Assembly: GCA_017643395.1 (NCBI GenBank)
Contig: JAEPNP010000003.1
Coordinates: 318,769-382,768, forward strand
Length of the DNA stretch: 64,000 nt
Direction: 5' to 3'
Source of the DNA: Rhodothermales bacterium
GTDB taxonomy: Bacteria > Bacteroidota > Rhodothermia > Rhodothermales > UBA10348
The stretch's first letter is position 1. Each line of letters starts with the position of its first letter. Positions 1 through 64,000 of the stretch are shown here, piece after piece. The translations under genes and the position numbers were made by a program. Below the pieces are notes generated by a model. It worked only from the letters and a program-made list of their open reading frames with translations, was not told the DNA's origin and ran no database searches.

Positions 1-1
1 T

Positions 2-457
2 CAGATTCACAACCGGGTGGCCCAGCTGCAGGGCATCCTGCTCTCGAATCTCACGTCAGCCACGCGCCTCACGCGCATGATCGACAATGAGGTCCGTATG
101 CCGGGTGGGGCAGAGGCCTACACCGTTTCCGAGCTCTTCGGAACCATGACGGACCGTATCTGGAGCGAGTTGTCGCACGAGAACGTCATGATCAGCTCGA
201 TTCGGCGCAATGTGCAGCGCGCCTACGTGGACCGGATGACCCAGATCATGCTGAATGACCGGCCGTTCCCCTCATCGCCCAGCTGGCCTGAGGACGCTCG
301 TTCGATCGCGCGACTGGATCTGAGCAACGTGAACGCGCAGATCGAATCGGCGCTGTCAGCAGGGATTTCGGATCGCACGACGCGGGCGCATTTGATGGAG
401 TCGCACGCGAGGATTCATCAGGCACTGACGCAGAGTATCAGCAAGTCGCTGGACTAG
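2..457 (+). CDS. C-terminal part of a zinc-dependent metalloprotease (DUF5117/DUF4953-like)
   Basis: The reading frame enters from the left edge (codons read from base 2); the GTG at 17 is inside the gene. About 150 residues are visible and end at TAG 455-457. They resemble the helical C-terminal tail of the large secreted zinc metalloproteases common in Bacteroidota: N-R-V-x-x-L-Q-x-x-L-L, then S-A-T-R-L-T-R-M-I-D-N-E, then A-Y-T-V-S-E-L-F and Q-R-A-Y-V-D-R. In that family the catalytic HExxH region is upstream, here outside the window. No signal or domain boundary can be checked. The family call rests on motif resemblance only. Confidence 0.6.
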   Translation, partial: QIHNRVAQLQGILLSNLTSATRLTRMIDNEVRMPGGAEAYTVSELFGTMTDRIWSELSHENVMISSIRRNVQRAYVDRMTQIMLNDRPFPSSPSWPEDARSIARLDLSNVNAQIESALSAGISDRTTRAHLMESHARIHQALTQSISKSLD

Positions 458-513
458 AAATACTCCCGGCCGGGTGCCCGGGGTGTCCTGACGTTGTGCC
501 AGGTGTTTTCCGG

Positions 514-538
514 GTTGCCTCACGCTTGCTACTTGAGG
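514..538 (+). repeat. Solo copy of an IS-end motif (TTGCCTCAC...TGCTAC)
   Basis: The stretch reads TTGCCTCAC, three bases, then TGCTAC. The same bipartite motif occurs at both ends of the rve-type element at 9.9-11.5 kb and once more just outside its left end. Here it lies alone between the metalloprotease and the first STAS-like gene, with no transposase nearby. It may be a leftover end or a target-like sequence. Confidence 0.35.
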
Positions 539-569
539 TAGTTGGGTTTAAGAAACCTTCAGCTCCGAC

Positions 570-965
570 GTGCCGATACACCTAGAACCATTCCGGGACG
601 GCCTTCTGGTTACCTGCACCGGGAGCGTGCACATCGCCGAGATCATGGAATCCCACGCGGCGAAGTACACCTCTGGCAGGAACTCCCGCTTCGTCCTGTG
701 TGATCTGACCGACCTCGACGAACTTGCGGTGACGCACCGCGAGCTTGCCTTTGTTGCGATTCAAGACGCAAAGGTGGGCGCCAGGGCCCAGGGCATTCCG
801 CTGGCGGTGGCTGTCACCCGTGCGGATATTCGGCGATCTGTCCTGGAGTATGGCGGAAACGTGGTGCAGGCCGGAGGCGGCGACCCCCGCTGGGCGCTGG
901 AAGTGTTTCCGGACATGGAGGCCGCGAAGGCCTGGTGTCTCGAGGAGGCGGTGAAGGCGGCCTGA
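570..965 (+). CDS. Small STAS/SpoIIAA-like protein, first of two tandem paralogs
   Basis: A 131-residue soluble protein with a GTG start and no convincing ribosome-binding site. The N-terminus P-I-H-L-E-P-F-R-D-G-L-L-V-T-C-T-G, the central F-V-L-C-D-L-T-D-L-D-E-L, and the end E-V-F-P-D-M-E-A-A-K-A-W-C are shared with the paralog at 1394; by eye more than half the residues agree. The alternating strand and helix pattern and the x-D-L-T-x-x-D/E segment resemble small STAS/SpoIIAA-like proteins of Bacteroidota, which are often stand-alone and of unknown role. No membrane segment or signal peptide is seen. The function is not known. Confidence 0.6.
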   Translation: MPIHLEPFRDGLLVTCTGSVHIAEIMESHAAKYTSGRNSRFVLCDLTDLDELAVTHRELAFVAIQDAKVGARAQGIPLAVAVTRADIRRSVLEYGGNVVQAGGGDPRWALEVFPDMEAAKAWCLEEAVKAA

Positions 966-1393
966 GGGGCGGCCTCTTCGGTGGTGCGGTTGCTTGGGGG
1001 CTGGGCTCGGCTCTTGTGGGGGCGGCGCGACCTCTGCGAGCGCCCGAGTGGAAAAACCGCCCCCGTTTCCACAAAGCTCCCGTTTCAGGCTTGCCCGAGG
1101 TGGACTCAGGCGGCGTATTACACTTGGGGTAGCGCCGGCCGGCAGGCGATGTGGAATCGGGCTATCGGATTCCGTTTAGGCCGGTGCGGGATGGGGCTCG
1201 GAGAGCGCACCTCTTGTCACACTGGCCGAAAGGAGTGCCGCCTGGAAGCAGTGATGGCGGTATGGGTGTCTTCCCGGCACCCTCGGCCACGCTCAGCTTA
1301 GTTCAAGGGTTTGTCGGTTGGAGTTTCAGGGATCTCCCGGTTGCCTGGTGGCGGGCTGGATGATTTACCTGACAGGAGCTACACGCCGGACTC
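966..1393. repeat. Gene-free spacer carrying a ~50-bp spaced repeat motif
   Basis: No credible gene lies in these 428 bases. They contain CGTTTCCAC at 1064, CGTATTACAC at 1114 (50 bases later) and, inverted, GATGTGGAATCGGGCTAT at 1148-1165. GTGGAAA (1048-1054) and TTTCCAC (1066-1072) form an inverted repeat. Closely related words recur with about 52-base spacing in another gene-free tract at 42.8-42.95 kb, so this seems to be a dispersed intergenic repeat of the genome. Confidence 0.4.
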
Positions 1394-1786
1394 ATGCCAA
1401 TTCACTCGAAACCCCTTCGAGACGGTCTTCTGGTCACCTGCACGGGCAGCATCCGTATCGGCGAGTTCATGGAAACGCATGCTGCCAACTATGCGTCTGG
1501 CGTGAATGCTCGGTTTGTCCTAGCTGACCTTACTGGAGTTGACGAGTTGGATGTCACCCTGCGTGAACTTGCCTTTCTGGCCGTACACGACGCGGGCGCG
1601 GGGGCAATGGCTCAGGGGGTGCGGATTGCGATTGTGGTCAAGAACGAGGCAATCAAGTCGAAGGTATTTGAATACCGGCGGAACGTGGCTTCAGCGGGTC
1701 GGGACAACACGGGCTGGGCGATGGAGCTGTTTCCCGACATGGATTCCGCGGAGGCCTGGTGCCAGGCTGAGGTCGTCGAGAAGTAG
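1394..1786 (+). CDS. Small STAS/SpoIIAA-like protein, second tandem paralog
   Basis: A 130-residue protein with an ATG start, homologous over its whole length to the protein at 570-965: same P-I-H start, R-D-G-L-L-V-T-C-T-G-S, R-E-L-A-F, and E-L-F-P-D-M-D-S-A-E-A-W-C. The first 60 bases of the two genes are also alike at DNA level, so the pair arose by tandem duplication of gene plus start region. The 428-base spacer between them suggests separate transcripts. A strong inverted repeat follows at 1802-1839. The function is unknown. A regulatory or anti-anti-sigma-like role is only a fold-level guess. Confidence 0.6.
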   Translation: MPIHSKPLRDGLLVTCTGSIRIGEFMETHAANYASGVNARFVLADLTGVDELDVTLRELAFLAVHDAGAGAMAQGVRIAIVVKNEAIKSKVFEYRRNVASAGRDNTGWAMELFPDMDSAEAWCQAEVVEK

Positions 1787-1801
1787 CACGTGCCCGCGCC
1801 A

Positions 1802-1839
1802 ACGCCGGGACGGCCTCATCGGAAAGACCGTCCCGGCGT
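1802..1839. terminator. Perfect 12-bp hairpin between convergent genes
   Basis: ACGCCGGGACGG (1802-1813) and CCGTCCCGGCGT (1828-1839) pair perfectly around a 14-base loop. The hairpin lies 16 bases after the stop of the second STAS-like gene and 60 bases before the stop of the opposing TlpA-like gene, where a bidirectional terminator is expected. No T-tract follows on either strand, so intrinsic termination is likely but not certain. Confidence 0.55.
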
Positions 1840-1898
1840 CAGGCTGGCGCTAGCTCGACTCTTCGTCCCCATCGCTTGGCGGACGGAGAGGGACTTAG

Positions 1899-3863
1899 CT
1901 ATTCCCCGTCCCCGGTGGCCTCCGTCACCACGACGTAGTTGCCGAGGAGTAGATCCAACTCCAGCGTGAGCTCGGCCTCGTAGTCAGGCCCGGAGTACCC
2001 AAGGTGCCGGAATGCCTCTCGCCCATCGGGGTCCAGTACAACGGTAGTGGGAATGCCGCGCACCCGGAAGGCGGTGGTCATCACCTCGTTGTGATCCATG
2101 GTGTAGGGGAATGCGTAGTCCTGCTTTTCGGCAAACTCGCGGGCATCCTCGATGGTGTTGCTCCAACCGGTGTTGACGACGAGGAACTGCACGCGCGGAT
2201 TGTCCTGGTACTTGAGATAGGTTTTGTTCAAGTCAGGAAACGCTTTCAGACAGGGGCCGCACCAGGACGCCCAGAAATCAATCACTACCACTTTTCCGCG
2301 CAGGTCGGCGCCGGAAACGGTCTGACCTGACGCCAGCATGGTGGTTTCAAATGCTGGCGCGAGTTCGGTCCCGCGCTCCGCCACGAGCTCCGCCGCCCGC
2401 TTGACCCGCCAGGCCGCCTCGATGTCCGCCACGGCCTCGTAGTAGCCCTCATCGCTCCCCTTCCAGCCGATCCAGGACGACTTCAGGCCGGCGCGGGCCT
2501 CCTCGTGAGCTGGGGAAAGCATCGCCACGGCCTCGAAGCGCTCAAACGCTTCCTCGTGCCGGTCCCCAAGAGCCAGGGTCTGGCCAAGAAGCAGAATGCC
2601 CTCCTCCGAGTCGCCAAGCAGCGCCTCCGCGTCCATCGCAATGCGCACGCCGCGGTCCACATTCCCCGACATCGCCTCCACATAGCCGCGCGCTACATCA
2701 TTAGCGGCGGCTACGCCGTCAAGGAACGCCTCAGCCTCGGCTTCCTTGCCATACATCGGACGGGCGCGGAACGGCTCTCGGGAGATCGGCCGCATGGAGT
2801 CGTAGCCGTACTCGTCGGCCTCCACCTTCTCCGCCCGACGCACGTAGGACTCGGCACCTTCCAGATCGCCGGCGCGGGCCAGCGCAATCGCTACCCGGCG
2901 GAGCTCCGACGACGCCCGGCCATACATGTCGTCCCAATCAACCTGGTCGGCCATGCGGGCAATGCCCTCGGCATTCTCGGCGTCGATGTACGCGCTCAAG
3001 AGGGTGCGCTCGTACCGGTCTGCCATGGTTCTATCCCGGAAACCCGCGGACGCATTGCCCCACTCGGCAAGGAACCCTTCTATCAACTCAACCTTGTTGG
3101 CCGCATCTTCCTCATCGGAAAGCTTCTCGGCAAACGCCTCGCGCGCCCAACGCGCCTCAAAGTCCCGGTTCGGCGGTTCCGCCTTGTACCGCTCCTCGAT
3201 GGACTCCGCCTCATCGTTCAACTTGGCCGTTTCCAGGGCACGCACGGCCAGGCTGAAGTTCTCCATGGACTCCGGATCTTCGGTCAGAAGCTCGTCCGCC
3301 ATCGCCCGGGCTGCCTCCTGAATCGGCTCCAGCTCGAAACCGAGCAGAATCTGGTTGCGCCAGATTGAAATCTGCAGTCCGGAATTCTCCGGATCACGCG
3401 CCAGGTCGGCCATCAGGTAGCCGTTGCGAAGCGCGATGGGGTCCACGCCCGCGGGCAAAAACTGCTCCTTCAGTCGTCCGATCCACGAGGTGGTGTACTT
3501 GCCTTCCTCGTCCAGCACATAGAGCTCCCAGTACTGGCCGCCGTTCGTGTCCGTCCTGCCGTCCGCACTTTCTACGCTCAGCAGCGCGCCGCGGCTCATG
3601 TCCTCGTAGGTTTCGTAGCGGACGGTCCATCCCTTCCGGGTCTTCCGCATCGGGATGCGCTCGGTGCCCTCATCCATGTACGCGTGGTCCACCAGGAACA
3701 GGTCGGCGGCGTCCTGGATAGCGGCCCCGTGGGCATCCGGATGGTAAGTGAACACCACGGTCTCTCCGGCGCGCGGCATGGCCGGATCCATGGTCAGAAT
3801 CTGGGCCCAGGCGGCAGTCGCGCCGAGAGCCAGAACAAGCAAGAGGGAGGTCAGACGTTTCAT
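1899..3863 (-). CDS. Exported TlpA-like thiol-disulfide oxidoreductase with long helical region
   Basis: The start is placed at the ATG at 3861-3863, because it opens a clear signal peptide (M-K-R-L-T followed by a hydrophobic core ending A-W-A-Q); the frame extends upstream but without sensible coding. The 654-residue product has a short Ig-like strand region after the signal, a long helix-rich (TPR-like) middle with several R-A-x-x-E repeats, and a C-terminal thioredoxin domain: W-A-S-W-C-G-P-C with cysteines near residues 535 and 538 and the cis-proline loop G-I-P-T-T near 605. By family it should reduce or exchange disulfides in the periplasm. It lies 134 bases downstream of the hybrid sensor gene on the same strand and may be co-transcribed. 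Confidence 0.85.
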   Translation of the reverse strand: MKRLTSLLLVLALGATAAWAQILTMDPAMPRAGETVVFTYHPDAHGAAIQDAADLFLVDHAYMDEGTERIPMRKTRKGWTVRYETYEDMSRGALLSVESADGRTDTNGGQYWELYVLDEEGKYTTSWIGRLKEQFLPAGVDPIALRNGYLMADLARDPENSGLQISIWRNQILLGFELEPIQEAARAMADELLTEDPESMENFSLAVRALETAKLNDEAESIEERYKAEPPNRDFEARWAREAFAEKLSDEEDAANKVELIEGFLAEWGNASAGFRDRTMADRYERTLLSAYIDAENAEGIARMADQVDWDDMYGRASSELRRVAIALARAGDLEGAESYVRRAEKVEADEYGYDSMRPISREPFRARPMYGKEAEAEAFLDGVAAANDVARGYVEAMSGNVDRGVRIAMDAEALLGDSEEGILLLGQTLALGDRHEEAFERFEAVAMLSPAHEEARAGLKSSWIGWKGSDEGYYEAVADIEAAWRVKRAAELVAERGTELAPAFETTMLASGQTVSGADLRGKVVVIDFWASWCGPCLKAFPDLNKTYLKYQDNPRVQFLVVNTGWSNTIEDAREFAEKQDYAFPYTMDHNEVMTTAFRVRGIPTTVVLDPDGREAFRHLGYSGPDYEAELTLELDLLLGNYVVVTEATGDGE

Positions 3864-3997
3864 GACAGCGGAGGGTTTGGGTGACGCCCCCCAACCTCCC
3901 CCTCGCACGCACCGCGCTCTACGGGATATCTCGCATAGTCTTGCACGGATCTCTGCGCGAAGGCTCAGCAGCCCGCCTGAGGCGGCGCGAGATACCG

Positions 3998-6900
3998 TCA
4001 GGCCTGCTGGCGGAATGCGCTCGGAGATGTCCCGTAAACAGCCTTGAAACAGCGATTGAAGTAGCTCAGGCTGTTGAAACCGACGGCGTAGGCCGCCTCG
4101 GAGATGGTACAATCCTCGCGCTCGAGCAGGGCCACGGCGTGCTCCAGGCGAACCCGCCTCACCAGTTCGGTTGGCGTCACGTCGGCCTCGGCCTTGAGCT
4201 TGCGGTGGAGCTGCGAGTAGCTCAGCCCAACCTGGGCGGCGAGGTCCTCCGAGGTCAGGTCCGCATCCGCCAGGCGCTCCTCCACGACAGCGCGGACCTT
4301 GCGCTCAAACGGTCCGAAAGGCGCCTCGGGCTCTGCGGAGACCTGCATCGCCCCCCGAAGCCGATCCACCAACCTGCGCCGTGACTCGAGGACCCCGGCC
4401 ATCTCGGCCAGCAGCAGCGCGGGATCCAGCGGCTTGGTCAGATACCGGTCTGCGCCGCTTCGCGCACCCTCGAGGCGATGTTCGTCGTCGGCCAGCGCCG
4501 TCAGAAAGATGAACGGCAGGCCCTCGGTATCGGGCGTTGCCTGAAGCGCCCGGTGAAGCTCCATCCCGTCCATCCGCGGCATCATCACGTCGCAGACAAT
4601 GACGTCGGGCAGGAGGCCTCTCTCCACGTGATCCAGCGCATCCCGCCCATCGACCGCTTCCACAACCGCATAGGTCGCCTGGAGCGCCGACCTCATGAAC
4701 GTTCGAATGTCCTCGTTGTCATCCACGAGCAGAGCGGTCGGGCGGTCTTCCTCGCCCGGCGCGGGGCTCGGATCCGCACCAAGGTCGGCGGTCGTGGACA
4801 CGGGCCCGTCGCCCCGCACATCCGGCGTGATAGTTTGACGTGCGCCGTCCAGCTGGTCAGGAACGAGCGGCATTCGCACGAGGAATGTGGAGCCGTGGCC
4901 CTCGCGACTCTCCACGGAGACGTGCCCTCCGTGCAGCTCCGCAAGTTCCTTGACGAGGCTGAGTCCGATCCCTGTCCCCTGGTAGCGACGGGTGGAAGTG
5001 GGGTCGGCCTGGTAGAAGCGATCGAAGATCAAGGGGAGCTTGTCGGCGGCAATGCCGATGCCAGTATCGCGCACCTCGATAAGGGCATGCTCACCCGCTG
5101 AACGAACGTTCACGAAAACGTGCCCGCCGCGGTCGGTGAACTTGACGGCGTTCGAGACCAGATTGGTGACGATGCGCTCCATGAGACCGCGATCAAACAG
5201 CGCAAACAGGGGCGGTGCGGCACCCACAATCAGCGTCAGCCCTTCGCGCTCGGCCAACGCCGTCATTCCGAGCGCAGTCTGACGCACGTGGGCGGACAGA
5301 TCGATGCACTCGGGCTCATAGGGCAGGGTCTTGCTCTCCAGACGGGCCAGCTCCAGAATGCGGTTCACCATCCCGAGAAGCCGGTCTGCGTTGCGCTGCA
5401 TGAGCTCGAGCGATTCCCGGTCCGGATGGCCTTCCCGCGCCAGAAGCTGCCGGAGTGGACCGATGATGAGTGTCAGCGGCGTCCTGAACTCGTGACTGAC
5501 ATTGGCAAAGAACCGGCTCTTGGCCATGTTCAACTCGCGAAGCTCGGCCGCCTGTCTTTCAGTCAGCTCTTTCTCTCGTCGAAGGTCCAGCGTGCGCTCC
5601 GCCACCTGGGCGTTCAGGCGACGCTCCCGCTCCCTGGCCTGCCGGGACACAAGTCGTCCGGCCCCGAAAACGAGTCCTACGGCCGCAAGCACCATGAAGA
5701 GCCTGAAAGCCAGCGTCTCGTACCAGAACGGCAGAATCGTGATGACCCTCGCCGCCACCGGCGCAGCGTCCGCATGGGCGCGCGCGCGCACCTCGAACGT
5801 GTAGGCTCCGGGATCAAGGTTGGTAAAGGACACCTCGCGGGCGGGTGTCACGCGCCATTCGTGATCGTATCCCAGCAGGCGATACTCGAATCGGAGGCGC
5901 TCGGGCGCGGTGAAGTCCGGAGCCGTGAATCGAATGCTGAAGTCCCGCTCGTCGGGGGCCAGCGTCGGCCCGGCCACTGAGCCGTTTGCACTCATCCCGA
6001 GGATCGCGGCCCTGGGGGGCGGCCGCTCCGAAATGCGTGCTGGGTCAAACTCGGCCAGGCCTCCCTGCGTGGGAAACCAGATGTGCCCATCGCTGGACTT
6101 GAGGCCGGCGCTGCTGTAGCCACCGTTTCCCTCGCGGTTCGCCAGCCCCTCGCGATCGGTGTAGACTACCGGCTCCACGCGAGCACGGAGCCCATCGGCC
6201 ACCGCATTCAACTCGTCCTTCCAGACCCAGAACACCCCGTAGTTGGTGTTCATCCACAATCGCCCAAAATCATCCTGGAGCACGGCGTGAAGTCCGTTCC
6301 GGAAGAGCCCCTCCCGTTCGGTGAAGTGCACGATACCGACCGGATCCGCGGTGTCGCGGTCCAGATCGACCCGGTTCAGACCGTTGTCCTCCGTGGCCAC
6401 CCACAGGCGGTCCGGAACGTCCGGATCGGTCAGGATCCAGCGAATGGTATTGCTCCCCAGGCCCTGCTCGTGGCCGTAGAAGGTGAAAGCGCCGTCCTTG
6501 TGCCTGGCGATGCCCCGCTTCTCGCTGCCCAGCCAGACGACGCCAGGCTCCGATTCGGCCACGGTGCGGAACTGGGCGCCCTGATGGACGAGCGATGAGC
6601 CCGTGCCCTCGATCACCCAGAGGTCCCTTCCCGGCGCCGCGAGCCAGATGCGACCCAGGGAGTCCTCGAAAATGGCCCGTACGGGCCCCCCGCGGTGGTT
6701 GTAGGGTACGCGCTGCCACTCGTCCGGGCGAGGCAGGCGATGCGGCACCGTCCGGGTCCAGTGGCTGTCGAGGAACAGCCGGCCATCCCTCGCCGCCATC
6801 CCGACAGGGTGCCCGTCCGAACCCGGGACCTCCCTCCAGGCTCCGTCCGTGAACACCCAGTCGGTCACCAGGCCCCACGAAGACGTCCACATCCTGCCAT

Positions 6901-8071
6901 GTTGGTCCTCAATGATGGTGTAGACGTTGTCGTCGCCGATGCCCGTGTGCATCCGGACCTCGGACGGGATGTAGGCGTGCAGGCCCTTCTCGCTGCTGGC
7001 CCAGACGGTCCCGTTCGCGTCTTCGATCAGTCGGGTGAAGTTGGTGCCCTCGTCCAGGACCGTTCCATTGCGAACCAGGGTCGTTCCGGTGGCCATCCAG
7101 AGAATGCCGCGGCTGTCCACGAACTCGTGGCAGCCTCCAGCCCGAAGGGCCGAGAGCCGGGTGATCTTGCCGTCGTGATAGCGCCAAAGGCCATCCCGGG
7201 CGCGTCCGATCACAAACGCTCCGCCCGGCTCCCGTGCAAAACAGTTCCAGCCTCCCTCCAGTTCGAGGAACCACGTCGGGAGGTCCATGGAGACGCGCTC
7301 AAACCGGCTCCCGGAGAGGCGATACAGGGCCCCATCCGGTTCGAGGTGCCAGACCACACCCTCCGGATGCTCATAGATGGGACCTCCGGCCAGGAAGCGC
7401 CCGTCCACTCCGCGGAGGGGCCTCGCCTCGCCTTCCGTCCAGTCGATATAGCCCCTGATGTTATCCTTTGTCACGGCGAGGCGGCCGTCCCGGATCCAGA
7501 CCGTGACCTCCACCCCCGGAGCCTCCGGGAGTCTCATTTCTGCCGGACCCTCGATGTTGGTGACGCCCGACTCGGAGAACGCCAGCCAACGAGGCTTCTG
7601 CCCCGGGTACCACCCGCCCTGATGTACGTCCACGACGACGTTCGGCCCAGAAGACCGGACTCCCCGCTCGAATCGCTTTATCCAGCCATTGATGACCTCT
7701 CCACCGACCAACAGCGGCCCGAAGCTTCCGTCCGGTTGGCGGACAAACAGCCCGGTACCCTCCAATTCTATCAGGAGCTGTCCACCCGAAACGGCGGCCA
7801 CCCGCAACAGGCGATTGTTTGGAAAACCGTCCGAATTGCCGGCGTTGAATACCGTAAACTCCTGCCCGTCAAACCGCACCAGGCCTTCCACCGTGGCCAG
7901 CCACAGGAAGCCTCGCTCGTCCTGCGCCAGGTCCCGGACGGCGTTCACCGGCAGGCCGTCTTCCACGCCCCAAAATCGGTGAATGAACCGCGTGTCGTCC
8001 TGGGCATGGGCTCGGGATGGGTCCAGAGCGACGACCAAACTCGCGATGACTATGCAGACAGAAGGCCGCAT
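3998..8071 (-). CDS. Hybrid two-component system protein: propeller sensor, histidine kinase, receiver, AraC output
   Basis: A 1357-residue one-protein signalling system. A signal peptide (1-24) precedes two-component-type beta-propeller repeats (W-L-A-T-x-E-G-L-x-R-F and similar) to about 680, a Y_Y_Y domain (D-P-G-A-Y-T-F-E-V-R-A-R) and one membrane segment near 775-800. Then come HisKA with phosphoacceptor His near 860 (V-S-H-E-F-R-T-P-L), HATPase boxes (N-L-V-S-N-A-V-K, D-T-G-I-G, G-T-G-I-G-L), a receiver from about 1111 with the Asp near 1161 (C-D-V-M-M-P), and a C-terminal AraC HTH. Such proteins usually bind a periplasmic sugar oligomer and control a nearby uptake locus. No SusC/SusD pair is seen here, so the regulon is unclear. 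Confidence 0.95.
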   Translation of the reverse strand: MRPSVCIVIASLVVALDPSRAHAQDDTRFIHRFWGVEDGLPVNAVRDLAQDERGFLWLATVEGLVRFDGQEFTVFNAGNSDGFPNNRLLRVAAVSGGQLLIELEGTGLFVRQPDGSFGPLLVGGEVINGWIKRFERGVRSSGPNVVVDVHQGGWYPGQKPRWLAFSESGVTNIEGPAEMRLPEAPGVEVTVWIRDGRLAVTKDNIRGYIDWTEGEARPLRGVDGRFLAGGPIYEHPEGVVWHLEPDGALYRLSGSRFERVSMDLPTWFLELEGGWNCFAREPGGAFVIGRARDGLWRYHDGKITRLSALRAGGCHEFVDSRGILWMATGTTLVRNGTVLDEGTNFTRLIEDANGTVWASSEKGLHAYIPSEVRMHTGIGDDNVYTIIEDQHGRMWTSSWGLVTDWVFTDGAWREVPGSDGHPVGMAARDGRLFLDSHWTRTVPHRLPRPDEWQRVPYNHRGGPVRAIFEDSLGRIWLAAPGRDLWVIEGTGSSLVHQGAQFRTVAESEPGVVWLGSEKRGIARHKDGAFTFYGHEQGLGSNTIRWILTDPDVPDRLWVATEDNGLNRVDLDRDTADPVGIVHFTEREGLFRNGLHAVLQDDFGRLWMNTNYGVFWVWKDELNAVADGLRARVEPVVYTDREGLANREGNGGYSSAGLKSSDGHIWFPTQGGLAEFDPARISERPPPRAAILGMSANGSVAGPTLAPDERDFSIRFTAPDFTAPERLRFEYRLLGYDHEWRVTPAREVSFTNLDPGAYTFEVRARAHADAAPVAARVITILPFWYETLAFRLFMVLAAVGLVFGAGRLVSRQARERERRLNAQVAERTLDLRREKELTERQAAELRELNMAKSRFFANVSHEFRTPLTLIIGPLRQLLAREGHPDRESLELMQRNADRLLGMVNRILELARLESKTLPYEPECIDLSAHVRQTALGMTALAEREGLTLIVGAAPPLFALFDRGLMERIVTNLVSNAVKFTDRGGHVFVNVRSAGEHALIEVRDTGIGIAADKLPLIFDRFYQADPTSTRRYQGTGIGLSLVKELAELHGGHVSVESREGHGSTFLVRMPLVPDQLDGARQTITPDVRGDGPVSTTADLGADPSPAPGEEDRPTALLVDDNEDIRTFMRSALQATYAVVEAVDGRDALDHVERGLLPDVIVCDVMMPRMDGMELHRALQATPDTEGLPFIFLTALADDEHRLEGARSGADRYLTKPLDPALLLAEMAGVLESRRRLVDRLRGAMQVSAEPEAPFGPFERKVRAVVEERLADADLTSEDLAAQVGLSYSQLHRKLKAEADVTPTELVRRVRLEHAVALLEREDCTISEAAYAVGFNSLSYFNRCFKAVYGTSPSAFRQQA

Positions 8072-8235
8072 ACCCTAAAGATGCAGGATTTGGGCCGGGA
8101 TTTCCCGCACCATGCCCGCAGGGGCTTGCACGTATCTCGCCTGGTGGCGCTGGCACTCGATGTTCGGCGGCCAAGGCCCTACGGCGCTGCACGGGGAGAG
8201 TGTGGCCTACTGACGCCCATCGATTCTTTGCGCCA

Positions 8236-8261
8236 TGAACCGCCCCGGGTTTTTCGGAGAC
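8236..8261 (+). repeat. IS3 element terminal inverted repeat (transposase 3' side)
   Basis: It begins TGAACCGCCCCGGGTTT and continues to CGGAGAC. It matches the reverse complement of 9522-9547 except at two adjacent positions (TT here, GC there). Confidence 0.85.
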
Positions 8262-8265
8262 CGGT

Positions 8266-9497
8266 TTATGTGAGTGCCGCCTGAAGGGTGGTGTCTTCGA
8301 GGCGGTGGTGAAAGTGGTCCTCGCATTCTGCTGGCAGGTATCCAAGGGGTGCGAGAGCCGGTGGTTATTGTACCACCAGACCCACTCCAGCGTTGCCAGT
8401 TCGACGTCTTCAAGGCTCCGCCAAGGACCGCGGCGTCGGATTAGTTCGGTCTTGTAGAGTCCGATGACCGTCTCGGCCAAGGCGTTGTCGTACGAGTCGC
8501 CCTTGCTGCCCACCGACGGCTCGAGGGCCGCGTCGGCCAGGCGTTCGGTGTAGCGGATGGACAGATACTGGACGCCGCGGTCTGAATGATGGATGGGCGG
8601 CCGTTCCCAGCCGTGCTCGCGGTCCCAGAGAGCCTGCTCCAAGGCATCCAGAGCCAGGTCGCTCTTGAGCGAGTTCGATACCCTCCAGCCGACAATCCTG
8701 CGGGCAAAGGCGTCGATGACGAAGGCCACGTAGACGAAGCCGCGCCAGGTCGCCACGTAGGTCAAGTCCGATATCCACAGGCGATTCGGAGCGGCAACCT
8801 TGAACTGGCGATCCACCAGGTCCTCTGGCCGCTCCTCCACGCTCGCAGGAACGGTGGTGTAGACGCGGCGGCCACGAACAGCGCCCTTGAGGCCCATCTG
8901 ACGCATCAGGCGCGCCACCGTGCAGCGGGCCACGGAGAAGCCCTCCCTTAGCAGTTGCCGCCAGACCTTGCGGACTCCGTAGACCGAGTAGTTCTCCTCG
9001 AATACCCGCCGAATCTCGACAGAGAGTTCCTCGTCTCGTACCGATCGGGCGGACCGTGTCGACGGATCGCGTTCACGCTCTCTGAAAGCGTAGTAGGTGG
9101 ACGGAGCAATCGGCAAGACCTTGCAGATTGGCTCGACTCCATAGGCTTCTCGGTGATCGTTGATAAAGGCCACAATTACCGATGTCGGCGGTCGAGCTCC
9201 GCCTGGGCAAAATAGGCCGACGCCTTTCCGAAGGATCTCGTTGGCGCGTCGCAGTTCGCGGTTCTCACGCTCGAGTTCCTTCATCCGGGCGCGCTCCTCA
9301 GTCGTCACGCCCTCTCGCCGCCCCGTGTGTTGTTCTACTTGCCTTACCCAACGGCGGAGCGTCTCCTTGGTGCAGCCAATCTTCGGGGCTATGGCCTGGA
9401 TCGTCGCCCACTGGGAGCTGTGCTCGTGCTGGTGATCAAACACCATCCGGACGGCCCGCGCTCGGACCTCCGGAGAATACCGTGATGCTGGACTCAT
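8266..9497 (-). pseudogene. IS3-family transposase with two frame lesions
   Basis: From ATG 9495-9497 the frame encodes an OrfA-like HTH (W-A-T-I-Q-A-I-A-P-K-I-G-C-T-K-E-T-L-R), a leucine-zipper-like stretch, and then OrfB directly in the same frame. The DDE residues are present in W-I-S-D-L-T-Y, H-H-S-D-R-G-V-Q-Y and Y-D-N-A-L-A-E. In IS3 elements OrfB normally needs a -1 frameshift. Here the usual OrfA end (K-A-S-A-Y-F-A-Q-A-E-L-D-R-R, stop at 9176-9178) lies in the +1 frame, which implies an extra base near 9220-9230. Near the C-terminus the expected L-G-Y-L-P-A-E ending (stop 8266-8268) is in another frame, which implies a base missing from the G-run at 8346-8349. The uncorrected frame runs on into the sensor gene. 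Confidence 0.8.
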
Positions 9498-9521
9498 GAC
9501 TCCAAGTTCTCATACGTTGGA

Positions 9522-9547
9522 GTCTCCGGCAAACCCGGGGCGGTTCA
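9522..9547 (-). repeat. IS3 element terminal inverted repeat (transposase 5' side)
   Basis: Reverse complement of the repeat at 8236-8261 with two mismatches; it lies 24 bases upstream of the transposase start. Confidence 0.85.
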
Positions 9548-9876
9548 AAGATTACCACCCCCGTGGCTGGTGTGCAGGAACTACCGTAACCCAACAAGCT
9601 CCTGCAGGCACTAGCGCCGGATCCAGTCAGTCGATAAGTGCAGGCTATCGATATATGGAGTGTATCGCTACGACCGGCACAAAATACAAAGTGGATTCCT
9701 GAAGCGTACGGCAGGGTGAAATCCTCAGAGCCCGAGGGTTGATAGTCACGGCCGACCCCGAGGGTTGACGGTAATCTCCTTTTGTACGGGATTGGCTTGG
9801 CGGTCGACCTTCGTGGGCTTGATCAACGACACTTAGAAATTCGCCTCGCATTGCCTCACGTTTTCTGCTACTGAAG
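9548..9876. other. Gene-free spacer with an IS110-type left-end remnant and direct repeats
   Basis: No credible gene. From 9649 the sequence closely follows the bases at 15661 that precede an IS110-type transposase fragment (CGATAT-TGGA--GTATCGCTA shared), so it looks like a solo IS110 left end. It then departs. CCCGAGGGTTGA occurs twice, near 9728 and 9756. At 9850 lies one more TTGCCTCAC...TGCTAC motif, just outside the rve-type element. Confidence 0.45.
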
Positions 9877-9894
9877 CCGGCCCGTTGCCTCACC
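9877..9894 (+). repeat. Left terminal repeat of the rve-type element
   Basis: CCGGCCCGTTGCCTCACC pairs as an inverted repeat with 11464-11481 at 17 of 18 positions. Confidence 0.7.
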
Positions 9895-9928
9895 TTGGAT
9901 GCTACCCACCGCCATCCAGAGGTAACCC

Positions 9929-11413
9929 ATGTCGAAATTGGCCCGCGAAGCCCGCGCTCAACTCATCCTCGCTATCTCGGAACGCTACAGGCGGGCGGAC
10001 AAGACCGCGCGATCGGTCATCCTTGACGAGTTCGTCGCCGTCACCGGATTCCACCGCAAGCACGCGATTCGTGTGCTCAACGGCGGCCAGGAACTGCGCC
10101 CATCCACGCGAAGCGCTCGGCCGACGCTCTACGACGAGGCCGTCCGGCAGTCGCTGGTCGTCCTCCGGGAGGCGTCTGACCGCATTTGCGGGAAGCGGCT
10201 GAAGCCGCTGATTCCGCTCCTCATCGAATCTTTGGAACGGCATGGTCATCTGAATTTGGACAGCGTGGTGCGGTCAAAGCTACTTAAGGTGAGCGCCGCC
10301 ACCATTGATCGCCTGTTGGCCCCGGCCAGGCACGCGACGGGTGACAGGCGGCGACCCAGCAAGCCTCGCGTCAGAGCGAGCATCCCAGTCCGAACGGCCG
10401 GCGACCGGCCGTCCGATGTCCCCGGATTCGTGGAGGCGGATCTGGTCGCCCACTGCGGCGGAAGCATGGCGGGCAGCTTCGTGCACACCCTTGTTCTCAC
10501 GGATGTCGCTACGGGATGGGTGGAGTGCCTGCCGATCGCCGTGCGGGACGCCTCGATCGTCCTCGATGCCGTGCGAGCGATTCGACGGAGCCTACCCTTC
10601 CCGCTTCAGGGTCTGGATACCGACAATGGAACCGAGTTCGTGAACGCAGCAATGAAGGCCTACTGCGACGAGGAAGGAATTGAGTTCACGCGTTCGAGGC
10701 CCTACCGGAAGAACGATCAGGCCTGGGTGGAGCAGAAGAACGGTGCGGTCGTCCGGCGAATGGTCGGATACGGCCGGCTCGAGGGTGTCGCGGCTGCGGA
10801 ATCACCCGGGCGGCTCTACTCGGCGACGCGACTGTTCGTCAACTTCTACCAGCCGTCTTTCAAGCTGATCAGCAAGTCGCGGCATGGCGGAAGGACCCGC
10901 AAGCAGTACGAGACGCCCACGACTCCTGCGGCACGTCTCGCGGCACACCCGTCTCTTTCAGACGAGATGAAGTACCGGCTACGCGCGGTCACGCTGAGCA
11001 CCGATCCGCTACGGCTGCTCGAGGAGATCCGAGCCGTTCCGCACCACATCGCGAACCTGGCGGCCGGAGCCAAGCTCACCGGTGTACCAACACGCGACGC
11101 CGACCTCGACGCCTTTCTGGCCGGTCTATCCACCCTGTGGCGGTAAGGCGATCCCCGGCCGACACACCGCAAGCCGGCCAAGGCGAAGCGGTGGTGGCGA
11201 ACACACCCCGACGATTTCGAGGACGTCTGGCCGAAGGTTTTGACCTGGCTCAACACCGAACCACACCGGACCGCGAAGGAGCTCTTCGAGCGACTCCGGG
11301 AGGAGCACCCCGGCACCTTCTCTGACGGCCAGCTCCGCACGCTCCAGCGCCGGGTCAAGGCGTGGCGTGAGCAGGAGGCCCGGCGCCTAATCTTTGCCCA
11401 ATCACCAATCTGA
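9929..11413 (+). pseudogene. Integrase-core (rve/DDE) transposase interrupted by an in-frame TAA
   Basis: The ATG at 9929 opens a 405-codon frame ending in TAA at 11144-11146. It has an N-terminal helical DNA-binding part (F-V-A-V-T-G-F-H-R-K-H-A-I-R-V-L), and an rve domain with V-E-A-D, L-D-T-D-N-G-T-E-F and the catalytic E in D-Q-A-W-V-E-Q-K-N. Past the stop the same frame continues without interruption to TGA 11411-11413 and encodes the expected C-terminal piece: K-R-W-W-R-T-H-P-D-D-F, then T-A-K-E-L-F-E-R-L and G-Q-L-R-T-L-Q-R-R-V-K-A-W-R. The stop is therefore probably a single nonsense change in a 494-residue protein, leaving a truncated product unless it is read through. Confidence 0.85.
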
Positions 11414-11463
11414 CCCGTAGCCTTGGGTAACATTCCATGTGAGGCACGCGGGTAGCAAAGTTT

Positions 11464-11481
11464 GGTGAGGCAACGCGCCGG
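11464..11481 (-). repeat. Right terminal repeat of the rve-type element
   Basis: Reverse complement of the left repeat at 9877-9894 with one mismatch. A further TGAGGCAC copy lies inward near 11441. Confidence 0.7.
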
Positions 11482-12107
11482 GGAATCTTAACCGTCGTCA
11501 ATCGTGGGCTTGACGCTCGCTCTCTGAAGGCCGTGATCGTTTGGCCGGTGTACTTCTTGAAGACTGGTCCGGCCGTTTCCTCGCGCTTGAAACCCACTGC
11601 TGGTGCAACAGAAAAACACGGAAGGTCAGTCCCGCGAAGAAGCATTTTCATCTGCCTGACGGGTCGAGCCCGATTGCTTCGCCCAAAGAGTGGCCGCGAG
11701 CCCTCCTGGTAGGACTTTCGAGTTGTCTCGCAATTCAGGTTTGCCTGTAGGCAGACGTCTGTAGGCGAGCTGATTTCGGGCAGTCTGAACGCAAGAAATC
11801 GTTCAATCTCGGTGGGGCTGTTTGTGCGATTGTCGGTTCCCGACGAGACTGAGACTTCGCGCCGGCGAGAGGGGGCTACTCACCTATGCAAGCGGAAATG
11901 GCAGCACTTTTCCGACAGGCTTTGTCGACTCAGACCGTCAGCTTTTTGGCACGACTTGCTTAACGGTTGTGAAGAGTCCGGCAGAGCGAATTCAAAGACA
12001 GGTTCGCGGTCGGCCGAAAAGAAGAGAATCCGACTTGACCAAGCCTGGGGTCTGGCGTATCTCGACCTCAGCGGGTAGCGAATACCAGCCAACAACAGGA
12101 CAAGAAC
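11482..12107. other. Gene-free stretch between the IS and the accessory gene cluster
   Basis: Several short frames are open here (for example 11812-12078 and 11822-12130), but none has a recognisable motif, a ribosome site or convincing composition. I see no promoter that I would defend. The base composition is more A+T-rich than in the chromosomal genes. Confidence 0.4.
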
Positions 12108-12341
12108 ATGGTGAGTCGCGAGGAACTTGATGCAGCGCTCTTAGACGCGGGGATTCCCCGCGATGCAGTAATTGACCTGGCTGGCCTCGCTGAAGGCCGG
12201 TCCATTGAAATAGATGGTCAGGTCCTCGATACGGCAAACACTGGCTGTCCTGGGGTCGTCTTGAAACGACTGTCCGGGGGGCGGTGTCTCAAACTCACCC
12301 TTGCCCCGCCAAAGCTCTATGTTTGCCCGGACTGCGACTAG
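12108..12341 (+). CDS. Small hypothetical protein of the accessory cluster
   Basis: A possible 77-residue protein with an ATG start, beginning V-S-R-E-E-L-D-A-A-L-L-D-A-G-I-P-R-D and ending Y-V-C-P-D-C-D. It overlaps the start of the next gene by 23 bases in another frame. The balanced, acidic composition is more protein-like than neighbouring chance frames, and the two cysteines at the end could be part of a metal site. It matches no family I know and could be spurious. Confidence 0.35.
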   Translation: MVSREELDAALLDAGIPRDAVIDLAGLAEGRSIEIDGQVLDTANTGCPGVVLKRLSGGRCLKLTLAPPKLYVCPDCD

Positions 12342-13296
12342 TCTTCTGGTGGCCATTAGCCTGCTGTCGGGTGCTCCGAGCGCACAAGCCCAGGACAAAT
12401 CGGACGTGGAGCGACGAACAGTGGAGCGGCTCACTCCCAGGTCATTCTTCAACCTCGGCGCACTCTCTCTTCACCGGACAACAGGGAAACCTTGGAACGC
12501 AAATGAGCAGGACATTGCCGATGTATGGATCCGCGAGAAACTGACCTTCGAAGCCTACTTGTCGACTGCGGTTGACTGGGACATGAGTGGTATTCCTCGG
12601 AGTATTGGGATAGGTGGTAGGTTTTTTGGCGTGTTGGCGATGAGGACCCACATTCGAATGCTCGAAGAGTTGGGAAGCATCCAAGTCGATTCTCGGCCGG
12701 TCCGTTCACCCTCGTACAACCCCGGCGGATACGTTATGTACTTCCCTAGGACCAACTTGGGCGCCGGTGGCGGCTACTTCCACTATTCGAACGGGCAAGA
12801 GGGTCAGACTTTCCACCCGAACTGTGGTCTAGACACTAGTGGTGCCTTCTGCGTCGAGGAGGGGTTCTTCAACACCTCGGACGGGAATTTTTCGACCAAC
12901 TACGCCTACCTGGTAGTAGCCTGGACACGAGGTCCCCGGCTCTTCACGATCGAGGGATTTCACTACACATCTACGGATGCGCTTCAGGCGCCGCATTGGC
13001 CGAAGCGTCGATTGGCGGTGTCCGCGTACTTCGACACCAAAGACATCGCCGGAAAGGTGCTAGGGTCCCATTCCAAAATCACCGCGACCCTTAGTAGCCA
13101 GCCCAGCCGAGGCGACAGGCAGGCCGGCGTTGAACTGTTCCACGGCCTATTTGGCCACGAGAAACTCGGCGGGGCGGAGATTGGAGTTCACGTCTACTAC
13201 GGTTACGACACATACAACCTCCGATTCAAGGCTCGGAGATTCTCTGCGGGAATAGGCTTGTCGGTACCGATGCATTCTCGCCAGAATGAATCGTAG
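12319..13296 (+). CDS. Putative outer-membrane beta-barrel with a phospholipase A1 (OMPLA)-like HxSNG motif
   Basis: The ATG at 12319 is preferred to the upstream TTG because it begins a signal peptide ending A-Q-A-Q. The 325-residue product alternates short amphipathic strands as outer-membrane barrels do. At residues 155-159 it has H-Y-S-N-G and at 192-197 S-T-N-Y-A-Y. In OMPLA (PldA) the catalytic His-x-Ser-Asn-Gly and Ser-x-Asn-x-x-Tyr segments look the same, but the distance from Ser to Asn is 12 residues there and 37 here. The activity is therefore an inference. It is followed on the same strand by a membrane protein and a broken DUF2235 hydrolase. Confidence 0.45.
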   Translation: MFARTATSLLVAISLLSGAPSAQAQDKSDVERRTVERLTPRSFFNLGALSLHRTTGKPWNANEQDIADVWIREKLTFEAYLSTAVDWDMSGIPRSIGIGGRFFGVLAMRTHIRMLEELGSIQVDSRPVRSPSYNPGGYVMYFPRTNLGAGGGYFHYSNGQEGQTFHPNCGLDTSGAFCVEEGFFNTSDGNFSTNYAYLVVAWTRGPRLFTIEGFHYTSTDALQAPHWPKRRLAVSAYFDTKDIAGKVLGSHSKITATLSSQPSRGDRQAGVELFHGLFGHEKLGGAEIGVHVYYGYDTYNLRFKARRFSAGIGLSVPMHSRQNES

Positions 13297-13492
13297 AACT
13301 GACTTTGCTACGCTGGAAGACTCCCAAGGTGACCCCGGACAGGTGGTTTGGCCCCGATTGGCCACCTTCGCATTCGTTAAATCGCTTCTTGAGCGGTGAG
13401 ACCTGCTCTCAATCGCGGCGAGGCGGGCGAGAAAGGTCTTGGAAGTGGCCCCTCCCTGACCCTTGCATGACCCATCTAGACTGTATCCGAGC

Positions 13493-15274
13493 ATGGCAAA
13501 CTTCTGGCAAATCGCACTCACCGTATCCGGCCTTGCTGCTATTGGAGCGTTTGTTTTTTGGTCGCTGTACAAGGGCTGGCTGAGTCTACCCGTGTGGGTG
13601 CCGATGACAAAGGAGCAGCAATACTCCCTGTTCAAGTTATTCCTGATTCTGGTCTTCCTGTTTGCGCTTGTCCTGGTTGGCGGATACATCTTCATGACGA
13701 CCTACGAATCGGAAATCGAAGCCGGGCAGGAGATCAGTCTAGAGGTCCCGGCACCCATGGTTCGCGCGACCTACCACACCGTTCAAGGTCACGCTATAGC
13801 ACTACTTTCTCAGGGAATGCTAGGAAGCCAACTCCAGCGGCTTGTGGGGGGGACACCAGTGGTCGCCGAGAACGAAGTACTGGGAGCATTCGCCAATCTC
13901 CAGCGACGGTTCGGCTGGTCGCTGGATGAGGAACACACACAACTTCTGGAGGCTGACTCGGCCTTTGCGCCCCCCGAGACCCTTAAGGTAGTCCCGAGCG
14001 TCTTCGGGGCAGCCGGGTCGATCGAGCTCGATAGACTCGCTTCAGAGCCCTTGTTTGCCCAGCCGTTTTCTGGTCCAGACTGGAGAGGAGACGTCGTTTC
14101 CGACCCGAACTTCGGCGGGACTCCTTCGGAGATTATTGCTCAACTGTCAGAAGGTAGAATCAGCGCCGGCAACCTTCTGTTGCGTCGAAACGTTCCGCTG
14201 GCAAGAATCGGACTATTTGAAGGGGCTGCAACCTCGTTCTTCGAAGAAGTAGCTGGGGACGGGCACCCCGCAGACTTTTTCTCGGTTGCGGTGGGCTTCG
14301 AGGGGTGCGGAGACTATTGGGCAGCGGACTTAACTACGCCCTTGCTGGCGATGAGGCTCCTAGTCGTGAAAAACGTCAGTGTCGATCCCATCCAATTCGA
14401 AGGCGGAAGTGGTGTGATCGGCAGAGCGACGGGTATCGGCTCTGTGGGAGAGCGCTTGGACTCCGTCGCCGTCAGTCTGAACCTCGAAGGCGCGGTCATT
14501 GAGGCCGGCCAAGCCCTGGTGATTCCGGTTGCTCTGTTTTACACGAATCAACAAGATGAGGTGGGCGAGTCAGAGGACCGAGACTGGGAGTCGCCAATCG
14601 CGATAGATGCGGATAGCCTGGCCGAGGCTTTGGCTGGCATCGAGTCGTTGGAGGTTTTGCCCCCTGAGGGATGGTGCGCCGATTGTCCGGCGATCAGGGT
14701 CTCGCCATCAATCTTTACAGGCTCCACCCGGAATACTCTGGCCGGGGATAGTACGGTCGACCCGTACAGATATCCGCTGAAGGTACTTCGGGTGGACACT
14801 CTTCAGTACAACGGATTCAAACGCCCAGTGCTCTCCGATTCCGGCACAGCCGAACGTCCGGTATTCATCTCCGCTGGCAATCGGTTTCCCTTCGGAAGCT
14901 GTCCATTCGTCTACTCTACCGATGGGCGGGCGCTAGGTAGGACTTTGACCGGCAGAGACCGTCGGGAAAAGCGAGGGACCTACTCAAAGTGGATCGTCCC
15001 CCCGGCGGAGGGCATCGTCATTTCGGAAGAGGAGGATGAGACTTCATTCATTAATGCCGTCTCAATGACCTGTCGAGACGGGCAGGGCAGGTGGGTCCAA
15101 CACCTGCCCGAAGACTCGGTGATCGTCAGAGAGGATGAACGCTACCACATACTCCGGAAGGGTGACCAGATTGAGGTGCAGTTCAGTTTCGACCGCGAAT
15201 ACGTCGAGTGTCGGATGGATGTTAGTGGGTACTATATCCCTGATACTCCCGGACCGGCGACCCTTCCACTCTAA
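13493..15274 (+). CDS. Unrecognised membrane-anchored protein with large extracytoplasmic region
   Basis: The start is at ATG 13493; an upstream ATG at 13463 adds only ten unlikely residues. The 593-residue product has two membrane segments at about 5-27 and 46-70 and then some 520 residues, probably outside the cytoplasm, rich in short beta-strand and loop sequence with scattered cysteines (W-C-A-D-C-P, near 400). No enzymatic motif, signal for secretion machinery or known domain is recognised. It sits five bases upstream of the DUF2235 remnant at 15280, so the two were probably co-transcribed, and it lies 196 bases after the OMPLA-like gene. Confidence 0.65.
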   Translation: MANFWQIALTVSGLAAIGAFVFWSLYKGWLSLPVWVPMTKEQQYSLFKLFLILVFLFALVLVGGYIFMTTYESEIEAGQEISLEVPAPMVRATYHTVQGHAIALLSQGMLGSQLQRLVGGTPVVAENEVLGAFANLQRRFGWSLDEEHTQLLEADSAFAPPETLKVVPSVFGAAGSIELDRLASEPLFAQPFSGPDWRGDVVSDPNFGGTPSEIIAQLSEGRISAGNLLLRRNVPLARIGLFEGAATSFFEEVAGDGHPADFFSVAVGFEGCGDYWAADLTTPLLAMRLLVVKNVSVDPIQFEGGSGVIGRATGIGSVGERLDSVAVSLNLEGAVIEAGQALVIPVALFYTNQQDEVGESEDRDWESPIAIDADSLAEALAGIESLEVLPPEGWCADCPAIRVSPSIFTGSTRNTLAGDSTVDPYRYPLKVLRVDTLQYNGFKRPVLSDSGTAERPVFISAGNRFPFGSCPFVYSTDGRALGRTLTGRDRREKRGTYSKWIVPPAEGIVISEEEDETSFINAVSMTCRDGQGRWVQHLPEDSVIVREDERYHILRKGDQIEVQFSFDREYVECRMDVSGYYIPDTPGPATLPL

Positions 15275-15279
15275 GGTCC

Positions 15280-15510
15280 ATGGCGAAAAACATCGCGCTG
15301 TTCCTCCACGGCACCCCCAATAAGGCCTCGACGAACACGAATGTCTGGCGGCTACATGAGGCGCTGTCCGATAGACGATCGGACGATGTTGCGCAGCAGA
15401 AGCATTGCGACGAGGGTGTCGGCACTGAGTGGTTTCATTGCTGAGGGCGCCGCATTTGGGAGGGGGCTCAACAGGAATGTGAGGCAAGCTTGTGCCTTCC
15501 TTCGCGGCCC
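15280..15510 (+). pseudogene. Frameshifted N-terminal remnant of a DUF2235 (alpha/beta-hydrolase, lipase-like) protein
   Basis: The ATG at 15280 encodes A-K-N-I-A-L-F-L-H-G-T-P-N followed by T-N-T-N-V-W-R-L-H-E-A-L, then D-E-G-V-G-T-E-W-F-H and a stop at 15442-15444. One base later the +1 frame continues with the expected I-A-E-G-A-A-F-G-R-G-L-N-R-N-V-R-Q-A-C-A-F-L. This order (L-F-x-D/H-G-T, N-T-N-V-W-R-L, Y-D-x-G-V-G-T, A-F-G-x-G-L-x-x-N) is the N-terminus of DUF2235 proteins, which include phospholipase effectors. The catalytic G-F-S-R-G-A part never appears. The rest was lost, probably with the IS110 insertion next to it. Confidence 0.7.
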
Positions 15511-15660
15511 TGAGGGGAGGCGAGTTCGATCCAAGCCCGGGCGCGTCGGAAGAATTGCGGGGCAAACACGCTAGAAGCTCTGGCATTGCGTGACCCGCCC
15601 CCAGGTTACCCCAAGGGCCTCATCAGACTTCCCGGTTTGCCCTCCAGGGCTAGTCACCAG

Positions 15661-16103
15661 CGATATCTGGACCGTATCGCTATACGAGGACCGACAAAGG
15701 AGCGATTTCCGTTCAAACTTCCTCCCGTCTTGTCGTCGGTCTGGACGTCCACAAAGACACGATTATGGCCTGCACATTTGATCCCGCCTCAGGGAAGATC
15801 GGCAAGGCCCGTCAGTTCAAGCACACGCCGGATCGGCTACACCGGTTCATTGATGGTCTTCGGGGCCCAGGGTTGGAACTCCAGGTCTGTTATGAGGCAT
15901 CCTCGTGTGGCTTCGTGATCTACCGGCAGCTCGCCGCGATGGGGGTGGCCTGCGCGGTGATTGCCCCGAAATCAATTCCGCGCCGAGCCGGCGACCGGAT
16001 CAAGACCGACCGCCGTGATGCGGAGAAGCTGGCTACCATGTACGCCGGTGGCCTCCTGGAGTCGGTCCGCGTTCCGGACAAAGAGCTCGAGCAAGTGCGG
16101 GTG
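15661..16103 (+). pseudogene. IS110-family transposase fragment (DEDD domain only) with its left-end leader
   Basis: In frame from about 15675 the sequence reads V-V-G-L-D-V-H-K-D-T-I, Y-E-A-S-S-C-G-F, and K-T-D-R-R-D-A-E-K-L, the DEDD N-terminal domain of IS110 transposases. The serine-containing C-terminal domain is absent; homology stops near V-R at 16103, where an IS3 fragment begins. An in-frame TAG at 15651-15653 and the lack of ATG, GTG or TTG before the domain suggest that the start was lost: the related leader at 9649 has GTG exactly where this copy has CCG. The bases before it may have encoded the element's guide (bridge) RNA. Confidence 0.75.
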
Positions 16104-16318
16104 ACCTGACCTGATTTTCTATACCACCCGCTATGCTAGGATTGGCGCAGGTTTGAGGTTTAGGCTCTGGGCAAACTCGGCGGGCGTTCTGTAGGCGAGA
16201 CTGCCGTGCGGATGTTCTTTGTTGTATTGCTGACGCCAGAGCTCGATCAGCGTCTTGGCCTCCAGCAGGCTGCCGAATTGCTCTCGGTCCAACACTTCGT
16301 CTCGAAGCCGGTTGAATG
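16104..16318 (-). pseudogene. C-terminal fragment of an IS3-family OrfB transposase
   Basis: On the minus strand from about 16318 to the stop at 16131-16133 the frame reads F-N-R-L-R-D-E-V-L-D-R-E-Q-F, W-R-Q-Q-Y-N-K-E-H-P-H-G-S-L-A-Y-R-T-P-A-E-F-A, the classic end of an IS3 integrase core. Everything upstream, including the DDE residues, is missing. The right end of this element seems to begin at TGACCTGATTTTC near 16106, inside the IS110 gene. It is a different element from the IS3 copy at 8.2-9.5 kb. Confidence 0.75.
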
Positions 16319-16939
16319 GAGATGTTAGAACGGCACGCGGGTACAACAGAAGATGTTGTCCATCATTTGAGACAGCTTGAGATAGACTTGGGTCATGGCC
16401 ACCCCACGCGCGAGGTCTCAATTGCCGACATTAGAGAATGCGCTATTCCGATGGCAAGGTTTCAGGGATTGGCGAAGACATATCTTCAGGACTGCGAGTG
16501 GGAGAGGTTTGAGAAAGAGCGTTTCCTCGGTAGAAGGGGGATCCAGCACGGAGATCTGCATCCCGCCAATGTCCTTTTGATAGACGAGAGGCCGCTGCTT
16601 ATCGATTACGAGAGGTACGAATCCAGCGCGCTACTCTGCACAGATCCCGTGACGCTGGAGTTCAGTCTCCTGTTCCACCCTGACGCCGTTCGTTGGCGTG
16701 GCGACTGGCCGTCAGAGGAGCAGGCGGCCGAATGGCACGACATTAACACCTACACCAGAAACTGCCCGGCGGCGGAGTTTGTAATCGCGTGCCGAGAGTG
16801 GGCTTACGCCACGGAAGAGGACCCGCGAGCTGTGGCTGCATCGGTCTACGCATACGCATGTCGTCAATTACGCTACCCGAAGACCGACAAGGCGCTCGCC
16901 ATAGCCCTCATCCGGAGGTCGATCGCCATGTTCGAATGA
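16316..16939 (+). pseudogene. Truncated aminoglycoside-phosphotransferase-like kinase (C-lobe)
   Basis: The open frame of 207 residues starts at an ATG created at the junction with the IS3 fragment. It has the catalytic loop H-G-D-L-H-P-A-N (residues 78-85) and the metal-binding L-I-D-Y-E (95-99) of APH/choline-kinase-fold enzymes, then helices to a natural stop. The N-lobe with its ATP-binding lysine is absent, so it is almost certainly a 5'-deleted gene. Similar stand-alone kinase domains occur in bacterial conflict loci, but that link is only a suggestion. The substrate is unknown. Confidence 0.6.
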
Positions 16940-17257
16940 GGCAGCGGGGACAGAGTTTTCAACGATTGTCCCTTGGGTGGTTCTGATCCGGCGATTAGGG
17001 GGGCGGGGTTCGCTGTCGAGACCGGCACTATCCCCTCGCCGAGGTGGCGTCCATGGCCGGTAGGGGGTGTCATCCTCCGACGCCAATTCAAAACAGGAAT
17101 GGCCCACAGTCCGAAGGAGAATCAGGCTGTCCACGCCGATGACGAACCGCTGGCTCCCGAATCCGGCGGATGGCTAGGTCCCTGCCCGGGGACGAGCGCG
17201 GACTCCTCGCTCTTGACGTCTTGACACGCTTTAGCCTTGGACTCTGAAGCCCAGCGC
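16940..17257. other. Gene-free spacer between kinase fragment and PLP enzyme
   Basis: 318 bases with open frames in several phases (for example 16973-17224 on the plus strand) but no recognised motif or start context. The stop of the PLP gene lies at the right end. I see no hairpin with a T-tract. Confidence 0.35.
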
Positions 17258-18640
17258 CTATCGGACTCTTGCTGGTCTTGCCTCCATCTCCATCCGCATG
17301 CGATTCAGCCTCTGCTCTCGAGACATCTCTCTCTCATCGTGTGGGATAAGCCGTCCGGTGTTCACCACCAGGACTCTTGCGTCTGCTCGAATTGTCCCAA
17401 ACAGTCCCAGGAACAGGTGAAGACCGGCTATGCCGGAGGGTTCGGCAAGAATCCCGTTTGAGGCGGCAACCATCATCGCCTCTTGGGTGAACCGGGGGTC
17501 CACCTCGACAAGGCCTGACCCGCTACCACAGACTCCGCGAAATTCATCCATGATGCGATCCAAATGATGGGGCTGAGCGTGGTAGAGTTTGTCGAATTCA
17601 TCCTTGTCCTGCTCGTTTCGACAACATGCCCCGTAGAAGACACATTGGGACAGCCGTTCAGTGTCACCACGCCAACGAGGGTCTTTCGTATCCGCAGATA
17701 GTTGCTCCTTTAGTGTTCTCAGCGTCTTACGGAATAGATCTGCCGAACCGACAGGAATGAAGCAGTAGTCCGGATTGGTGTTGAGGATTTCGAACGCCAT
17801 CCAGTCGTAGTAGTCCTCTGTTATTCTCTCCAGGTCCGGACCAGTCCCAAGCGTCAGATCGATTCCACTGGGGTTGTTCGTCAGCCGGAGAATATCACGC
17901 GAGTCGAGGTCCTTCGGCTCAAGAGGACTCGTGAAAACCTCACAACCATCGGCCCTGAGCGAATCAATCATCCTTGGATTCGTTGCCTCGTCCACCAATA
18001 CCCTCAGCGGAGGCAGTGCCAGTCCCGTTGGTCCTTGCAGTTCTCGCTGAATCGCAGTCGCTGCCGAACCTGCGGACAGGATTGACAGGCACCTAGGTTC
18101 TCTCCCTGCGTCCCGGTCGTCTTCTACTGCCTTGGCGAAGGCCTTCGCGACCTCCCAGCCCAACCGATCCTTGTGAGTGCCGGACCGCCTATTGTAGCTC
18201 TCGTCCTTGACAAACAGGCAGAATCCTTTCGCTTCAATGGGAATGGTTGGCGTAGCCGGAAACAACGGTGCCTGCCTCGGGAACTCCGGATTGAATGGAT
18301 CACTTTCTGACACTGAGCTAGCGAACGTTCGAATAGCTCGAGCCTGGTCAAAGGGCGCCCGACGATCCAACCACAAAGCGAGCCCATCCTGGTTTCCCTT
18401 AATGAAGGAATAAATCCTCGCGAGAGTCGAGGTGAGGATCTGCTCCTCGTCATGCTCCTCAAGCTTGCTCAGTCTGTGCTCCAGATCTCGCAGGTACGTC
18501 GATCCCATCCCCATTTTCTGAGACAGACGTGCCTTTTGCTGTTCGCTGAGCAAGTATCTACCGAGTTCCGGATAGGCGTGCTTGTAGAGTTCGTCAAGTA
18601 GGCGATTGAGCTCCCCTTTTGACCACGCGTGTCTTGACAC
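17258..18640 (-). CDS. Fold-type II PLP enzyme related to threonine synthase, with N-terminal helical extension
   Basis: It has a GTG start with a GGGAAG-like site upstream. In the 460-residue product, residues 1-85 form an unrecognised helical domain (L-L-D-E-L-Y-K-H-A-Y-P-E-L-G). From about 125 a tryptophan-synthase-beta/threonine-synthase fold follows: K-D-E-S-Y-N-R-R-S-G-T-H-K-D-R with the PLP lysine at 157, S-A-G-S-A-A-T-A (189-196) for the cofactor phosphate region, V-G-S-A-D-L-F (297-303) and A-E-P-S-G-I-A-G (399-406). By family it catalyses a beta- or gamma-replacement or elimination on an amino acid. It is not an ordinary threonine synthase: the glycine-rich loops deviate and the gene stands in an island, facing away from the cyclohydrolase-like gene at 19446. 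Confidence 0.75.
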   Translation of the reverse strand: MSRHAWSKGELNRLLDELYKHAYPELGRYLLSEQQKARLSQKMGMGSTYLRDLEHRLSKLEEHDEEQILTSTLARIYSFIKGNQDGLALWLDRRAPFDQARAIRTFASSVSESDPFNPEFPRQAPLFPATPTIPIEAKGFCLFVKDESYNRRSGTHKDRLGWEVAKAFAKAVEDDRDAGREPRCLSILSAGSAATAIQRELQGPTGLALPPLRVLVDEATNPRMIDSLRADGCEVFTSPLEPKDLDSRDILRLTNNPSGIDLTLGTGPDLERITEDYYDWMAFEILNTNPDYCFIPVGSADLFRKTLRTLKEQLSADTKDPRWRGDTERLSQCVFYGACCRNEQDKDEFDKLYHAQPHHLDRIMDEFRGVCGSGSGLVEVDPRFTQEAMMVAASNGILAEPSGIAGLHLFLGLFGTIRADARVLVVNTGRLIPHDEREMSREQRLNRMRMEMEARPARVR

Positions 18641-18891
18641 TGCACTTCCCGTCTAACTGAAATGTGACCATTTCGGCGCTTTCTGGCAGGAACGGACCTG
18701 GCCAGCTGCACCATCCAACGACCATAGGGAAATCTCAGGACGGTCGCCATGGGCGTTTCGCCTCGTTTCTACCATGAGGGGCTCCGGAACCAACAATCGG
18801 GAGCCACGACCGGAGGCGTGTCGGTTCCGACCGAAAAACGTTCGGGTAGTTCTGATGTGAAGGTGTCCGGGATGTGTCGGCGCGTCTGGCG

Positions 18892-19051
18892 CTCGGTGTC
18901 GCGACCTCCGTCGGCGTTGGCGCCGAGTACGCCTTGATTGGAGGTCCTAGGCTCTAGATGGCGCTCAAAAACTCGGTGTCGCGACCTCCGTCGGCGTTGG
19001 CGCCGAGTACGCCTTGATTGGAGGTCCTAGGCTCTAGATGGCGCTCAAAAA
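18892..19051. repeat. Perfect 80-bp tandem duplication
   Basis: Bases 18892-18971 and 18972-19051 are identical. Within each unit CTCGGTGTC (1-9) can pair with GGCGCCGAG (28-36), counting G-T pairs, while GACCTCC (12-18) can pair with GGAGGTC (49-55). The two helices exclude each other, so each unit could adopt alternative folds. Each unit ends in GCGCTCAAAAA. The absence of any difference points to a recent duplication or to selection on the sequence. Confidence 0.9.
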
Positions 19052-19134
19052 CACAGCTGCCGGAGGCGGCCTCCCGGTGGTGTCCTGTGCCTAGGTTAAT
19101 CATAGCTCGACACGCGCTTCGAGCGCGGTCAGCC

Positions 19135-19218
19135 GAATTGGCCTCTCTAGGTCCGACGAATTAGCCTCTCCTGCAACCGCGTTGGACTGGACAAACGAGT
19201 TGTCTGAACTAGCCTCCC
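19135..19218. promoter_or_regulatory. Three spaced direct repeats, GAAYTRGCCTCYC
   Basis: GAATTGGCCTCTC at 19135, GAATTAGCCTCTC at 19158 and GAACTAGCCTCCC at 19206. The spacings of 23 and 48 bases are close to two and about four and a half helical turns. They lie 228-311 bases upstream of the cyclohydrolase-like gene and could be operator sites. No protein is assigned. Confidence 0.3.
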
Positions 19219-19432
19219 GAAGCGGCCGAAAATCTGACCTCGGTGACCGAGAGGCGTCTGCTCCCTGTTGCCATTGGAGCGAACGGCGACCGATAGTTGT
19301 ACGGAAACAGATCGGGGCCCACGTCTATCGCCGGACAGCTGCAGACGGGACCCCCTTGAAGAACCCCTCTCGGGGCGCATTCTGACCGAAGTCTAAGGAA
19401 CCTGGTTCGGAATTGCCCTCCGGGAATCAAGA

Positions 19433-19440
19433 AAGGAGGA
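19433..19440 (+). promoter_or_regulatory. Strong Shine-Dalgarno sequence deciding the start at 19446
   Basis: AAGGAGGA lies five bases before ATG 19446. It selects this start over the in-frame GTG at 19413. Most chromosomal genes in this window have no comparable site. Confidence 0.75.
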
Positions 19441-19445
19441 GGGAA

Positions 19446-20225
19446 ATGTCTTTTGGTTCAACTGAGCATCCCCACCAACCCGGCGGAGGCATCCCTCTGT
19501 GTCCCGAAGTGGTCCAGAAGGCCATGGAACCCGACCGTTGTGTGGTCGAAGCGGTCGGAGGCCCGGCCGGAGGGTTTATCACGTTGACCCGGGTTGGCGT
19601 CGGTCCGCTCCTGACGCCGGCTGGGAGGTTCTGGATGTACCAGTTCGTCGCCGATGACGAATGGGGGAACTACCAGGCTCTGGTTAAGGTCGATGAGCTT
19701 GGTCAAGACCTGCGGCCTCGCTTCGTGCGAGACGAGTCACTGCTGGTACGCCTTGACTCCGGCTGCGCCACCGGCCAGGTGTTTTCGGATGTAACATGCG
19801 AGTGTTCCGAGCAACTCCGGCTGGCCATGGAGCGCATCCAGCGGTCTGGCCAGGGCGTGGTAGTCCACTGCCGGGCCCAAGATGGCCGTGGAATGGGCAC
19901 CGCCTTCAAGTTGGGGACGCTCTGGATGCAAAGCGATTGGGGCCTCGATACCGTCGGGGCTGCCGTGGCCCTCGCCGGAAGCCAGCACATCGACCGTCGC
20001 ACATATGGTGGGATGATCGCCGTGCTGCAGTACCTCGGGGTGCGTCAGTCCCAACCGATAACGGTTGCGACCAACAACCCTGACAAAATCGCGGCGTTCA
20101 TCTCCAACGGATTCTCGGAGGTCAAGCGCCAGGAAATCGTCATCGGAGCTACTCGACACACGGGTAGGCACCTTAGGGCGAAGGCAGAGCACCTTGGCCA
20201 CCTCGGACTGGGGGCGCGGTCGTGA
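19446..20225 (+). CDS. GTP cyclohydrolase II-like protein (RibA family, divergent)
   Basis: A 259-residue protein. The zinc cysteines of RibA are present as S-G-C (107) and C-E-C (118, 120), followed by S-E-Q-L, H-C-R-A-Q-D-G-R-G-M-G, D-R-R-T-Y-G (183-188, matching the catalytic Asp and Arg of RibA), N-N-P-D-K (210-214) and A-K-A-E-H-L-G-H-L near the end. The family opens the imidazole ring of GTP. The position equivalent to E. coli RibA Tyr105 is Leu159 by hand alignment; in Streptomyces paralogs a change at this Tyr is reported to stop the reaction at the formamide intermediate. The H-S-E before the first cysteine is D-S-G here. No other riboflavin genes are nearby, so a specialised product is more likely than flavin. 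The stop overlaps the next start. Confidence 0.8.
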   Translation: MSFGSTEHPHQPGGGIPLCPEVVQKAMEPDRCVVEAVGGPAGGFITLTRVGVGPLLTPAGRFWMYQFVADDEWGNYQALVKVDELGQDLRPRFVRDESLLVRLDSGCATGQVFSDVTCECSEQLRLAMERIQRSGQGVVVHCRAQDGRGMGTAFKLGTLWMQSDWGLDTVGAAVALAGSQHIDRRTYGGMIAVLQYLGVRQSQPITVATNNPDKIAAFISNGFSEVKRQEIVIGATRHTGRHLRAKAEHLGHLGLGARS

Positions 20226-20788
20226 AGGATCGAGCATGGACCGGTGTGCTTGCCGTCTCAGGTCCGTCGGGCGTCGGTAAGACAACTCTGCGCCAAGCGC
20301 TGCGCGCGCGCGACGGGCGCTTCGAGAACGTCGCAGCATTTACCACACGACCCATCCGCCCGGGCGATTCAGATAGACTCCACATTTCCGACCAGGAGAT
20401 GGACCGATTGATTTCTTCAGAGCATTGCATTGGCGTCAACGATGTCTACGGTGCGAGATACGCAACGCCTGTACGCCCCATCACGGATGTGGTAAGGCAA
20501 GGGAAGGTCGCTGTGCTAGACTGGCCGTGCGATCGCATTGGCGAACTCCGGTCGACGTTTAGGGCAGAATGCGCCGTCGTTTATCTGATCCCCCCGAACA
20601 GTCGGGTACTTCGGGAACGACTTACAGCCGACACGAGAGATCCGTCGGGCGAGCGACTACGGCTTGCGATAGAGGAACTGTACAGGATCCGGGCGTCCGG
20701 CTACGCCCATGTTGACCATGTCCTCACAACAGCCTCCGATCCGCGCGAATTGGCGAGGGTAGTTGAACAGCTCTTGGCCAACGCATAA
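20222..20788 (+). CDS. Guanylate-kinase-like P-loop kinase
   Basis: It starts at GTG 20222, overlapping the previous TGA (GTGA). The 188-residue product has a P-loop G-P-S-G-V-G-K-T-T (14-22), F-T-T-R-P-I-R-P-G-D (40-49), V-Y-G-A-R-Y-A-T-P (75-83), V-L-D-W-P (98-102) and the V-V-Y-L-I-P-P-N strand (119-126), the order found in guanylate kinase. Several residues that hold GMP in true Gmk differ: the Glu of P-G-E is Asp, the Tyr of x-Y-F-F is Leu, and Y-Y-G-T is R-Y-A-T. It may phosphorylate a modified guanine nucleotide or its ring-opened derivative. PhnN-type kinases are an alternative relative. The housekeeping gmk should be elsewhere. Confidence 0.75.
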   Translation: MKDRAWTGVLAVSGPSGVGKTTLRQALRARDGRFENVAAFTTRPIRPGDSDRLHISDQEMDRLISSEHCIGVNDVYGARYATPVRPITDVVRQGKVAVLDWPCDRIGELRSTFRAECAVVYLIPPNSRVLRERLTADTRDPSGERLRLAIEELYRIRASGYAHVDHVLTTASDPRELARVVEQLLANA

Positions 20789-20799
20789 ACCAAGCGAAC

Positions 20800-21129
20800 G
20801 TGGGAAAGAGAAAGCTTCGTCGCGATCGTTTCTTCAGTGCCCGTGGTGGAACTGCGACCATCTTGTCTATCCGTTGTGCGCGATGTGGTGCCATTCTTCT
20901 AGAGTATCAGAAAGACGGCCGCGGGAGGCTATTCCGACTGTACGCCGACAGGATCAGGAGTACCCATCGCATGCTGGCACCAATGCTCAAAACAACTAGC
21001 GTATCGGAAATGTCACCGCTGATTTGTCCGGATTGCGACTCAATTCTGGGTATTCCGACTGTCTACGAGCGCGAGGGACGGTTGGCCTGGCGACTCCAGA
21101 GAGGAAGTATCCAAACCGCGCGGCGATAA
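20800..21129 (+). CDS. Small zinc-ribbon protein of the cassette
   Basis: It has a GTG start eleven bases after the kinase stop. The 109-residue basic protein has one C-A-R-C pair and, about 45 residues later, C-P-D-C, forming a four-cysteine zinc ribbon interrupted by a basic helix (L-Y-A-D-R-I-R-S-T-H-R-M-L). The end E-R-E-G-R-L-A-W-R-L is strand-like. Such a module could bind RNA or a nucleotide or serve as a scaffold. Its position makes it the last gene of the rightward operon. No family name comes to mind. Confidence 0.65.
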   Translation: MGKRKLRRDRFFSARGGTATILSIRCARCGAILLEYQKDGRGRLFRLYADRIRSTHRMLAPMLKTTSVSEMSPLICPDCDSILGIPTVYEREGRLAWRLQRGSIQTARR

Positions 21130-21405
21130 GTCACCTACCCCGCACCACAGCAGGAGTCTCGGCCGCGGCTAGGGTTGAACTCACGGACCCTGCGTGCAAG
21201 CCTCTGTCGTAACTCATATGCCCGCAGACAGGGGGGCGATCCGATTGTGCCGCGTGCAACTCCAATGTGTGGTCGAACTGCCGCGGGGGGCCGCAGAGAC
21301 GTAGCGCGACAAGCCCCAGAGCTGAGCCTTGCAGCATAATGTGTCACCACGGTGGCACCATGCCGGGCTAACGCCTTGCACAGCAAGGGGTTATTCTATC
21401 CTGTG
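21130..21405. other. Gene-free stretch between the cassette and tRNA-Val
   Basis: 276 bases with no credible gene. GTGTCACCACGGTGGCAC near 21340 is an imperfect inverted repeat. On the minus strand a stretch near 21168-21194 vaguely resembles a tRNA T-arm but does not fold as one. This is where an island attachment site would be expected, yet no exact copy of the tRNA 3' end is seen. Confidence 0.35.
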
Positions 21406-21479
21406 TGGGTCCTAGTGGATTCGAACCACCGACCTCTACGATGTCAACGTAGCGCTCTAACCAACTGAGCTAAGGACCC
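21406..21479 (-). tRNA. tRNA-Val (anticodon GAC)
   Basis: The reverse complement folds as a complete cloverleaf: acceptor GGGTCCT pairs with AGGACCC, D-arm G-C-T-C-A-G-T-T-G-G-T-T-A-G-A-G-C, anticodon stem CTACG/CGTAG around loop TTGACAT (anticodon GAC), variable loop, T-arm with GGTTCGAATCC, discriminator A. The 3' CCA is not encoded. Its 3' end faces the accessory region, as expected for an island insertion site. Confidence 0.95.
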
Positions 21480-21766
21480 GACTACGGGCAGGGCGGCGAA
21501 AATAGGGGGGTGGTTCAGATTCGTCAAGCACTTTGCGGGGTCTTGACGGGCGACCCCGGAAAGCGAAGCCCGCGGCGGTCGCGTGGGCAAGAAGCCCCAG
21601 GCGGGCGCGTGGTTGCGCCACACCGGCAAGCCCCCATCCAGTCGCGCCCGCGACTTGGCACGCCATTGGCAACACGGTGCGCAAGCCGAAAAGGGAATGG
21701 GGTGCTTGAAAACGCACCCGGTTCTGGCCGATACCCCCCGTAGGCACTCTGGCACTTACCACCAAC

Positions 21767-22174
21767 ATGAAGTACGACGTCATCATCGAAGGCAAAGGGC
21801 AGCGCTCGGGACAGTCTGAAGGCTGGTCCGCGGATTCCACCGAGGGGCCGCGTCCGGTGCCAGTGGCCCGGCGCTATCCGCCGGTCATCCAGGTGCTGAC
21901 CCCAACGGATGCAGCGATCGAGCAGCAGCTTTCTGCCTTCGCGCGCCAGTCGTACAAGCAGGGCAAGCCGCTCAAGGACATCTGTCGCGACCTCTATCAC
22001 TTTGCCCATTCCCTGGGTTTTGAGGCCACAATCGGGGTTCAGGAGGTCTACAGCGCCTCCATGCCGTCCTTTCCGGGACAAACGGTCATCTCCGCATTGC
22101 TCATGGTGGACATCCGCCCGCTGTGGATGCAGGATGAGATTCGCGGCGAAGCAAGAATGGGCTACGCATCCTGA
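21767..22174 (+). CDS. Conserved-looking hypothetical protein
   Basis: A 135-residue soluble protein with an ATG start. After a polar N-terminus (V-I-I-E-G-K-G-Q-R) comes R-R-Y-P-P-V-I-Q-V-L-T-P, then a helical segment (F-A-R-Q-S-Y-K-Q-G-K-P-L-K-D-I-C-R-D-L-Y-H) and a strand-rich end. No catalytic motif, signal peptide or membrane segment is seen. It is the first chromosomal gene after the tRNA and is followed on the same strand by a nitroreductase 56 bases later. The function is unknown. Confidence 0.6.
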   Translation: MKYDVIIEGKGQRSGQSEGWSADSTEGPRPVPVARRYPPVIQVLTPTDAAIEQQLSAFARQSYKQGKPLKDICRDLYHFAHSLGFEATIGVQEVYSASMPSFPGQTVISALLMVDIRPLWMQDEIRGEARMGYAS

Positions 22175-22230
22175 CCCAAACGGGTTGATGCGGGTATAAG
22201 GCGGCCTTTCAAAACCGCCCCGACACGCCT

Positions 22231-22776
22231 TTGACCACCGACCAGCTGCTGCGCACCCGCCGCACGGTGCACAACTTTGAGCCACGCAAGGTGGACCTCG
22301 CAATCGTGCGGGAAGCGGTCGATTCGGCCCGGTGGGCGCCCAACCACAAGCTCACCGAGCCCTGGGAATTCGTGCTGATCGGCGGGGAAACCGCTGCCGC
22401 CATTTCGGAACGGAATGCCGAGATGTTGCGGGAGACAAAAGGCGAAGCCCGAGCGGCCCACAAGCTGGCCCGATGGCGGGCCATCCCGAACTGGATGCTT
22501 CTGACGTGTCGCCGTTCGGACGATGCCTTTCGGGAGCAGGAGGACTACGCAGCGTGCTGCTGCGCGGCCCAGAACTTCATGCTCAGCCTCTGGGCGCGCG
22601 GTATCGGTAGCAAGTGGGGCACGGGCCCGGTGACCCGGGACTCCGAGTTCTTCAAGCTGGTGGGCATCAACCCCGCAGAGCAGTTCGTGGTCGGCCTCTT
22701 CTTTTTTGGTTACCCGGCGGACGAGCCCAGGTCCGTGAGGAAACCGCTGGGCGATGTGCTCCGCAGCCTACCCTAG
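22231..22776 (+). CDS. Nitroreductase-family flavoprotein (YdjA-like)
   Basis: It has a TTG start (the homologous N-terminus T-T-D-Q-L-L-R-T-R-R-T-V-H-N-F begins here). The 181-residue product has the family's opening R-R-T-V-x-x-F, A-R-W-A-P-N-H-K-L-T-E-P-W-E-F, the helix A-A-C-C-C-A-A-Q-N-F-M-L, and the flavin-binding end G-L-F-F-F-G-Y-P. Enzymes of this family bind FMN and reduce nitro compounds, quinones or other acceptors with NAD(P)H; the physiological substrate cannot be told. Its TAG stop shares the CTAG palindrome with the stop of the opposing gene. Confidence 0.85.
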   Translation: MTTDQLLRTRRTVHNFEPRKVDLAIVREAVDSARWAPNHKLTEPWEFVLIGGETAAAISERNAEMLRETKGEARAAHKLARWRAIPNWMLLTCRRSDDAFREQEDYAACCCAAQNFMLSLWARGIGSKWGTGPVTRDSEFFKLVGINPAEQFVVGLFFFGYPADEPRSVRKPLGDVLRSLP

Positions 22777-23384
22777 AACCTGACGGCCACGTACGCGCCG
22801 TTCGGCGCAACAGCGAATGCCATCGCCGATCTCCCTGCCCGGCCTGCGCGGCGCGCTGCGCTGAGACCGGAGACCAACCGGTTCGCCACCAGGCTGGCCA
22901 CCAGGACAGTACGCCTGCGCCGCAACGTCTCGCTCTCTTCCCGCAGTTCGCGGTACTCCAGGTAGTCTCGCTCCTCCTGCCAGTTCCATTGGAAACTCGG
23001 GTCGGCGACGTAGTCGATGTCGTCCCACGCACGATTTCGAAGGCTCACCTCCAGAAACTCCTCTGAGCTGCGATAGGTGGCCAGCCGCAGAAAGAACGTG
23101 CGATTCTTGCCATTGAGATCGGCACCTGCGCCTCCGGCCGCCAGGGTGCGGTAGCTCTCGACCGCAGCACCCCGGCGCCACTCCGCGCTGCCGGCACCCA
23201 GCACCATTCCGACGTCCGCGGTCGCAAACAGGCTTCCTGTCGTTCCCCACGCGCCTCCGTTGGCGTAGTGGTGCCCCCACCCGGGGAGCACGAGCGACCT
23301 GAAGAACGCACCGCGAGCGCTTTGCGCCTCCGCCGTAAGGGGGAGCGCCGCGACAATCAGAGCCAGGGCAAGGGTCTTTCGCAT
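22773..23384 (-). CDS. Exported DUF5683-like protein of unknown function
   Basis: The start is set at ATG 23382-23384, which opens a signal peptide (M-R-K-T-L-A-L-A-L-I ... A-E-A-Q). The 203-residue mature region begins with F-x-R-S-L-V-L-P-G-W-G-H-H-Y-A-N-G-G, the G-x-G-Q/H-x-Y-N-G-type motif of DUF5683 proteins of Bacteroidota, followed by a helical region and a basic segment near the C-terminus. The role is unknown; related proteins are membrane-associated. It runs divergently from the P1 peptidase gene, with starts 75 bases apart. Confidence 0.6.
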   Translation of the reverse strand: MRKTLALALIVAALPLTAEAQSARGAFFRSLVLPGWGHHYANGGAWGTTGSLFATADVGMVLGAGSAEWRRGAAVESYRTLAAGGAGADLNGKNRTFFLRLATYRSSEEFLEVSLRNRAWDDIDYVADPSFQWNWQEERDYLEYRELREESETLRRRRTVLVASLVANRLVSGLSAARRAGRAGRSAMAFAVAPNGAYVAVRF

Positions 23385-23458
23385 CGCCCGGTCAACGTGA
23401 CCTGGCGCGCTCGGATCCGCCGGCCGTGTACCTTTCCCGCTCACCCACCGCCACTGCC

Positions 23459-24655
23459 ATGCGCATCGCCCTCCTGCTGCTCCTCGCCTGCACCGCTCTT
23501 CCGTCACAGGCCCAACGTGCGCGAGATCTCGGCCTTCCCATGGAGGGCGTCGCCGGTCCACTGAACGCCATCACGGATGTGGCCGGTATCGAAGTCGGTT
23601 TTACAACATTGATCGAAGGCGAGGGACTGGTGGAAGTCGGCAAAGGCCCGGTGCGAACGGGCGTCACCGCCATCTTTCCCCGCGGCAAGGCCGGCGTGAC
23701 CGACCCGGTGTTCGGAGCGTGGTTCTCCCTCAACGGAAACGGCGAGATGACCGGCACGACGTGGATTGAGGAATCCGGGTTCGTCGAGGGGCCGGTGCTC
23801 ATCACCAACACGCACTCCGTCGGCGTTGCCCGCGATGCGGTCATCGCCTGGATGGTCCGGGAAGGCCATCTGGACGGCGACTTCATGATGCCAGTCGTAG
23901 CCGAGACCTACGATGCGCTCAACGACATCAACGGTCAGCACGTCACGACCCAACACGCACTCGATGCGATGGACGCGGCGGCGGCCGGCTCCGTGGCGGA
24001 GGGCAATGTCGGAGGAGGCACTGGCATGATCTGTCACCAGTTCAAGGGCGGCACCGGCACGGCGTCGCAGGTGGTGTCCATCGGCTTCGACCGGTACACG
24101 GTGGGTGTGCTGGTTCAGTGCAACTACGGCGGGCGTTCGCAACTGCGCATTGCCGGGGTCCCGGTCGGCCGTGAAATGCAGGACCCGCGCATCTGTTGGG
24201 ACCACACGGAGCTTCCCAGGGCCGGGTCACGCGCACCGCTCTGCAGCGAGACCGGATATGCCCCGGATGAGGATCGTGGCTCGATTATCATCGTGCTCGC
24301 GACCGACGCGCCCTTCCTTCCGCATCAGCTGAAGCGTCTGGTTACCCGCGCTTCACTGGGCGTCGGCAAGATGGGCGGCATCGGTGGCAACAGTTCCGGC
24401 GACATATTCCTTGCGTTCAGCACGGCCAATCCCGAAGCCGGTTTCGGCCGCGCCTCCCGCGATCTCAGCATGCTGCCCAACGAGTTCATGAACCCCTTCT
24501 TTCAGGCGGCGATCTGGGCCGTCGAGGAGGCGATCATCAATGCCATGCTGGCCGCCGAGTCGATGACCGGAGCGGACTACCTGCATGTGCCGGCGCTGCC
24601 CCACGACCGCCTTATCGAAGTCATGAAACAGTACGGACGATGCCCCGACTGCTGA
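23459..24655 (+). CDS. Exported P1-family aminopeptidase (DmpA/BapA-like)
   Basis: ATG 23459 is preferred because it begins a signal peptide ending S-Q-A-Q. The 398-residue product has the P1 signatures: an N-terminal A-I-T-D-V-A-G-I-E-V-G-F, the N-T-H-S-V-G strand, a central G-N-V-G-G-G-T-G-M, and G-G-I-G-G-N-S-S-G-D, where the second part supplies the N-terminal serine nucleophile after self-cleavage. Members cleave D-amino-acid or beta-peptide substrates from the N-terminus. The last 16 bases overlap the next gene, so the two are co-expressed. Confidence 0.9.
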   Translation: MRIALLLLLACTALPSQAQRARDLGLPMEGVAGPLNAITDVAGIEVGFTTLIEGEGLVEVGKGPVRTGVTAIFPRGKAGVTDPVFGAWFSLNGNGEMTGTTWIEESGFVEGPVLITNTHSVGVARDAVIAWMVREGHLDGDFMMPVVAETYDALNDINGQHVTTQHALDAMDAAAAGSVAEGNVGGGTGMICHQFKGGTGTASQVVSIGFDRYTVGVLVQCNYGGRSQLRIAGVPVGREMQDPRICWDHTELPRAGSRAPLCSETGYAPDEDRGSIIIVLATDAPFLPHQLKRLVTRASLGVGKMGGIGGNSSGDIFLAFSTANPEAGFGRASRDLSMLPNEFMNPFFQAAIWAVEEAIINAMLAAESMTGADYLHVPALPHDRLIEVMKQYGRCPDC

Positions 24656-25509
24656 TCCTCGTGCTCCTCGCCGGCTGTTCGGGCCCCCAAACCCTGACGG
24701 TTACCGAGCGGGCTCCCGCCAATCTGGACCGGCCGGCCGGCACAGAGCGCATCGACCGGCGCGGGGTCACCCAGGTTTGGGTGCCGGCAGGGGAGTTTGT
24801 CATGGGCACGGCGGACACGACCGGCCTCAATCCGCCCGCATGGGCCCTACGTGTGCTGGATTCCGAGCTGCCGGCCCATCCGGTGCGACTCACCCGCGGC
24901 TACTGGATCGACAAGTTTGAGGTTACGATCGCGGACTACTGGGCATTCATCGACGCCGGCGGCTACGAGGATTCCACCATGTGGTCCGAACAGGGCCGGG
25001 AGTTTCTTCGCCGAACGGAGTCGCCTGCCATCTGTGGCGATGATCCGGAGCATCCGGTGACCTGTGTTTCGTGGTTCGAGGCCGAGGCCTATGCCCGATG
25101 GAGAGGTGGCAGACTCCCGACCAACGCGGAGTGGGAGTTCGCTGCTCGAGGTCCCGAAAGCCGCATCTACCCCTGGGGCGACGAATGGGACCCATCGCGC
25201 GCAAACGTGGTCGGCTCCGAGGGCACTACCGCAGTCGGATTCTTTCCTGGAGGCGTGTCCTGGGTGGGCGCGCATGACATGGCCGGCAACGCGATGGAGT
25301 GGGTCAGCGACTGGCTCCGGCTCGACTACTACCAGCCTGCGCTGATGATTGACCCGCAGGGTCCGGAAACCGGCCGCATCAAGATCGAGAAAGGCGGCTG
25401 GTGGGGCAGCAATCCGTTTGTGGCACGCTCGGCGTACCACCATTTTGAAGACCCGCCGAGCTATCGCGACCACCACATCGGATTCCGGGTGGTCACCGGG
25501 GACCGCTAG
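24640..25509 (+). CDS. FGE/SUMF1-type lipoprotein
   Basis: A 289-residue protein with a lipobox (L-I-L-V-L-L-A-G-C, Cys at 13), then the formylglycine-generating-enzyme fold: W-V-P-A-G-E-F-V-M-G, Y-W-I-D-K-F-E-V-T, P-V-T-C-V-S-W-F-E-A-E-A-Y, G-R-L-P-T-N-A-E-W-E-F-A-A-R, G-A-H-D-M-A-G-N-A-M-E-W and a C-terminal R-x-H/G-F-R. Bacteroidota have many members with no sulfatase partner that act as structural lipoproteins, and the copper-binding cysteines of true FGE are not evident here. The start overlaps the P1 peptidase gene; the TAG stop is shared as CTAG with the opposing TonB receptor. Confidence 0.85.
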   Translation: MPRLLILVLLAGCSGPQTLTVTERAPANLDRPAGTERIDRRGVTQVWVPAGEFVMGTADTTGLNPPAWALRVLDSELPAHPVRLTRGYWIDKFEVTIADYWAFIDAGGYEDSTMWSEQGREFLRRTESPAICGDDPEHPVTCVSWFEAEAYARWRGGRLPTNAEWEFAARGPESRIYPWGDEWDPSRANVVGSEGTTAVGFFPGGVSWVGAHDMAGNAMEWVSDWLRLDYYQPALMIDPQGPETGRIKIEKGGWWGSNPFVARSAYHHFEDPPSYRDHHIGFRVVTGDR

Positions 25510-27974
25510 AAGATCACCCGCGCACGCACATTGAAGGTCCTGGGAGTGAGCCGCGTCGGCACGCGCGTCCAGATACCCGCCGCGTTCGGTATCCAGGTGT
25601 AGGACACGGTGTTCGTCATGTCGAACACGTTCAGCACCTCCATGGTAGCCTCCAGCCGCACCGGCTGCGACGAGCTGCGCTCAAACAGGTCCAGTTCCCG
25701 GGTCACCCCCATGTCAAATCGGAAGTAGCGCGGATAGCGCGCCGAGAACCGGTCGCCTGGGGCCTGTACCAGCAGGTTGCCCACGCGCGGTCCCGGCACC
25801 GGAGGCGTATACGGAAGGCCCGACCCGAAGAGCATGCGCATGTGCAGCCGCCACTGGGGATCATTCGGAATGTAGTCCTGCAGGTAGATGGAGACGGTGT
25901 GCCGCTGATCGGTCGGACGCGGAACGGCACTGGTCCCATCGCCCGTAAGATCCTCGCGGGCATGCAGAAAGCTGTAATTGACCCAGCTCTCCATGCCGGG
26001 CACGAACTCGCCGCGCAGCTGCAGATCCAGGCCGCTGGCCCGCGCCGAGCCGTCATTGTTGCCGGAGTAACGCACGCGCACGTTGTCGATGTCGTACGAG
26101 ATCAGATTGGCGATGCGCTTGTGGTAGGCCTCGCCGCGCAGCACAAATCGAAGCCGCGGCAGGAAGTACTCGATGCCCGCCACAAACTGAGTCGAACGCT
26201 GGCTCTTCAGGTCCCGGTTCAGCGCTCCGAGAATGGTCTCGCCGATCTCCGGCTTGCCGCGCAGCTCGCGGTAGGAGGGACTCTGATGGTAGATCCCCCA
26301 TGAGCCGAGCAGCACGGTATTGGCATCCAGGCGGTAGCGGGCGGTGACGCGTGGAGAGACGGTCCACTCGTCATTGAAATCGAAGTAGTCGCCGCGCAGC
26401 CCGATGGTAAGCAGGAAGCCGTCTCGCGCGGGATGGGGAAGGGCGATGGCGTCCTGCACATGCCAGGCGCCGCGGAATGCCCCCAGGGACGCGGCGTCGG
26501 TCAGGCTGTCGGCCACAATGCGAACGGGCGTGCCGTCCGTGGACCGTCCCGATATGACCGACTTCTCTTCGATCCGGTCGTCAAACTCGAGATCGCGAAG
26601 CTGCCAACCGGCTTCGAGGGCGTGGTTGCCCACCACCGCCGAGTAGCGTCCGGAGCCCGTCAGCGTACGCACGGCAACCCGGTTGTCGGCCGCGTCCTCC
26701 TGCCGCGAGTTGCCTATCGGGAACAGGCCGTCGTCAGGCCTTGGGTTGGCCGCGCCAGGGTCCACCAGGAAAAGCAACGCGGAGCCGGAGAGCTCAAAGC
26801 GCTCGCTTTCTTCGGTGTCGAAGAGTGAAAACGCATGCTCGGCGCGGATCCTTCCAATGGGCGTCGTTATCCGCAGGCCGCCGAAGGTGGTCTCGTAGCC
26901 GTCCACTTCCTCGTTGCCGGCGTCATAGCGGATCCACATCGACTGGAGGTTGGTCGGCGCGAGGTCAGTGTCCTGGCTGACCGTGCCGAAGAACGTGCGA
27001 CGGGCGTTCGGATTGAGCGTGAACTGATGCCGGGCACGGATGCCCAGCACCTCCACCACTGCGCGCGCGTTGGGCCGCCACCGCAGGCTGACCTGCGCAT
27101 CGGTGAAGTCGGGGTCGTAGTCGCCCTGCAGTTCCTGGGTGCCGAAGAATCGCCGTGGCCGGGACTTGCGCACCCCAGCCAGCCAGCCGAGACGCCCCGG
27201 GATGACGGCTCCGCCGGCGGACACGCCCGCATCCAGCAGGGAGGCGTAGGCAGCTCCGGAGGGCTGGGTGCTTTCGGATTCGGTGTTGCGGTAGCTCACC
27301 TCGACGGCGCTGGCCAGTTTGCCACCGTAGCGGGCCGGGAAGCCGCCGGAGTAGAAGGTGATGCCGTCCGCGAGCTCGGCATTCATCAGGCTGAGTCCTT
27401 CCTGTTCGCCCTGCCGGGGTCGGAACGGAAGGAAAATTTCAAAGCCGTTGATGAAGTAGAGATTCTCGTTGAACCCGCCACCACGCACCGAGACCTGGTT
27501 CGACATCTCATTATTGGTGGCCACTCCGGGCAGCACCTTGAGCACGCGAGCCACGTCACGAACCGGGGTGGGAATGTCCCTGGCGGCCTCCGGGGTGACC
27601 GTGAACACACCGGCCTCGACCGTCTGTCGGTCTTCCTCAACTACCACACCTTCCAGGTCCACCGTGGCTGCCCGCAGGGTCACATTCAGTTCCGAGATGC
27701 GCCCGGTCCGGATGAAGATGGAGTCCGTGCGGGCCTCGAAGCCCACTGCCGAAAACCTGAGCGCGTAGCGGCCGGCCGGCATGCGGAGCGACCACGTGCC
27801 GGCGCTTGTCGAGGCGGTGCCGAAGTTGGTGCCCGTGACCACGACCGTCACGCCGGGAAGCGGCTCACGGGTGTCGGCTTCGCGAATGGTGCCCACTGCC
27901 TCGCCCCATTGCTGGGCGCTGGCCAGGGGCACAATGCCCATCGCACAGAAGAAAAACGCAGCCAGTCGGCGCAT
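25506..27974 (-). CDS. TonB-dependent outer-membrane receptor with carboxypeptidase-regulatory domain
   Basis: An 822-residue protein: signal peptide (1-21), a carboxypeptidase-regulatory-like domain (G-T-I-R-E-A-D-T-R-E-P-L-P-G-V-T-V-V-V), a plug domain with S-V-R-G-G-G-F-N-E-N-L-Y-F-I-N-G-F-E-I, and a large beta-barrel whose strands carry many G-x-R/Y-x-x-Y and W-x-x-Y-N motifs and which ends in aromatic F (A-R-V-I-F). Receptors of this sort import siderophores, vitamins or oligomers using TonB energy. No SusD-like lipoprotein is adjacent, so the substrate cannot be inferred. The stop overlaps that of the FGE-like gene. Confidence 0.95.
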   Translation of the reverse strand: MRRLAAFFFCAMGIVPLASAQQWGEAVGTIREADTREPLPGVTVVVTGTNFGTASTSAGTWSLRMPAGRYALRFSAVGFEARTDSIFIRTGRISELNVTLRAATVDLEGVVVEEDRQTVEAGVFTVTPEAARDIPTPVRDVARVLKVLPGVATNNEMSNQVSVRGGGFNENLYFINGFEIFLPFRPRQGEQEGLSLMNAELADGITFYSGGFPARYGGKLASAVEVSYRNTESESTQPSGAAYASLLDAGVSAGGAVIPGRLGWLAGVRKSRPRRFFGTQELQGDYDPDFTDAQVSLRWRPNARAVVEVLGIRARHQFTLNPNARRTFFGTVSQDTDLAPTNLQSMWIRYDAGNEEVDGYETTFGGLRITTPIGRIRAEHAFSLFDTEESERFELSGSALLFLVDPGAANPRPDDGLFPIGNSRQEDAADNRVAVRTLTGSGRYSAVVGNHALEAGWQLRDLEFDDRIEEKSVISGRSTDGTPVRIVADSLTDAASLGAFRGAWHVQDAIALPHPARDGFLLTIGLRGDYFDFNDEWTVSPRVTARYRLDANTVLLGSWGIYHQSPSYRELRGKPEIGETILGALNRDLKSQRSTQFVAGIEYFLPRLRFVLRGEAYHKRIANLISYDIDNVRVRYSGNNDGSARASGLDLQLRGEFVPGMESWVNYSFLHAREDLTGDGTSAVPRPTDQRHTVSIYLQDYIPNDPQWRLHMRMLFGSGLPYTPPVPGPRVGNLLVQAPGDRFSARYPRYFRFDMGVTRELDLFERSSSQPVRLEATMEVLNVFDMTNTVSYTWIPNAAGIWTRVPTRLTPRTFNVRARVIF

Positions 27975-28046
27975 AAAACCGGAGTCAGTCAGAAGTACTG
28001 TATCGGTCGTGCCGGGGCGTGGTGTAGTTCGTGCGTGAGGCAGGGG

Positions 28047-28706
28047 TCAGGAGAGAACCAGCCATCCAACACGTGTGAACAGCCAGAGTTCGAGCGCCGG
28101 GACGATAAAGCCAAATGCGGCGCCGAGCATCACCTGATTCCGCGAATGGGCGTCATCCCGGACCCGGGCCCACATAAGGACAGGGGTGAACAGGGCTGCG
28201 GCTACGGGATAGGCAGCCGGGAGGTCAGCGCCGAAGACCATCCAGAGGCCCATGGCGGCGGTCGCGGCCACCGATGCCACATGCACGGAGATCTTGGTGC
28301 GGAGGTTGATCAGGAGCAGGAGCGTGGAGTTGATCGGGAAGACGGCAAACAGCGCTGGTAGCAGGTTGGTGGTGGGCCATTCCCCGGCAGACGCAGCCCA
28401 GACGGCTCCTATTCCGAAGAGCACCGACACCGCGAAAGCGGGCAGGCGTTTCTTGCGATCGCGCACTTCGAGCGTGCGCGCCTCACCACTCACCACCAGC
28501 CAGAGCACCAGCGTCAGAGGGGCCACCCCGAGAAACAGTACCGCGATGCCGACGGCTTTCCAGGCGTCCTCAACCGGCCAGGAGAGGGCCCAGGTCAGCC
28601 AGCCGAAAAACGCGGCCGGCAGCACCATGGGGTTCACCACATAGCCGACCACCCAGGCCATCCGCGTGAGCGGATCGCGGCGGGGGCGATCCGGCGTGAG
28701 CGACAT
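28047..28706 (-). CDS. PAP2-like integral membrane protein
   Basis: A 219-residue protein with about six membrane segments. The motifs of the PAP2 phosphatase fold are present in reduced form: R-D-R-K-K-R after the second segment, K-I-S-V-H-V-A-S-V-A in the middle and R-V-R-D-D-A-H-S-R-N-Q-V-M-L-G-A near the end (compare K-x6-RP, PSGH, SRx5Hx3D). Because S-G-H is absent it may have altered activity. It begins one base after proS ends, on the same strand, so the two share a transcript. Confidence 0.65.
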   Translation of the reverse strand: MSLTPDRPRRDPLTRMAWVVGYVVNPMVLPAAFFGWLTWALSWPVEDAWKAVGIAVLFLGVAPLTLVLWLVVSGEARTLEVRDRKKRLPAFAVSVLFGIGAVWAASAGEWPTTNLLPALFAVFPINSTLLLLINLRTKISVHVASVAATAAMGLWMVFGADLPAAYPVAAALFTPVLMWARVRDDAHSRNQVMLGAAFGFIVPALELWLFTRVGWLVLS

Positions 28707-28707
28707 C

Positions 28708-30177
28708 TCAGTAGGCGCGGGCGTAGATCACGCGGCCTTTGGACGGCCGGCCGCTGACCGGGTCGGTACCCGGATTCTCGTAGCCTTCCTGAGGAATGCA
28801 GCGGATGGTAGCCTTGGTCTCTTCCTTGATCTTGGCTTCGGTTTCTCCTGTGCCGTCCCAGTGCATGCGGATGAACCCGCCCTTCTCGTCCAGCACTTCC
28901 TTGAACTCGCCGTAGGAGTCGACCGTCGTCGTGTTTTCCTCCCGGAACGAGAGCGCACGATCAAACAGGCCCTGCTGAACCTCATCCAGCGTGGTTTTGA
29001 CGGTCTGGACCAGGGTATCGACAGGCACGGAGGCCTTTTCGCGGTTGTCACGACGCGCCATTTCGACAACGCCGTTCGCTACATCGCGCGGGCCGATGGC
29101 GATGCGCACCGGCACGCCCTGCACCTCGTACTCGTTGAATTTCCAGCCGGGGCGCTGGCCCTCGCGGTCATCCAGATACACACGAACGCCGGCGTCTCGC
29201 AGCTTCGCTTCCACATCGCGTGCGGAGGCCAGCACGTTCAGCTTGTCCTCCTCCTTGCGATAGATGGGCACGATCACCGCTTGGCGTGGCGCGAGCTTCG
29301 GAGGCAGAATCAGGCCCTGGTCATCCGAGTGGGTCATGATCAGCGCGCCGATGAGCCGGGTGGAGACGCCCCAGGAGGTGCCCCACACGTATTCCAGTTC
29401 GTTGTCGCGATTCTGGAACTGGCAGTTGAATGCCTTGCCGAAGTTCTGCCCCAGGAAATGCGACGTGCCGGCCTGTAGCGCCTTGCCGTCCTGCATGAGC
29501 GCCTCGATACAGAAGGTCTCGTCGGCACCGGCAAAGCGCTCGGCCTCCGTCTTGACGCCCTTGATGACCGGCACGGCCATGTAATCCTCGGCGAACGTGG
29601 CGTACACATCGAGGATCTTCAGCGTTTCCTCCATGGCCTCCTCGCGCGTGGCGTGGGCGGTGTGCCCTTCCTGCCACAGGAATTCCATGGTGCGCAGGAA
29701 CAGCCGGGTGCGCATCTCCCAGCGCACCACGTTGGCCCACTGGTTGATGAGGATCGGCAGGTCCCGCCAGGACTGCACCCACTTGGAATAGGTATCCCAA
29801 ATGATCGTCTCGCTGGTCGGGCGCACGATCAGGTTCTCCTCAAGCTTGGACGCCGGGTCGGCAATCAGGTCATCGCCCTCCACCTTGAGGCGCGAGTGCG
29901 TCACGACCGCACATTCCTTGGCAAAGCCCTCTACGTGGGCGGCTTCCCGCGCCAGGAACGACTGCGGAATGAAGATGGGGAAGTAGGCGTTCTGGTGCCC
30001 CGTGGCCTTGAACATGCCGTCCAGTCCGGCCTGCATGTTCTCCCAGAGTGCGTACCCGTTCGGACGCACGATCATGCAGCCGCGAACCGGCGAATAATCC
30101 GCCAGCTTGGCATGCCGGACCACATCCAGATACCACTGGGAGTAGTCCTTTTCGCGGGGGGTAATTGCGTCAGCCAT
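28708..30177 (-). CDS. proS: Prolyl-tRNA synthetase, short (archaeal/eukaryotic-like) type
   Basis: A 489-residue class II synthetase that charges tRNA-Pro. Motif 2-type R-P-T-S-E-T and [21 protein letters not shown] are present, then [14 protein letters not shown], the anticodon-binding domain, and a C-terminal zinc-domain-like end finishing in A-R-A-Y. There is no bacterial editing insertion between motifs 2 and 3. This short form is usual in Bacteroidota. The start [15 protein letters not shown] agrees with the family. PAP2-like gene downstream. Confidence 0.97.
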
Positions 30178-30446
30178 TGTATACAGTGGTGAACGGTAAA
30201 GAGTACAGCCTCGGGCGGAGCGGGGCTATATACGCGCCTCCTGAGGCCTTCCCCGCGAATGGCCGGGTCTTTGCCGTATTTTCAATGCGATGCTGAAATG
30301 CCCCACACACCGGTTTTCAGGCTCTTTTTCGGGCGATGGATGCTGCGGTGCCTCAGGCACCGGCAATTACCCCATCGTCCGGGGGAATCCGGTAACATTT
30401 TGGTATGTGCACGAGTAGCAAACTCCTACCCTGACGCACCCCGGCC

Positions 30447-31769
30447 ATGCTGACCAAGCGCTTCTCTCCGATTGCACTGCCACTCCTGGCGGTCTTCCTG
30501 CTTACCGGCTGCTACACGCAGTTCGCCACCATCGAGGAGGGCTTTGTCGATGAGCCCGATGTCGAGATCATTGAGGAGTACGACGAGGACGGCAACCGAG
30601 TCCGCAGCGAAGTCTACTACGACGATGACGACTATTGGTACCGTCGGCCGGGGTACTACACCCGGTATTTCGGGCGGTACTACGATCCCATGTATCGGGA
30701 TTGCTGGGACTACATGTGGTGTGACTACCCGACCTCCTACGTCTCGATCGGGTTCGGCTTTGGGTATGGCGGCCGGTACAGCCCGTGGGGTTGGGGAAGG
30801 GGCTACGGCTCGTACGGATTCGGTAGCTACTGGCCGTACTACACGTACAATCCCTATTCCTACTACGGCTACGGGTACGGCTATGGTGGGTACCGTGGCT
30901 ACGGGTTTGGCGGGTACGGATACCCGTATGGCGGCTACACCGTCGGCGGCGTGACGCTCGCCGGAACACGCGGCACGTATCGTCCTCGGGGGGCGACCAT
31001 GGGGCGCGGCGGACTGACATCCAATCCGCGCGGCACCCGTGGCATGACGCGTGGCGGCCGGGACGAGTCTGGTTTCACCGGAACACGGTCCATCGTGCGG
31101 TCCGACGGTGCCTCGAGCGGCAAGCGCAGCACTACGCGCTCAACCCGCGGCACGGTGCGCAGCGACGATGCGCGTACCAGGGGCACGTCGCGTTCGACAT
31201 TCGGCTCGCGGTCCAACGGCTCGACGCGGTCGGGCTCAGCGGTGACGCGCGGCTCGACGCGCTCGGGTAGCAGCAGCCGCGGAGTGACGCGGAGCACCAC
31301 CCGGTCTTCGAGCAGCCGCGGGGTTACGCGGAGTACGTCCCGCTCGTCCAGCAGTCGCGGAGTGAGCCGGAGCAGTTCTCGTTCGTCCAGCAGCCGCGGG
31401 GTGAGCCGGAGCAGCTCGCGCTCCTCGAGCAGCCGTGGGGTGAGCCGCAGTTCCAGTCGGTCATCCAGCCGCGGAACGAGCACGCGCTCATCGTCCAGCC
31501 GGTCATCCAGTCGGGGTACCAGCACCCGCTCGTCGAGCAGCCGCTCGTCCAGTCGGGGGACCGTCAGCCGCAGCAGTGGCTCGAGTTCACGTTCCAGCGG
31601 AAGCAGCGCCCGCCGCAGCAGCGGATCGAGTTCCCGGTCCAGCGGAAGCGTGAGCCGCAGCAGTGGGTCCAGCTCCCGGTCCAGCGGAAGCGTCAGCCGG
31701 AGTTCAGGCTCCAGCTCCCGCTCCAGCGGCTCTTCCAGCCGTCGGGGCTCCCGCGGCGGAACGCAGTAA
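30447..31769 (+). CDS. Repeat-rich lipoprotein: Tyr/Gly-rich then Ser/Arg-rich
   Basis: A 440-residue protein with a lipobox (L-L-T-G-C-Y, Cys at 22). An acidic segment (residues 30-70) is followed by a Tyr/Gly/Trp-rich region (about 75-180) and then some 250 residues of low complexity, built from S-S-R-G-V-T/S-R-S and later S-G-S-S-S-R-S units. The codons follow the repeat, so the DNA is repetitive over about 31.25-31.75 kb and opens a long meaningless frame on the other strand. Comparable Gly/Tyr- and Ser/Arg-rich surface lipoproteins have no known function. Strong positive charge suggests binding to acidic polymers or to the cell wall. Confidence 0.75.
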   Translation: MLTKRFSPIALPLLAVFLLTGCYTQFATIEEGFVDEPDVEIIEEYDEDGNRVRSEVYYDDDDYWYRRPGYYTRYFGRYYDPMYRDCWDYMWCDYPTSYVSIGFGFGYGGRYSPWGWGRGYGSYGFGSYWPYYTYNPYSYYGYGYGYGGYRGYGFGGYGYPYGGYTVGGVTLAGTRGTYRPRGATMGRGGLTSNPRGTRGMTRGGRDESGFTGTRSIVRSDGASSGKRSTTRSTRGTVRSDDARTRGTSRSTFGSRSNGSTRSGSAVTRGSTRSGSSSRGVTRSTTRSSSSRGVTRSTSRSSSSRGVSRSSSRSSSSRGVSRSSSRSSSSRGVSRSSSRSSSRGTSTRSSSSRSSSRGTSTRSSSSRSSSRGTVSRSSGSSSRSSGSSARRSSGSSSRSSGSVSRSSGSSSRSSGSVSRSSGSSSRSSGSSSRRGSRGGTQ

Positions 31770-31844
31770 AGAGACCCCAAAGTTTTGATTTCAAACCCTA
31801 CCATGGGTGAGGTGCGTCCAGACACCATGCCTTTTGACAAGATC

Positions 31845-33359
31845 ATGAAGCAACTCGTTTTCGCGATCGCGCTTGTTTTTTCCGCCGCGCCCGCCCTTGC
31901 GCAGACCGGCGACGACGCGTTTCGCTTTGCCCAGCGCACGCCGCTTTCCTCCCCCGAACTGATCGGTAGTGCCGGAGTCGGCGCCGCGGGGCGCGGCGAT
32001 CTCGGCGACCTTTTTGGCAACCCGGCCGGGCTGGGTTGGATGAAGCGCGGCGCCTTCTCGATCAGCCTGAACTCATCCAGCGCCGAGAGCGAAGCGGTGT
32101 ATTCGCTGCCTGGACTGTCCAGCGCGCGCACATCAGACCTGGCCGATTCCCAGCTCGGTGGACTGGCCTATCTCTACAAGGCACCGACCACGCAGGGCTC
32201 GCTCGTTTTTGGCGCCGGCGTCAGCCAGGTTGCCAGCTTCAACCGGGTGCTTTCCTTTGAGGGCGAGAACGGGCTGAACTCATTCACCGACTTCCTGATG
32301 CCGTTGTCCAACGAGTTCGAGCTCGTGGACGACAACGGCGACGTCTTTCCCGAATTCAGTCGGACCCTGTCGTTCATTGGATATGAGACATTTGCCATCG
32401 ACCTGAATCAGGCGGCCGCACAGGCAGGCGATCCGGTGCCGTTTGACCCTGCCGTTTCTTTCGGCACGGTGCTGCAAACGGGCCGTGTTGAGGAAACAGG
32501 CCAGCAGTCCGAGTTCACGATCGGAGGTGGCTGGGAAGCCTCCGAAGATGTGATGGTCGGCCTGAGCCTCAACGTGCCGTTCGGCAAGTACGAGTTCAAC
32601 CGCGTCCTTGACGAGGATGACATCTTTGACGAGAACAACGGTGCCGACGGCACGACCGACTTCAGCTACCTGACCTTCACCGAAGGCTTCGAGTCGCGCA
32701 TGGTGGGACTGAACCTGAGGGCCGGTCTCTCGGCCAAGGTGAGCTCGAACCTCCGTGTCGGCGCGGTTCTGGAAACGCCGACGTGGTACACCGTTCAGGA
32801 AGACTACGACACCGCGCTCTTCACGGCCTTCGACAATGGAGATCAGTTTGAGTACGGCGACGATTTCGATGAGGATGCCGGTCGTGGTTCGTTCGACTAC
32901 AATGTGCGCACGCCCTGGAAGCTCGGCGTCGGGTTGACCTACACGGCAGGCAAGCTGGATCTGTCCGGCGACCTTGAACTGGTGGACTGGTCGCAGCTCG
33001 AGCTGGATTCGGGCTCGTTCTCTTTCGCGGATCAGAATCAGGCGATCCGGGAGAACTTCGAGTCGGTGGCCAACATCCGGCTGGGCGCTCAGTATCGCAT
33101 GGACAAGGTGCACCTGCGCGCCGGCCTGGCGGGCATCACCGATCCGCGCACCAACAATGATTCGGTGGACAGGGACCGGGGATTGGTATCACTCGGGGTT
33201 AGCTACCTGATCAATGACCAGTTCGCGCTCGATCTGGCGTTCATGGGTGAGGCCTTCGGGGATCGCTACGCTCCGTACACGGAGGTGGCGGATGCGCCGA
33301 TCGTGAATGAGGACGTCACGCGTGGTTTTGTAACGCTCGGCGTGCGCGTGGGCCTCTGA
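31845..33359 (+). CDS. FadL/TodX (OmpP1)-type outer-membrane transport protein
   Basis: ATG 31845 is chosen since it begins a signal peptide (M-K-Q-L-V-F-A ... P-A-L-A-Q). The 504-residue product starts, once processed, with D-A-F-R-F-A-Q-R-T-P-L, then G-S-A-G-V-G-A-A-G-R-G-D-L, N-P-A-G-L-G-W and long alternating strands (V-G-L-S-L-N-V-P-F-G-K-Y, L-G-V-G-L-T-Y), ending V-R-V-G-L. The family forms barrels that pass hydrophobic molecules such as fatty acids. The P-A-L/N-P-A-G signature is clear; the substrate is not. A strong terminator follows. Confidence 0.85.
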   Translation: MKQLVFAIALVFSAAPALAQTGDDAFRFAQRTPLSSPELIGSAGVGAAGRGDLGDLFGNPAGLGWMKRGAFSISLNSSSAESEAVYSLPGLSSARTSDLADSQLGGLAYLYKAPTTQGSLVFGAGVSQVASFNRVLSFEGENGLNSFTDFLMPLSNEFELVDDNGDVFPEFSRTLSFIGYETFAIDLNQAAAQAGDPVPFDPAVSFGTVLQTGRVEETGQQSEFTIGGGWEASEDVMVGLSLNVPFGKYEFNRVLDEDDIFDENNGADGTTDFSYLTFTEGFESRMVGLNLRAGLSAKVSSNLRVGAVLETPTWYTVQEDYDTALFTAFDNGDQFEYGDDFDEDAGRGSFDYNVRTPWKLGVGLTYTAGKLDLSGDLELVDWSQLELDSGSFSFADQNQAIRENFESVANIRLGAQYRMDKVHLRAGLAGITDPRTNNDSVDRDRGLVSLGVSYLINDQFALDLAFMGEAFGDRYAPYTEVADAPIVNEDVTRGFVTLGVRVGL

Positions 33360-33385
33360 AAGTTCACACCGGTTGAACAGGAACA

Positions 33386-33423
33386 ACGGCCGTCGATAGT
33401 GTTCGACGGCCGTTTTTCTTTTT
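33386..33423 (+). terminator. Intrinsic terminator
   Basis: ACGGCCGTCGA (33386-33396) pairs perfectly with TCGACGGCCGT (33403-33413) around a six-base loop, followed by a T-rich tail (TTTTCTTTTT). It ends the FadL-type gene 27 bases after its stop. Confidence 0.92.
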
Positions 33424-33429
33424 CACCCC

Positions 33430-34065
33430 ATGAGACACACTCTTCTCCTCGTCGCGGCCTTGCTGCTTGCGACTCCGGCCGCTGGACAGTTCAGCCTTCG
33501 GGCAGAACGCGACCTCGCAGGCACATACACATCGTCCGGACAGGTACCCGCCACCGGATCGGCGCGATCGATTGACGAGTCCACTTCGATCGAAGGTGGA
33601 TTCTCAGTGCGCGCAGAGGTGCTTGCCGGAGACCCCTGGACGGCGGGGCTCGGCCTGGAATTGGCATCTGGACGTTCACTGCAGGGACACGAGGGCAGTT
33701 TTTCAACGCGCGCGGCGTATGCCCGTCTTGGCTATCGAAGCGCTCTGCCCTGGAATCCCTCTTTCACGTTGCGCGGCGGCCCCTCACTGCTGGGTGGCGA
33801 CGAGACGTATGAGGACCGCTCCTACTCTGGCGTCGGCTACAACGGCCTCCGGCAGAACGTGCCCGTGCAGTTTCCTGCGGGTTATCACGTGGGCATTGAC
33901 GTCGGGGCAGAGTGGAAGCAGGCGCGATTCGGCATCTTCTGGGTGCAGCATCACCACATCCGGCGCTACCGTGAAAATGCAGAGACCGCATCGCAGGTAA
34001 ACCGTCTCATTGACCTCGATACCGTGATCACCCGGTTCGGGGTGTCGGTGGGCGTAGGACTCTAG
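33430..34065 (+). CDS. Small outer-membrane beta-barrel protein, unassigned
   Basis: A 211-residue protein: signal peptide (M-R-H-T-L-L-L-V-A-A ... A-A-G-Q), then about eight to ten amphipathic strands with aromatic girdles (G-L-G-L-E-L-A-S-G, A-A-Y-A-R-L-G-Y-R, G-Y-H-V-G-I-D-V-G-A-E-W, R-F-G-I-F-W-V-Q) and a C-terminal strand V-S-V-G-V-G-L. The pattern is that of a small porin-like barrel of Bacteroidota, but no named family is recognised. It begins seven bases after the terminator tail of the gene before, so it must have its own promoter or rely on readthrough. A CCGGGTG-TCG-CACCCGG hairpin follows near 34068. Confidence 0.6.
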   Translation: MRHTLLLVAALLLATPAAGQFSLRAERDLAGTYTSSGQVPATGSARSIDESTSIEGGFSVRAEVLAGDPWTAGLGLELASGRSLQGHEGSFSTRAAYARLGYRSALPWNPSFTLRGGPSLLGGDETYEDRSYSGVGYNGLRQNVPVQFPAGYHVGIDVGAEWKQARFGIFWVQHHHIRRYRENAETASQVNRLIDLDTVITRFGVSVGVGL

Positions 34066-34122
34066 GCACCGGGTGTCGCACCCGGGAGGGGTTTCCCGTT
34101 TCTCCGGGTGAGGACCCCTCTT

Positions 34123-34353
34123 ATGCGCATCTACCAAATGGACGGTGTCATTTGCTTTGACACCGACGATCTAAACGAAGCCCGCCTGCTTGACGATTAC
34201 GCTGCGCTGTGCGCGGAAATCGGTGAGGCCCGCGCTGCAGCGCGCATCGCTCAGTGGCTTTCCCCACGTGACGACGCCTATGGCACGGCCACGCTGGTGG
34301 ATGTCTGTGACCTCTCCCGCCGCATCGAGGCCGGAGAGTGGCGGTCGGTCTGA
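34123..34353 (+). CDS. Small hypothetical protein
   Basis: A 76-residue acidic protein. ATG 34123 (M-R-I-Y-Q-M-D-G-V) is preferred to the GTG 15 bases upstream. It has two helices rich in Ala, Glu and Arg (A-R-L-L-D-D-Y-A-A-L-C-A-E-I-G-E-A-R-A) and a short C-terminal helix (L-S-R-R-I-E-A-G-E-W). No motif is known. A clear terminator just after it supports a real transcription unit. Confidence 0.55.
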   Translation: MRIYQMDGVICFDTDDLNEARLLDDYAALCAEIGEARAAARIAQWLSPRDDAYGTATLVDVCDLSRRIEAGEWRSV

Positions 34354-34373
34354 GAAGACTCAAACTCAACCAT

Positions 34374-34413
34374 AAAAAAGAAGCCCTCACCGGACGCTCG
34401 GCGAGGGCTCTTT
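34374..34413. terminator. Bidirectional terminator between convergent genes
   Basis: AGCCCTC (34382-34388) pairs with GAGGGCT (34403-34409), with CCG/CGG pairs inside. An A-rich run precedes it (serving the minus strand) and CTCTTT follows (plus strand). It lies between the small plus-strand gene ending at 34353 and the DUF1508 gene ending at 34434. Confidence 0.85.
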
Positions 34414-34433
34414 CAGAGGGGGCGTGGTGACAA

Positions 34434-34766
34434 TCAGCCGGAGTAGCCGTTGCGCTCGGCGTTGGCCTTGGCGTTGGCTTTGCTGCTGTAACCTTCGGAC
34501 GAGGAGCCGACAATGTTGCCGTTGGTAGCCGTGCGGCGCCAGCGATGCTCACCAGACTTGTCGGTATAGAATTCCCAGTTGTCGCTGCCACCCAGGCCGT
34601 TCGGGTTTCCGTTGTAGCCGTGCCGCTCCGCGTTCTTCACGGCATCGGACTTGGACTTGTACCCTTCGGTAGCGGCACCCACAATGTTCTTGTTGGTTGC
34701 CCGGCGACGCCAGCGATGCTCGCCGGCCTTGTCGACGTAGAATTCCCAGCTGTCTGAGTTGCTCAT
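34434..34766 (-). CDS. Tandem DUF1508 (YegP-like) protein
   Basis: A 110-residue cytosolic protein made of two DUF1508 repeats, each with W-E-F-Y-x-D-K-x-G-E-H-R-W-R-R, A-T-N-x-N-I-V-G and the end E-G-Y-x-S-K-x-x-A-x-x-N-A-E-R. The family is small, stress-associated in several bacteria and of unknown biochemical role. The terminator at 34374-34413 closes it. No partner gene is evident. Confidence 0.92.
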   Translation of the reverse strand: MSNSDSWEFYVDKAGEHRWRRRATNKNIVGAATEGYKSKSDAVKNAERHGYNGNPNGLGGSDNWEFYTDKSGEHRWRRTATNGNIVGSSSEGYSSKANAKANAERNGYSG

Positions 34767-34814
34767 GGAGAGTGCTGTTTGATTTGGCCAGATGCGCAGG
34801 GAGTATAGCGAATA

Positions 34815-37133
34815 TCAGGTGTCGATGGTCTTTCGCTTGAGGAAGAACACGCCTTCGCGCCCCGACGTCACGACGATGACACCACTCTTGAAATAGGGAT
34901 AGTTCGACCACGCGCCGAGCACCGGGGCGGAGTCATTGGGGCCATAGGGCACGGTGTCGAAATAGCCGACTTCCACAGGACGCTCGCGGTCGGAGATATC
35001 GACGATGCGCAGACCAGCCTGATAGTTGGTCTGATACATGATGTCCCCCTTCACGTAGAGGTTGTGGTCGATGGAGCTGGTCTCGGCCAGATACTCTCCG
35101 GCCAGCACGGGGTCCTCGAGGTCGGTGAGGTCGAAGATCAGCGTGCGGGTAAAGTCGACGAGTCCGGATACTTCGTCACCCTCGTCATTCAGGTAGAAGT
35201 AGCGGTGCTCATCGTCGAACCATCCCTGGTGGGTGTACGCCACGTTGGGGTAGTCAGCCATCGAGATCGCCGTCGGATTCGACTTGTCGGTTACATCGGC
35301 GATGGACAAGGCGGTCCCATTGGAGGACAGACAGATCTCGCGCCCCTGGTAGTCGACATCAGGCCCACGATAGTTCACGCACTGCGCGTCATGGGTCGCT
35401 CCCGAGCCGCCACGGCCGGTGCGGCGATCGGCAAAGCAGCCCGCGAATTCCGGGTTGGCCGGATCACTCAGGTCGATCATGTGGAGGGCACCGCCGCAGG
35501 ATTCGCCGCCTGAGTCGCTGCCGACGGCGTAGGCGAACCCTGATTCCTCATTGATGACGATGTTGTGCGAGCTGAAGACCCCCTTGTAAATGTTCGTCTC
35601 CGTAAAGGTGACGGGCACCTGCGAGCGGTCGAGATCGCGGAGTTGCGTGAGGTCCAGAATCTGCATGTGGTGTGCACCGGCACCATCCGCAACGACGTAG
35701 GCGTGGTCCCGGTACACCTTGATGTCACGCCACAGGCTCTGATTGGCCGTGGACGTAAGCGGCAGATCGCCGAGGTAGACCGGGTTGTACGGGTCGGTCA
35801 GGTCGACGATGCTGGTCCCGTCCGTGCGGCCGATCAGCGCGTATTCACTGCCTGTTTCCGGGTCCTCCCAGCCCCAGACATCACTCATCTGGATTCCGCG
35901 CCTGGCGCCGACATCCTCCCGTGTGAGGAAGCTCAGCATGTCCACCTCGGAGCACGCGAATCCCCCTGCCGTGTCGTCCTCACATTCGTTGGCCTCGCCC
36001 GTGACGGTTGCAAACTTCCCGGAGTCGTACCAGACCATCTGCGGCTGGGACCAGGCGGCACCTGAGACGGAGTAGATGAATGCGGCTCCCTCGAAGTTGT
36101 CCTGGCCGTTGGCTCCGACGGCGAGGACCGACTCGTTGCCGGCAAGGGCGGCTCCGAAGCCGGATCGGAATTGAAGGGCATCCGGCTGCAGCAGTTTGGC
36201 CCCCGCGGCCGTGAAGCGATGCACGGCACCTTCGCGGGCGCCTGTGCCCGGCGCTCCAGCGACGAAATGATCGCCTGCCATGGCAATAGAGGTGCCGAAG
36301 CCCGGGCTGCCGTCCGATACGAAAGGCCGCATTGTGCTCTCCAGAACCCACTCGGAGCCGTCGCGGCTCCACGAAGTGACTTCACCCGAGCGCACGCTCC
36401 GCCCCGGGGCACCGATCCCGATTCGGCCATCAGCAATCATCAGAGAAGCACCAAAGCTGTCTCCGCTGCCGCCTGCAGGGTGCCGAATGGCCATCGGCTC
36501 GCTCCAGCTTCCGGATTCCCGGCGCGCGCTGAACACGGCACCGGCCCGCTCGTCGATTCCTGGCGCGCCGATGGCGAGCAAATCGCCCGAAATGGCGAGC
36601 GCACCACCAAACCGATCATTCGGGGCAGGCTCGGGAGCTTGCCAGCGACCGGTCTCAGTCCAGGTGACCCCGTCCCCAGAATGGAAGGCGAATGCCTGGC
36701 CGGACTCGCCGCGCTCACCGGGAGCCCCGACGAGGAGGTGGCCGTCCGAATATGCCACGGCAGCACCGAATCCCGGCACGTCTGACTCAATGGTTCCGAT
36801 GTGCTCCCAGAGGGGTCCCATCCCGCGGCGATGCACGTAGACCCGCATGGCCTGCGGCGCGCCGACCACCAGGGTTTCGTCATCGGCCGCCAACGCTCGA
36901 CCGTACCCATCGGCCGTCTCGGTGTTGGCGGAGATCCGAGCCGAGAGTTCGTAGGTGCCGTCCGCTGCCGGACTGAACACGTACGCCGTGCCCGGCAGAA
37001 GCAGATTACGTCCTTCGCCGACGATGACGTCATCGCCCGAAACCGCTACGGAAGCGCCAAACTGCAGCGCGTATTGCGCGGACGCGGCCGGAGCGATGAG
37101 GACCGCGAGAAAGAGGAGGGAGAGTCGTTTCAT
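34815..37133 (-). CDS. Secreted FG-GAP and LVIVD (choice-of-anchor B) protein
   Basis: A 772-residue protein with signal peptide (M-K-R-L-S-L-L-F-L-A ... S-A-Q). Residues about 25-390 are six or seven FG-GAP-like propeller blades (F-G-x-A-V-A-x-S-G-D-x-x-V-G-x-P-G repeated). From about 395 the choice-of-anchor B region follows, with repeated x-L-x-I-V-D-L-T-D-P-x-x-P and a H-x-H/D-x-x-Y pattern (S-H-N-I-V-I-N-E-E-S-G-F-A-Y, D-H-N-L-Y-V-K-G). Such two-propeller proteins are extracellular with unknown ligands. The end L-K-R-K-T-I-D-T shows no sorting domain. Confidence 0.85.
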   Translation of the reverse strand: MKRLSLLFLAVLIAPAASAQYALQFGASVAVSGDDVIVGEGRNLLLPGTAYVFSPAADGTYELSARISANTETADGYGRALAADDETLVVGAPQAMRVYVHRRGMGPLWEHIGTIESDVPGFGAAVAYSDGHLLVGAPGERGESGQAFAFHSGDGVTWTETGRWQAPEPAPNDRFGGALAISGDLLAIGAPGIDERAGAVFSARRESGSWSEPMAIRHPAGGSGDSFGASLMIADGRIGIGAPGRSVRSGEVTSWSRDGSEWVLESTMRPFVSDGSPGFGTSIAMAGDHFVAGAPGTGAREGAVHRFTAAGAKLLQPDALQFRSGFGAALAGNESVLAVGANGQDNFEGAAFIYSVSGAAWSQPQMVWYDSGKFATVTGEANECEDDTAGGFACSEVDMLSFLTREDVGARRGIQMSDVWGWEDPETGSEYALIGRTDGTSIVDLTDPYNPVYLGDLPLTSTANQSLWRDIKVYRDHAYVVADGAGAHHMQILDLTQLRDLDRSQVPVTFTETNIYKGVFSSHNIVINEESGFAYAVGSDSGGESCGGALHMIDLSDPANPEFAGCFADRRTGRGGSGATHDAQCVNYRGPDVDYQGREICLSSNGTALSIADVTDKSNPTAISMADYPNVAYTHQGWFDDEHRYFYLNDEGDEVSGLVDFTRTLIFDLTDLEDPVLAGEYLAETSSIDHNLYVKGDIMYQTNYQAGLRIVDISDRERPVEVGYFDTVPYGPNDSAPVLGAWSNYPYFKSGVIVVTSGREGVFFLKRKTIDT

Positions 37134-37189
37134 GACCGTGGTGGGTTGGCAACCCCCAACGGTACGCGGCCCCGCTCAGGCCGTCAAGG

Positions 37190-38254
37190 TCAGTTCGAGC
37201 CTTCTGCCTCTTCGGCAGCTGCAGCCGCAGCGCGGCGCTCCCTCATGAGGCGGAAGAAGGCCTGCGCATTGCGGCGGTGCTCTCCGAGTGTGCGACTGAA
37301 TATGTGCCCGCCGTCTCCGCGCGCGACAAAGAAGTAGTAGCCGTGCGACTCGGGCCGCAGCACGCCTTCAATGGAGGACCGGGAGGGATTGGTTACAGGC
37401 CCAGGGGGAAGGCCCCGGTACTGGTAGGTGTTGTAGGGATGGTCGATGCGGTAGTCCCGGTTGAACAGACGCCGCTTGCTTCCTTCCAGCTCAATCAGGG
37501 CATACTGGATGGTCGGGTCGGCCTGCAGCGGCCACCGGTCACGCAGTCGATTCATGTAGACCCCGGCGATGGTGGCCTTCTCTTCGACGAGCCCCGACTC
37601 CCACTCGACAATGGCGGCCATGCTCATGACCTCTTCCTTGTCCAGCGTCAGGCCCGGCAACCCCGGCGCGCCGTCGGCGGCCTGATCATAGAACCGGTCG
37701 AACGTCTCCTTGATTTCCCTGATGACGGTCTGAGGCGACGACTCCCAATAGAAGAAGTACGTGTCGGGTAGCATGTAGCTGAAGAGGTGCAGCGTGTCCG
37801 TACCCAGGCTTTCGGCGAACTCCTGATCGGAGAGCGCTGTCAGGAATTCGTGCTCGGTGAAGGCCATGCTCCGGGCTACGCGGCGGGCCATGAAGTCTCG
37901 CCGTGTGCCTTCGATGATGGTTACCCGCACGGGTGTTTCCAGCCCGGCCCGAAGCGTGGAAAGCAGATCGATGTTGGACTGCCCCTGCTGGAATTCGTAG
38001 TGCCCCGACTTGATCTGATCTCCCCAGCCCGACGCCCTCGCGATGAAGTCGAAGGTCCACCTGCGGTCGAGAATGCCGGCCGCAACAAGCGAATCCTGCA
38101 CGGTTTCGAGCGAGGAGCCGGCCGGAAGCTTTACCGAACGGGCGTCGTCGTAGGCAGGTGTGTTGGGAGCAAAAGCCATCCAGGACACCACGCCGACGGC
38201 AGTCGCGCCCAGAACCAGGAATCCGATGAAAACCTTCAGGAGTGTGCTGCGCAT
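37190..38254 (-). CDS. mltG: Endolytic transglycosylase MltG
   Basis: A 354-residue protein with a single N-terminal membrane anchor (V-F-I-G-F-L-V-L-G-A-T-A-V-G-V-V), a LysM-like subdomain and the YceG catalytic domain. The conserved acid lies in A-I-V-E-W-E-S-G-L-V-E-E-K-A-T-I-A-G-V-Y-M-N-R-L, followed by L-Q-A-D-P-T-I-Q-Y-A and the end P-N-P-x-S-type motif V-T-N-P-S-R-S-S-I-E-G. It cuts nascent peptidoglycan strands at the membrane. It is the last gene of a tsaD, chorismate mutase, mltG run, ten bases after its neighbour. Confidence 0.95.
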   Translation of the reverse strand: MRSTLLKVFIGFLVLGATAVGVVSWMAFAPNTPAYDDARSVKLPAGSSLETVQDSLVAAGILDRRWTFDFIARASGWGDQIKSGHYEFQQGQSNIDLLSTLRAGLETPVRVTIIEGTRRDFMARRVARSMAFTEHEFLTALSDQEFAESLGTDTLHLFSYMLPDTYFFYWESSPQTVIREIKETFDRFYDQAADGAPGLPGLTLDKEEVMSMAAIVEWESGLVEEKATIAGVYMNRLRDRWPLQADPTIQYALIELEGSKRRLFNRDYRIDHPYNTYQYRGLPPGPVTNPSRSSIEGVLRPESHGYYFFVARGDGGHIFSRTLGEHRRNAQAFFRLMRERRAAAAAAEEAEGSN

Positions 38255-38264
38255 GGAAAGCCGT

Positions 38265-38621
38265 CTAGTCGCCGGGCGAACGCCCTTGGTCCGCGTCCGG
38301 TTCGTCCTGATAATGACGACGTTCCAGGGACCGGATTTCGTCTATGATGCGCTCAAAGAGGTGCTGCACGGCGCGGTCCGGCAGCGGGCCTTCATTGGAG
38401 GCGAGCACGTTGTCGATGACCTGTTGCTCCCGGCTGGGCACATACACAGGGAGGCCCGACGCCTTCTTGATCCGACCAATTTCGTTGGCGCTGATGGCTC
38501 GGTCATTCAGCAGTGCCAGGATGAGTCGGTCCACAAGGTCGATGCGCTCGCGCCAGGTGCCCAGCGTGCGCTCCTCCGGCGGCTCCGGAAGGATGGACTT
38601 CAGCGTTTCTCGGCTGCTCAC
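38265..38621 (-). CDS. Chorismate mutase, AroQ type
   Basis: A 118-residue all-helical protein. W-R-E-R-I-D-L-V-D-R-L-I-L-A-L-L-N-D-R, the I-x-x-I-K helix (E-I-G-R-I-K-K) and V-P-x-R-E-Q-Q-V-I-D give the usual arrangement of Arg, Asp, Lys and Gln around the active site of AroQ mutases, which turn chorismate into prephenate. The start overlaps the stop of tsaD by four bases (ATGA). It stands alone, not fused to DAHP synthase or prephenate dehydratase. Confidence 0.9.
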   Translation of the reverse strand: MSSRETLKSILPEPPEERTLGTWRERIDLVDRLILALLNDRAISANEIGRIKKASGLPVYVPSREQQVIDNVLASNEGPLPDRAVQHLFERIIDEIRSLERRHYQDEPDADQGRSPGD

Positions 38622-39622
38622 AGGCGCAAGGCGGGCTCGGCGGTCAGGGAAAGGGGGTCGGTACGTCCGGCGCTCAGCTTGGCATGCCCGGCCATGGCGA
38701 TCATGGCCGCGTTGTCCATGCAGTACCGCAGCTCGGGCACGTGCACGCTCAGGCGCTCACGTTCGGCGAGACGGTCCAACTGCGCACGCAGTCCGGAGTT
38801 TGCTGAAACACCACCCGCCAGCGCAATTCGGCGGATTCCGGTCTGTTTGATCGCACGCGCGACGCCTCGCACCAGCATCTCGACCACGGCGGCCTGAAAA
38901 CTGGCGCAGAGGTCGTTGAGGTGCTGAGCCAGGTGCGCCCGTCGGGCCTCTTCGTCAAACCCGTTCAGGTAGTAGAGAACGGCTGTTTTGATCCCACTGA
39001 ATGAGAAGTCCACCCCCTTGAGGTGCGTGCGGGGAAAGCGCACGAACTCAGGATTGCCGAGTGCCGCCCGCCTGTCCACCTCCGGACCGCCGGGATAGGG
39101 CAGGCCAAGCAGTTTGCCGACCTTGTCAAACGCTTCTCCCGCGGCGTCGTCCCGGGTGCGCCCGAGCGTCGTGTAGCTGAAGTCGTCGTCCACACGAACC
39201 ACCTGCGTGTGCCCTCCGGACACAATCAGGCAAAGAAAGGGCGTTTGAGGCGCATCCGGTCCCAGAAACAGGGAGAAGAGGTGACCTTCCAGATGATTGA
39301 CTCCGATCAGAGGCTGGTCCAACGCCCAGGCGAGTCCCTTGGCAAAGCTCAATCCGACGAGCAGGGAGCCTGCCAGTCCGGGGCCGTGGGTCACGGCGAT
39401 GCCGTCCAGGTCGGCATAGGTCGCATCGCCCGTCTCCAGCGCCTCCCGGACTACCGGCACGATCAGGCGCTGGTGATCGCGTGAAGCGAGCTCCGGAACC
39501 ACGCCCCCGTAGCGCCGGTGCACCGGCTGCGAGGAAACGATGCTCGATGCCAGCTGCCCGTCACGCACCACGGCGGCAGCCGTGTCGTCACACGAAGTCT
39601 CGATGCCCAGAATGACCGCCAC
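38618..39622 (-). CDS. tsaD: tRNA N6-threonylcarbamoyladenosine transferase TsaD
   Basis: A 334-residue protein of the ASKHA fold. It opens I-L-G-I-E-T-S-C-D-D-T-A-A-A-V, has the metal site H-x-x-x-H in V-N-H-L-E-G-H-L-F, V-T-H-G-P-G-L-A-G-S-L-L-V-G, C-L-I-V-S-G-G-H-T-Q, G-G-V-S-A-N-S-G-L-R and the final C-M-D-N-A-A-M-I-A-M-A-G. With TsaB, TsaC and TsaE it makes t6A at position 37 of tRNAs reading ANN codons. First gene of the run with chorismate mutase and mltG. A sigma70-like promoter facing the other way lies 66 bases upstream. Confidence 0.97.
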   Translation of the reverse strand: MAVILGIETSCDDTAAAVVRDGQLASSIVSSQPVHRRYGGVVPELASRDHQRLIVPVVREALETGDATYADLDGIAVTHGPGLAGSLLVGLSFAKGLAWALDQPLIGVNHLEGHLFSLFLGPDAPQTPFLCLIVSGGHTQVVRVDDDFSYTTLGRTRDDAAGEAFDKVGKLLGLPYPGGPEVDRRAALGNPEFVRFPRTHLKGVDFSFSGIKTAVLYYLNGFDEEARRAHLAQHLNDLCASFQAAVVEMLVRGVARAIKQTGIRRIALAGGVSANSGLRAQLDRLAERERLSVHVPELRYCMDNAAMIAMAGHAKLSAGRTDPLSLTAEPALRL

Positions 39623-39687
39623 GGTTCCCGCGAAATGCCCTGCCGACCTGCCGGCACAGACGAACTAATTGCCACCTTTCCACGTTA

Positions 39688-39717
39688 TTGACAGGCGGCC
39701 CAAACGCCGTCTATTAT
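39688..39717 (+). promoter_or_regulatory. Sigma70-like promoter
   Basis: TTGACA (39688-39693), an 18-base spacer and TATTAT (39712-39717), 42 bases before the next plus-strand start at 39760. The spacer contains GGCG and CGCC as a short inverted repeat that could be an operator. Confidence 0.6.
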
Positions 39718-39759
39718 ACGATCTGGCCGGATTTGGCCCACCATTTAGCTGAAACCTCC

Positions 39760-40311
39760 ATGCGAAGCGCACTTTTCGTCGCAGCCATACTTCTGCTGGT
39801 TTTCTCGGCCAGTCCTGCTTCGGCCCAGTTGAAGACTGAAGCCACCCAGATTGATGCGCCGGTTCGGCTTTATGATGCCGGCGGGACAGGGATTTCGTTG
39901 AACCGGTATTTCAGCCCGCAGCACTTCCGGATGGGCCACAGTTTTGAGCTTTCGTCCGGTTATGGCGGCAGCATGGGGATGTACACGAACTCCATGATGT
40001 GGCAGTTCTCCAGCAAGCTGGCGGCGCGGGTTGACGTGGCCATGGCCTATATGCCGGACGGAGGGTCCTCCACCGGGATGCTGTCCAACCAGTCACTGGG
40101 CGGGCAGAACGGGAGACTGTTTCTGAGGAACGCGGAGATCGCGTATCGCCCGCGGGAGAACATGGAATTCCACTTCCAGGTGCGCCAGAGCCCGTATGGC
40201 CGCTACATGTCGCCGTACGGATATGACCGCTATGGATCGGGTTTCCAGGGGCGGTTTGGCTACAACGACTACGCGCAGGGCCGCCTGTTCTGGAACAGCG
40301 ACTCGAATTAG
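39760..40311 (+). CDS. Exported protein of unknown function with Met/Gly/Tyr-rich surface-like sequence
   Basis: ATG 39760 begins a signal peptide (M-R-S-A-L-F-V-A-A-I ... S-A-Q) and lies 42 bases after the promoter. The 183-residue product has beta-rich sequence (Y-F-S-P-Q-H-F-R-M-G-H-S-F-E-L-S-S-G-Y-G-G), N-A-E-I-A-Y-R-P and an end with Y-G-R-Y-M-S-P-Y-G-Y-D-R-Y repeats. It may be a small barrel or a surface-associated protein. No family is recognised. Confidence 0.6.
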   Translation: MRSALFVAAILLLVFSASPASAQLKTEATQIDAPVRLYDAGGTGISLNRYFSPQHFRMGHSFELSSGYGGSMGMYTNSMMWQFSSKLAARVDVAMAYMPDGGSSTGMLSNQSLGGQNGRLFLRNAEIAYRPRENMEFHFQVRQSPYGRYMSPYGYDRYGSGFQGRFGYNDYAQGRLFWNSDSN

Positions 40312-40383
40312 GTGAGGTCCCCGCGGGGATCACGCCCTCCAGCGGCGCGTCGAACAGGCGTTCGATGACCAACTGCCTACTGG

Positions 40384-40863
40384 ATGGGATTGCTGACTGA
40401 GCGCATGCGCAATATGGGCCTGAATGCAGGCCTGGTTGTGGCTGGTGTGGCCGCGCTCGCCCTCCTGTATGCGTTGGTGGTTCGGTGGACGGGTCCTGAT
40501 CCGGCACCGCTGGGGCGCGCCGTAGGAGACATCGGGGACATCATCCAGGTCGATGTGCGCAACGGTTGCGGCGTCAGCGGTCTGGCTGATCGCATGACCG
40601 ACTATCTGCGGGACCACGGATTCGATGTCGTCGAGGCGGGCAACCATTCGTCGTACGATGAGTCGTCGACGTACGTGCTGGACCGCATCGGCAATCCACG
40701 CGCCGCCGAAGCGCTGGCGAGGGCCGTCGGTCTGCCGGCAGACCGGGTGCGTGAGGATATTCAGCCCGACTACTTCCTGGATGCAACCATTGTAATCGGT
40801 GCCGATTACGCAGCCATCCACCCTTTTTCTGAAACCGATGGGGCAACGGCCCCGTGCCAATGA
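40384..40863 (+). CDS. Membrane-anchored LytR_C domain protein
   Basis: A 159-residue protein with one membrane segment at about 15-35 (A-G-L-V-V-A-G-V-A-A-L-A-L-L-Y) and an outer LytR_C domain: I-Q-V-D-V-R-N-G-C-G-V-S-G-L-A-D-R-M-T-D-Y-L-R, G-F-D-V-V-E-A-G-N and the end L-D-A-T-I-V-I-G-A-D-Y. LytR_C domains accompany cell-wall polymer ligases but here stand alone. Its TGA overlaps the ATG of rsfS; the same pairing is often seen in this phylum. Confidence 0.85.
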   Translation: MGLLTERMRNMGLNAGLVVAGVAALALLYALVVRWTGPDPAPLGRAVGDIGDIIQVDVRNGCGVSGLADRMTDYLRDHGFDVVEAGNHSSYDESSTYVLDRIGNPRAAEALARAVGLPADRVREDIQPDYFLDATIVIGADYAAIHPFSETDGATAPCQ

Positions 40864-41303
40864 CTTCGCTACCCAAACAACTTCAGCGCTCGGAAGAACC
40901 ACCTGCCCGCCAGAGTCCGACGCCTGTACGGGTTCTGGCCGGCACTGCGGTGGACGCGGTGCTGGACAAGAAGGGGTTGGACGTGGTGGTCATGGACATG
41001 ACCGGCATCTCCGGTGTGGCGGACGTGTTCGTATTGGCTACGGGCGAGTCGGATCTGCAGATCAAGGCCATGGCCGATGCGGTAGTCGCCTCCATTCGCG
41101 AGGAGCACGGAGAGCGACCCTGGCACAAGGAGGGCTATGAGCATCGTCAGTGGATCCTGCTGGACTACGTGGATCTTGTCGTGCACGTGTTCAATGGGGA
41201 GCGCCGCGAGTTTTATGCCCTTGAGCGCCTCTGGGGAGATGCCCCGCGCGAGGAGGTGAACCCGGACGGGACTGCCTCGGACGTGAAACTGCTTCAGGCA
41301 TGA
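40860..41303 (+). CDS. rsfS: Ribosomal silencing factor RsfS
   Basis: ATG 40860 overlaps the previous stop; an in-frame GTG six bases earlier is possible. The 147-residue protein has the DUF143 core: K-G-L-D-V-V-V-M-D-M-T-G-I-S-G-V-A-D-V-F-V-L-A-T-G-E-S-D-L-Q, W-H-K-E-G, W-I-L-L-D-Y-V-D-L-V-V-H-V-F and F-Y-A-L-E-R-L-W-G-D-A. It binds uL14 on the large subunit and keeps the subunits apart when nutrients are short. It is followed by a lipoprotein gene with an ATGA overlap. Confidence 0.96.
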   Translation: MTSLPKQLQRSEEPPARQSPTPVRVLAGTAVDAVLDKKGLDVVVMDMTGISGVADVFVLATGESDLQIKAMADAVVASIREEHGERPWHKEGYEHRQWILLDYVDLVVHVFNGERREFYALERLWGDAPREEVNPDGTASDVKLLQA

Positions 41304-41788
41304 CCAGACGAGTACTGCCGATTGTATTGTCCTGCTTTCTGGCCGGGTGCGTGAGTACCGCCGGCAATGAGCCCATGGATCCCGACAAACAATTCGGACA
41401 CCGAGAAACGGACACGAACGATGGGCGCGTAACCACGGTCATCGGTCCGGAGGACGGTAGTCAAACGTATCGGTATGCGCGGGCTCAGGTTGAGGAGGTG
41501 CACGTGCGACCCGGTCCCAGGTCCGGCGATCCGGTACCGGTCGAGATCCTCGTGAAGGGCGCGTTCCCGGACTCCTGCACCGAGCTGCATGAGGCGGAGC
41601 AGGTGCGCAGCGGTAACATTGTAGAGGTCACGCTGACTACCAGGCGGCCACAGGGTGCATTGTGTGCGGCGGTCATCCGCCCGTACCGGTTCTATCTGCT
41701 GCTGAGTGGGCAGTATGCCGCCGGTCCGTATACGATCAAGGTCAACGAAGCTGCATTTCCATTTGAAATAAGGTCCTCCCAGTCATGA
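41300..41788 (+). CDS. Small lipoprotein, unassigned
   Basis: A 162-residue protein with a clear lipobox (L-S-C-F-L-A-G-C, Cys at 17). The mature part is beta-rich (V-E-E-V-H-V-R-P-G, V-P-V-E-I-L-V-K-G-A-F-P-D-S-C-T-E-L-H, I-V-E-V-T-L-T-T-R, Y-T-I-K-V-N-E-A), with two cysteines that may pair. The strand pattern resembles a small Ig-like or inhibitor-like domain. It overlaps rsfS and the next gene by four bases each, so it is translated together with them. Confidence 0.7.
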   Translation: MTRRVLPIVLSCFLAGCVSTAGNEPMDPDKQFGHRETDTNDGRVTTVIGPEDGSQTYRYARAQVEEVHVRPGPRSGDPVPVEILVKGAFPDSCTELHEAEQVRSGNIVEVTLTTRRPQGALCAAVIRPYRFYLLLSGQYAAGPYTIKVNEAAFPFEIRSSQS

Positions 41789-42627
41789 AACATGCTCTAC
41801 TGCTTGCCTCCGCGCTCCTTCTGGTAATCGCCCTTCCGTGGGAGGCCAGAACCAATAGTTCGGGGGCGCCGGCAGGGAGGAGCGGAGGACCACCAGAGAA
41901 CGGAAACACCTGCAACAGCTCCGGATGTCATTTCGGAAGTGCGGTAAACTCTGGCGGCGGGTCGATCACAGTGACCGGGCCCAAGACGTACTCGCCAGGT
42001 CAGGCCGTTGCGCTTCAGATCACAGTGGCCCAGGAAGGTGCGCAGCGCATCGGTTTTGAAGTCAGCGCCGTGGAGGACGCCGGTGGCACGCATGCCGGAT
42101 CCTGGAATCTGGTGGATTCCGGGACCCGCTTTGCCAGCAACAACCCCGCCTACGTGACGCACGCCGGAGCGCCTCCCGGCATGTCCTCCCGGACCTTCAA
42201 CGTGGAGTGGGTTCCTCCGTCTTCATCCGTCGGTACCGTGCTCCTTTACATCGCCGGGAATGCAGCCAACGGAAACGGCGGCGCCACTGGCGACAATATC
42301 TACACCGCCACCTACCCGCTGGCGGAGTCGGGCACGAGCATCGACCAGGATCCGGTCCCAAGCCACTTTGCGTTGACAGGCCTGTTTCCCAATCCGGCCC
42401 GCCAGCAGACCTCTGTGAGCGTGCACCTGCCTGAGGCAGCCGCCGTGCGTGTGCGTGTGCTGGACATGCTGGGGCGCGAGGTGAAGGCGCTCGCAACGGG
42501 ATCGCTTTCCGCGGGGGCGCATGACATCGCGCTCGCCGTGGGTGCGCTGCCGGCCGGTACGTACCTCGTCAGCGCCGAGACGGCGCGTGGAAAGTTGGCG
42601 ACGCGCACGTTGCTGGTGGCGCGGTAG
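41785..42627 (+). CDS. Exported choice-of-anchor V (reeler-like) protein with T9SS-type C-terminal domain
   Basis: A 280-residue protein: signal peptide, then the anchor-V start S-S-G-A-P-A-G-R-S-G-G-P-P-E-N-G-N-T-C-N and S-S-G-C-H-F-G-S, where the C-x4-C-H resembles a c-type haem or metal motif. A beta-sandwich region follows (G-F-E-V-S-A-V-E-D-A-G-G, Y-V-T-H-A-G), and from about 200 a secretion-sorting domain, L-F-P-N-P-A-R-Q-Q-T-S-V, R-V-L-D-M-L-G-R-E-V, G-A-L-P-A-G-T-Y-L-V. It is likely exported by a type IX-like route and surface-anchored. Ligand unknown. Confidence 0.85.
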   Translation: MKHALLLASALLLVIALPWEARTNSSGAPAGRSGGPPENGNTCNSSGCHFGSAVNSGGGSITVTGPKTYSPGQAVALQITVAQEGAQRIGFEVSAVEDAGGTHAGSWNLVDSGTRFASNNPAYVTHAGAPPGMSSRTFNVEWVPPSSSVGTVLLYIAGNAANGNGGATGDNIYTATYPLAESGTSIDQDPVPSHFALTGLFPNPARQQTSVSVHLPEAAAVRVRVLDMLGREVKALATGSLSAGAHDIALAVGALPAGTYLVSAETARGKLATRTLLVAR

Positions 42628-43160
42628 GCGCGGGGCACCGGGGTCAGTCCCCGGCCGGCACTACCGTCCCGGGGCACCGGGCGCTGGCTCAGGGCGTTGG
42701 GCGCGGGGGCGCGGGGGCGCGGGGGCGCGCGGGGCGCTGGCAGCGCGGGGCCGCGCGGCTATGCGGCGTGCGGCTTGGCGCGACGTGGACTACGGAGGCC
42801 CGATTCCATAGCTGAGCGCTCAGATTTTGGCGCAAAGGTGGATTTCGGGGCCGTATTACACCTCGGCCTGCCGAAATCGGGGTCGGAGGCGGAATAGCGG
42901 GGCCCTATTCCACATCGGCGGCAAATCGGCGTCGGCCTCGGGGCGATTCCGCGGCGGTCGCGCACCTCGAGCGGGCGCCATCCCCGGCCGCCGCAGCGGC
43001 TACGCCCCCGGTGACGGCAGCTGCCAATCGAGACGGCGAGAGCCCCCCCGCCCGGCGGCAGCGCTCCTACCGGCAACTAAGACCTCCGCGGCGGTCGCGC
43101 CCCCAGCGGCCAAGTCCGGCGCCCCCCAAGCGGCCAAGACCGCCGTCGCCCCGCCCGTCT
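42628..43160. repeat. G+C-rich gene-free tract with simple and ~52-bp spaced repeats
   Basis: 533 bases with no credible gene. CCGGGG-TCAGT-CCCCGG at 42638-42654 is a hairpin that may end the upstream operon. At 42.70-42.73 kb GCGGGG units repeat. From 42.8 kb come GGCCCGATTCCATAG, GGGGCCGTATTACACCTCGG (42847) and GGGGCCCTATTCCACATCGG (42899), about 52 bases apart, related to the repeat at 1.06-1.16 kb. Farther right, GCGGCCAAG-type words repeat. Confidence 0.5.
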
Positions 43161-46037
43161 CTACTGACCGGCGTCAGCGGAGTCGGCTTCGAAGGCTTCC
43201 ATCGTGTCCCGATACAACGCTTCGAATTCCTCGGCCGTCTGGGCGTAGGTGGGGTCGCCGATCAGGTCTGCGATTCTGGTGGAGAAGTCCGCAGCGGCCT
43301 GGAAGTCCTGACCGTCCAAATACGCAAGGCGGATCAGCTCGATGAAACGGGCGGCAAGCTGGATGTCGCGATCGCCAGCGGCGTATTCGAGCCGGTGAAG
43401 AACGATGGGCTCCGCGCGCTTCATGAGGGCGAGCGAGGTCCCGAGGTCGCCGATGGCGCGGTACGCCTCCGACATGAACAGGTAAGAGCGCTCGTCACCT
43501 GGTATGGTTTCGAAGGGCACCTTCTCACTGAAGTCGTCGAGGATCTCCGCAGCCTGCTGGATCTGCCCCTGACGAGCCATCGTGGCGATGGTATGGGAGA
43601 AGATGTTGCGGTAGTTGTCGACCATCTTGCGGATGTTCTCGTCGAAATAGACATCCGGGTCGTTGAGCCCGCGGAAGCGGAATTGCTGCAGGCGTTCAGG
43701 AGTAATGCCCGGCACCACGCGGCCCAGCTGCTCGTTGTGCGGAATGGGCACTACGCGATACGCCTGGCCCTCCAACTGGAAGTAGTCCTGCAAGCCCAGC
43801 TGCCCGTCCGGGCTGACCGTCACGGCGAAGTAGATGGGTCGCTGCCAGTCCTGCTGAGCGTTGGTCATGATCATGTTGAGCACGACCTGGTCCACCCCGT
43901 ACAGCAGGTTGATGTTGGGGTCGAGGGGGTAGGGTCTACCATCCAGTTGCCAGCGCATGGGCGACTGCACCAGGCTCGAGTCGTAGTCGGCAAGGGCGGC
44001 CGTCTCGCCGCCAAAGAGCCGCTCCTTGGGCACCGGCAGGGAGAGTTCCTGGGGCTGCCAGGGGGCTATGCCGAGATCGCGGATCTGATCGTCCGGCAAC
44101 GAGATGGGCAGCGGCTCCGAATCCCGCGAGTACTGGTTCTTGAGCTGCCGCACGTACCACGGGGTGTTCATCAGCGACAGGTTGGCCACGCGCACGTCCT
44201 GGCGCACGCCCTCCACCTCCTGCGCATACCAAAGCGGGAAGGTGTCGTTGTCCCCGTTGGTCATGAGCACGGCATTCTCCTCGACGCTCATGAGCATGTT
44301 GTAGGCGTAGTCGCCGGCCACGTAACGGCCCGACCGGTCATGGTCGTCGTAGTTGATCAGCATCATGAGCAGCGGCACGGCGGCAAACAGCACCGCCGCG
44401 GTGCCTATCGCCACGGTCCGGCCCGCCTTGTCGCTTTGAACACGGGGGCGGAGCGCATCGCCAATCAATTGGATCACTCCTGACGCCCCGATGCCTACCC
44501 ACAGGCTGAATGCGAAGAAGCTGGCCACATAGGAGTAGTCCCGCTCCCGCGGTTGCATGGGCGTCTGGTTCAGGTACAGGATGATGCCTATTCCCGTCAC
44601 CGCGAACAGCACCCCGACCGCCATGCCGCGGCGCCAATCTCGCATGAAGTGGAACGCGGCGCCTATCAATCCCAGAAGCAGTGGAAGGCCGTAGTACGCG
44701 TTTCGGGACGCCTCCTCGCTCGGGGTCTGGTACAGGTACCGCTCCGTCTCCACCTCCGAGAAGCCGGTTATGGCCGGGGCGTCCTGCACATCGCTGGCTC
44801 GCCCGACAAAATTCCACAGGAAGTACCGCAGGTACATGTGCCCCACCTGGTACTGCCAGAAGTACTCACCGTCGGAATCATACTGGGCGTAGACCCGCAT
44901 GTGGTTCGGGTCGGGCGAATGCCGACGGGGGAACCAGACCTCGCGGCGGTCATCCAATTGAGACAGCCTGTTGTCGAACGTATTGCCCTTGAGAATGGGC
45001 GTTTCGCCGTACTGCTCCCGCTTCAGGTAGGAGACGATCGCCTCCACGGTCTCCGGATCGTTTTCGTCGATGGGCGGGTTGGCCGCACTGCGGATGAAGA
45101 TCAGGGCGTACGTGGAGTAGCCGATCAGGACCATCGCAATGCAGAGGGCGATGAGGTTTGCTGCCTGCATGCGGCGGGAATGCGTGTACGCCACCGCAAA
45201 CACCACGGCGCCCAGGAACAGCGCCGTCACAAAAAGCGGACTTCCGGAGTCTCCGACAAAACCGGGCAGCCATTGAATGATGCCCGGATACACCACCAGG
45301 AAGGCTGCCGACGACACCGCGCCGGTTGCCACCAGACCGGTCAGGCGCTCCCGCGTGCCCCATTCCGCCTTGTCGAACTCCGTGTAGAAGAAGATCAGGG
45401 CGATGAAGAAGATGGCCAGCAGGTTCAGCAGGTGCACACCGATGGCCAGGCCGAACAGATAGGCAATCAGCACGAGGTAGCGGTTGGCCTGCAGGCCGAA
45501 CGGGTGCGCGCCGGACCCGCGCAGAGCGGCTTCCTCGATCACGGCCAGCTCGCGCCATTTCAGGATCAACCAAACCACGGCGGCCGTGAAGAACATGGAC
45601 AGGGCGTAGACCTCTGCCTCCACGGCATTGAACCAGAAGGAGTCGGTAACGGCAAACGTGCACGCCCCGATCACACCGCCGGCCAGGGCCGTGATGCGAT
45701 CAACACTGCTCCATCCGGACGGGTCACCCTGCCATTCCCGCACAAGGCGCACAATGATCAGGTGGGTCAGCAGAATGGTCAGCGCGCTGGCGAACACCGA
45801 AACCAGGTTCACAGCGAGGGCCACGTACGCCGTGGGCACAAACATGCTGAACAGCCGGCCGACCAGCATGTAGAACGGAGCACCCGGCGGGTGGGACACC
45901 TGCAGCCGGTTGGCGATGGCGATAAACTCCCCCGAATCCCAGAATGAGGTGGCCGGAGCCACGGTGAGGATGTAGAGGACCAGGGCGTAGAAAAAGACCG
46001 CTCCAGCGGTGATACGCTCGGCCAGGCGCCAATTCAT
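43161..46037 (-). CDS. DUF2723 integral membrane protein (TMEM260-like, predicted glycosyltransferase)
   Basis: A 958-residue protein with about ten to twelve N-terminal membrane segments. The DUF2723 signature is plain: T-V-A-P-A-T-S-F-W-D-S-G-E-F-I-A-I-A and L-Q-V-S-H-P-P-G-A-P-F-Y-M-L-V-G-R, then N-L-L-S/A-I-type loops. After about 520 comes M-T-N-G-D-N-D-T-F-P-L-W-Y-A-Q-E-V-E-G-V-R-Q-D-V-R and a C-terminal TPR-like tail. The family is a GT-C-fold relative of O-mannosyltransferases (the human homologue is TMEM260), so glycosylation of exported proteins is inferred. The Asp in F-W-D-S-G-E is the likely catalytic acid. Confidence 0.9.
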   Translation of the reverse strand: MNWRLAERITAGAVFFYALVLYILTVAPATSFWDSGEFIAIANRLQVSHPPGAPFYMLVGRLFSMFVPTAYVALAVNLVSVFASALTILLTHLIIVRLVREWQGDPSGWSSVDRITALAGGVIGACTFAVTDSFWFNAVEAEVYALSMFFTAAVVWLILKWRELAVIEEAALRGSGAHPFGLQANRYLVLIAYLFGLAIGVHLLNLLAIFFIALIFFYTEFDKAEWGTRERLTGLVATGAVSSAAFLVVYPGIIQWLPGFVGDSGSPLFVTALFLGAVVFAVAYTHSRRMQAANLIALCIAMVLIGYSTYALIFIRSAANPPIDENDPETVEAIVSYLKREQYGETPILKGNTFDNRLSQLDDRREVWFPRRHSPDPNHMRVYAQYDSDGEYFWQYQVGHMYLRYFLWNFVGRASDVQDAPAITGFSEVETERYLYQTPSEEASRNAYYGLPLLLGLIGAAFHFMRDWRRGMAVGVLFAVTGIGIILYLNQTPMQPRERDYSYVASFFAFSLWVGIGASGVIQLIGDALRPRVQSDKAGRTVAIGTAAVLFAAVPLLMMLINYDDHDRSGRYVAGDYAYNMLMSVEENAVLMTNGDNDTFPLWYAQEVEGVRQDVRVANLSLMNTPWYVRQLKNQYSRDSEPLPISLPDDQIRDLGIAPWQPQELSLPVPKERLFGGETAALADYDSSLVQSPMRWQLDGRPYPLDPNINLLYGVDQVVLNMIMTNAQQDWQRPIYFAVTVSPDGQLGLQDYFQLEGQAYRVVPIPHNEQLGRVVPGITPERLQQFRFRGLNDPDVYFDENIRKMVDNYRNIFSHTIATMARQGQIQQAAEILDDFSEKVPFETIPGDERSYLFMSEAYRAIGDLGTSLALMKRAEPIVLHRLEYAAGDRDIQLAARFIELIRLAYLDGQDFQAAADFSTRIADLIGDPTYAQTAEEFEALYRDTMEAFEADSADAGQ

Positions 46038-46116
46038 GTCTGAGAAGCTTGGAATTCCGATGGGAGGGGGGGCGATCGATGGGCCCGGCGGTGAACGCGG
46101 CCTGTGGCGGTTGGAT

Positions 46117-46800
46117 TCAGCCGTCTGACCCGCCTACCACCACAACGAGTTCGCCCTTCACTTTCGTGCGCTCAGACAGCAGTGAATGCAACTCCGAGAG
46201 CGTGCCGCGCAGATACTCCTCGAACTGCTTCGAGATCTCCCTGGCCACACAGGCCGGCCGGTCGGCACCAAAATGGGTGGCAAGGTCGCGCATTGTGCGC
46301 ACGATGCGGTGTGGTGATTCGTAGAGCACGACCGTGCGAGGGTCTGCGGCCAATTCCTCAAGCCGAGTCTTGCGGCCCTTCTTTGGTGGAAGGAAGCCCT
46401 CGAAGACAAAGCGATCGCAGGGCAACCCGCTCGCCGCGAGCGCCGGCACAAATGCCGTCGGACCGGGCAGGCACTCCACGCGAATCCCGGCAGCGGCGGC
46501 GGCACGCACCAGCAGGAATCCCGGGTCGGAGATGCCCGGGGTGCCGGCATCGGTGACGAGGGCCAGCCGGAGCCCATCGTTCATCTGCTCCACCAGACGG
46601 GGCGTCTTGGCGTGTTCGTTGTGTATGTGGAAGCTGGTCCGGGGTGTGTCGATGCCGTAATGGGACGTAAGCACCCCGGTGGTGCGGGTGTCCTCACAGG
46701 CGATAAGGTCGGCGGCACGCAGAGCCTCCACGGCGCGGAAGGTCATGTCGCCCAGGTTGCCGACGGGGGTGGGCACCAGCACCAGCTGTCCTTCTGCCAT
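46117..46800 (-). CDS. rsmI: 16S rRNA (cytidine-1402-2'-O)-methyltransferase RsmI
   Basis: The start is at ATG 46798-46800; it overlaps the stop of the LptF-like gene. The 227-residue protein opens L-V-L-V-P-T-P-V-G-N-L-G-D-M-T-F-R-A, continues I-A-C-E-D-T-R-T-T-G, then L-V-T-D-A-G-T-P-G-I-S-D-P-G, L-P-G-P-T-A-F-V-P-A-L and F-E-G-F-L-P-P-K-K-G-R-K. It methylates C1402 in the ribosomal P-site region using SAM. The usual C-terminal helical domain is shortened, as in many Bacteroidota. Confidence 0.96.
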   Translation of the reverse strand: MAEGQLVLVPTPVGNLGDMTFRAVEALRAADLIACEDTRTTGVLTSHYGIDTPRTSFHIHNEHAKTPRLVEQMNDGLRLALVTDAGTPGISDPGFLLVRAAAAAGIRVECLPGPTAFVPALAASGLPCDRFVFEGFLPPKKGRKTRLEELAADPRTVVLYESPHRIVRTMRDLATHFGADRPACVAREISKQFEEYLRGTLSELHSLLSERTKVKGELVVVVGGSDG

Positions 46801-48245
46801 CAGGCTTGTCCGGCCGGCCGCCGGTTGAGGAATGGAATCGAAAAGCCCGAGCCGCGGTCCAGCGTGACCACATAGGCCAGCCAGCCCCCGAGGAGGCCCA
46901 TCACGATGTTGGCGGCCCACATCCCCAGCCACGGCACGATATATCCGCGGTCGGCGAATTTCTCGCCGTTGACCAAGGTCACCCAATAGAACATGAAAAT
47001 GCCCAGCGCCAGCAGGGCAGCCGTGGCCAACCCGCCGCGGCGGATGCGCAGTCCCAGCGGGATGCCCACCAGCATGAATATCAGGCAGGCCAGGGCAATC
47101 GAATACTTCTTGTGGATCTCGACGCGGTACCGGTCCGCGCTGTCCGCAGTCGTTGAAATGATACGCCGTGAGCGCTCCAGCCGGGTATGCGTGGTGCGCG
47201 CGTCCTGCAGCGCGAACTGGACGACACTTTCCATGGTCTCGGCGTCCAGACCCCGCAACGCGCGATAGGGCGAGGCTCGCGAAGGTGAGACATCGTCCGC
47301 GTCGGTGGCCAGCATCTGGACCGGTGCCCGCACAGGATCATTCGGGTCCGGGGGCCGGCTGCCGAGGTTGGTGATCAGGGTTTCGATGGCCTGGCGGGCC
47401 TCCTCACCGTCCACAACCAGCGAATCCACAAGCGCCTGCATGTCCGCGGTGCGCATGGTCCTGTCGGTGCGCCGTCCCTCGGTGGGGTCGGATCGCTCGA
47501 AGGACAGGTCATCGAGGGACATCAGCATGCGGTGCTGGCGGAACGCCAGGCGCTCGTAGCGATCGTCGTTCCCGCTTCCAGGCGGCCGAAGTCGGTGGAT
47601 TTCGCCCTCGTTCAGCAGGATTTCGAGCATCTGACCGCCGGCAACCGTCTGCAACCGGCCGCGCTGGGCCTTGATGTCCACCCGGTATCGCGGACCCTCC
47701 GTGTAGTCGAAAATCGTCACGTCAATCAGCTCGTTCGGGGACTCCGGCGGGATATCACGCACCAGGATCCGGTAGTCGTCCAGCCCATCGTAAAAGACGC
47801 CCGGTTTCAACTGGAACCCGGGCCGCGCCATGCGAATGTCCTGCCACAGGTTGCGCGCCCGGAAGTTTGCCTCCGGAAGCACGACGTTGTTGAAATAGCC
47901 CATGAACCCGGTGAGCAAGACGCCCACCAGCAGGACGGGCCAGACCAGCTGCAGGAACGACACACCTGCTCCCTTGATCACGGCGTAGCTGCCGGATTCG
48001 GCGAGGCGTCCGAAGCTCATCAGGCAGGCTATCAACACCGACATGGGCACCGCCAGCACCAGCATGTAGGCCAGGTTGTAGACGATGAGCTCCGTCACGG
48101 CGAGCACCGGCAGTCCCTTGCCTACCAGGTCCGGCAGGTACTTGATGAGAAACTGCATCACCAGCATGAACATGAGCATGCCGAGCCAGGCCACGATGGG
48201 CCCGGGCAGCATCTTCAGCACCATGCGGTGAAACTGGTTCACAGA
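46800..48245 (-). CDS. LptF/LptG-family (YjgP/YjgQ) permease
   Basis: GTG 48243-48245 (V-N-Q-F-H-R-M-V-L-K) is taken as the start since it precedes the first membrane helix by a normal distance; ATG 48227 is possible, and the frame is open farther up but would run into the neighbouring gene. The 481-residue protein has three N-terminal membrane helices, a large periplasmic domain (W-Q-D-I-R-M-A-R-P-G-F-Q-L-K-P-G-V-F, R-G-R-L-Q-T-V) and three C-terminal helices with K-K-Y-S-I-A-L-A-C-L-I-F-M-L-V-G-I-P-L-G. The family pulls lipopolysaccharide from the inner membrane with LptB. The periplasmic insertion is longer than usual. Confidence 0.88.
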   Translation of the reverse strand, partial: SVNQFHRMVLKMLPGPIVAWLGMLMFMLVMQFLIKYLPDLVGKGLPVLAVTELIVYNLAYMLVLAVPMSVLIACLMSFGRLAESGSYAVIKGAGVSFLQLVWPVLLVGVLLTGFMGYFNNVVLPEANFRARNLWQDIRMARPGFQLKPGVFYDGLDDYRILVRDIPPESPNELIDVTIFDYTEGPRYRVDIKAQRGRLQTVAGGQMLEILLNEGEIHRLRPPGSGNDDRYERLAFRQHRMLMSLDDLSFERSDPTEGRRTDRTMRTADMQALVDSLVVDGEEARQAIETLITNLGSRPPDPNDPVRAPVQMLATDADDVSPSRASPYRALRGLDAETMESVVQFALQDARTTHTRLERSRRIISTTADSADRYRVEIHKKYSIALACLIFMLVGIPLGLRIRRGGLATAALLALGIFMFYWVTLVNGEKFADRGYIVPWLGMWAANIVMGLLGGWLAYVVTLDRGSGFSIPFLNRRPAGQA

Positions 48246-48363
48246 GGGACGTTGCGCGGCAGGAGCGCCGGATGTACGTGGCAGCCCATCGGCGGTTCGG
48301 AAGTTCGTGTGAGCCGGGAGCCTGGCGCCACGGTTCGGGTTGGCGGCTTCAAAGCGCCTGCCC

Positions 48364-49011
48364 ATGACCCTGAAGACGTTCACCTTCAACCCGTTCTCTA
48401 CCAACTGCTTCGTCTGCCACGACGGGGAGGAGGTGGTTATTGTGGATCCGTCCTGCGAGAGCGAGCGGGAGATTCGACAGCTCCTCGCATACGTCGAATC
48501 GCTCGGACACCCGGTTCGGGAGATTCTGCTCACGCACGCCCACCTGGACCACATCTTCGGTTGCGCGGCGCTGGTGCGCGAACTCGGCTGCGGGTTGCGA
48601 CTTCACCGGGATGAGATGCCCCTCTATAACGCGGCCTCTCTGCAGGCGCAGATGTTCGGGGTCGAACTGGAAGAGCCTCCGGAGCCGACAGGCTTCATCA
48701 CCGACGGCGAGGTCATCGAGATTGGTGAGGTGCGCTGGCAGGCCCTTCTGACCCCGGGCCACTCACCGGCCAGCCTCTCGTTCTACGACAGCGAGGGCGG
48801 TTATGTGATTTCGGGCGATGTACTCTTTGCCGGATCCATCGGCCGCACCGATCTCATGGGCGCGTCCCTTCCGGAGCTGATGCGCTCCATCTACCAGGTA
48901 CTGCTGCCGCTTGGGGACCGGGTGCGGGTGCTGCCGGGGCACGGGCCGGAGACGACCATCGGGAAGGAGCGCATGAACAATCCGTTCCTGCACGAGATTT
49001 CCCGGATCTGA
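48364..49011 (+). CDS. MBL-fold hydrolase, glyoxalase II-like
   Basis: ATG 48364 is preferred over GTG 48340. The 215-residue protein starts F-N-P-F-S-T-N-C-F-V, then T-H-A-H-L-D-H (metal motif 1), L-L-T-P-G-H-S-P-A-S-L-S-F (His), S-G-D-V-L-F-A-G-S-I-G-R-T-D (Asp) and L-P-G-H-G-P-E-T-T-I-G-K-E. All metal ligands are present. Such short members hydrolyse thioesters (for example bacillithiol or glutathione adducts) or related substrates. The starts of this gene and of the opposing LptF-like gene are 118 bases apart. Confidence 0.9.
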   Translation: MTLKTFTFNPFSTNCFVCHDGEEVVIVDPSCESEREIRQLLAYVESLGHPVREILLTHAHLDHIFGCAALVRELGCGLRLHRDEMPLYNAASLQAQMFGVELEEPPEPTGFITDGEVIEIGEVRWQALLTPGHSPASLSFYDSEGGYVISGDVLFAGSIGRTDLMGASLPELMRSIYQVLLPLGDRVRVLPGHGPETTIGKERMNNPFLHEISRI

Positions 49012-49076
49012 CCCCAGGGGCGGACCGCCTCGGGGGCGCTCCGGCCGGGGCCGCAGAGCCGGCCCGGCCCGGCTTG

Positions 49077-50129
49077 TCAGCGGCGAGACGGCATCGCCCG
49101 AACCGGCTGCGCCAACAGGTTGATGGAGTGCCAGACCAGATCACCCATGGTCTGGCAATTCAGGAATGACTCGGTGTGGTAGTGGGCGGCGAGTCCGGCA
49201 GCGAGGCGCTGCACATGGTCGTCCGGAGCGACGAGGTCTTCCCGCATGACCTCCATCAGCGCGTCATATCGACCGTGTGAGACCCGAACCCGGGAGGCGA
49301 TCAGGGCGCGTTCCTCGGTCTGGTACTGAATGACGTTCTCGGGTGCCAGGTGCTGCATGGTCACCTTGACGAACGGCGCGTTCTGGGGGAAATACTGCGG
49401 CAAATAGACTTCCTTCCGCCAGTGATGGCTCTGCTGGTCGAAGTCGATGGGATGCATGCGGAAATGCCACTTTTCGAAGTCCCGCGTCAGTTCGATCACA
49501 AAGTTGCCGGAGTGCATGTCGCCCAGAAGACACACAAAACAGCGCTCGTTGAACTTGACGAACTCCTTGGCCAGCCGCACCCGGTCGAAGTCGGTGAGCG
49601 GCATCCCTTCGCGAACAAATGCGTCGGCCGGCACGCCGATGACATGCTCCTCAATGATGGTATCGCCGTAGAGGAAGTAGTTCAGCCGGTTGGGAGACAG
49701 GATGTGCTCCAACTCCAGGCCATACACCCGGCTGGCGTCCACGCGCTTGACGTAGAAGTAGTCAAAGTTCTCGTTGATGCGGTTGATCACCCGCACGCGG
49801 AACGGCAGGGTATTGCCGTAGACACACAGATCCACCCGGTCGATGGACAGGTTGCGCGTGATCGACATGTCGCCCTGCGCCTTGAGAATGGCGTAGGCTG
49901 TGAGCAGGAGCTCCTGGATCTCAGCCGTCTCTCCGTGCGGGTAGAGCACGGTGGACCAGAGTGTGTCGTCGCCGTCCTCGTCGTAGACCGGCACGGCGTT
50001 GGTGTACCGCAGCAGGTCTGAATACTTGATGCCCGATGGGCTCAGGCGACCGTAGCGTTCCAGGTAGGACTGGAAGTAGTCGCTGATCGTGTAGACCGGC
50101 TTCTTGTGGCTGATCAGGTGGCCGGCCAC
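49077..50129 (-). CDS. Kinase-fold protein of unknown substrate, coupled to bshA
   Basis: It starts at a GTG (50127-50129) one base after the bshA stop, so it is probably translated with it. The 350-residue product has features of the protein-kinase/APH fold: F-Y-V-K-R-V-D (Lys 128, beta-3-like), E-L-E-H (139-142), L-G-D-M-H-S-G-N-F (202-210; catalytic-loop-like with D204 and N209) and H-P-I-D-F-D (226-231, metal-binding Asp 229). I do not know a named family for it. A role in bacillithiol metabolism would be a guess from position alone. Confidence 0.6.
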   Translation of the reverse strand: MAGHLISHKKPVYTISDYFQSYLERYGRLSPSGIKYSDLLRYTNAVPVYDEDGDDTLWSTVLYPHGETAEIQELLLTAYAILKAQGDMSITRNLSIDRVDLCVYGNTLPFRVRVINRINENFDYFYVKRVDASRVYGLELEHILSPNRLNYFLYGDTIIEEHVIGVPADAFVREGMPLTDFDRVRLAKEFVKFNERCFVCLLGDMHSGNFVIELTRDFEKWHFRMHPIDFDQQSHHWRKEVYLPQYFPQNAPFVKVTMQHLAPENVIQYQTEERALIASRVRVSHGRYDALMEVMREDLVAPDDHVQRLAAGLAAHYHTESFLNCQTMGDLVWHSINLLAQPVRAMPSRR

Positions 50130-50130
50130 C

Positions 50131-51276
50131 TCAGACAGGCATGGCCATGCGTTCGATGACCTCCCGGTAGTAGTCCTCGTAGATCGGGATCACCCGGTCC
50201 GCGTCAAAATGGTCGACCGCGCGCGCCCGCGCGGCGGCGGCCATGCGCTGATGCAGGGCGTCATCGGTCAGAATGGCCCGCACCCGATCCGTCATCGCCT
50301 CCACATCGCCCAGATCACACAGGAAACCGGATTCGCCTTCCTCCACGAGCTCCGGCAGGCCCCCGATGTTGGTCGCTACCACCGGCACGTCGCACGCCAT
50401 GGCTTCCAGCGCTGCCAGGCCGAACGTCTCCGATCCGGATGGCATCAGGAAGCAGTCCGCGATGGAGAGAATCTCTTCCACAGGTTCTTGCTTGCCGAGG
50501 AAGCGAATGTCGTCGATGACGCCCAGCTCGCGGGCCAGATGCTCCGCCGGCATGCGGTCGGGGCCGTCGCCCACGAGAAGCAGTTTGACCGGCAGGTTGT
50601 CGTCCCTGAGGCGTTTGAAGACCTCCACGACTTCGGTGGCGCGCTTGACCGGCCGGAAGTTGGAGACGTGCACGAGCACTTTCTCGCCATTCGGGCACAG
50701 CGCTGCCTTGAAGTAGTCCTTCATCTGACGGCGGAAGCGCGTCGTGTCGATGAAGTTGGGAATCACCCGAATGTCCTTGCAGACCTGGCAGGTGTTCTCG
50801 GTTTCGCGCTTCAGGAAGTCGGAAACTGCCGTTACGCCGTCAGACTGGTTGATGGAGTAGGCCACCACGGGCGCAAACGATGGATCCTGGCCAACGATGG
50901 TGACGTCCGTGCCGTGCAGGGTGGTCACCACCGGCACGTGGATGCCGTCCTGCGCTAGGATCTGGCGCGCGAGAACCGCACTTGTAGCGTGCGGAATGGC
51001 GTAGTGCATGTGGAGCACATCCAGCTTTTCGTACCGCACCACGTCTACAATCTTGCTGGTCAGGTTCAGCGTGTAGGGCGGGTATTCAAAGAGGGGGTAC
51101 GCGTTGACGTTGACCTCATGAAAGGACACGTTCTCCCGGATGGTACCCAGTCGGAACGGCATCGAGTACGCGATGAAATGGATCTCGTGACCCCGTGAGG
51201 CAAGTGCCTTGCCGAGTTCAGTGGCCACAACACCACTGCCGCCATAGACGGGATAGCACGTAATCCCTATGCGCAT
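50131..51276 (-). CDS. bshA: N-acetyl-alpha-D-glucosaminyl L-malate synthase BshA
   Basis: The start is at ATG 51274-51276 (M-R-I-G-I-T-C-Y-P-V-Y-G-G-S-G-V-V-A-T-E-L-G), which gives the family's usual 381 residues; the upstream extension has no homology. It is a GT4 glycosyltransferase: the acceptor-side loop H-M-H-Y-A-I-P-H-A, L-H-G-T-D-V-T, V-S-N-F-R-P-V-K-R and the donor-binding G-S-E-T-F-G-L-A-A-L-E-A-M-A-C. It joins GlcNAc from UDP-GlcNAc to malate, the first step of bacillithiol synthesis. bshB and bshC are not in the window. Confidence 0.95.
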   Translation of the reverse strand: MRIGITCYPVYGGSGVVATELGKALASRGHEIHFIAYSMPFRLGTIRENVSFHEVNVNAYPLFEYPPYTLNLTSKIVDVVRYEKLDVLHMHYAIPHATSAVLARQILAQDGIHVPVVTTLHGTDVTIVGQDPSFAPVVAYSINQSDGVTAVSDFLKRETENTCQVCKDIRVIPNFIDTTRFRRQMKDYFKAALCPNGEKVLVHVSNFRPVKRATEVVEVFKRLRDDNLPVKLLLVGDGPDRMPAEHLARELGVIDDIRFLGKQEPVEEILSIADCFLMPSGSETFGLAALEAMACDVPVVATNIGGLPELVEEGESGFLCDLGDVEAMTDRVRAILTDDALHQRMAAAARARAVDHFDADRVIPIYEDYYREVIERMAMPV

Positions 51277-51412
51277 AAGCCGATTCTGGTTGGATGCGGC
51301 TGTCGTACCCGTGATGCCACGGGTGGTTGCAGGGGTATGATCGTGCCTCGGCGAAACCACGGACCCGCGAATCGGGTTGCTGGCGAACCCAATCACCATT
51401 TGAGATCTCTCC

Positions 51413-52027
51413 ATGCGTGGATCGATTGCTGCGATTGCAGCCGCAACCCTGATGATTCTGGCTGTGCCGACGGCGCAGGCGCAGCTTGGCGTCGCGGCCG
51501 GCCTGAACTTTGAGTCCGTCTCGGACCTGCGCAGCCAGAGTCTGGAATCCACATACGGGAATGCCACCGGCTACCACGCGGGTGTCTTCCTGGACGTGGG
51601 GGCCGGGGCAGTGGCACTGCGCCTGGGCGCGTTTTATCGCGAACTCGGCGAGTTCGACGTGACGGTGCAGAATGTCCGCTCAACGGTGGATGTATCAGCG
51701 CTGGATTTTCCTGTAGACCTGAGGTTTCAGGTCCTGCCGACGCCGGTCGTCAGTCCGTATATCCTGGGCGGACCGGTCTTCAGCATTCCGCGCTCCACGG
51801 ATGAGGACTACGACGAGTCGCTGGAGAGCATCTCCGTGTCCGGCAACGTCGGCTTTGGGCTCGAGGTCAGCGCCGGAGGACTGACGTTGCTACCAGAGTT
51901 CCGGTATGCGATTGGGGTTTCGCCCTTCATCAAGGACCAGTTCACGGTCGGCGGACGCACCTTCGTGGCCGAGAAGAATGACCAGCGCTCCAATAGCGTG
52001 ATGTTGCGGCTCGGGCTGAAGTTCTAG
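51413..52027 (+). CDS. Outer-membrane beta-barrel (PF13568-like) protein
   Basis: A 204-residue protein: signal peptide (M-R-G-S-I-A-A-I-A-A ... A-Q-A-Q), then L-G-V-A-A-G-L-N-F-E, G-Y-H-A-G-V-F-L-D-V-G, A-L-R-L-G-A-F-Y-R, L-D-F-P-V-D-L-R-F, S-P-Y-I-L-G-G-P-V-F, V-G-F-G-L-E-V, F-R-Y-A-I-G-V-S and the end L-R-L-G-L-K-F. This is the eight-strand porin-like barrel common in Bacteroidota. A long G+C-rich repeat and a strong terminator follow. Divergent from bshA. Confidence 0.8.
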   Translation: MRGSIAAIAAATLMILAVPTAQAQLGVAAGLNFESVSDLRSQSLESTYGNATGYHAGVFLDVGAGAVALRLGAFYRELGEFDVTVQNVRSTVDVSALDFPVDLRFQVLPTPVVSPYILGGPVFSIPRSTDEDYDESLESISVSGNVGFGLEVSAGGLTLLPEFRYAIGVSPFIKDQFTVGGRTFVAEKNDQRSNSVMLRLGLKF

Positions 52028-52160
52028 GATCCGGCGGCTTGCCGCTCGCGAGCCGGGACCCCGAGCCGCCCCGGCCTTGTGCCCGGAGCCGGCTGGCTCG
52101 CCGCCCGCGAGCCGGGACCCAAGCCGCCCAGGCCTCGTGCCCGGAGCCGCGACCTGGGCA
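52028..52160. repeat. Imperfect tandem repeat of about 60-65 bases, two copies
   Basis: GCGAGCCGGGACC, then GAGCCGCCCCGGCC (or AAGCCGCCCAGGCC), then TGTGCCCGGAGCCG occur twice in the same order, from about 52030 and 52090, with several differences. Untranslated, and directly before the terminator. Confidence 0.65.
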
Positions 52161-52205
52161 AAAAGAAAACGGGGCGCCCTCGCTGGAGGACGCCCCGTTT
52201 TTATG
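52161..52205. terminator. Bidirectional intrinsic terminator
   Basis: AAACGGGGCG (52167-52176) pairs with CGCCCCGTTT (52191-52200), with CCTC/GAGG continuing inside. Runs of A precede it and T follow it, so it serves both the barrel gene and the opposing SleB-like gene. Confidence 0.92.
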
Positions 52206-52220
52206 TATTGGCAGGTTGGA

Positions 52221-52868
52221 TCAGGTGATACCGGCAAAGAACCGGAATCGACGCTCGTCCACCTTGAATGGTCTGTTGTGCTTCACCGGGCTTCGGCCGT
52301 CCGCCCATCTGGGCGCACGTCCGTTCACCATGGAGCGCTCACTGTAGAAGTGGCGGGTCTCCAGGGAGAAGGGCCTCTCGACGGCTTCGCTCTTGCGGAC
52401 ATGGTCCGCAATGTTCAAAGCCGTCTTCCAGCCCGGCACCGCTGAATGCGGCGTCAGGCTCCCGTAGAAGCTTCGGGTTTTCTTTCCGGGCAGAAACGCG
52501 CTGAACTGGTACGGATCAAGAACTACACCCTGGTAGCTGGCCCGTCCCCGGTAGCGAGTCTCCACCCGATTTCGAATCACCCAGGCTACCAGCAGCTGCT
52601 CTTCGGGACGCTTGGTCTCGGAAAAGATGGCGCGGGCAAGCCAGAGCGTTTCGGAATCGATCTTCTCAGGCGGAAGAGGAGTCATGCGCCGGGGGCGCAG
52701 AAGAGCCTCTTCATATGGGTTCATGCGATCAATCTCCGTGCGGTTCTCCATCAACTCCGTAAAGTCAATGGGAGCCGGCGTGTGCTGATCGCGCTCACCC
52801 GAAAGCGCGAAGACGCCTGTAAAGCTCAGAAAGCAAGCAGCGTATAGTGCTACTGGCTTCTGGATCAT
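52221..52868 (-). CDS. SleB-type cell-wall hydrolase (Hydrolase_2)
   Basis: ATG 52866-52868 begins a hydrophobic export signal (V-A-L-Y-A-A-C-F-L-S-F-T-G-V-F-A-L); an ATG eight codons upstream is possible. In the 215-residue product E-T-L-W-L-A-R-A-I-F-S-E-T-K, E-E-Q-L-L-V-A-W-V-I-R-N-R-V, Y-Q-G-V-V-L-D-P-Y-Q-F-S-A-F and the end with H-F-Y-S match the SleB/CwlJ fold, a lytic transglycosylase-like domain with the catalytic Glu in S-E. Likely role: trimming peptidoglycan outside the membrane. The terminator at 52161-52205 closes it. Confidence 0.85.
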   Translation of the reverse strand: MIQKPVALYAACFLSFTGVFALSGERDQHTPAPIDFTELMENRTEIDRMNPYEEALLRPRRMTPLPPEKIDSETLWLARAIFSETKRPEEQLLVAWVIRNRVETRYRGRASYQGVVLDPYQFSAFLPGKKTRSFYGSLTPHSAVPGWKTALNIADHVRKSEAVERPFSLETRHFYSERSMVNGRAPRWADGRSPVKHNRPFKVDERRFRFFAGIT

Positions 52869-52892
52869 GGCTTCTTGCGGTTGGTTTGACAT

Positions 52893-53198
52893 ACTAAGCG
52901 CCGATCTACCGCGACAGGGGCCACGGGGGATCGGGTCCGAAGGACGGAGTCCGTCAATCGGACGCCCCTCAACCCAAGGGTCAGGGACAGGTTTCGGCTG
53001 CCTACGGGGCGCAATAACATGTGTTACATGGAGTTACGGGCGGTCTCGTCGTATTCATCCGGCGTTCTCGCATCGTTCACTCCTGGTTCATTGCATGTTG
53101 GTCATTCCTCCCTACAAGGTTCGTGCCCGCTATACAAAGCGCTTCCGATAAATGAAGCAGAACCAGCAGTTTGTGCCGTCTCGCCAACGGGGTGATTC
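52893..53198. other. Gene-free spacer upstream of pdxB
   Basis: 306 bases without a credible gene. TAACA-TG-TGTTA at 53015-53026 is a short inverted repeat that could be an operator; a GGGGTGA stretch ten bases before the pdxB ATG may be its ribosome site. Nothing else is seen. Confidence 0.35.
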
Positions 53199-54305
53199 AT
53201 GCTGAAAAGTGCTGTTATTGCAGCTGATTCCGGGATTCCAGGTGCTGAAGCCGCGTTTTCAGATTTTGGCGAGGTTCGGCTCCTTCATGCGTCGGAAATG
53301 CACGCTGACAGCCTGTCAGACACCGACATTCTGGTGGTCCGATCTGTCCGTGAAGTCGGAAAAGCGTTGCTGCAGGGCACCGGAATCAGGCTCGTTTGCA
53401 GCGCCACAGCGGGCCTGGACCACGTCGATCGCACCTGGCTGGACGAACACGGCATCGAATTCCGCCACGCCCCGGGGGCGAATGCCGATAGCGTAGCGGA
53501 CTACGTCATGGCCGTGCTGCTGCGGTTCGCAGAGATGGACGGGATGCCGACCTCGATGGGTGTCGTAGGCTGTGGGCAGGTGGGCACGCGGGTGGCGCGC
53601 CGCGCCGAGGCACTGGGCCTGCTGGTCCTCAAGAACGATCCGCCGCGGGCTCGGCACGAAGGCGGTGATGGGTTCCATGCACTGGAGGAGCTCCTGGCGA
53701 CGTGCGATGTGGTGACCCTGCACACCCCGCTGATCCGCAGCGGACCTGATACGACGCTCCGGTTGATCGATGCGCATCGTCTGGCCAGCTTTCGCGGTTG
53801 GCTCTTCAACACGTCCCGAGGTCCGGTGGTGGATGGCGGGGCGCTCTCCAAAGCGCTGCAGCGAGGAACTGGTCCTTCCCGGGTGGCGCTCGACGTCTGG
53901 GAGGCAGAGCCAGACCCCGACCCGACACTGATCGATCGCGTCGACGTGGCCACGCCCCACATCGCCGGTTACGCCGCCGAATCCAAGTGGAACGCGACCC
54001 GCATGGTGACTGTGGCCATCGCGGAATTCCTGGGGGCCCCGGTTCCGGAGCCGCACCCTGGACTCGTGCAGCCAGACGCGGTCAGCGGGAATGGAGAAAC
54101 CCCCGCGAACATCGCCGAGCGCATCGTTCGCCTGAATCGGGACGACCGATTCCTCCGAGGGATGTCGTCGGGGGGCAGCACCTTTGAAGACTACCGTGCG
54201 AACTACCCGGGCAAGCGGTTGGGCTCATCCTGTGCCGTTTCAGGCGTGGATGCAGCGGTGGCAAGCACGTTGACTGCGGCGCTTGGATGCAGGGTTCAGT
54301 CCTGA
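53199..54305 (+). CDS. pdxB: Erythronate-4-phosphate dehydrogenase PdxB
   Basis: A 368-residue D-2-hydroxyacid dehydrogenase: V-R-S-V-R-E-V-G and S-A-T-A-G-L-D-H-V-D in the catalytic domain, the NAD-binding G-V-V-G-C-G-Q-V-G-T-R-V-A-R, L-H-T-P-L, N-T-S-R-G-P-V-V-D, A-L-D-V-W-E-A-E-P-D-P and A-T-P-H-I-A-G-Y-A, plus the PdxB dimerisation tail (F-E-D-Y-R-A-N-Y-P). It oxidises 4-phosphoerythronate in the DXP-dependent route to pyridoxal phosphate. pdxJ lies 0.9 kb downstream on the other strand. The ATG start has a GGGGTG upstream. Confidence 0.95.
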   Translation: MLKSAVIAADSGIPGAEAAFSDFGEVRLLHASEMHADSLSDTDILVVRSVREVGKALLQGTGIRLVCSATAGLDHVDRTWLDEHGIEFRHAPGANADSVADYVMAVLLRFAEMDGMPTSMGVVGCGQVGTRVARRAEALGLLVLKNDPPRARHEGGDGFHALEELLATCDVVTLHTPLIRSGPDTTLRLIDAHRLASFRGWLFNTSRGPVVDGGALSKALQRGTGPSRVALDVWEAEPDPDPTLIDRVDVATPHIAGYAAESKWNATRMVTVAIAEFLGAPVPEPHPGLVQPDAVSGNGETPANIAERIVRLNRDDRFLRGMSSGGSTFEDYRANYPGKRLGSSCAVSGVDAAVASTLTAALGCRVQS

Positions 54306-54316
54306 GGCCCGGCGGC

Positions 54317-55198
54317 TCAGTCCCGATAGCCGTAGGATTTCAGGAAGGTGTCGGAGTTGCGCCAGTCGCCGCGCACCTTCACAAACAGTCTCAGGAACAC
54401 GGGTCGCTCCAGGAAAGCTTCGATGTCCGCGCGAGCGGCGGTTCCGACAGCTTTCAGGGCCTGTCCGCCTTTGCCGATCAGGATGCCTTTCTGCGTATCG
54501 CGTTCAACCACGATCTCGGCGTCGATGACGTCTTTCTGGCCTTCTTCCTCCCGGTAGTCCACGATGTTTACCTGGGTGGCGTAGGGCACCTCCTGACGAT
54601 ATCGCTCAAAGATCTTCTCGCGAATGATCTCGGCCACGAAGAAGCGTTCCGGCTGCTCGCTGAGCATGTCCTCCGGGTACAGTGGCGGGCCGGGGGGCAG
54701 GTGTTCCAGGATCACCGACATGAGCGTGTCGACGTTGTCGCCCTTGAGCGCGGAGACCGGCACTACGTCGGCAAACTCACGGAGGGCGCCGTACGCTTCC
54801 ACCAGGGGAAGGGCCTCTTCTTTGGCGATGCGGTCCATCTTGTTGAGGACCAGAATCACCGGTTTGCCTCCGGTGTACTCCAGGGAGAGGGTATCCGGGG
54901 TGTCGTAGGTGACGTCGGCAAGGAAGAGCACAACGTCCGCATCCCGAACGGCGCCCTCTACGGCCCGCATCATAGATGACTGCAGGCCATAGCTGGGTTT
55001 GATGACGCCCGGCGTGTCCAGCAGAATGAGCTGGTGTCCCGGCTCGGACACGATTCCCAGCACTCGCGTGCGCGTGGTCTGGGGCTTGCGCGTCACGATG
55101 GAAATTTTCTGGCCCACCAGACGGTTGACCAGCGTGCTCTTGCCGACGTTGGGCCGCCCGAGCAGTGCCGCGTAGCCGGTGCGATGCAGTTCCGTCAT
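54317..55198 (-). CDS. era: Ribosome-assembly GTPase Era
   Basis: A 293-residue protein: G1 G-R-P-N-V-G-K-S-T-L-V-N-R-L, G3 D-T-P-G-V, G4 N-K-M-D and a SAL-like G5, followed by the KH domain with I-L-I-G-K-G-G-Q-A-L-K-A-V-G-T-A-A-R and the end K-V-R-G-D-W-R-N. It binds 16S rRNA and helps 30S maturation. The start overlaps the pdxJ stop by four bases (ATGA), so the two are translated together. Confidence 0.97.
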   Translation of the reverse strand: MTELHRTGYAALLGRPNVGKSTLVNRLVGQKISIVTRKPQTTRTRVLGIVSEPGHQLILLDTPGVIKPSYGLQSSMMRAVEGAVRDADVVLFLADVTYDTPDTLSLEYTGGKPVILVLNKMDRIAKEEALPLVEAYGALREFADVVPVSALKGDNVDTLMSVILEHLPPGPPLYPEDMLSEQPERFFVAEIIREKIFERYRQEVPYATQVNIVDYREEEGQKDVIDAEIVVERDTQKGILIGKGGQALKAVGTAARADIEAFLERPVFLRLFVKVRGDWRNSDTFLKSYGYRD

Positions 55199-55917
55199 GC
55201 TTTCACCAGGCTTGCCATGTCCCGTACGGCCTGCTCCAGGCCGACGAACACGGAGCGGGCGACAATCGCAAAACCGATGGACACTTCGTCAAGGTGGGGC
55301 ATCTCCATCCTGAAATCGCTGTAGTTCTCGTAATCGAGGCCGTGCCCGGCGTGCAGGGCCAGTCCCAGTTCGTGAGCCAGCTCGCCTGCCTCGGCGAGTC
55401 TCAGTAGCACATCCTGGCGGTCTGCCCCCCGCGAGGTGGCGTATTCCCCGGTGTGAAGTTCGACAGCGTTGGCGCCCACATCGGCGGCCGCACGAATCTG
55501 GTCCAGGTCAGGATCCACAAACAGCGCCACTTCAGGGATGCCGGCGTCAAGCAAACGGGGGATGACTTCTTCGAGACGCGTTCGGGTCCCCAGGACGTCC
55601 AGGCCGCCTTCGGTGGTAACCTCCTCTCTCCGTTCCGGTACCAGCGTCGCCAGGTCAGGCGCCGTGTCGCAGCAGATCGCAACGATTTCCTCGGCCGTCG
55701 AGAGCTCGAAATCCAGCTTGCTTCGCACGGTTTCCTTGAGCAGCCGAACGTCGCGGTCGGTGATGTGACGACGGTCTTCCCGGAGATGAAAAACGATCCC
55801 GTCGGCTCCACCCATCGCGCACAACACCGCCGCCTGGACGGGGTCCGGAAATCGCTCCCTGCGCGCGTTACGCAGTGTGGCGATGTGGTCAATGTTGATC
55901 AGCAGCCTGGTGGACAT
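55195..55917 (-). CDS. pdxJ: Pyridoxine 5'-phosphate synthase PdxJ
   Basis: ATG 55915-55917 is preferred over the TTG six bases upstream. A 240-residue TIM-barrel protein: L-L-I-N-I-D-H-I-A-T-L-R-N-A-R, D-P-V-Q-A-A, G-I-V-F-H-L-R-E-D-R-R-H-I, L-D-F-E-L-S, L-F-V-D-P-D, V-E-L-H-T-G-E-Y-A, A-G-H-G-L-D-Y-E-N and E-V-S-I-G-F-A-I-V-A-R-S. It condenses deoxyxylulose 5-phosphate with 3-amino-2-oxopropyl phosphate to give pyridoxine 5'-phosphate. Together with pdxB it implies B6 synthesis by the DXP-dependent route. Confidence 0.97.
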   Translation of the reverse strand: MSTRLLINIDHIATLRNARRERFPDPVQAAVLCAMGGADGIVFHLREDRRHITDRDVRLLKETVRSKLDFELSTAEEIVAICCDTAPDLATLVPERREEVTTEGGLDVLGTRTRLEEVIPRLLDAGIPEVALFVDPDLDQIRAAADVGANAVELHTGEYATSRGADRQDVLLRLAEAGELAHELGLALHAGHGLDYENYSDFRMEMPHLDEVSIGFAIVARSVFVGLEQAVRDMASLVKA

Positions 55918-56137
55918 AAGCAACTACGGCAGGGGGAGCGTGTCTTTGAAGCGAGTGATACCCCCGCGAGTGAGCGGAGTTTTGAAGCGATTTTGAGTTT
56001 ACGTGGCACACCTTTGTATTTAGAGGGGTGCCCGTATATTCTGATTTGATGCGGTAGGCAGTGATTCCTGCGGCCGCATTCGAGCTTCCCCTCGAGATCC
56101 CCTCTCTCTGGCCCACCACCTCACCCAACGACGCATA

Positions 56138-56599
56138 ATGGCCGCCAGCAGCCAGGCCCTGAACAAGGCCATCCAGTTCATCCTCGCGATTGTCATCGTG
56201 GGTCTTGGATACTTCCTGTACGTCTCCATCACGGAGCCCTATGAGGCCGTCGAGCGTCAGCAGGAAATCACGCAGGACACACGCGGCCGAATGATCCAGG
56301 TCCGTACGGCCCTGACCAACTACCGGTCCGAGAACGGCCGCTACCCCTATTCGCTGGACTCCCTCCAGATGTACATCCGCCAGGACTCGATTTTGTCGGT
56401 CAAGGGGGACTCCGTCTTTGGTCCCGGCTTTGATGTGGACTCGTTGATCTTCTCGCCACGCACCGGAAATGCGTTCGAGTATGCCATCAACGACACCTCT
56501 CAGGTCCTCATCTACCTGCTCAAGGATCCCGATACCAACGACCAGATTGGCTCGCTCATTCCGGACGTGACGCTGCTGAACGCGGCAAACTGGGAGTAA
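56138..56599 (+). CDS. Membrane-anchored hypothetical, pseudopilin-like layout
   Basis: A 153-residue protein with one N-terminal membrane helix (F-I-L-A-I-V-I-V-G-L-G-Y-F-L-Y), then a helix with R-x-x-x-I-Q-V-R-T-A-L-T-N-Y-R-S-E-N-G-R-Y-P-Y-S-L-D-S-L, which looks like the core of type II-type pseudopilins, and a beta-rich C-terminus. The processed F-x-x-x-E motif of pilins is missing. It is followed 28 bases later by the PilM-like gene, so a shared role in an envelope-associated machine is possible. Confidence 0.55.
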   Translation: MAASSQALNKAIQFILAIVIVGLGYFLYVSITEPYEAVERQQEITQDTRGRMIQVRTALTNYRSENGRYPYSLDSLQMYIRQDSILSVKGDSVFGPGFDVDSLIFSPRTGNAFEYAINDTSQVLIYLLKDPDTNDQIGSLIPDVTLLNAANWE

Positions 56600-56627
56600 G
56601 CACCCCGTTCCGGGGCACGCCCCGCTT

Positions 56628-57506
56628 ATGGCCGCACCTACAAGCGCCGGCATAGCGTTTTACGACCGATCGCTTCGATACGCGGAGGTTCAGGAGACGG
56701 AGCGCGGCTTCAGGTTGCTCAGACTCGGGCAGTGCGATTTCGACTTCGATCTGAATCGCACGCTGTCTGATCACGGCGCCGATCAGGAGCGGGACATCAT
56801 TTCTGAGGCCCTGGTGGAGGCATTGGGCACTTCCGAGTCGCGCAGGCTGCGCGCCGCCCTCCATCCGCCGCTCTGCCGATCCTTTTTCTCAGCCCATGAC
56901 GGGGCGGATCCGGTATCTGCGGTGAGCTTCGAGGCCGGCCTGTTGGGCTTTGCGGCCGACAATTCCGGCGGCGGAATAGGTGCAGATGCGGCAGCGAGAG
57001 GTGAAGACAGCGAGTTGCTTCATGTGACGGCCATTCGTCCTGTCGTGCTGGAGCACCTCGGGGCCACGGTGGCCAACCTGAAGGCGGAGGACGCGCAGGC
57101 CGTCTCGGCACTCAGAGCATCCGCGGAAGTGGTACGGTTGGGCGGCGTCAACCTCGCCGGTGGCGTTTGTGTCGTCGCGCTCGGCTACTTCGACAATCTC
57201 TTCGAACTCGCCATTCTGGACGAATCCGGGTGGCGTTTTGCCACGCACGCGCGTGGATTGCCGACACCCGAAGACTCCATACACCACATCAGAGAGGCCC
57301 TCTCGCTCATGGGCTGGTCTGCCGATCACGTGGCTCGGGCTCTGGTCTTTGGCACCTTGCGCGTGCCGCCGGCCGTGGAGGCCCTGTTCCAGGGGCGGGT
57401 TCAGATCATGAATCCGCTGGCCCTGCTTGAGTTGGATCCGGACAGCCTCGACCCGGAATACTCGTCGGCCGAATTCGTGCCTTCCGTCGGGGCGGCGCTG
57501 CTCTGA
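56628..57506 (+). CDS. PilM-like / DUF3822-like actin-fold protein
   Basis: A 292-residue protein. I-A-F-Y-D-R-S-L-R-Y-A-E-V at the start resembles an ASKHA phosphate-1 strand, and V-C-V-V-A-L-G-Y-F-D-N-L-F-E-L-A-I in the middle resembles a second one, as in PilM/DUF3822 proteins that often stand before rsmD in Bacteroidota. The loops that would bind ATP are poorly conserved. The stop is two bases before rsmD. Function unknown; the homology is a reading of the fold pattern. Confidence 0.5.
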   Translation: MAAPTSAGIAFYDRSLRYAEVQETERGFRLLRLGQCDFDFDLNRTLSDHGADQERDIISEALVEALGTSESRRLRAALHPPLCRSFFSAHDGADPVSAVSFEAGLLGFAADNSGGGIGADAAARGEDSELLHVTAIRPVVLEHLGATVANLKAEDAQAVSALRASAEVVRLGGVNLAGGVCVVALGYFDNLFELAILDESGWRFATHARGLPTPEDSIHHIREALSLMGWSADHVARALVFGTLRVPPAVEALFQGRVQIMNPLALLELDPDSLDPEYSSAEFVPSVGAALL

Positions 57507-57508
57507 GC

Positions 57509-58054
57509 ATGCGCATTATCGCCGGCTCGTTGCGGCGCAGAACCATTCGGGTGCCTCAGGGCGCCGAGGTTCGACCGACCACCGATCGTGTGCGTGAGGC
57601 CATGTTCAACTGGTTGGCGGCTCGGCTGGATTTTGAGGGTGCGCAGGTCTTGGACCTGTTTGCCGGAAGCGGGGCGATCGGTCTGGAAGCCGTCAGTCGC
57701 GGAGCGGCGTCCTGTACGTTTGTAGAACAGAACCGCAAGGTGGCCGAGACCATCCGGGAGAACGCGACGGCGCTCGGCGTTGTGGACAGATGCCGGATTC
57801 ACACTGCGGACGCCCTGGCGTGGTGTCGACGATCGAACGACTCGTTCGACCTGATCGCGGCCGATCCGCCGTATGTGTACGACGACCAGCAGGAGCTGCT
57901 TGAAACCGCAGCAGAGCTGCTATCACCGGGCGGGATTCTGATGCTGGAGCACGGGAGGCGCTCCCCGGAGGTGCCGGCTGATCAACTGCTTGACCGGCGC
58001 ACCTACGGAAGCACGGTTGTCACGTACCTTGCAGCCCCATCGCCCGCATCCTGA
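57509..58054 (+). CDS. rsmD: 16S rRNA (guanine-966-N2)-methyltransferase RsmD
   Basis: A 181-residue SAM-dependent enzyme: M-R-I-I-A-G-S-L-R-R-R, R-P-T-T-D-R-V-R-E-A-M-F-N-W-L, the SAM motif V-L-D-L-F-A-G-S-G-A-I-G-L-E-A, V-E-Q-N-R and the catalytic A-A-D-P-P-Y. It methylates G966 of 16S rRNA in the 30S. It is followed eight bases later by coaD, the usual order in this phylum and many others. Confidence 0.97.
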   Translation: MRIIAGSLRRRTIRVPQGAEVRPTTDRVREAMFNWLAARLDFEGAQVLDLFAGSGAIGLEAVSRGAASCTFVEQNRKVAETIRENATALGVVDRCRIHTADALAWCRRSNDSFDLIAADPPYVYDDQQELLETAAELLSPGGILMLEHGRRSPEVPADQLLDRRTYGSTVVTYLAAPSPAS

Positions 58055-58061
58055 GGACGCA

Positions 58062-58562
58062 ATGAGCAGCACTGAGGGCCGCCTGGGGTTGTACCCCGGA
58101 TCCTTTGATCCCTTTACCTACGGCCACCTGGACATCGTTGACCGGGCAAGCCGGCTGTTCGACCGAATCGAGGTGACGGTGGCCATCAATTCCAGCAAGA
58201 AGCCGCTGCTCAGTGTGGATCAGCGATGCCGGCTGATCGAGGAATGCGTGACCGGCTACGCCAACGTCACCGTGGCACCCTTCGAGGGGCTGCTGGTGGA
58301 TTATGCCCGGCAGCGCGATGCGGCGGCGCTGATCCGAGGGCTTCGTCAGGTCAGCGACTTCGACTTCGAGTTTCGCATGGCATTTGCGAACAGGCGCCTG
58401 CACGAAGGGTTGGAGACCGTCTTCCTGATGACCTCCGAGGAGCACGCACTGATAGCGGCCTCGGTGGTCCGGGAGATTCATCACTGGGGCGGAGACATTT
58501 CCAGTTTCGTTCCGGACCCGGTGTTGCGTGCACTCACCAACCCACCCGCTTCCCGAGCCTGA
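58062..58562 (+). CDS. coaD: Phosphopantetheine adenylyltransferase CoaD
   Basis: ATG 58062 begins the family sequence; the frame is open upstream but overlaps rsmD. The 166-residue protein has G-L-Y-P-G-S-F-D-P-F-T-Y-G-H-L-D-I-V (nucleotidyl-transferase T/HxGH), R-L-I-E-E-C, V-D-Y-A-R, A-A-L-I-R-G-L-R, D-F-D-F-E and S-S-F-V-P. It makes dephospho-CoA from 4'-phosphopantetheine and ATP. The stop and the next ATG overlap (TGATG). Confidence 0.97.
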   Translation: MSSTEGRLGLYPGSFDPFTYGHLDIVDRASRLFDRIEVTVAINSSKKPLLSVDQRCRLIEECVTGYANVTVAPFEGLLVDYARQRDAAALIRGLRQVSDFDFEFRMAFANRRLHEGLETVFLMTSEEHALIAASVVREIHHWGGDISSFVPDPVLRALTNPPASRA

Positions 58563-59764
58563 TGCCCGTGGCGTCCTTTAACGATCGTGTTTCGGCCATG
58601 CAGCCGTCGGCCACGCTGGCCATGACGGCGCGTGCCAACCAGAAGAAATCCCAGGGGCACCCGGTGATCGGCCTCAGTGCCGGAGAGCCGGACTTTGACA
58701 CCCCGGCGTTCATAGCCGAGGCTGCCGAACGGGCGATTCGGGAGGGGTTCACCCACTACACCAACAACAAGGGGTTGCCTGCCCTGCGCGAAGCCATCCG
58801 TGACAAGCTCGCGCAGCAGAACGGCATTCACGTGGGTGCAGACGATATCGTCTGTTCGAACGGGGCCAAGCAGTCCGTTGCCATGGCGATCAGCGTGCTC
58901 TGCGGGCCCGGCGATGAGGTACTGATCCCCGCCCCGTACTGGGTCAGCTACCCGGAAATGGCCCGGTTTGCCGGCGCGACTCCGGTCTCGGTTTCGACCA
59001 CGGTCGACTCCGGGTACCGGCTCACCGCGGAGCAGCTCGAGGAGGCGATCACGCCCCGGACCAAGCTGCTGATCCTGTGTTCGCCCTCGAACCCGACAGG
59101 GGGCACCTACACGCCCGAGCAGATGGACGCGCTGGCAGCGGTTCTGCGCCGCCACCCGCAGGTATGGGTGCTCTCGGACGAGATCTACGAGCATATCCGC
59201 TACGAGGTGCCTCACGTGTCCATCGGGTCACTGGAAGGCATGGCCGATCGCACGGTGACGGTAAACGGATTCTCGAAGGCGTACGCCATGACCGGCTGGC
59301 GGCTGGGCTATCTGGCAGCGATCCCGGAGGTTGCAGCGGCGGTCAGCAAACTGCAGTCGCAGCTCACATCTGCACCCAGCAGTATTTCCCAAAAGGCAGG
59401 GCTGGCGGCCCTCGAGATGCCGCACTCGGTGGTGCAGGAGATGGTGGCGGCGTTCCAGGCCCGCCGCGACTATGTGCTCGCGCGGCTGGCTGCCCTGGAC
59501 GGAGTGCAATGCCCACGGCCGGACGGCGCCTTCTACGTGTTTCCGAGTGTCAAGGCCTGCTACGGTCGCAAGGCGGGTGACGGCACGGTCGTCGATTCTG
59601 CCGAAACGCTCTGCTTCCATCTCCTGGATGCCCACAATCTGGCGTTGGTGCCCGGTCACGCCTTCGGAGACCCGGACGGATTGCGCATTTCGTATGCCGC
59701 TTCTATGGCCAATCTGGAGGAAGCCATGGATCGCTTCGAGACCGCGCTGGGGGCGCTGCACTAG
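58562..59764 (+). CDS. Aspartate/aromatic aminotransferase-type PLP enzyme (class I)
   Basis: A 400-residue protein from the ATG overlapping the coaD stop. Fold-type I signatures: I-G-L-S-A-G-E-P-D-F-D-T-P, G-F-T-H-Y-T-N-N-K-G-L-P-A-L-R-E-A-I, C-S-P-S-N-P-T-G-G, L-S-D-E-I-Y-E, the PLP lysine in V-N-G-F-S-K-A-Y-A-M-T-G-W-R-L-G-Y, and R-I-S-Y-A near the C-terminus for the substrate carboxylate. It most resembles the aspartate aminotransferases of the AspC/AspB subgroup I-gamma. The exact amino-acid range cannot be told. Confidence 0.93.
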   Translation: MPVASFNDRVSAMQPSATLAMTARANQKKSQGHPVIGLSAGEPDFDTPAFIAEAAERAIREGFTHYTNNKGLPALREAIRDKLAQQNGIHVGADDIVCSNGAKQSVAMAISVLCGPGDEVLIPAPYWVSYPEMARFAGATPVSVSTTVDSGYRLTAEQLEEAITPRTKLLILCSPSNPTGGTYTPEQMDALAAVLRRHPQVWVLSDEIYEHIRYEVPHVSIGSLEGMADRTVTVNGFSKAYAMTGWRLGYLAAIPEVAAAVSKLQSQLTSAPSSISQKAGLAALEMPHSVVQEMVAAFQARRDYVLARLAALDGVQCPRPDGAFYVFPSVKACYGRKAGDGTVVDSAETLCFHLLDAHNLALVPGHAFGDPDGLRISYAASMANLEEAMDRFETALGALH

Positions 59765-61012
59765 GTGGATCGAGGGGCTCCCGAAAGCGGGGCGGACGTA
59801 CCGGGGCAGTCCAGCGGGGGATGGCCGGTCCCGCCATCGCCCGAATACCGTGATCGATACGGACTGCACATCGTGCTCTTTCTGGCGACCCTTGCGTCCA
59901 CGGTGTGGGCTGGCGGCTATATGGTGGGACGGTTCGACCACTATGCCGAAATGGATCGATGGATCACGTTGTGGGGCAGCAACAGGATCAACATCGACTT
60001 CCTGCTGGACGGACTGAGGTTTGGGGGCTCGCTGCTTCTGTTCCTGACGGTGCACGAATTCGGGCACTACCTGGCGGCGCGCGTACATCGGGTGCGCACA
60101 TCGCTGCCGTACTACATCCCGTTTCCGTTCAACGGCATCGGAACGTTCGGTGCCGTGATCCGCATTCGGGATCAGGTGCCCAGCCTGCGCAAATTGTTTG
60201 ACATCGGGGCTGCGGGACCGCTGGCGGGTTTTGTGGTCGCGCTGCTGGTGCTGGTGTATGGGCTGGCCACCCTCCCGGAACCCGACTATGTGCTGGGCCT
60301 GGAAGGGCATGAGAGCCTGAAGGCGCACGTGGAGGAGACCGGCCGGCTTCCGCACGGCATCCCCGAGACGCCGGACGACGGCACGATGCTGCTGGTCGTC
60401 GGGCAAACCCCGCTGTACTGGGTCATGACGCGTTTTGTGGAGAACGTGCCGCCGATGCATGAGATGTACCACTACCCATTTCTCTTCGCCGGCTGGCTCG
60501 GGTTGTTTTTCACGGCCCTGAACCTGTTGCCTGTCGGCCAATTGGATGGGGGCCACATTCTGTATGCGCTCGCCGGCCCGAAATGGCATGGCAGGCTTGC
60601 CCGGGGGTTCGTGCTGCTCCTGCTGGCCAGTGGCGCGCTGGGCTACGTGGATGCGATGGCCGATATCCGCGCGCAGTCCATGCTGAAGGAGGTCGGCACC
60701 TGGCTGGGGCTGGCACTCATTCTGTTTGTTTACCTGGCCCGCATGTTCGGCAGCGACGTGCGGAGGGTGGCGCCGTGGCTCTTGGCCATGGTTCTCTTCT
60801 CGGCGGTGGGTGCGGCGGTTGGGGAATCGATGCTTCGGTTCGGATACACGGGCTGGCTGGTTTGGTGTGCCTTGATCGTATTTCTCATCCGCGTGGATCA
60901 TCCGCCTGTGCTGGTTCACGAACCCCTGACACGCGCACGCCGATGGGCCGCATGGCTCTCCGTCGTGATCTTCCTGCTCTGCTTCTCACTCAAGCCGCTG
61001 TACATCCTGTAG
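59765..61012 (+). CDS. M50 site-2-type membrane metalloprotease
   Basis: It has a GTG start immediately after the previous stop (59762-59764). The 415-residue product has about seven membrane segments and the zinc motif T-V-H-E-F-G-H-Y (HEFGH at 97-101), I-P-F-P-F-N-G-I-G-T-F-G-A, F-D-I-G-A-A-G-P-L-A-G-F and the third ligand in P-V-G-Q-L-D-G-G-H-I-L-Y. No PDZ domain is evident. It probably cleaves a membrane-bound anti-sigma factor or similar protein within the bilayer. Confidence 0.93.
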   Translation: MDRGAPESGADVPGQSSGGWPVPPSPEYRDRYGLHIVLFLATLASTVWAGGYMVGRFDHYAEMDRWITLWGSNRINIDFLLDGLRFGGSLLLFLTVHEFGHYLAARVHRVRTSLPYYIPFPFNGIGTFGAVIRIRDQVPSLRKLFDIGAAGPLAGFVVALLVLVYGLATLPEPDYVLGLEGHESLKAHVEETGRLPHGIPETPDDGTMLLVVGQTPLYWVMTRFVENVPPMHEMYHYPFLFAGWLGLFFTALNLLPVGQLDGGHILYALAGPKWHGRLARGFVLLLLASGALGYVDAMADIRAQSMLKEVGTWLGLALILFVYLARMFGSDVRRVAPWLLAMVLFSAVGAAVGESMLRFGYTGWLVWCALIVFLIRVDHPPVLVHEPLTRARRWAAWLSVVIFLLCFSLKPLYIL

Positions 61013-61165
61013 GCGCCGGCGTGCGGGCCGTTCACCAGATTTGCGTGTAGCCCGTGAAACCCCACGGCCTTCTCCGCCTATATGCCGCGCACGAGCCCTG
61101 CCCGTCATCACGAATCCACGGCCTGCCCCCGACTTTCGATACCGCACTGCATTCAATCGGACCGA

Positions 61166-61975
61166 ATGACCGGTAAACGAAAGCTCCTGCTGCCCCTGCT
61201 GCTGCTCGCGGCGGGTTGCGATACGGCCCCCGGCCTTGACGATCCGGGTGCCCTGCCCCCGGAGATCACCGACCTCACGTTCTCGCCGACGGTCGTCCAG
61301 ATTGACACGCTGCCGTCATCGGCCCGTCAGGGGGACGATGTGGTGGTCACCCTCGATATCGCCGCAGTCGTCACCGATCCGGACGACGACATTGCCGAGG
61401 TTGGCTTCGTGCTGCGTTTCCCGGTTGGCTCAGACGAACCCGTAGCTGCAGGACTACTGACCGGCGCTGCAGGAAATACATGGACTGCCCAGCCGGAAGT
61501 GCGTCTTCCTGTGGCATTGACGGGCGACTATGTGTTGGTCCTGTACGCCTCTGATTCGCGCGGCGTGCTCAGCAATGAAGCGCGAGGCACGCTTCAGCTG
61601 GCAGGGGGACTTGAGCCACCGGTGATTACCGAAATTGATATGCCGGACCGTGTGCAGCGGCCCGCAGCCGGGGGAGCTCCCGTACCGATTCCGCTGGTCG
61701 CCGTGGTTGAGGACCCGGACGGCCTGGCCAACATCGCCCGCGTGGAAGTGCGGTTTGACGGCGGCTCGCCGTTGCTGCTTTGCGACGACGGTGGGCAGGG
61801 TGCGTGCAATCCTGGATTCGGAAGTGGAGATGCCACAGCGGGAGACGGACGCTTTACGCTCACCATTCAGATCAACGAGAACAACTCGCCCGGGGAGCGC
61901 ACGCTGACCTTTGTCGCGACGGACCGCTCCGGTTTGATGAGTGAACCAGTAACCCGGGTACTGACCATTGAATAG
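61166..61975 (+). CDS. Exported Ig-like lipoprotein
   Basis: ATG 61166 is chosen since it starts a lipobox (L-L-L-L-A-A-G-C, Cys at 18); the frame is open upstream. The 269-residue product has two or three Ig-like domains with T-D-P-D-D-D-I-A-E-V-G-F-V and V-E-D-P-D-G-L-A-N-I-A-R-V-E-V, repeated D-P-D-D/G motifs that often bind calcium, and R-T-L-T-F-V-A-T-D-R-S-G at the end. It overlaps the TTG start of the next gene by eight bases, so they form one unit with the secreted propeller protein. Confidence 0.7.
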   Translation: MTGKRKLLLPLLLLAAGCDTAPGLDDPGALPPEITDLTFSPTVVQIDTLPSSARQGDDVVVTLDIAAVVTDPDDDIAEVGFVLRFPVGSDEPVAAGLLTGAAGNTWTAQPEVRLPVALTGDYVLVLYASDSRGVLSNEARGTLQLAGGLEPPVITEIDMPDRVQRPAAGGAPVPIPLVAVVEDPDGLANIARVEVRFDGGSPLLLCDDGGQGACNPGFGSGDATAGDGRFTLTIQINENNSPGERTLTFVATDRSGLMSEPVTRVLTIE

Positions 61976-63494
61976 GCTGCTGACACTTCTGGCGTGTGCG
62001 GGTCTGGTGGCCGGTGCGCACGCGCAGGATGCGGGACTTGTGGAAAGTGAGTTCGGCATTCTGGCCAACTCGGTGGCCAACCTGCATGCCGAAGGCGACT
62101 CGTTGTGGATCGGGCCGTTTCTCAATCTGACCACCGACGGTGGGGGGCGCTGGCTGCGTGCCGAGGCGGATTCGGTAGGCCGCGGAGCCAATCGCGTGTT
62201 CAGCCTGGATGTAGAAGGCGATGTGCTCTGGGTCGGCCTCGGCCGGAGCGATCGCTCGAGTGGCGAGTCTGTGCAGACGGCGGCGGGTTTCCTGGTCTCG
62301 ACCGACGGTGGGCGCTCGTTTGAATATCGCTTCCCGCAGCTGGATGACCCTGAAGACGAGACCATCGAGTACGGCGTCAACACGCTGAGTGCGCTGCCGG
62401 TGATCGTGCCACAGCAGAGCCCGCCGTTCGACATCGACTACCATCCCGCCACCGGCGACGTCTGGGTGGCGGGCTGGGCCAGTGGCATTCGCCGGTCCAG
62501 CGACGGTGGCCTGAACTGGGATCGCGTGGTGCTGCCTCCGGATGATTTCGACTACGTGCACCCCGACTCCAGCTACTCCTTCCGCGTAGAACCCCAGCGA
62601 GGGGGTACCGGGGAACTGAACCACATGGGTTTCGCGGTTCTGGTGGACGAGAGCGGCTTTGTGTGGGCCGGCACGCCGGCAGGGTTGAACCGCTCCGTGG
62701 ACGGCGGCCTGTCGTGGCAGCGATTCTCCCACGACGGCACACCGGATTCGATGCCCGCCAACTGGGTGATTTCCATTGAGGAGCAGCCGCTGCCCGGCCG
62801 GAATCCCGTGTGGGTGGCCACCTGGAACTCGGGTGGCGGCGGCACCGCGCAGTTTGGCGCGGCCGTCACGCGCGACGGCGGCGAGACCTTCGAACCCACC
62901 CTGCAGGGAGAGAAGGTCTACGACTTCGCATTTCGCGGCGAGGTGGTGTATGCAGCGACGGACGCCGGGCTGTACACTTCCGACGACTTCGGAAAGACCT
63001 GGATCAACCAGCGCAGCTTCCGGGATGCGGCCCGGCCAGAACGATTTATCCGGCCGGGATCGTCGGTGTTCTCGGTGGCCACCACCTCAGATGCCCTCTG
63101 GGTAGGCACGGGCGATGGGCTTCTCAGGAGTCGCAACGGTGGCCAGACATGGAGCGTGATCCGTGCGGACATCCCGACCAACCCGGCCTCACCCACGGAT
63201 GAGGTCCCGGCGGTGGACGCCTACGCGTACCCAAATCCGTTCTCTCCGGCCATCGACCGATTCATCCGGTTCAAGTACGATCTGCCGTCCACCGGCACCG
63301 TGCGCATCCGGGTGATGGACTACGGCATGGGTCTGGTCCGGGAGTGGACCGACGATCGTGTCGCCGGTCCAGGCGAGTCGGTCTGGGATGGTCGCGACGC
63401 ACGCGGAATCCGGTTGGCTAACGGGCCCTATTTCTATACGATTACCGGCAGCGGGGGCTTCAGCGCCTCCGGAAAAATCCTGGTGGTCGAATGA
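61968..63494 (+). CDS. Secreted beta-propeller protein with FlgD-like C-terminal domain
   Basis: It starts at TTG 61968, inside the end of the preceding gene. The 508-residue product: signal peptide (M-N-R-L-L-T-L-L-A-C ... H-A-Q), then BNR/two-component-type propeller blades (S-L-W-I-G-P-F-L-N-L-T-T-D-G-G-G-R-W, L-W-V-G-x-x, S-x-D-G-G-L-S/N-W), and from about 420 a FlgD-like Ig domain with Y-P-N-P-F-S-P, F-K-Y-D-L-P-S-T-G-T-V-R-I-R-V and N-G-P-Y-F-Y-T-I, the usual terminal secretion domain in this phylum. Overlaps the next gene by ATGA. Confidence 0.8.
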   Translation: MNRLLTLLACAGLVAGAHAQDAGLVESEFGILANSVANLHAEGDSLWIGPFLNLTTDGGGRWLRAEADSVGRGANRVFSLDVEGDVLWVGLGRSDRSSGESVQTAAGFLVSTDGGRSFEYRFPQLDDPEDETIEYGVNTLSALPVIVPQQSPPFDIDYHPATGDVWVAGWASGIRRSSDGGLNWDRVVLPPDDFDYVHPDSSYSFRVEPQRGGTGELNHMGFAVLVDESGFVWAGTPAGLNRSVDGGLSWQRFSHDGTPDSMPANWVISIEEQPLPGRNPVWVATWNSGGGGTAQFGAAVTRDGGETFEPTLQGEKVYDFAFRGEVVYAATDAGLYTSDDFGKTWINQRSFRDAARPERFIRPGSSVFSVATTSDALWVGTGDGLLRSRNGGQTWSVIRADIPTNPASPTDEVPAVDAYAYPNPFSPAIDRFIRFKYDLPSTGTVRIRVMDYGMGLVREWTDDRVAGPGESVWDGRDARGIRLANGPYFYTITGSGGFSASGKILVVE

Positions 63495-64000
63495 GGGGTG
63501 CGATTCTTCTTCTGCTGGCCTTCCTGGCCGCGGCGCCGGTTCAGGCTCAGTCTGTTGCCGGATACAGTCGCATGGGCTTTGGCGCGCGCGGGGTCGGCAT
63601 GGGCAATGCCCTCGCAGCCGACTCGACGGCATCGCCCTTCTACAATCCGGCGCTGGCACCCTTCGCCGAGCAGCAGAGCCTGACGGCCTCGGTTGGCATG
63701 CTCAGCATGGATCGCGACCTGCAGTTTGTGCAGCTGGCCTCGCCGCTTCAGCGAGCCGGCATCGCGATCGGTCTGACGCACGCCGTGGTGAGTGGCATTG
63801 ACGGACGCAACAACGACGGCTACCACACCACCACGTACGAAACCAGCGATTTTGCGGGTTTTCTGGCGTTTGGACTGCGTTTCTCCAGCCGGGTCACTGC
63901 CGGGATCGGTCTGCAGCTGTTCCGGTCAGATCTGATCGATGGACTGGGTGCGGTAAACACGGTAGGTCTGGATTTCGGCGTCACCGCGAGGGTCACGGAT
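63491..64000 (+). CDS. PorV/PorQ-type outer-membrane protein, cut by the window edge
   Basis: The ATG at 63491 overlaps the previous TGA. 170 residues are visible: a signal peptide (R-G-A-I-L-L-L-L-A-F ... Q-A-Q), then S-V-A-G-Y-S-R-M-G-F-G-A-R-G-V-G-M-G-N-A-L, S-T-A-S-P-F-Y-N-P-A-L-A, and long amphipathic strands. The F-G-x-R-x-x-x-M-G-x-A and Y-N-P-A motifs are typical of the PorV/PorQ and related barrels that serve the type IX secretion system. The C-terminus is missing. Confidence 0.8.
   Translation, partial: MRGAILLLLAFLAAAPVQAQSVAGYSRMGFGARGVGMGNALAADSTASPFYNPALAPFAEQQSLTASVGMLSMDRDLQFVQLASPLQRAGIAIGLTHAVVSGIDGRNNDGYHTTTYETSDFAGFLAFGLRFSSRVTAGIGLQLFRSDLIDGLGAVNTVGLDFGVTARVTD

Follow-up and report, generated by a model that had tools for sequence, protein, structure and literature searches.

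A divergent GTP cyclohydrolase II paralog lacking the active-site tyrosine, with a guanylate-kinase-like partner, in a Rhodothermales genome and in archaea

Background

GTP cyclohydrolase II (GCHII, RibA) is usually taken as a riboflavin enzyme, represented here by the proteins of Escherichia coli (2bz0), H. pylori (4rl4) and M. tuberculosis (RibBA, 4i14). Its active-site Tyr105 is needed for the full deformylating reaction. GCHII paralogs of Streptomyces reportedly obey a Tyr/Met rule at this position (Spoonamore and Bandarian), and the paralogs that form formylamino-pyrimidine (FAPy) nucleotides are of the SCO6655 type. The sequence of this kind compared here, from a plasmid of Streptomyces fungicidicus (L023, 4110-5603), has Met at Tyr105 and is divergently placed from a creatininase-family gene. 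The creatininase family is that of the known FAPy deformylases (BrbF, PMC9478397), and this neighbor is possibly the FAPy deformylase of the plasmid GCHII. A more distant relative, UTP cyclohydrolase (URC1; 7eev, 7ej3; locus L085), has the zinc cysteines and the fold of GCHII, Tyr at position 105, Tyr in place of Gln70, no TNNP motif and a DUF1688 neighbor.

The gene described here lies in a 64,000-nucleotide stretch of the genome of a Rhodothermales bacterium (the window). Its product resembles RibA in fold, zinc cysteines, the Asp126/Arg128 pair, Gln70, the TNNP-K positions and their spacing, but it differs in having Leu for Tyr105, Asp for His51, Asp115 and Thr117 for Ser and Arg, and an N-terminal extension of about 45 residues. 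In contrast to ribA, the gene also stands beside guanylate-kinase-like and four-cysteine protein genes and is not tied to riboflavin genes.

Gene content and setting of the locus

The features of the region that are relevant to this analysis are as follows.

16316-16939, + strand: phosphotransferase (APH)-like / TCAD9 fragment, part of the island that holds the RibA-like gene
17258-18640, - strand: PLP-dependent enzyme, 460 aa
19434..19439, + strand: Shine-Dalgarno AGGAGG, read from the sequence, 6 nt 5' of the ATG
19446..20225, + strand: GCHII-like protein (RibA paralog), 259 aa, ATG start; Pfam GTP_cyclohydro2, E=1.5e-26
20222..20788, + strand: guanylate-kinase-like P-loop protein, 188 aa; Pfam Guanylate_kin, E=6e-15
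20800..21129, + strand: small four-cysteine protein, probably zinc-binding, 109 aa, with two CXXC pairs (C26/C29 and C76/C79)

The end of the RibA-like gene and the start of the guanylate-kinase-like gene share 4 nt, and the four-cysteine gene begins 11 nt past the kinase-like gene. Because of this spacing, we infer that the three genes probably form one operon; a promoter scan of the region gave nothing above chance. The kinase-like protein has the P-loop GPSGVGKT at residue 14 and TTRPIRPGD at residue 41, in agreement with the motif TTRxxRxG, and its score of 78 bits is below the guanyl_kin equivalog cut-off of 160. The four-cysteine protein matched no Pfam or NCBIfam family. Its structural model has a pLDDT of 64, and the top folds found with it are bacterial cereblon-type CULT domains, at non-significant values (best E 0.11). 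Beta-tent-type Pfam matches were seen, below threshold, for two of its homologs, so that the model gives a hint only of a beta-tent fold.

Transposase genes and remnants are found on one side of the region (7872-9497, 9929-11143 and about 15765-16421) and a tRNA-Val gene on the other (21405-21479), and most of the region has a lower G+C content than the downstream stretch. The tRNA-Val gene was considered as an integration site and set aside, as a second copy of its 3' end was not found in the window. The PLP-dependent enzyme was not included in the module: it is divergently placed, and searches of plasmids and, at E <= 1e-20, of 384 other genomes from the phylum gave no homolog. PADLOC produced no convincing match to a known defence family. 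In the intergenic stretch 5' of the RibA-like gene, 80 bp are perfectly duplicated head-to-tail (18892-19051).

Diagnostic residues of the RibA-like protein

The first-pass annotation of the gene had assigned the zinc cysteines to C107, C118 and C120, and the numbering is right; C107-X2-G110-X7-C118-X-C120 fits the triad CX2GX7CXC. The Asp/Arg pair it had named, D183/R185, corresponds to E. coli D126/R128 and is retained, as are the Gln70 and TNNP-K positions. As the zinc cysteines, D183, R185, Q70 and TNNP-K are all present, a catalytic GCHII-type site is likely in this protein. The AF2 model of the 259 residues (pLDDT 82.5) has E. coli RibA 2bz0 as its best PDB match (Z 18.4), followed by the H. 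pylori GCHII and then by UTP cyclohydrolase (Z 16.5). Scores against the RibA equivalogs are below the cut-offs: 106 vs 205.85 bits for TIGR00505, and 107 vs 148 for PRK00393.

The central claim of the first-pass annotation, that L159 occupies the position of E. coli Tyr105, was confirmed by the pairwise alignment with 2bz0, by an independent clade profile built from 10 sequences and by the multiple alignment. The E. coli RibA sequence of the multiple alignments matches that of 2bz0 over the stretch compared. An ungapped reading anchored on the right would place W160 at Tyr105, and a one-residue insertion after Q162 resolves the discrepancy. Other members of the clade have Leu at the same position, in contexts such as KLATLTLQ, KLGTLMLQ and KYATLALQ. 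A replacement of H-S-E by D-S-G before the first cysteine had also been proposed. The change is real, and its informative part is that of His51 to D104; the loss of the Glu is not diagnostic, E53 being variable even among canonical enzymes (E/Q/K/G/R). Other changes include QEGR to QDGR (D146, where some clade members retain E), Ser to D115, Arg to T117, His to Y76 and Tyr to H242.

The residues separate the protein from the Streptomyces paralog of L023 and from URC1. The L023 protein shares the non-aromatic residue at Tyr105, but retains His51 and Glu53 as H-S-E, has the creatininase-family neighbor and occupies another position in the tree, whereas the window clade has Asp at His51 and no linked deformylase. 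An identity as UTP cyclohydrolase was rejected on the residues and on the clade profile, which scores 100-108 bits to GTP cyclohydrolase II vs 24 bits to UTP cyclohydrolase; no DUF1688 gene stands beside the window gene.

Phylogeny and distribution

A clade with support of 100/100 unites the window protein with 12 proteins of archaea, from the phylum to which a Micrarchaeota genome belongs. Within it, the window protein is sister to the protein of archaeal locus L070, genome G466 (92/85). The Tyr105 column of the clade contains Leu in 11 sequences and His in two, and every canonical sequence sampled has Tyr, so the Leu of the window protein is not a chance substitution. Asp in place of His51 is a marker of the clade (13/13), the canonical residue being His. 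Kept across the clade are the zinc cysteines, D126, R128, N150, N151 and K154, and the residues invariant in a clade-specific manner include W73, Y76, D115, T117 and G189. The conservation bears on the possibility that catalysis was lost and that the protein binds GTP as a regulator inside the module. The several active-site substitutions would agree with this, as would Lys for R49 and Ala for T149 in some archaeal members. However, the zinc ligands, the Asp/Arg pair and the Lys are invariant in 13/13 full-length members, and a non-catalytic role is very unlikely.

Among 394 genomes of the window's phylum no ortholog of the RibA-like protein was found, and there was none in phages, plasmids or viral contigs. 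A phage origin was accordingly dropped, the phage records and viral contigs having no orthologs; the matches in plasmids are at the canonical level only. The four-cysteine protein occurs in one of 247 genomes of the phylum, and within the genomes searched the trio is present in a single bacterial genome; a weak four-cysteine match in Pseudoalteromonas was discarded, since its neighbors are not shared. In contrast, a scan of genome contigs revealed an ortholog (E 2e-47) on a contig of an uncultured Candidatus Micrarchaeota (L025), beside a four-cysteine homolog (35% identity, E 1e-17), OMP decarboxylase and two CMP-kinase-like genes. Ten more genomes with orthologs (E below 1e-44), two of them with tandem pairs, were found among 295 genomes of the archaeal phylum. 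In G466 a single gene encodes the RibA-like domain fused with OMP decarboxylase, and the gene that follows after 4 nt joins a guanylate-kinase-like domain and the four-cysteine protein; all three proteins of the window operon thus recur together in an archaeon, on a contig that also encodes a family B DNA polymerase and SecY. Four-cysteine homologs are present at L025, L070 and L076. In G412, G466 and G499, the three archaea with both genes, the four-cysteine gene lies beside or close to the RibA-like gene; in G499 it is 5' of a shortened RibA-like gene. The kinase partner was detected in only one of the 11 archaeal carriers, and the four-cysteine protein is also found in 22 archaeal genomes in which the window-type RibA-like protein was not.

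We favor the view that the window gene was acquired horizontally and belongs to a distinct GCHII subfamily outside riboflavin synthesis, which the bacterium shares with DPANN-type archaea. No description of the three-protein module was found in the literature searched on GCHII and on UTP cyclohydrolase.

The gene neighborhoods raise two other possible substrates. The first is a pyrimidine nucleotide, UTP-like, opened as by UTP cyclohydrolase alongside pyrimidine enzymes. This would account for the OMP decarboxylase, fused in L070 and adjacent in L025, where the two CMP-kinase-like genes then follow, and 7eev aligns structurally over 213 residues (Z 16.5), part of the N-terminal extension included. 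On the other hand, the sequence profile prefers GCHII by about 75 bits, Q70 and TNNP are kept here and both changed in URC1, URC1 keeps Tyr105 and His51, and the partner in the window and in G466 is guanylate-kinase-like. A pyrimidine substrate is therefore decidedly improbable. The second is a damaged or non-canonical guanine nucleotide such as 8-oxo-GTP, which the enzyme would destroy in nucleotide house-cleaning, with the kinase recycling or sorting nucleotides. Hydrolysis of 8-oxo-dGTP has been reported for the canonical RibA of E. coli, and in some archaea the four-cysteine homologs have Ham1 ITPase-, CYTH-like and NUDIX-type genes in their vicinity (L105-L107). Yet no residue of the clade indicates an 8-oxo substrate, the classified genes at the RibA-like loci of the carriers include no Ham1 or NUDIX neighbors, and the OMP decarboxylase fusion would be left unexplained, which makes house-cleaning a rather unlikely function.

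Separation from riboflavin synthesis

Lumazine synthase is absent in 10 of the 11 archaeal carriers and present in 6/6 archaea chosen as carriers of canonical RibA; incomplete genomes could account for single absences, but not easily for 10/11 vs 6/6. The window genome has a normal RibA match elsewhere (G000:C1:1213255, in a 436-aa open frame read as RibBA) as well as lumazine synthase, and its RibA-like gene is unlinked to riboflavin genes. Since most carriers are without lumazine synthase, and since separate genes encode RibBA and lumazine synthase in the window genome, the window RibA-like protein is not the riboflavin enzyme. These observations also weigh against an ordinary, complete GCHII kept as a spare RibA, in which another residue would stand in for Tyr105 and formate would be released. 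Such an enzyme would be consistent with the retained catalytic core, and the clade offers a candidate residue in Tyr76, invariant where canonical enzymes have His. It does not fit the missing lumazine synthase, the RibBA already present in the window genome or the strong clade-specific divergence at His51, and we consider it improbable.

Proposed reaction

The reading we prefer, with a probability of about 0.36, is a non-riboflavin GCHII subfamily in a nucleotide module, in which GTP is opened, the formyl group is kept and the kinase phosphorylates the product. Ring opening with pyrophosphate release by the window protein is plausible because the zinc site and the Asp/Arg pair are kept: these, with D183/R185 as the pair, would open the imidazole ring of GTP as in RibA. 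For lack of the Tyr105 phenol, formate would not be released from N7 in a second hydrolysis, and a formylamino-pyrimidine nucleotide (FAPy-GMP / AFRPP) would leave the enzyme. As this product would retain the 2-amino-4-oxo face of guanine, the guanylate-kinase-like neighbor could take the ring-opened GMP and phosphorylate it to the diphosphate. A possible role of the four-cysteine protein is to bind the product. All three assignments, of product, of kinase substrate and of a function for the four-cysteine protein, are putative.

A putative formyl-retaining product fits the loss of Tyr by the Streptomyces precedent. The first-pass annotation had suggested such a product on the strength of this residue, and the suggestion was upheld in part. 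Tyr is indeed lost throughout the clade, and the rule that without Tyr the formyl group is kept is plausible, because the Tyr-to-Met paralog of L023 adjoins a creatininase-family gene. Extrapolation from one residue is nevertheless unsafe, because the clade has Asp for His51 and an invariant Tyr76, and L023 keeps H-S-E; these and the other changes of the clade may alter substrate or chemistry beyond the Tyr rule. No creatininase-family gene was found in 17 archaeal genomes. In a bolder version, which we regard as quite unlikely, the module would be cross-domain and make FAPy-GMP on purpose, the kinase converting it to FAPy-GDP/GTP and the four-cysteine (beta-tent-like) protein reading it, as an undescribed nucleotide pathway or signal.

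Other divergent GCHII families

A second family of GCHII without Tyr, with Leu or Met at Tyr105 and the motifs QSAC and DGRGAGL, is paired with SLATT/DUF4231-like genes. Its loci (L016, 5517-6633; L019, 4962-8609; L026-L040, around 7144-8648; L031, 5415-6621) come from Pseudomonadota, Actinomycetota, Cyanobacteriota and Acidobacteriota. The SLATT/DUF4231-like gene is directly 5' of the GCHII gene in 17/17 intact loci, and L019 has an IS66 element between the two. These loci look like a two-gene system of nucleotide enzyme and membrane effector, for which no paper naming such a system was found in the literature searched. The window protein resembles this family in the replaced Tyr105, the changed His51 and the DGRG motif, but it has DSGC rather than QSAC and no adjoining SLATT-like gene. 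The SLATT-paired proteins, in contrast, have Gln at His51, form their own clade (100/100) and are without the kinase and four-cysteine partners of the window.

Both families stand outside the riboflavin pathway, and their different gene partners suggest that cells use or handle ring-opened guanine nucleotides for purposes other than making the vitamin. Annotation pipelines likely call such genes just GTP cyclohydrolase II, as is the case for L016 and L019.

A third class of GCHII is found in the same archaeal phylum (L111-L122), with the motif SxCxTSELFHAxNCECREEL. In this class Gln70 is replaced by Glu, Arg94 by Ala or Gly and Asp126 mostly by Glu, and His51 is kept.
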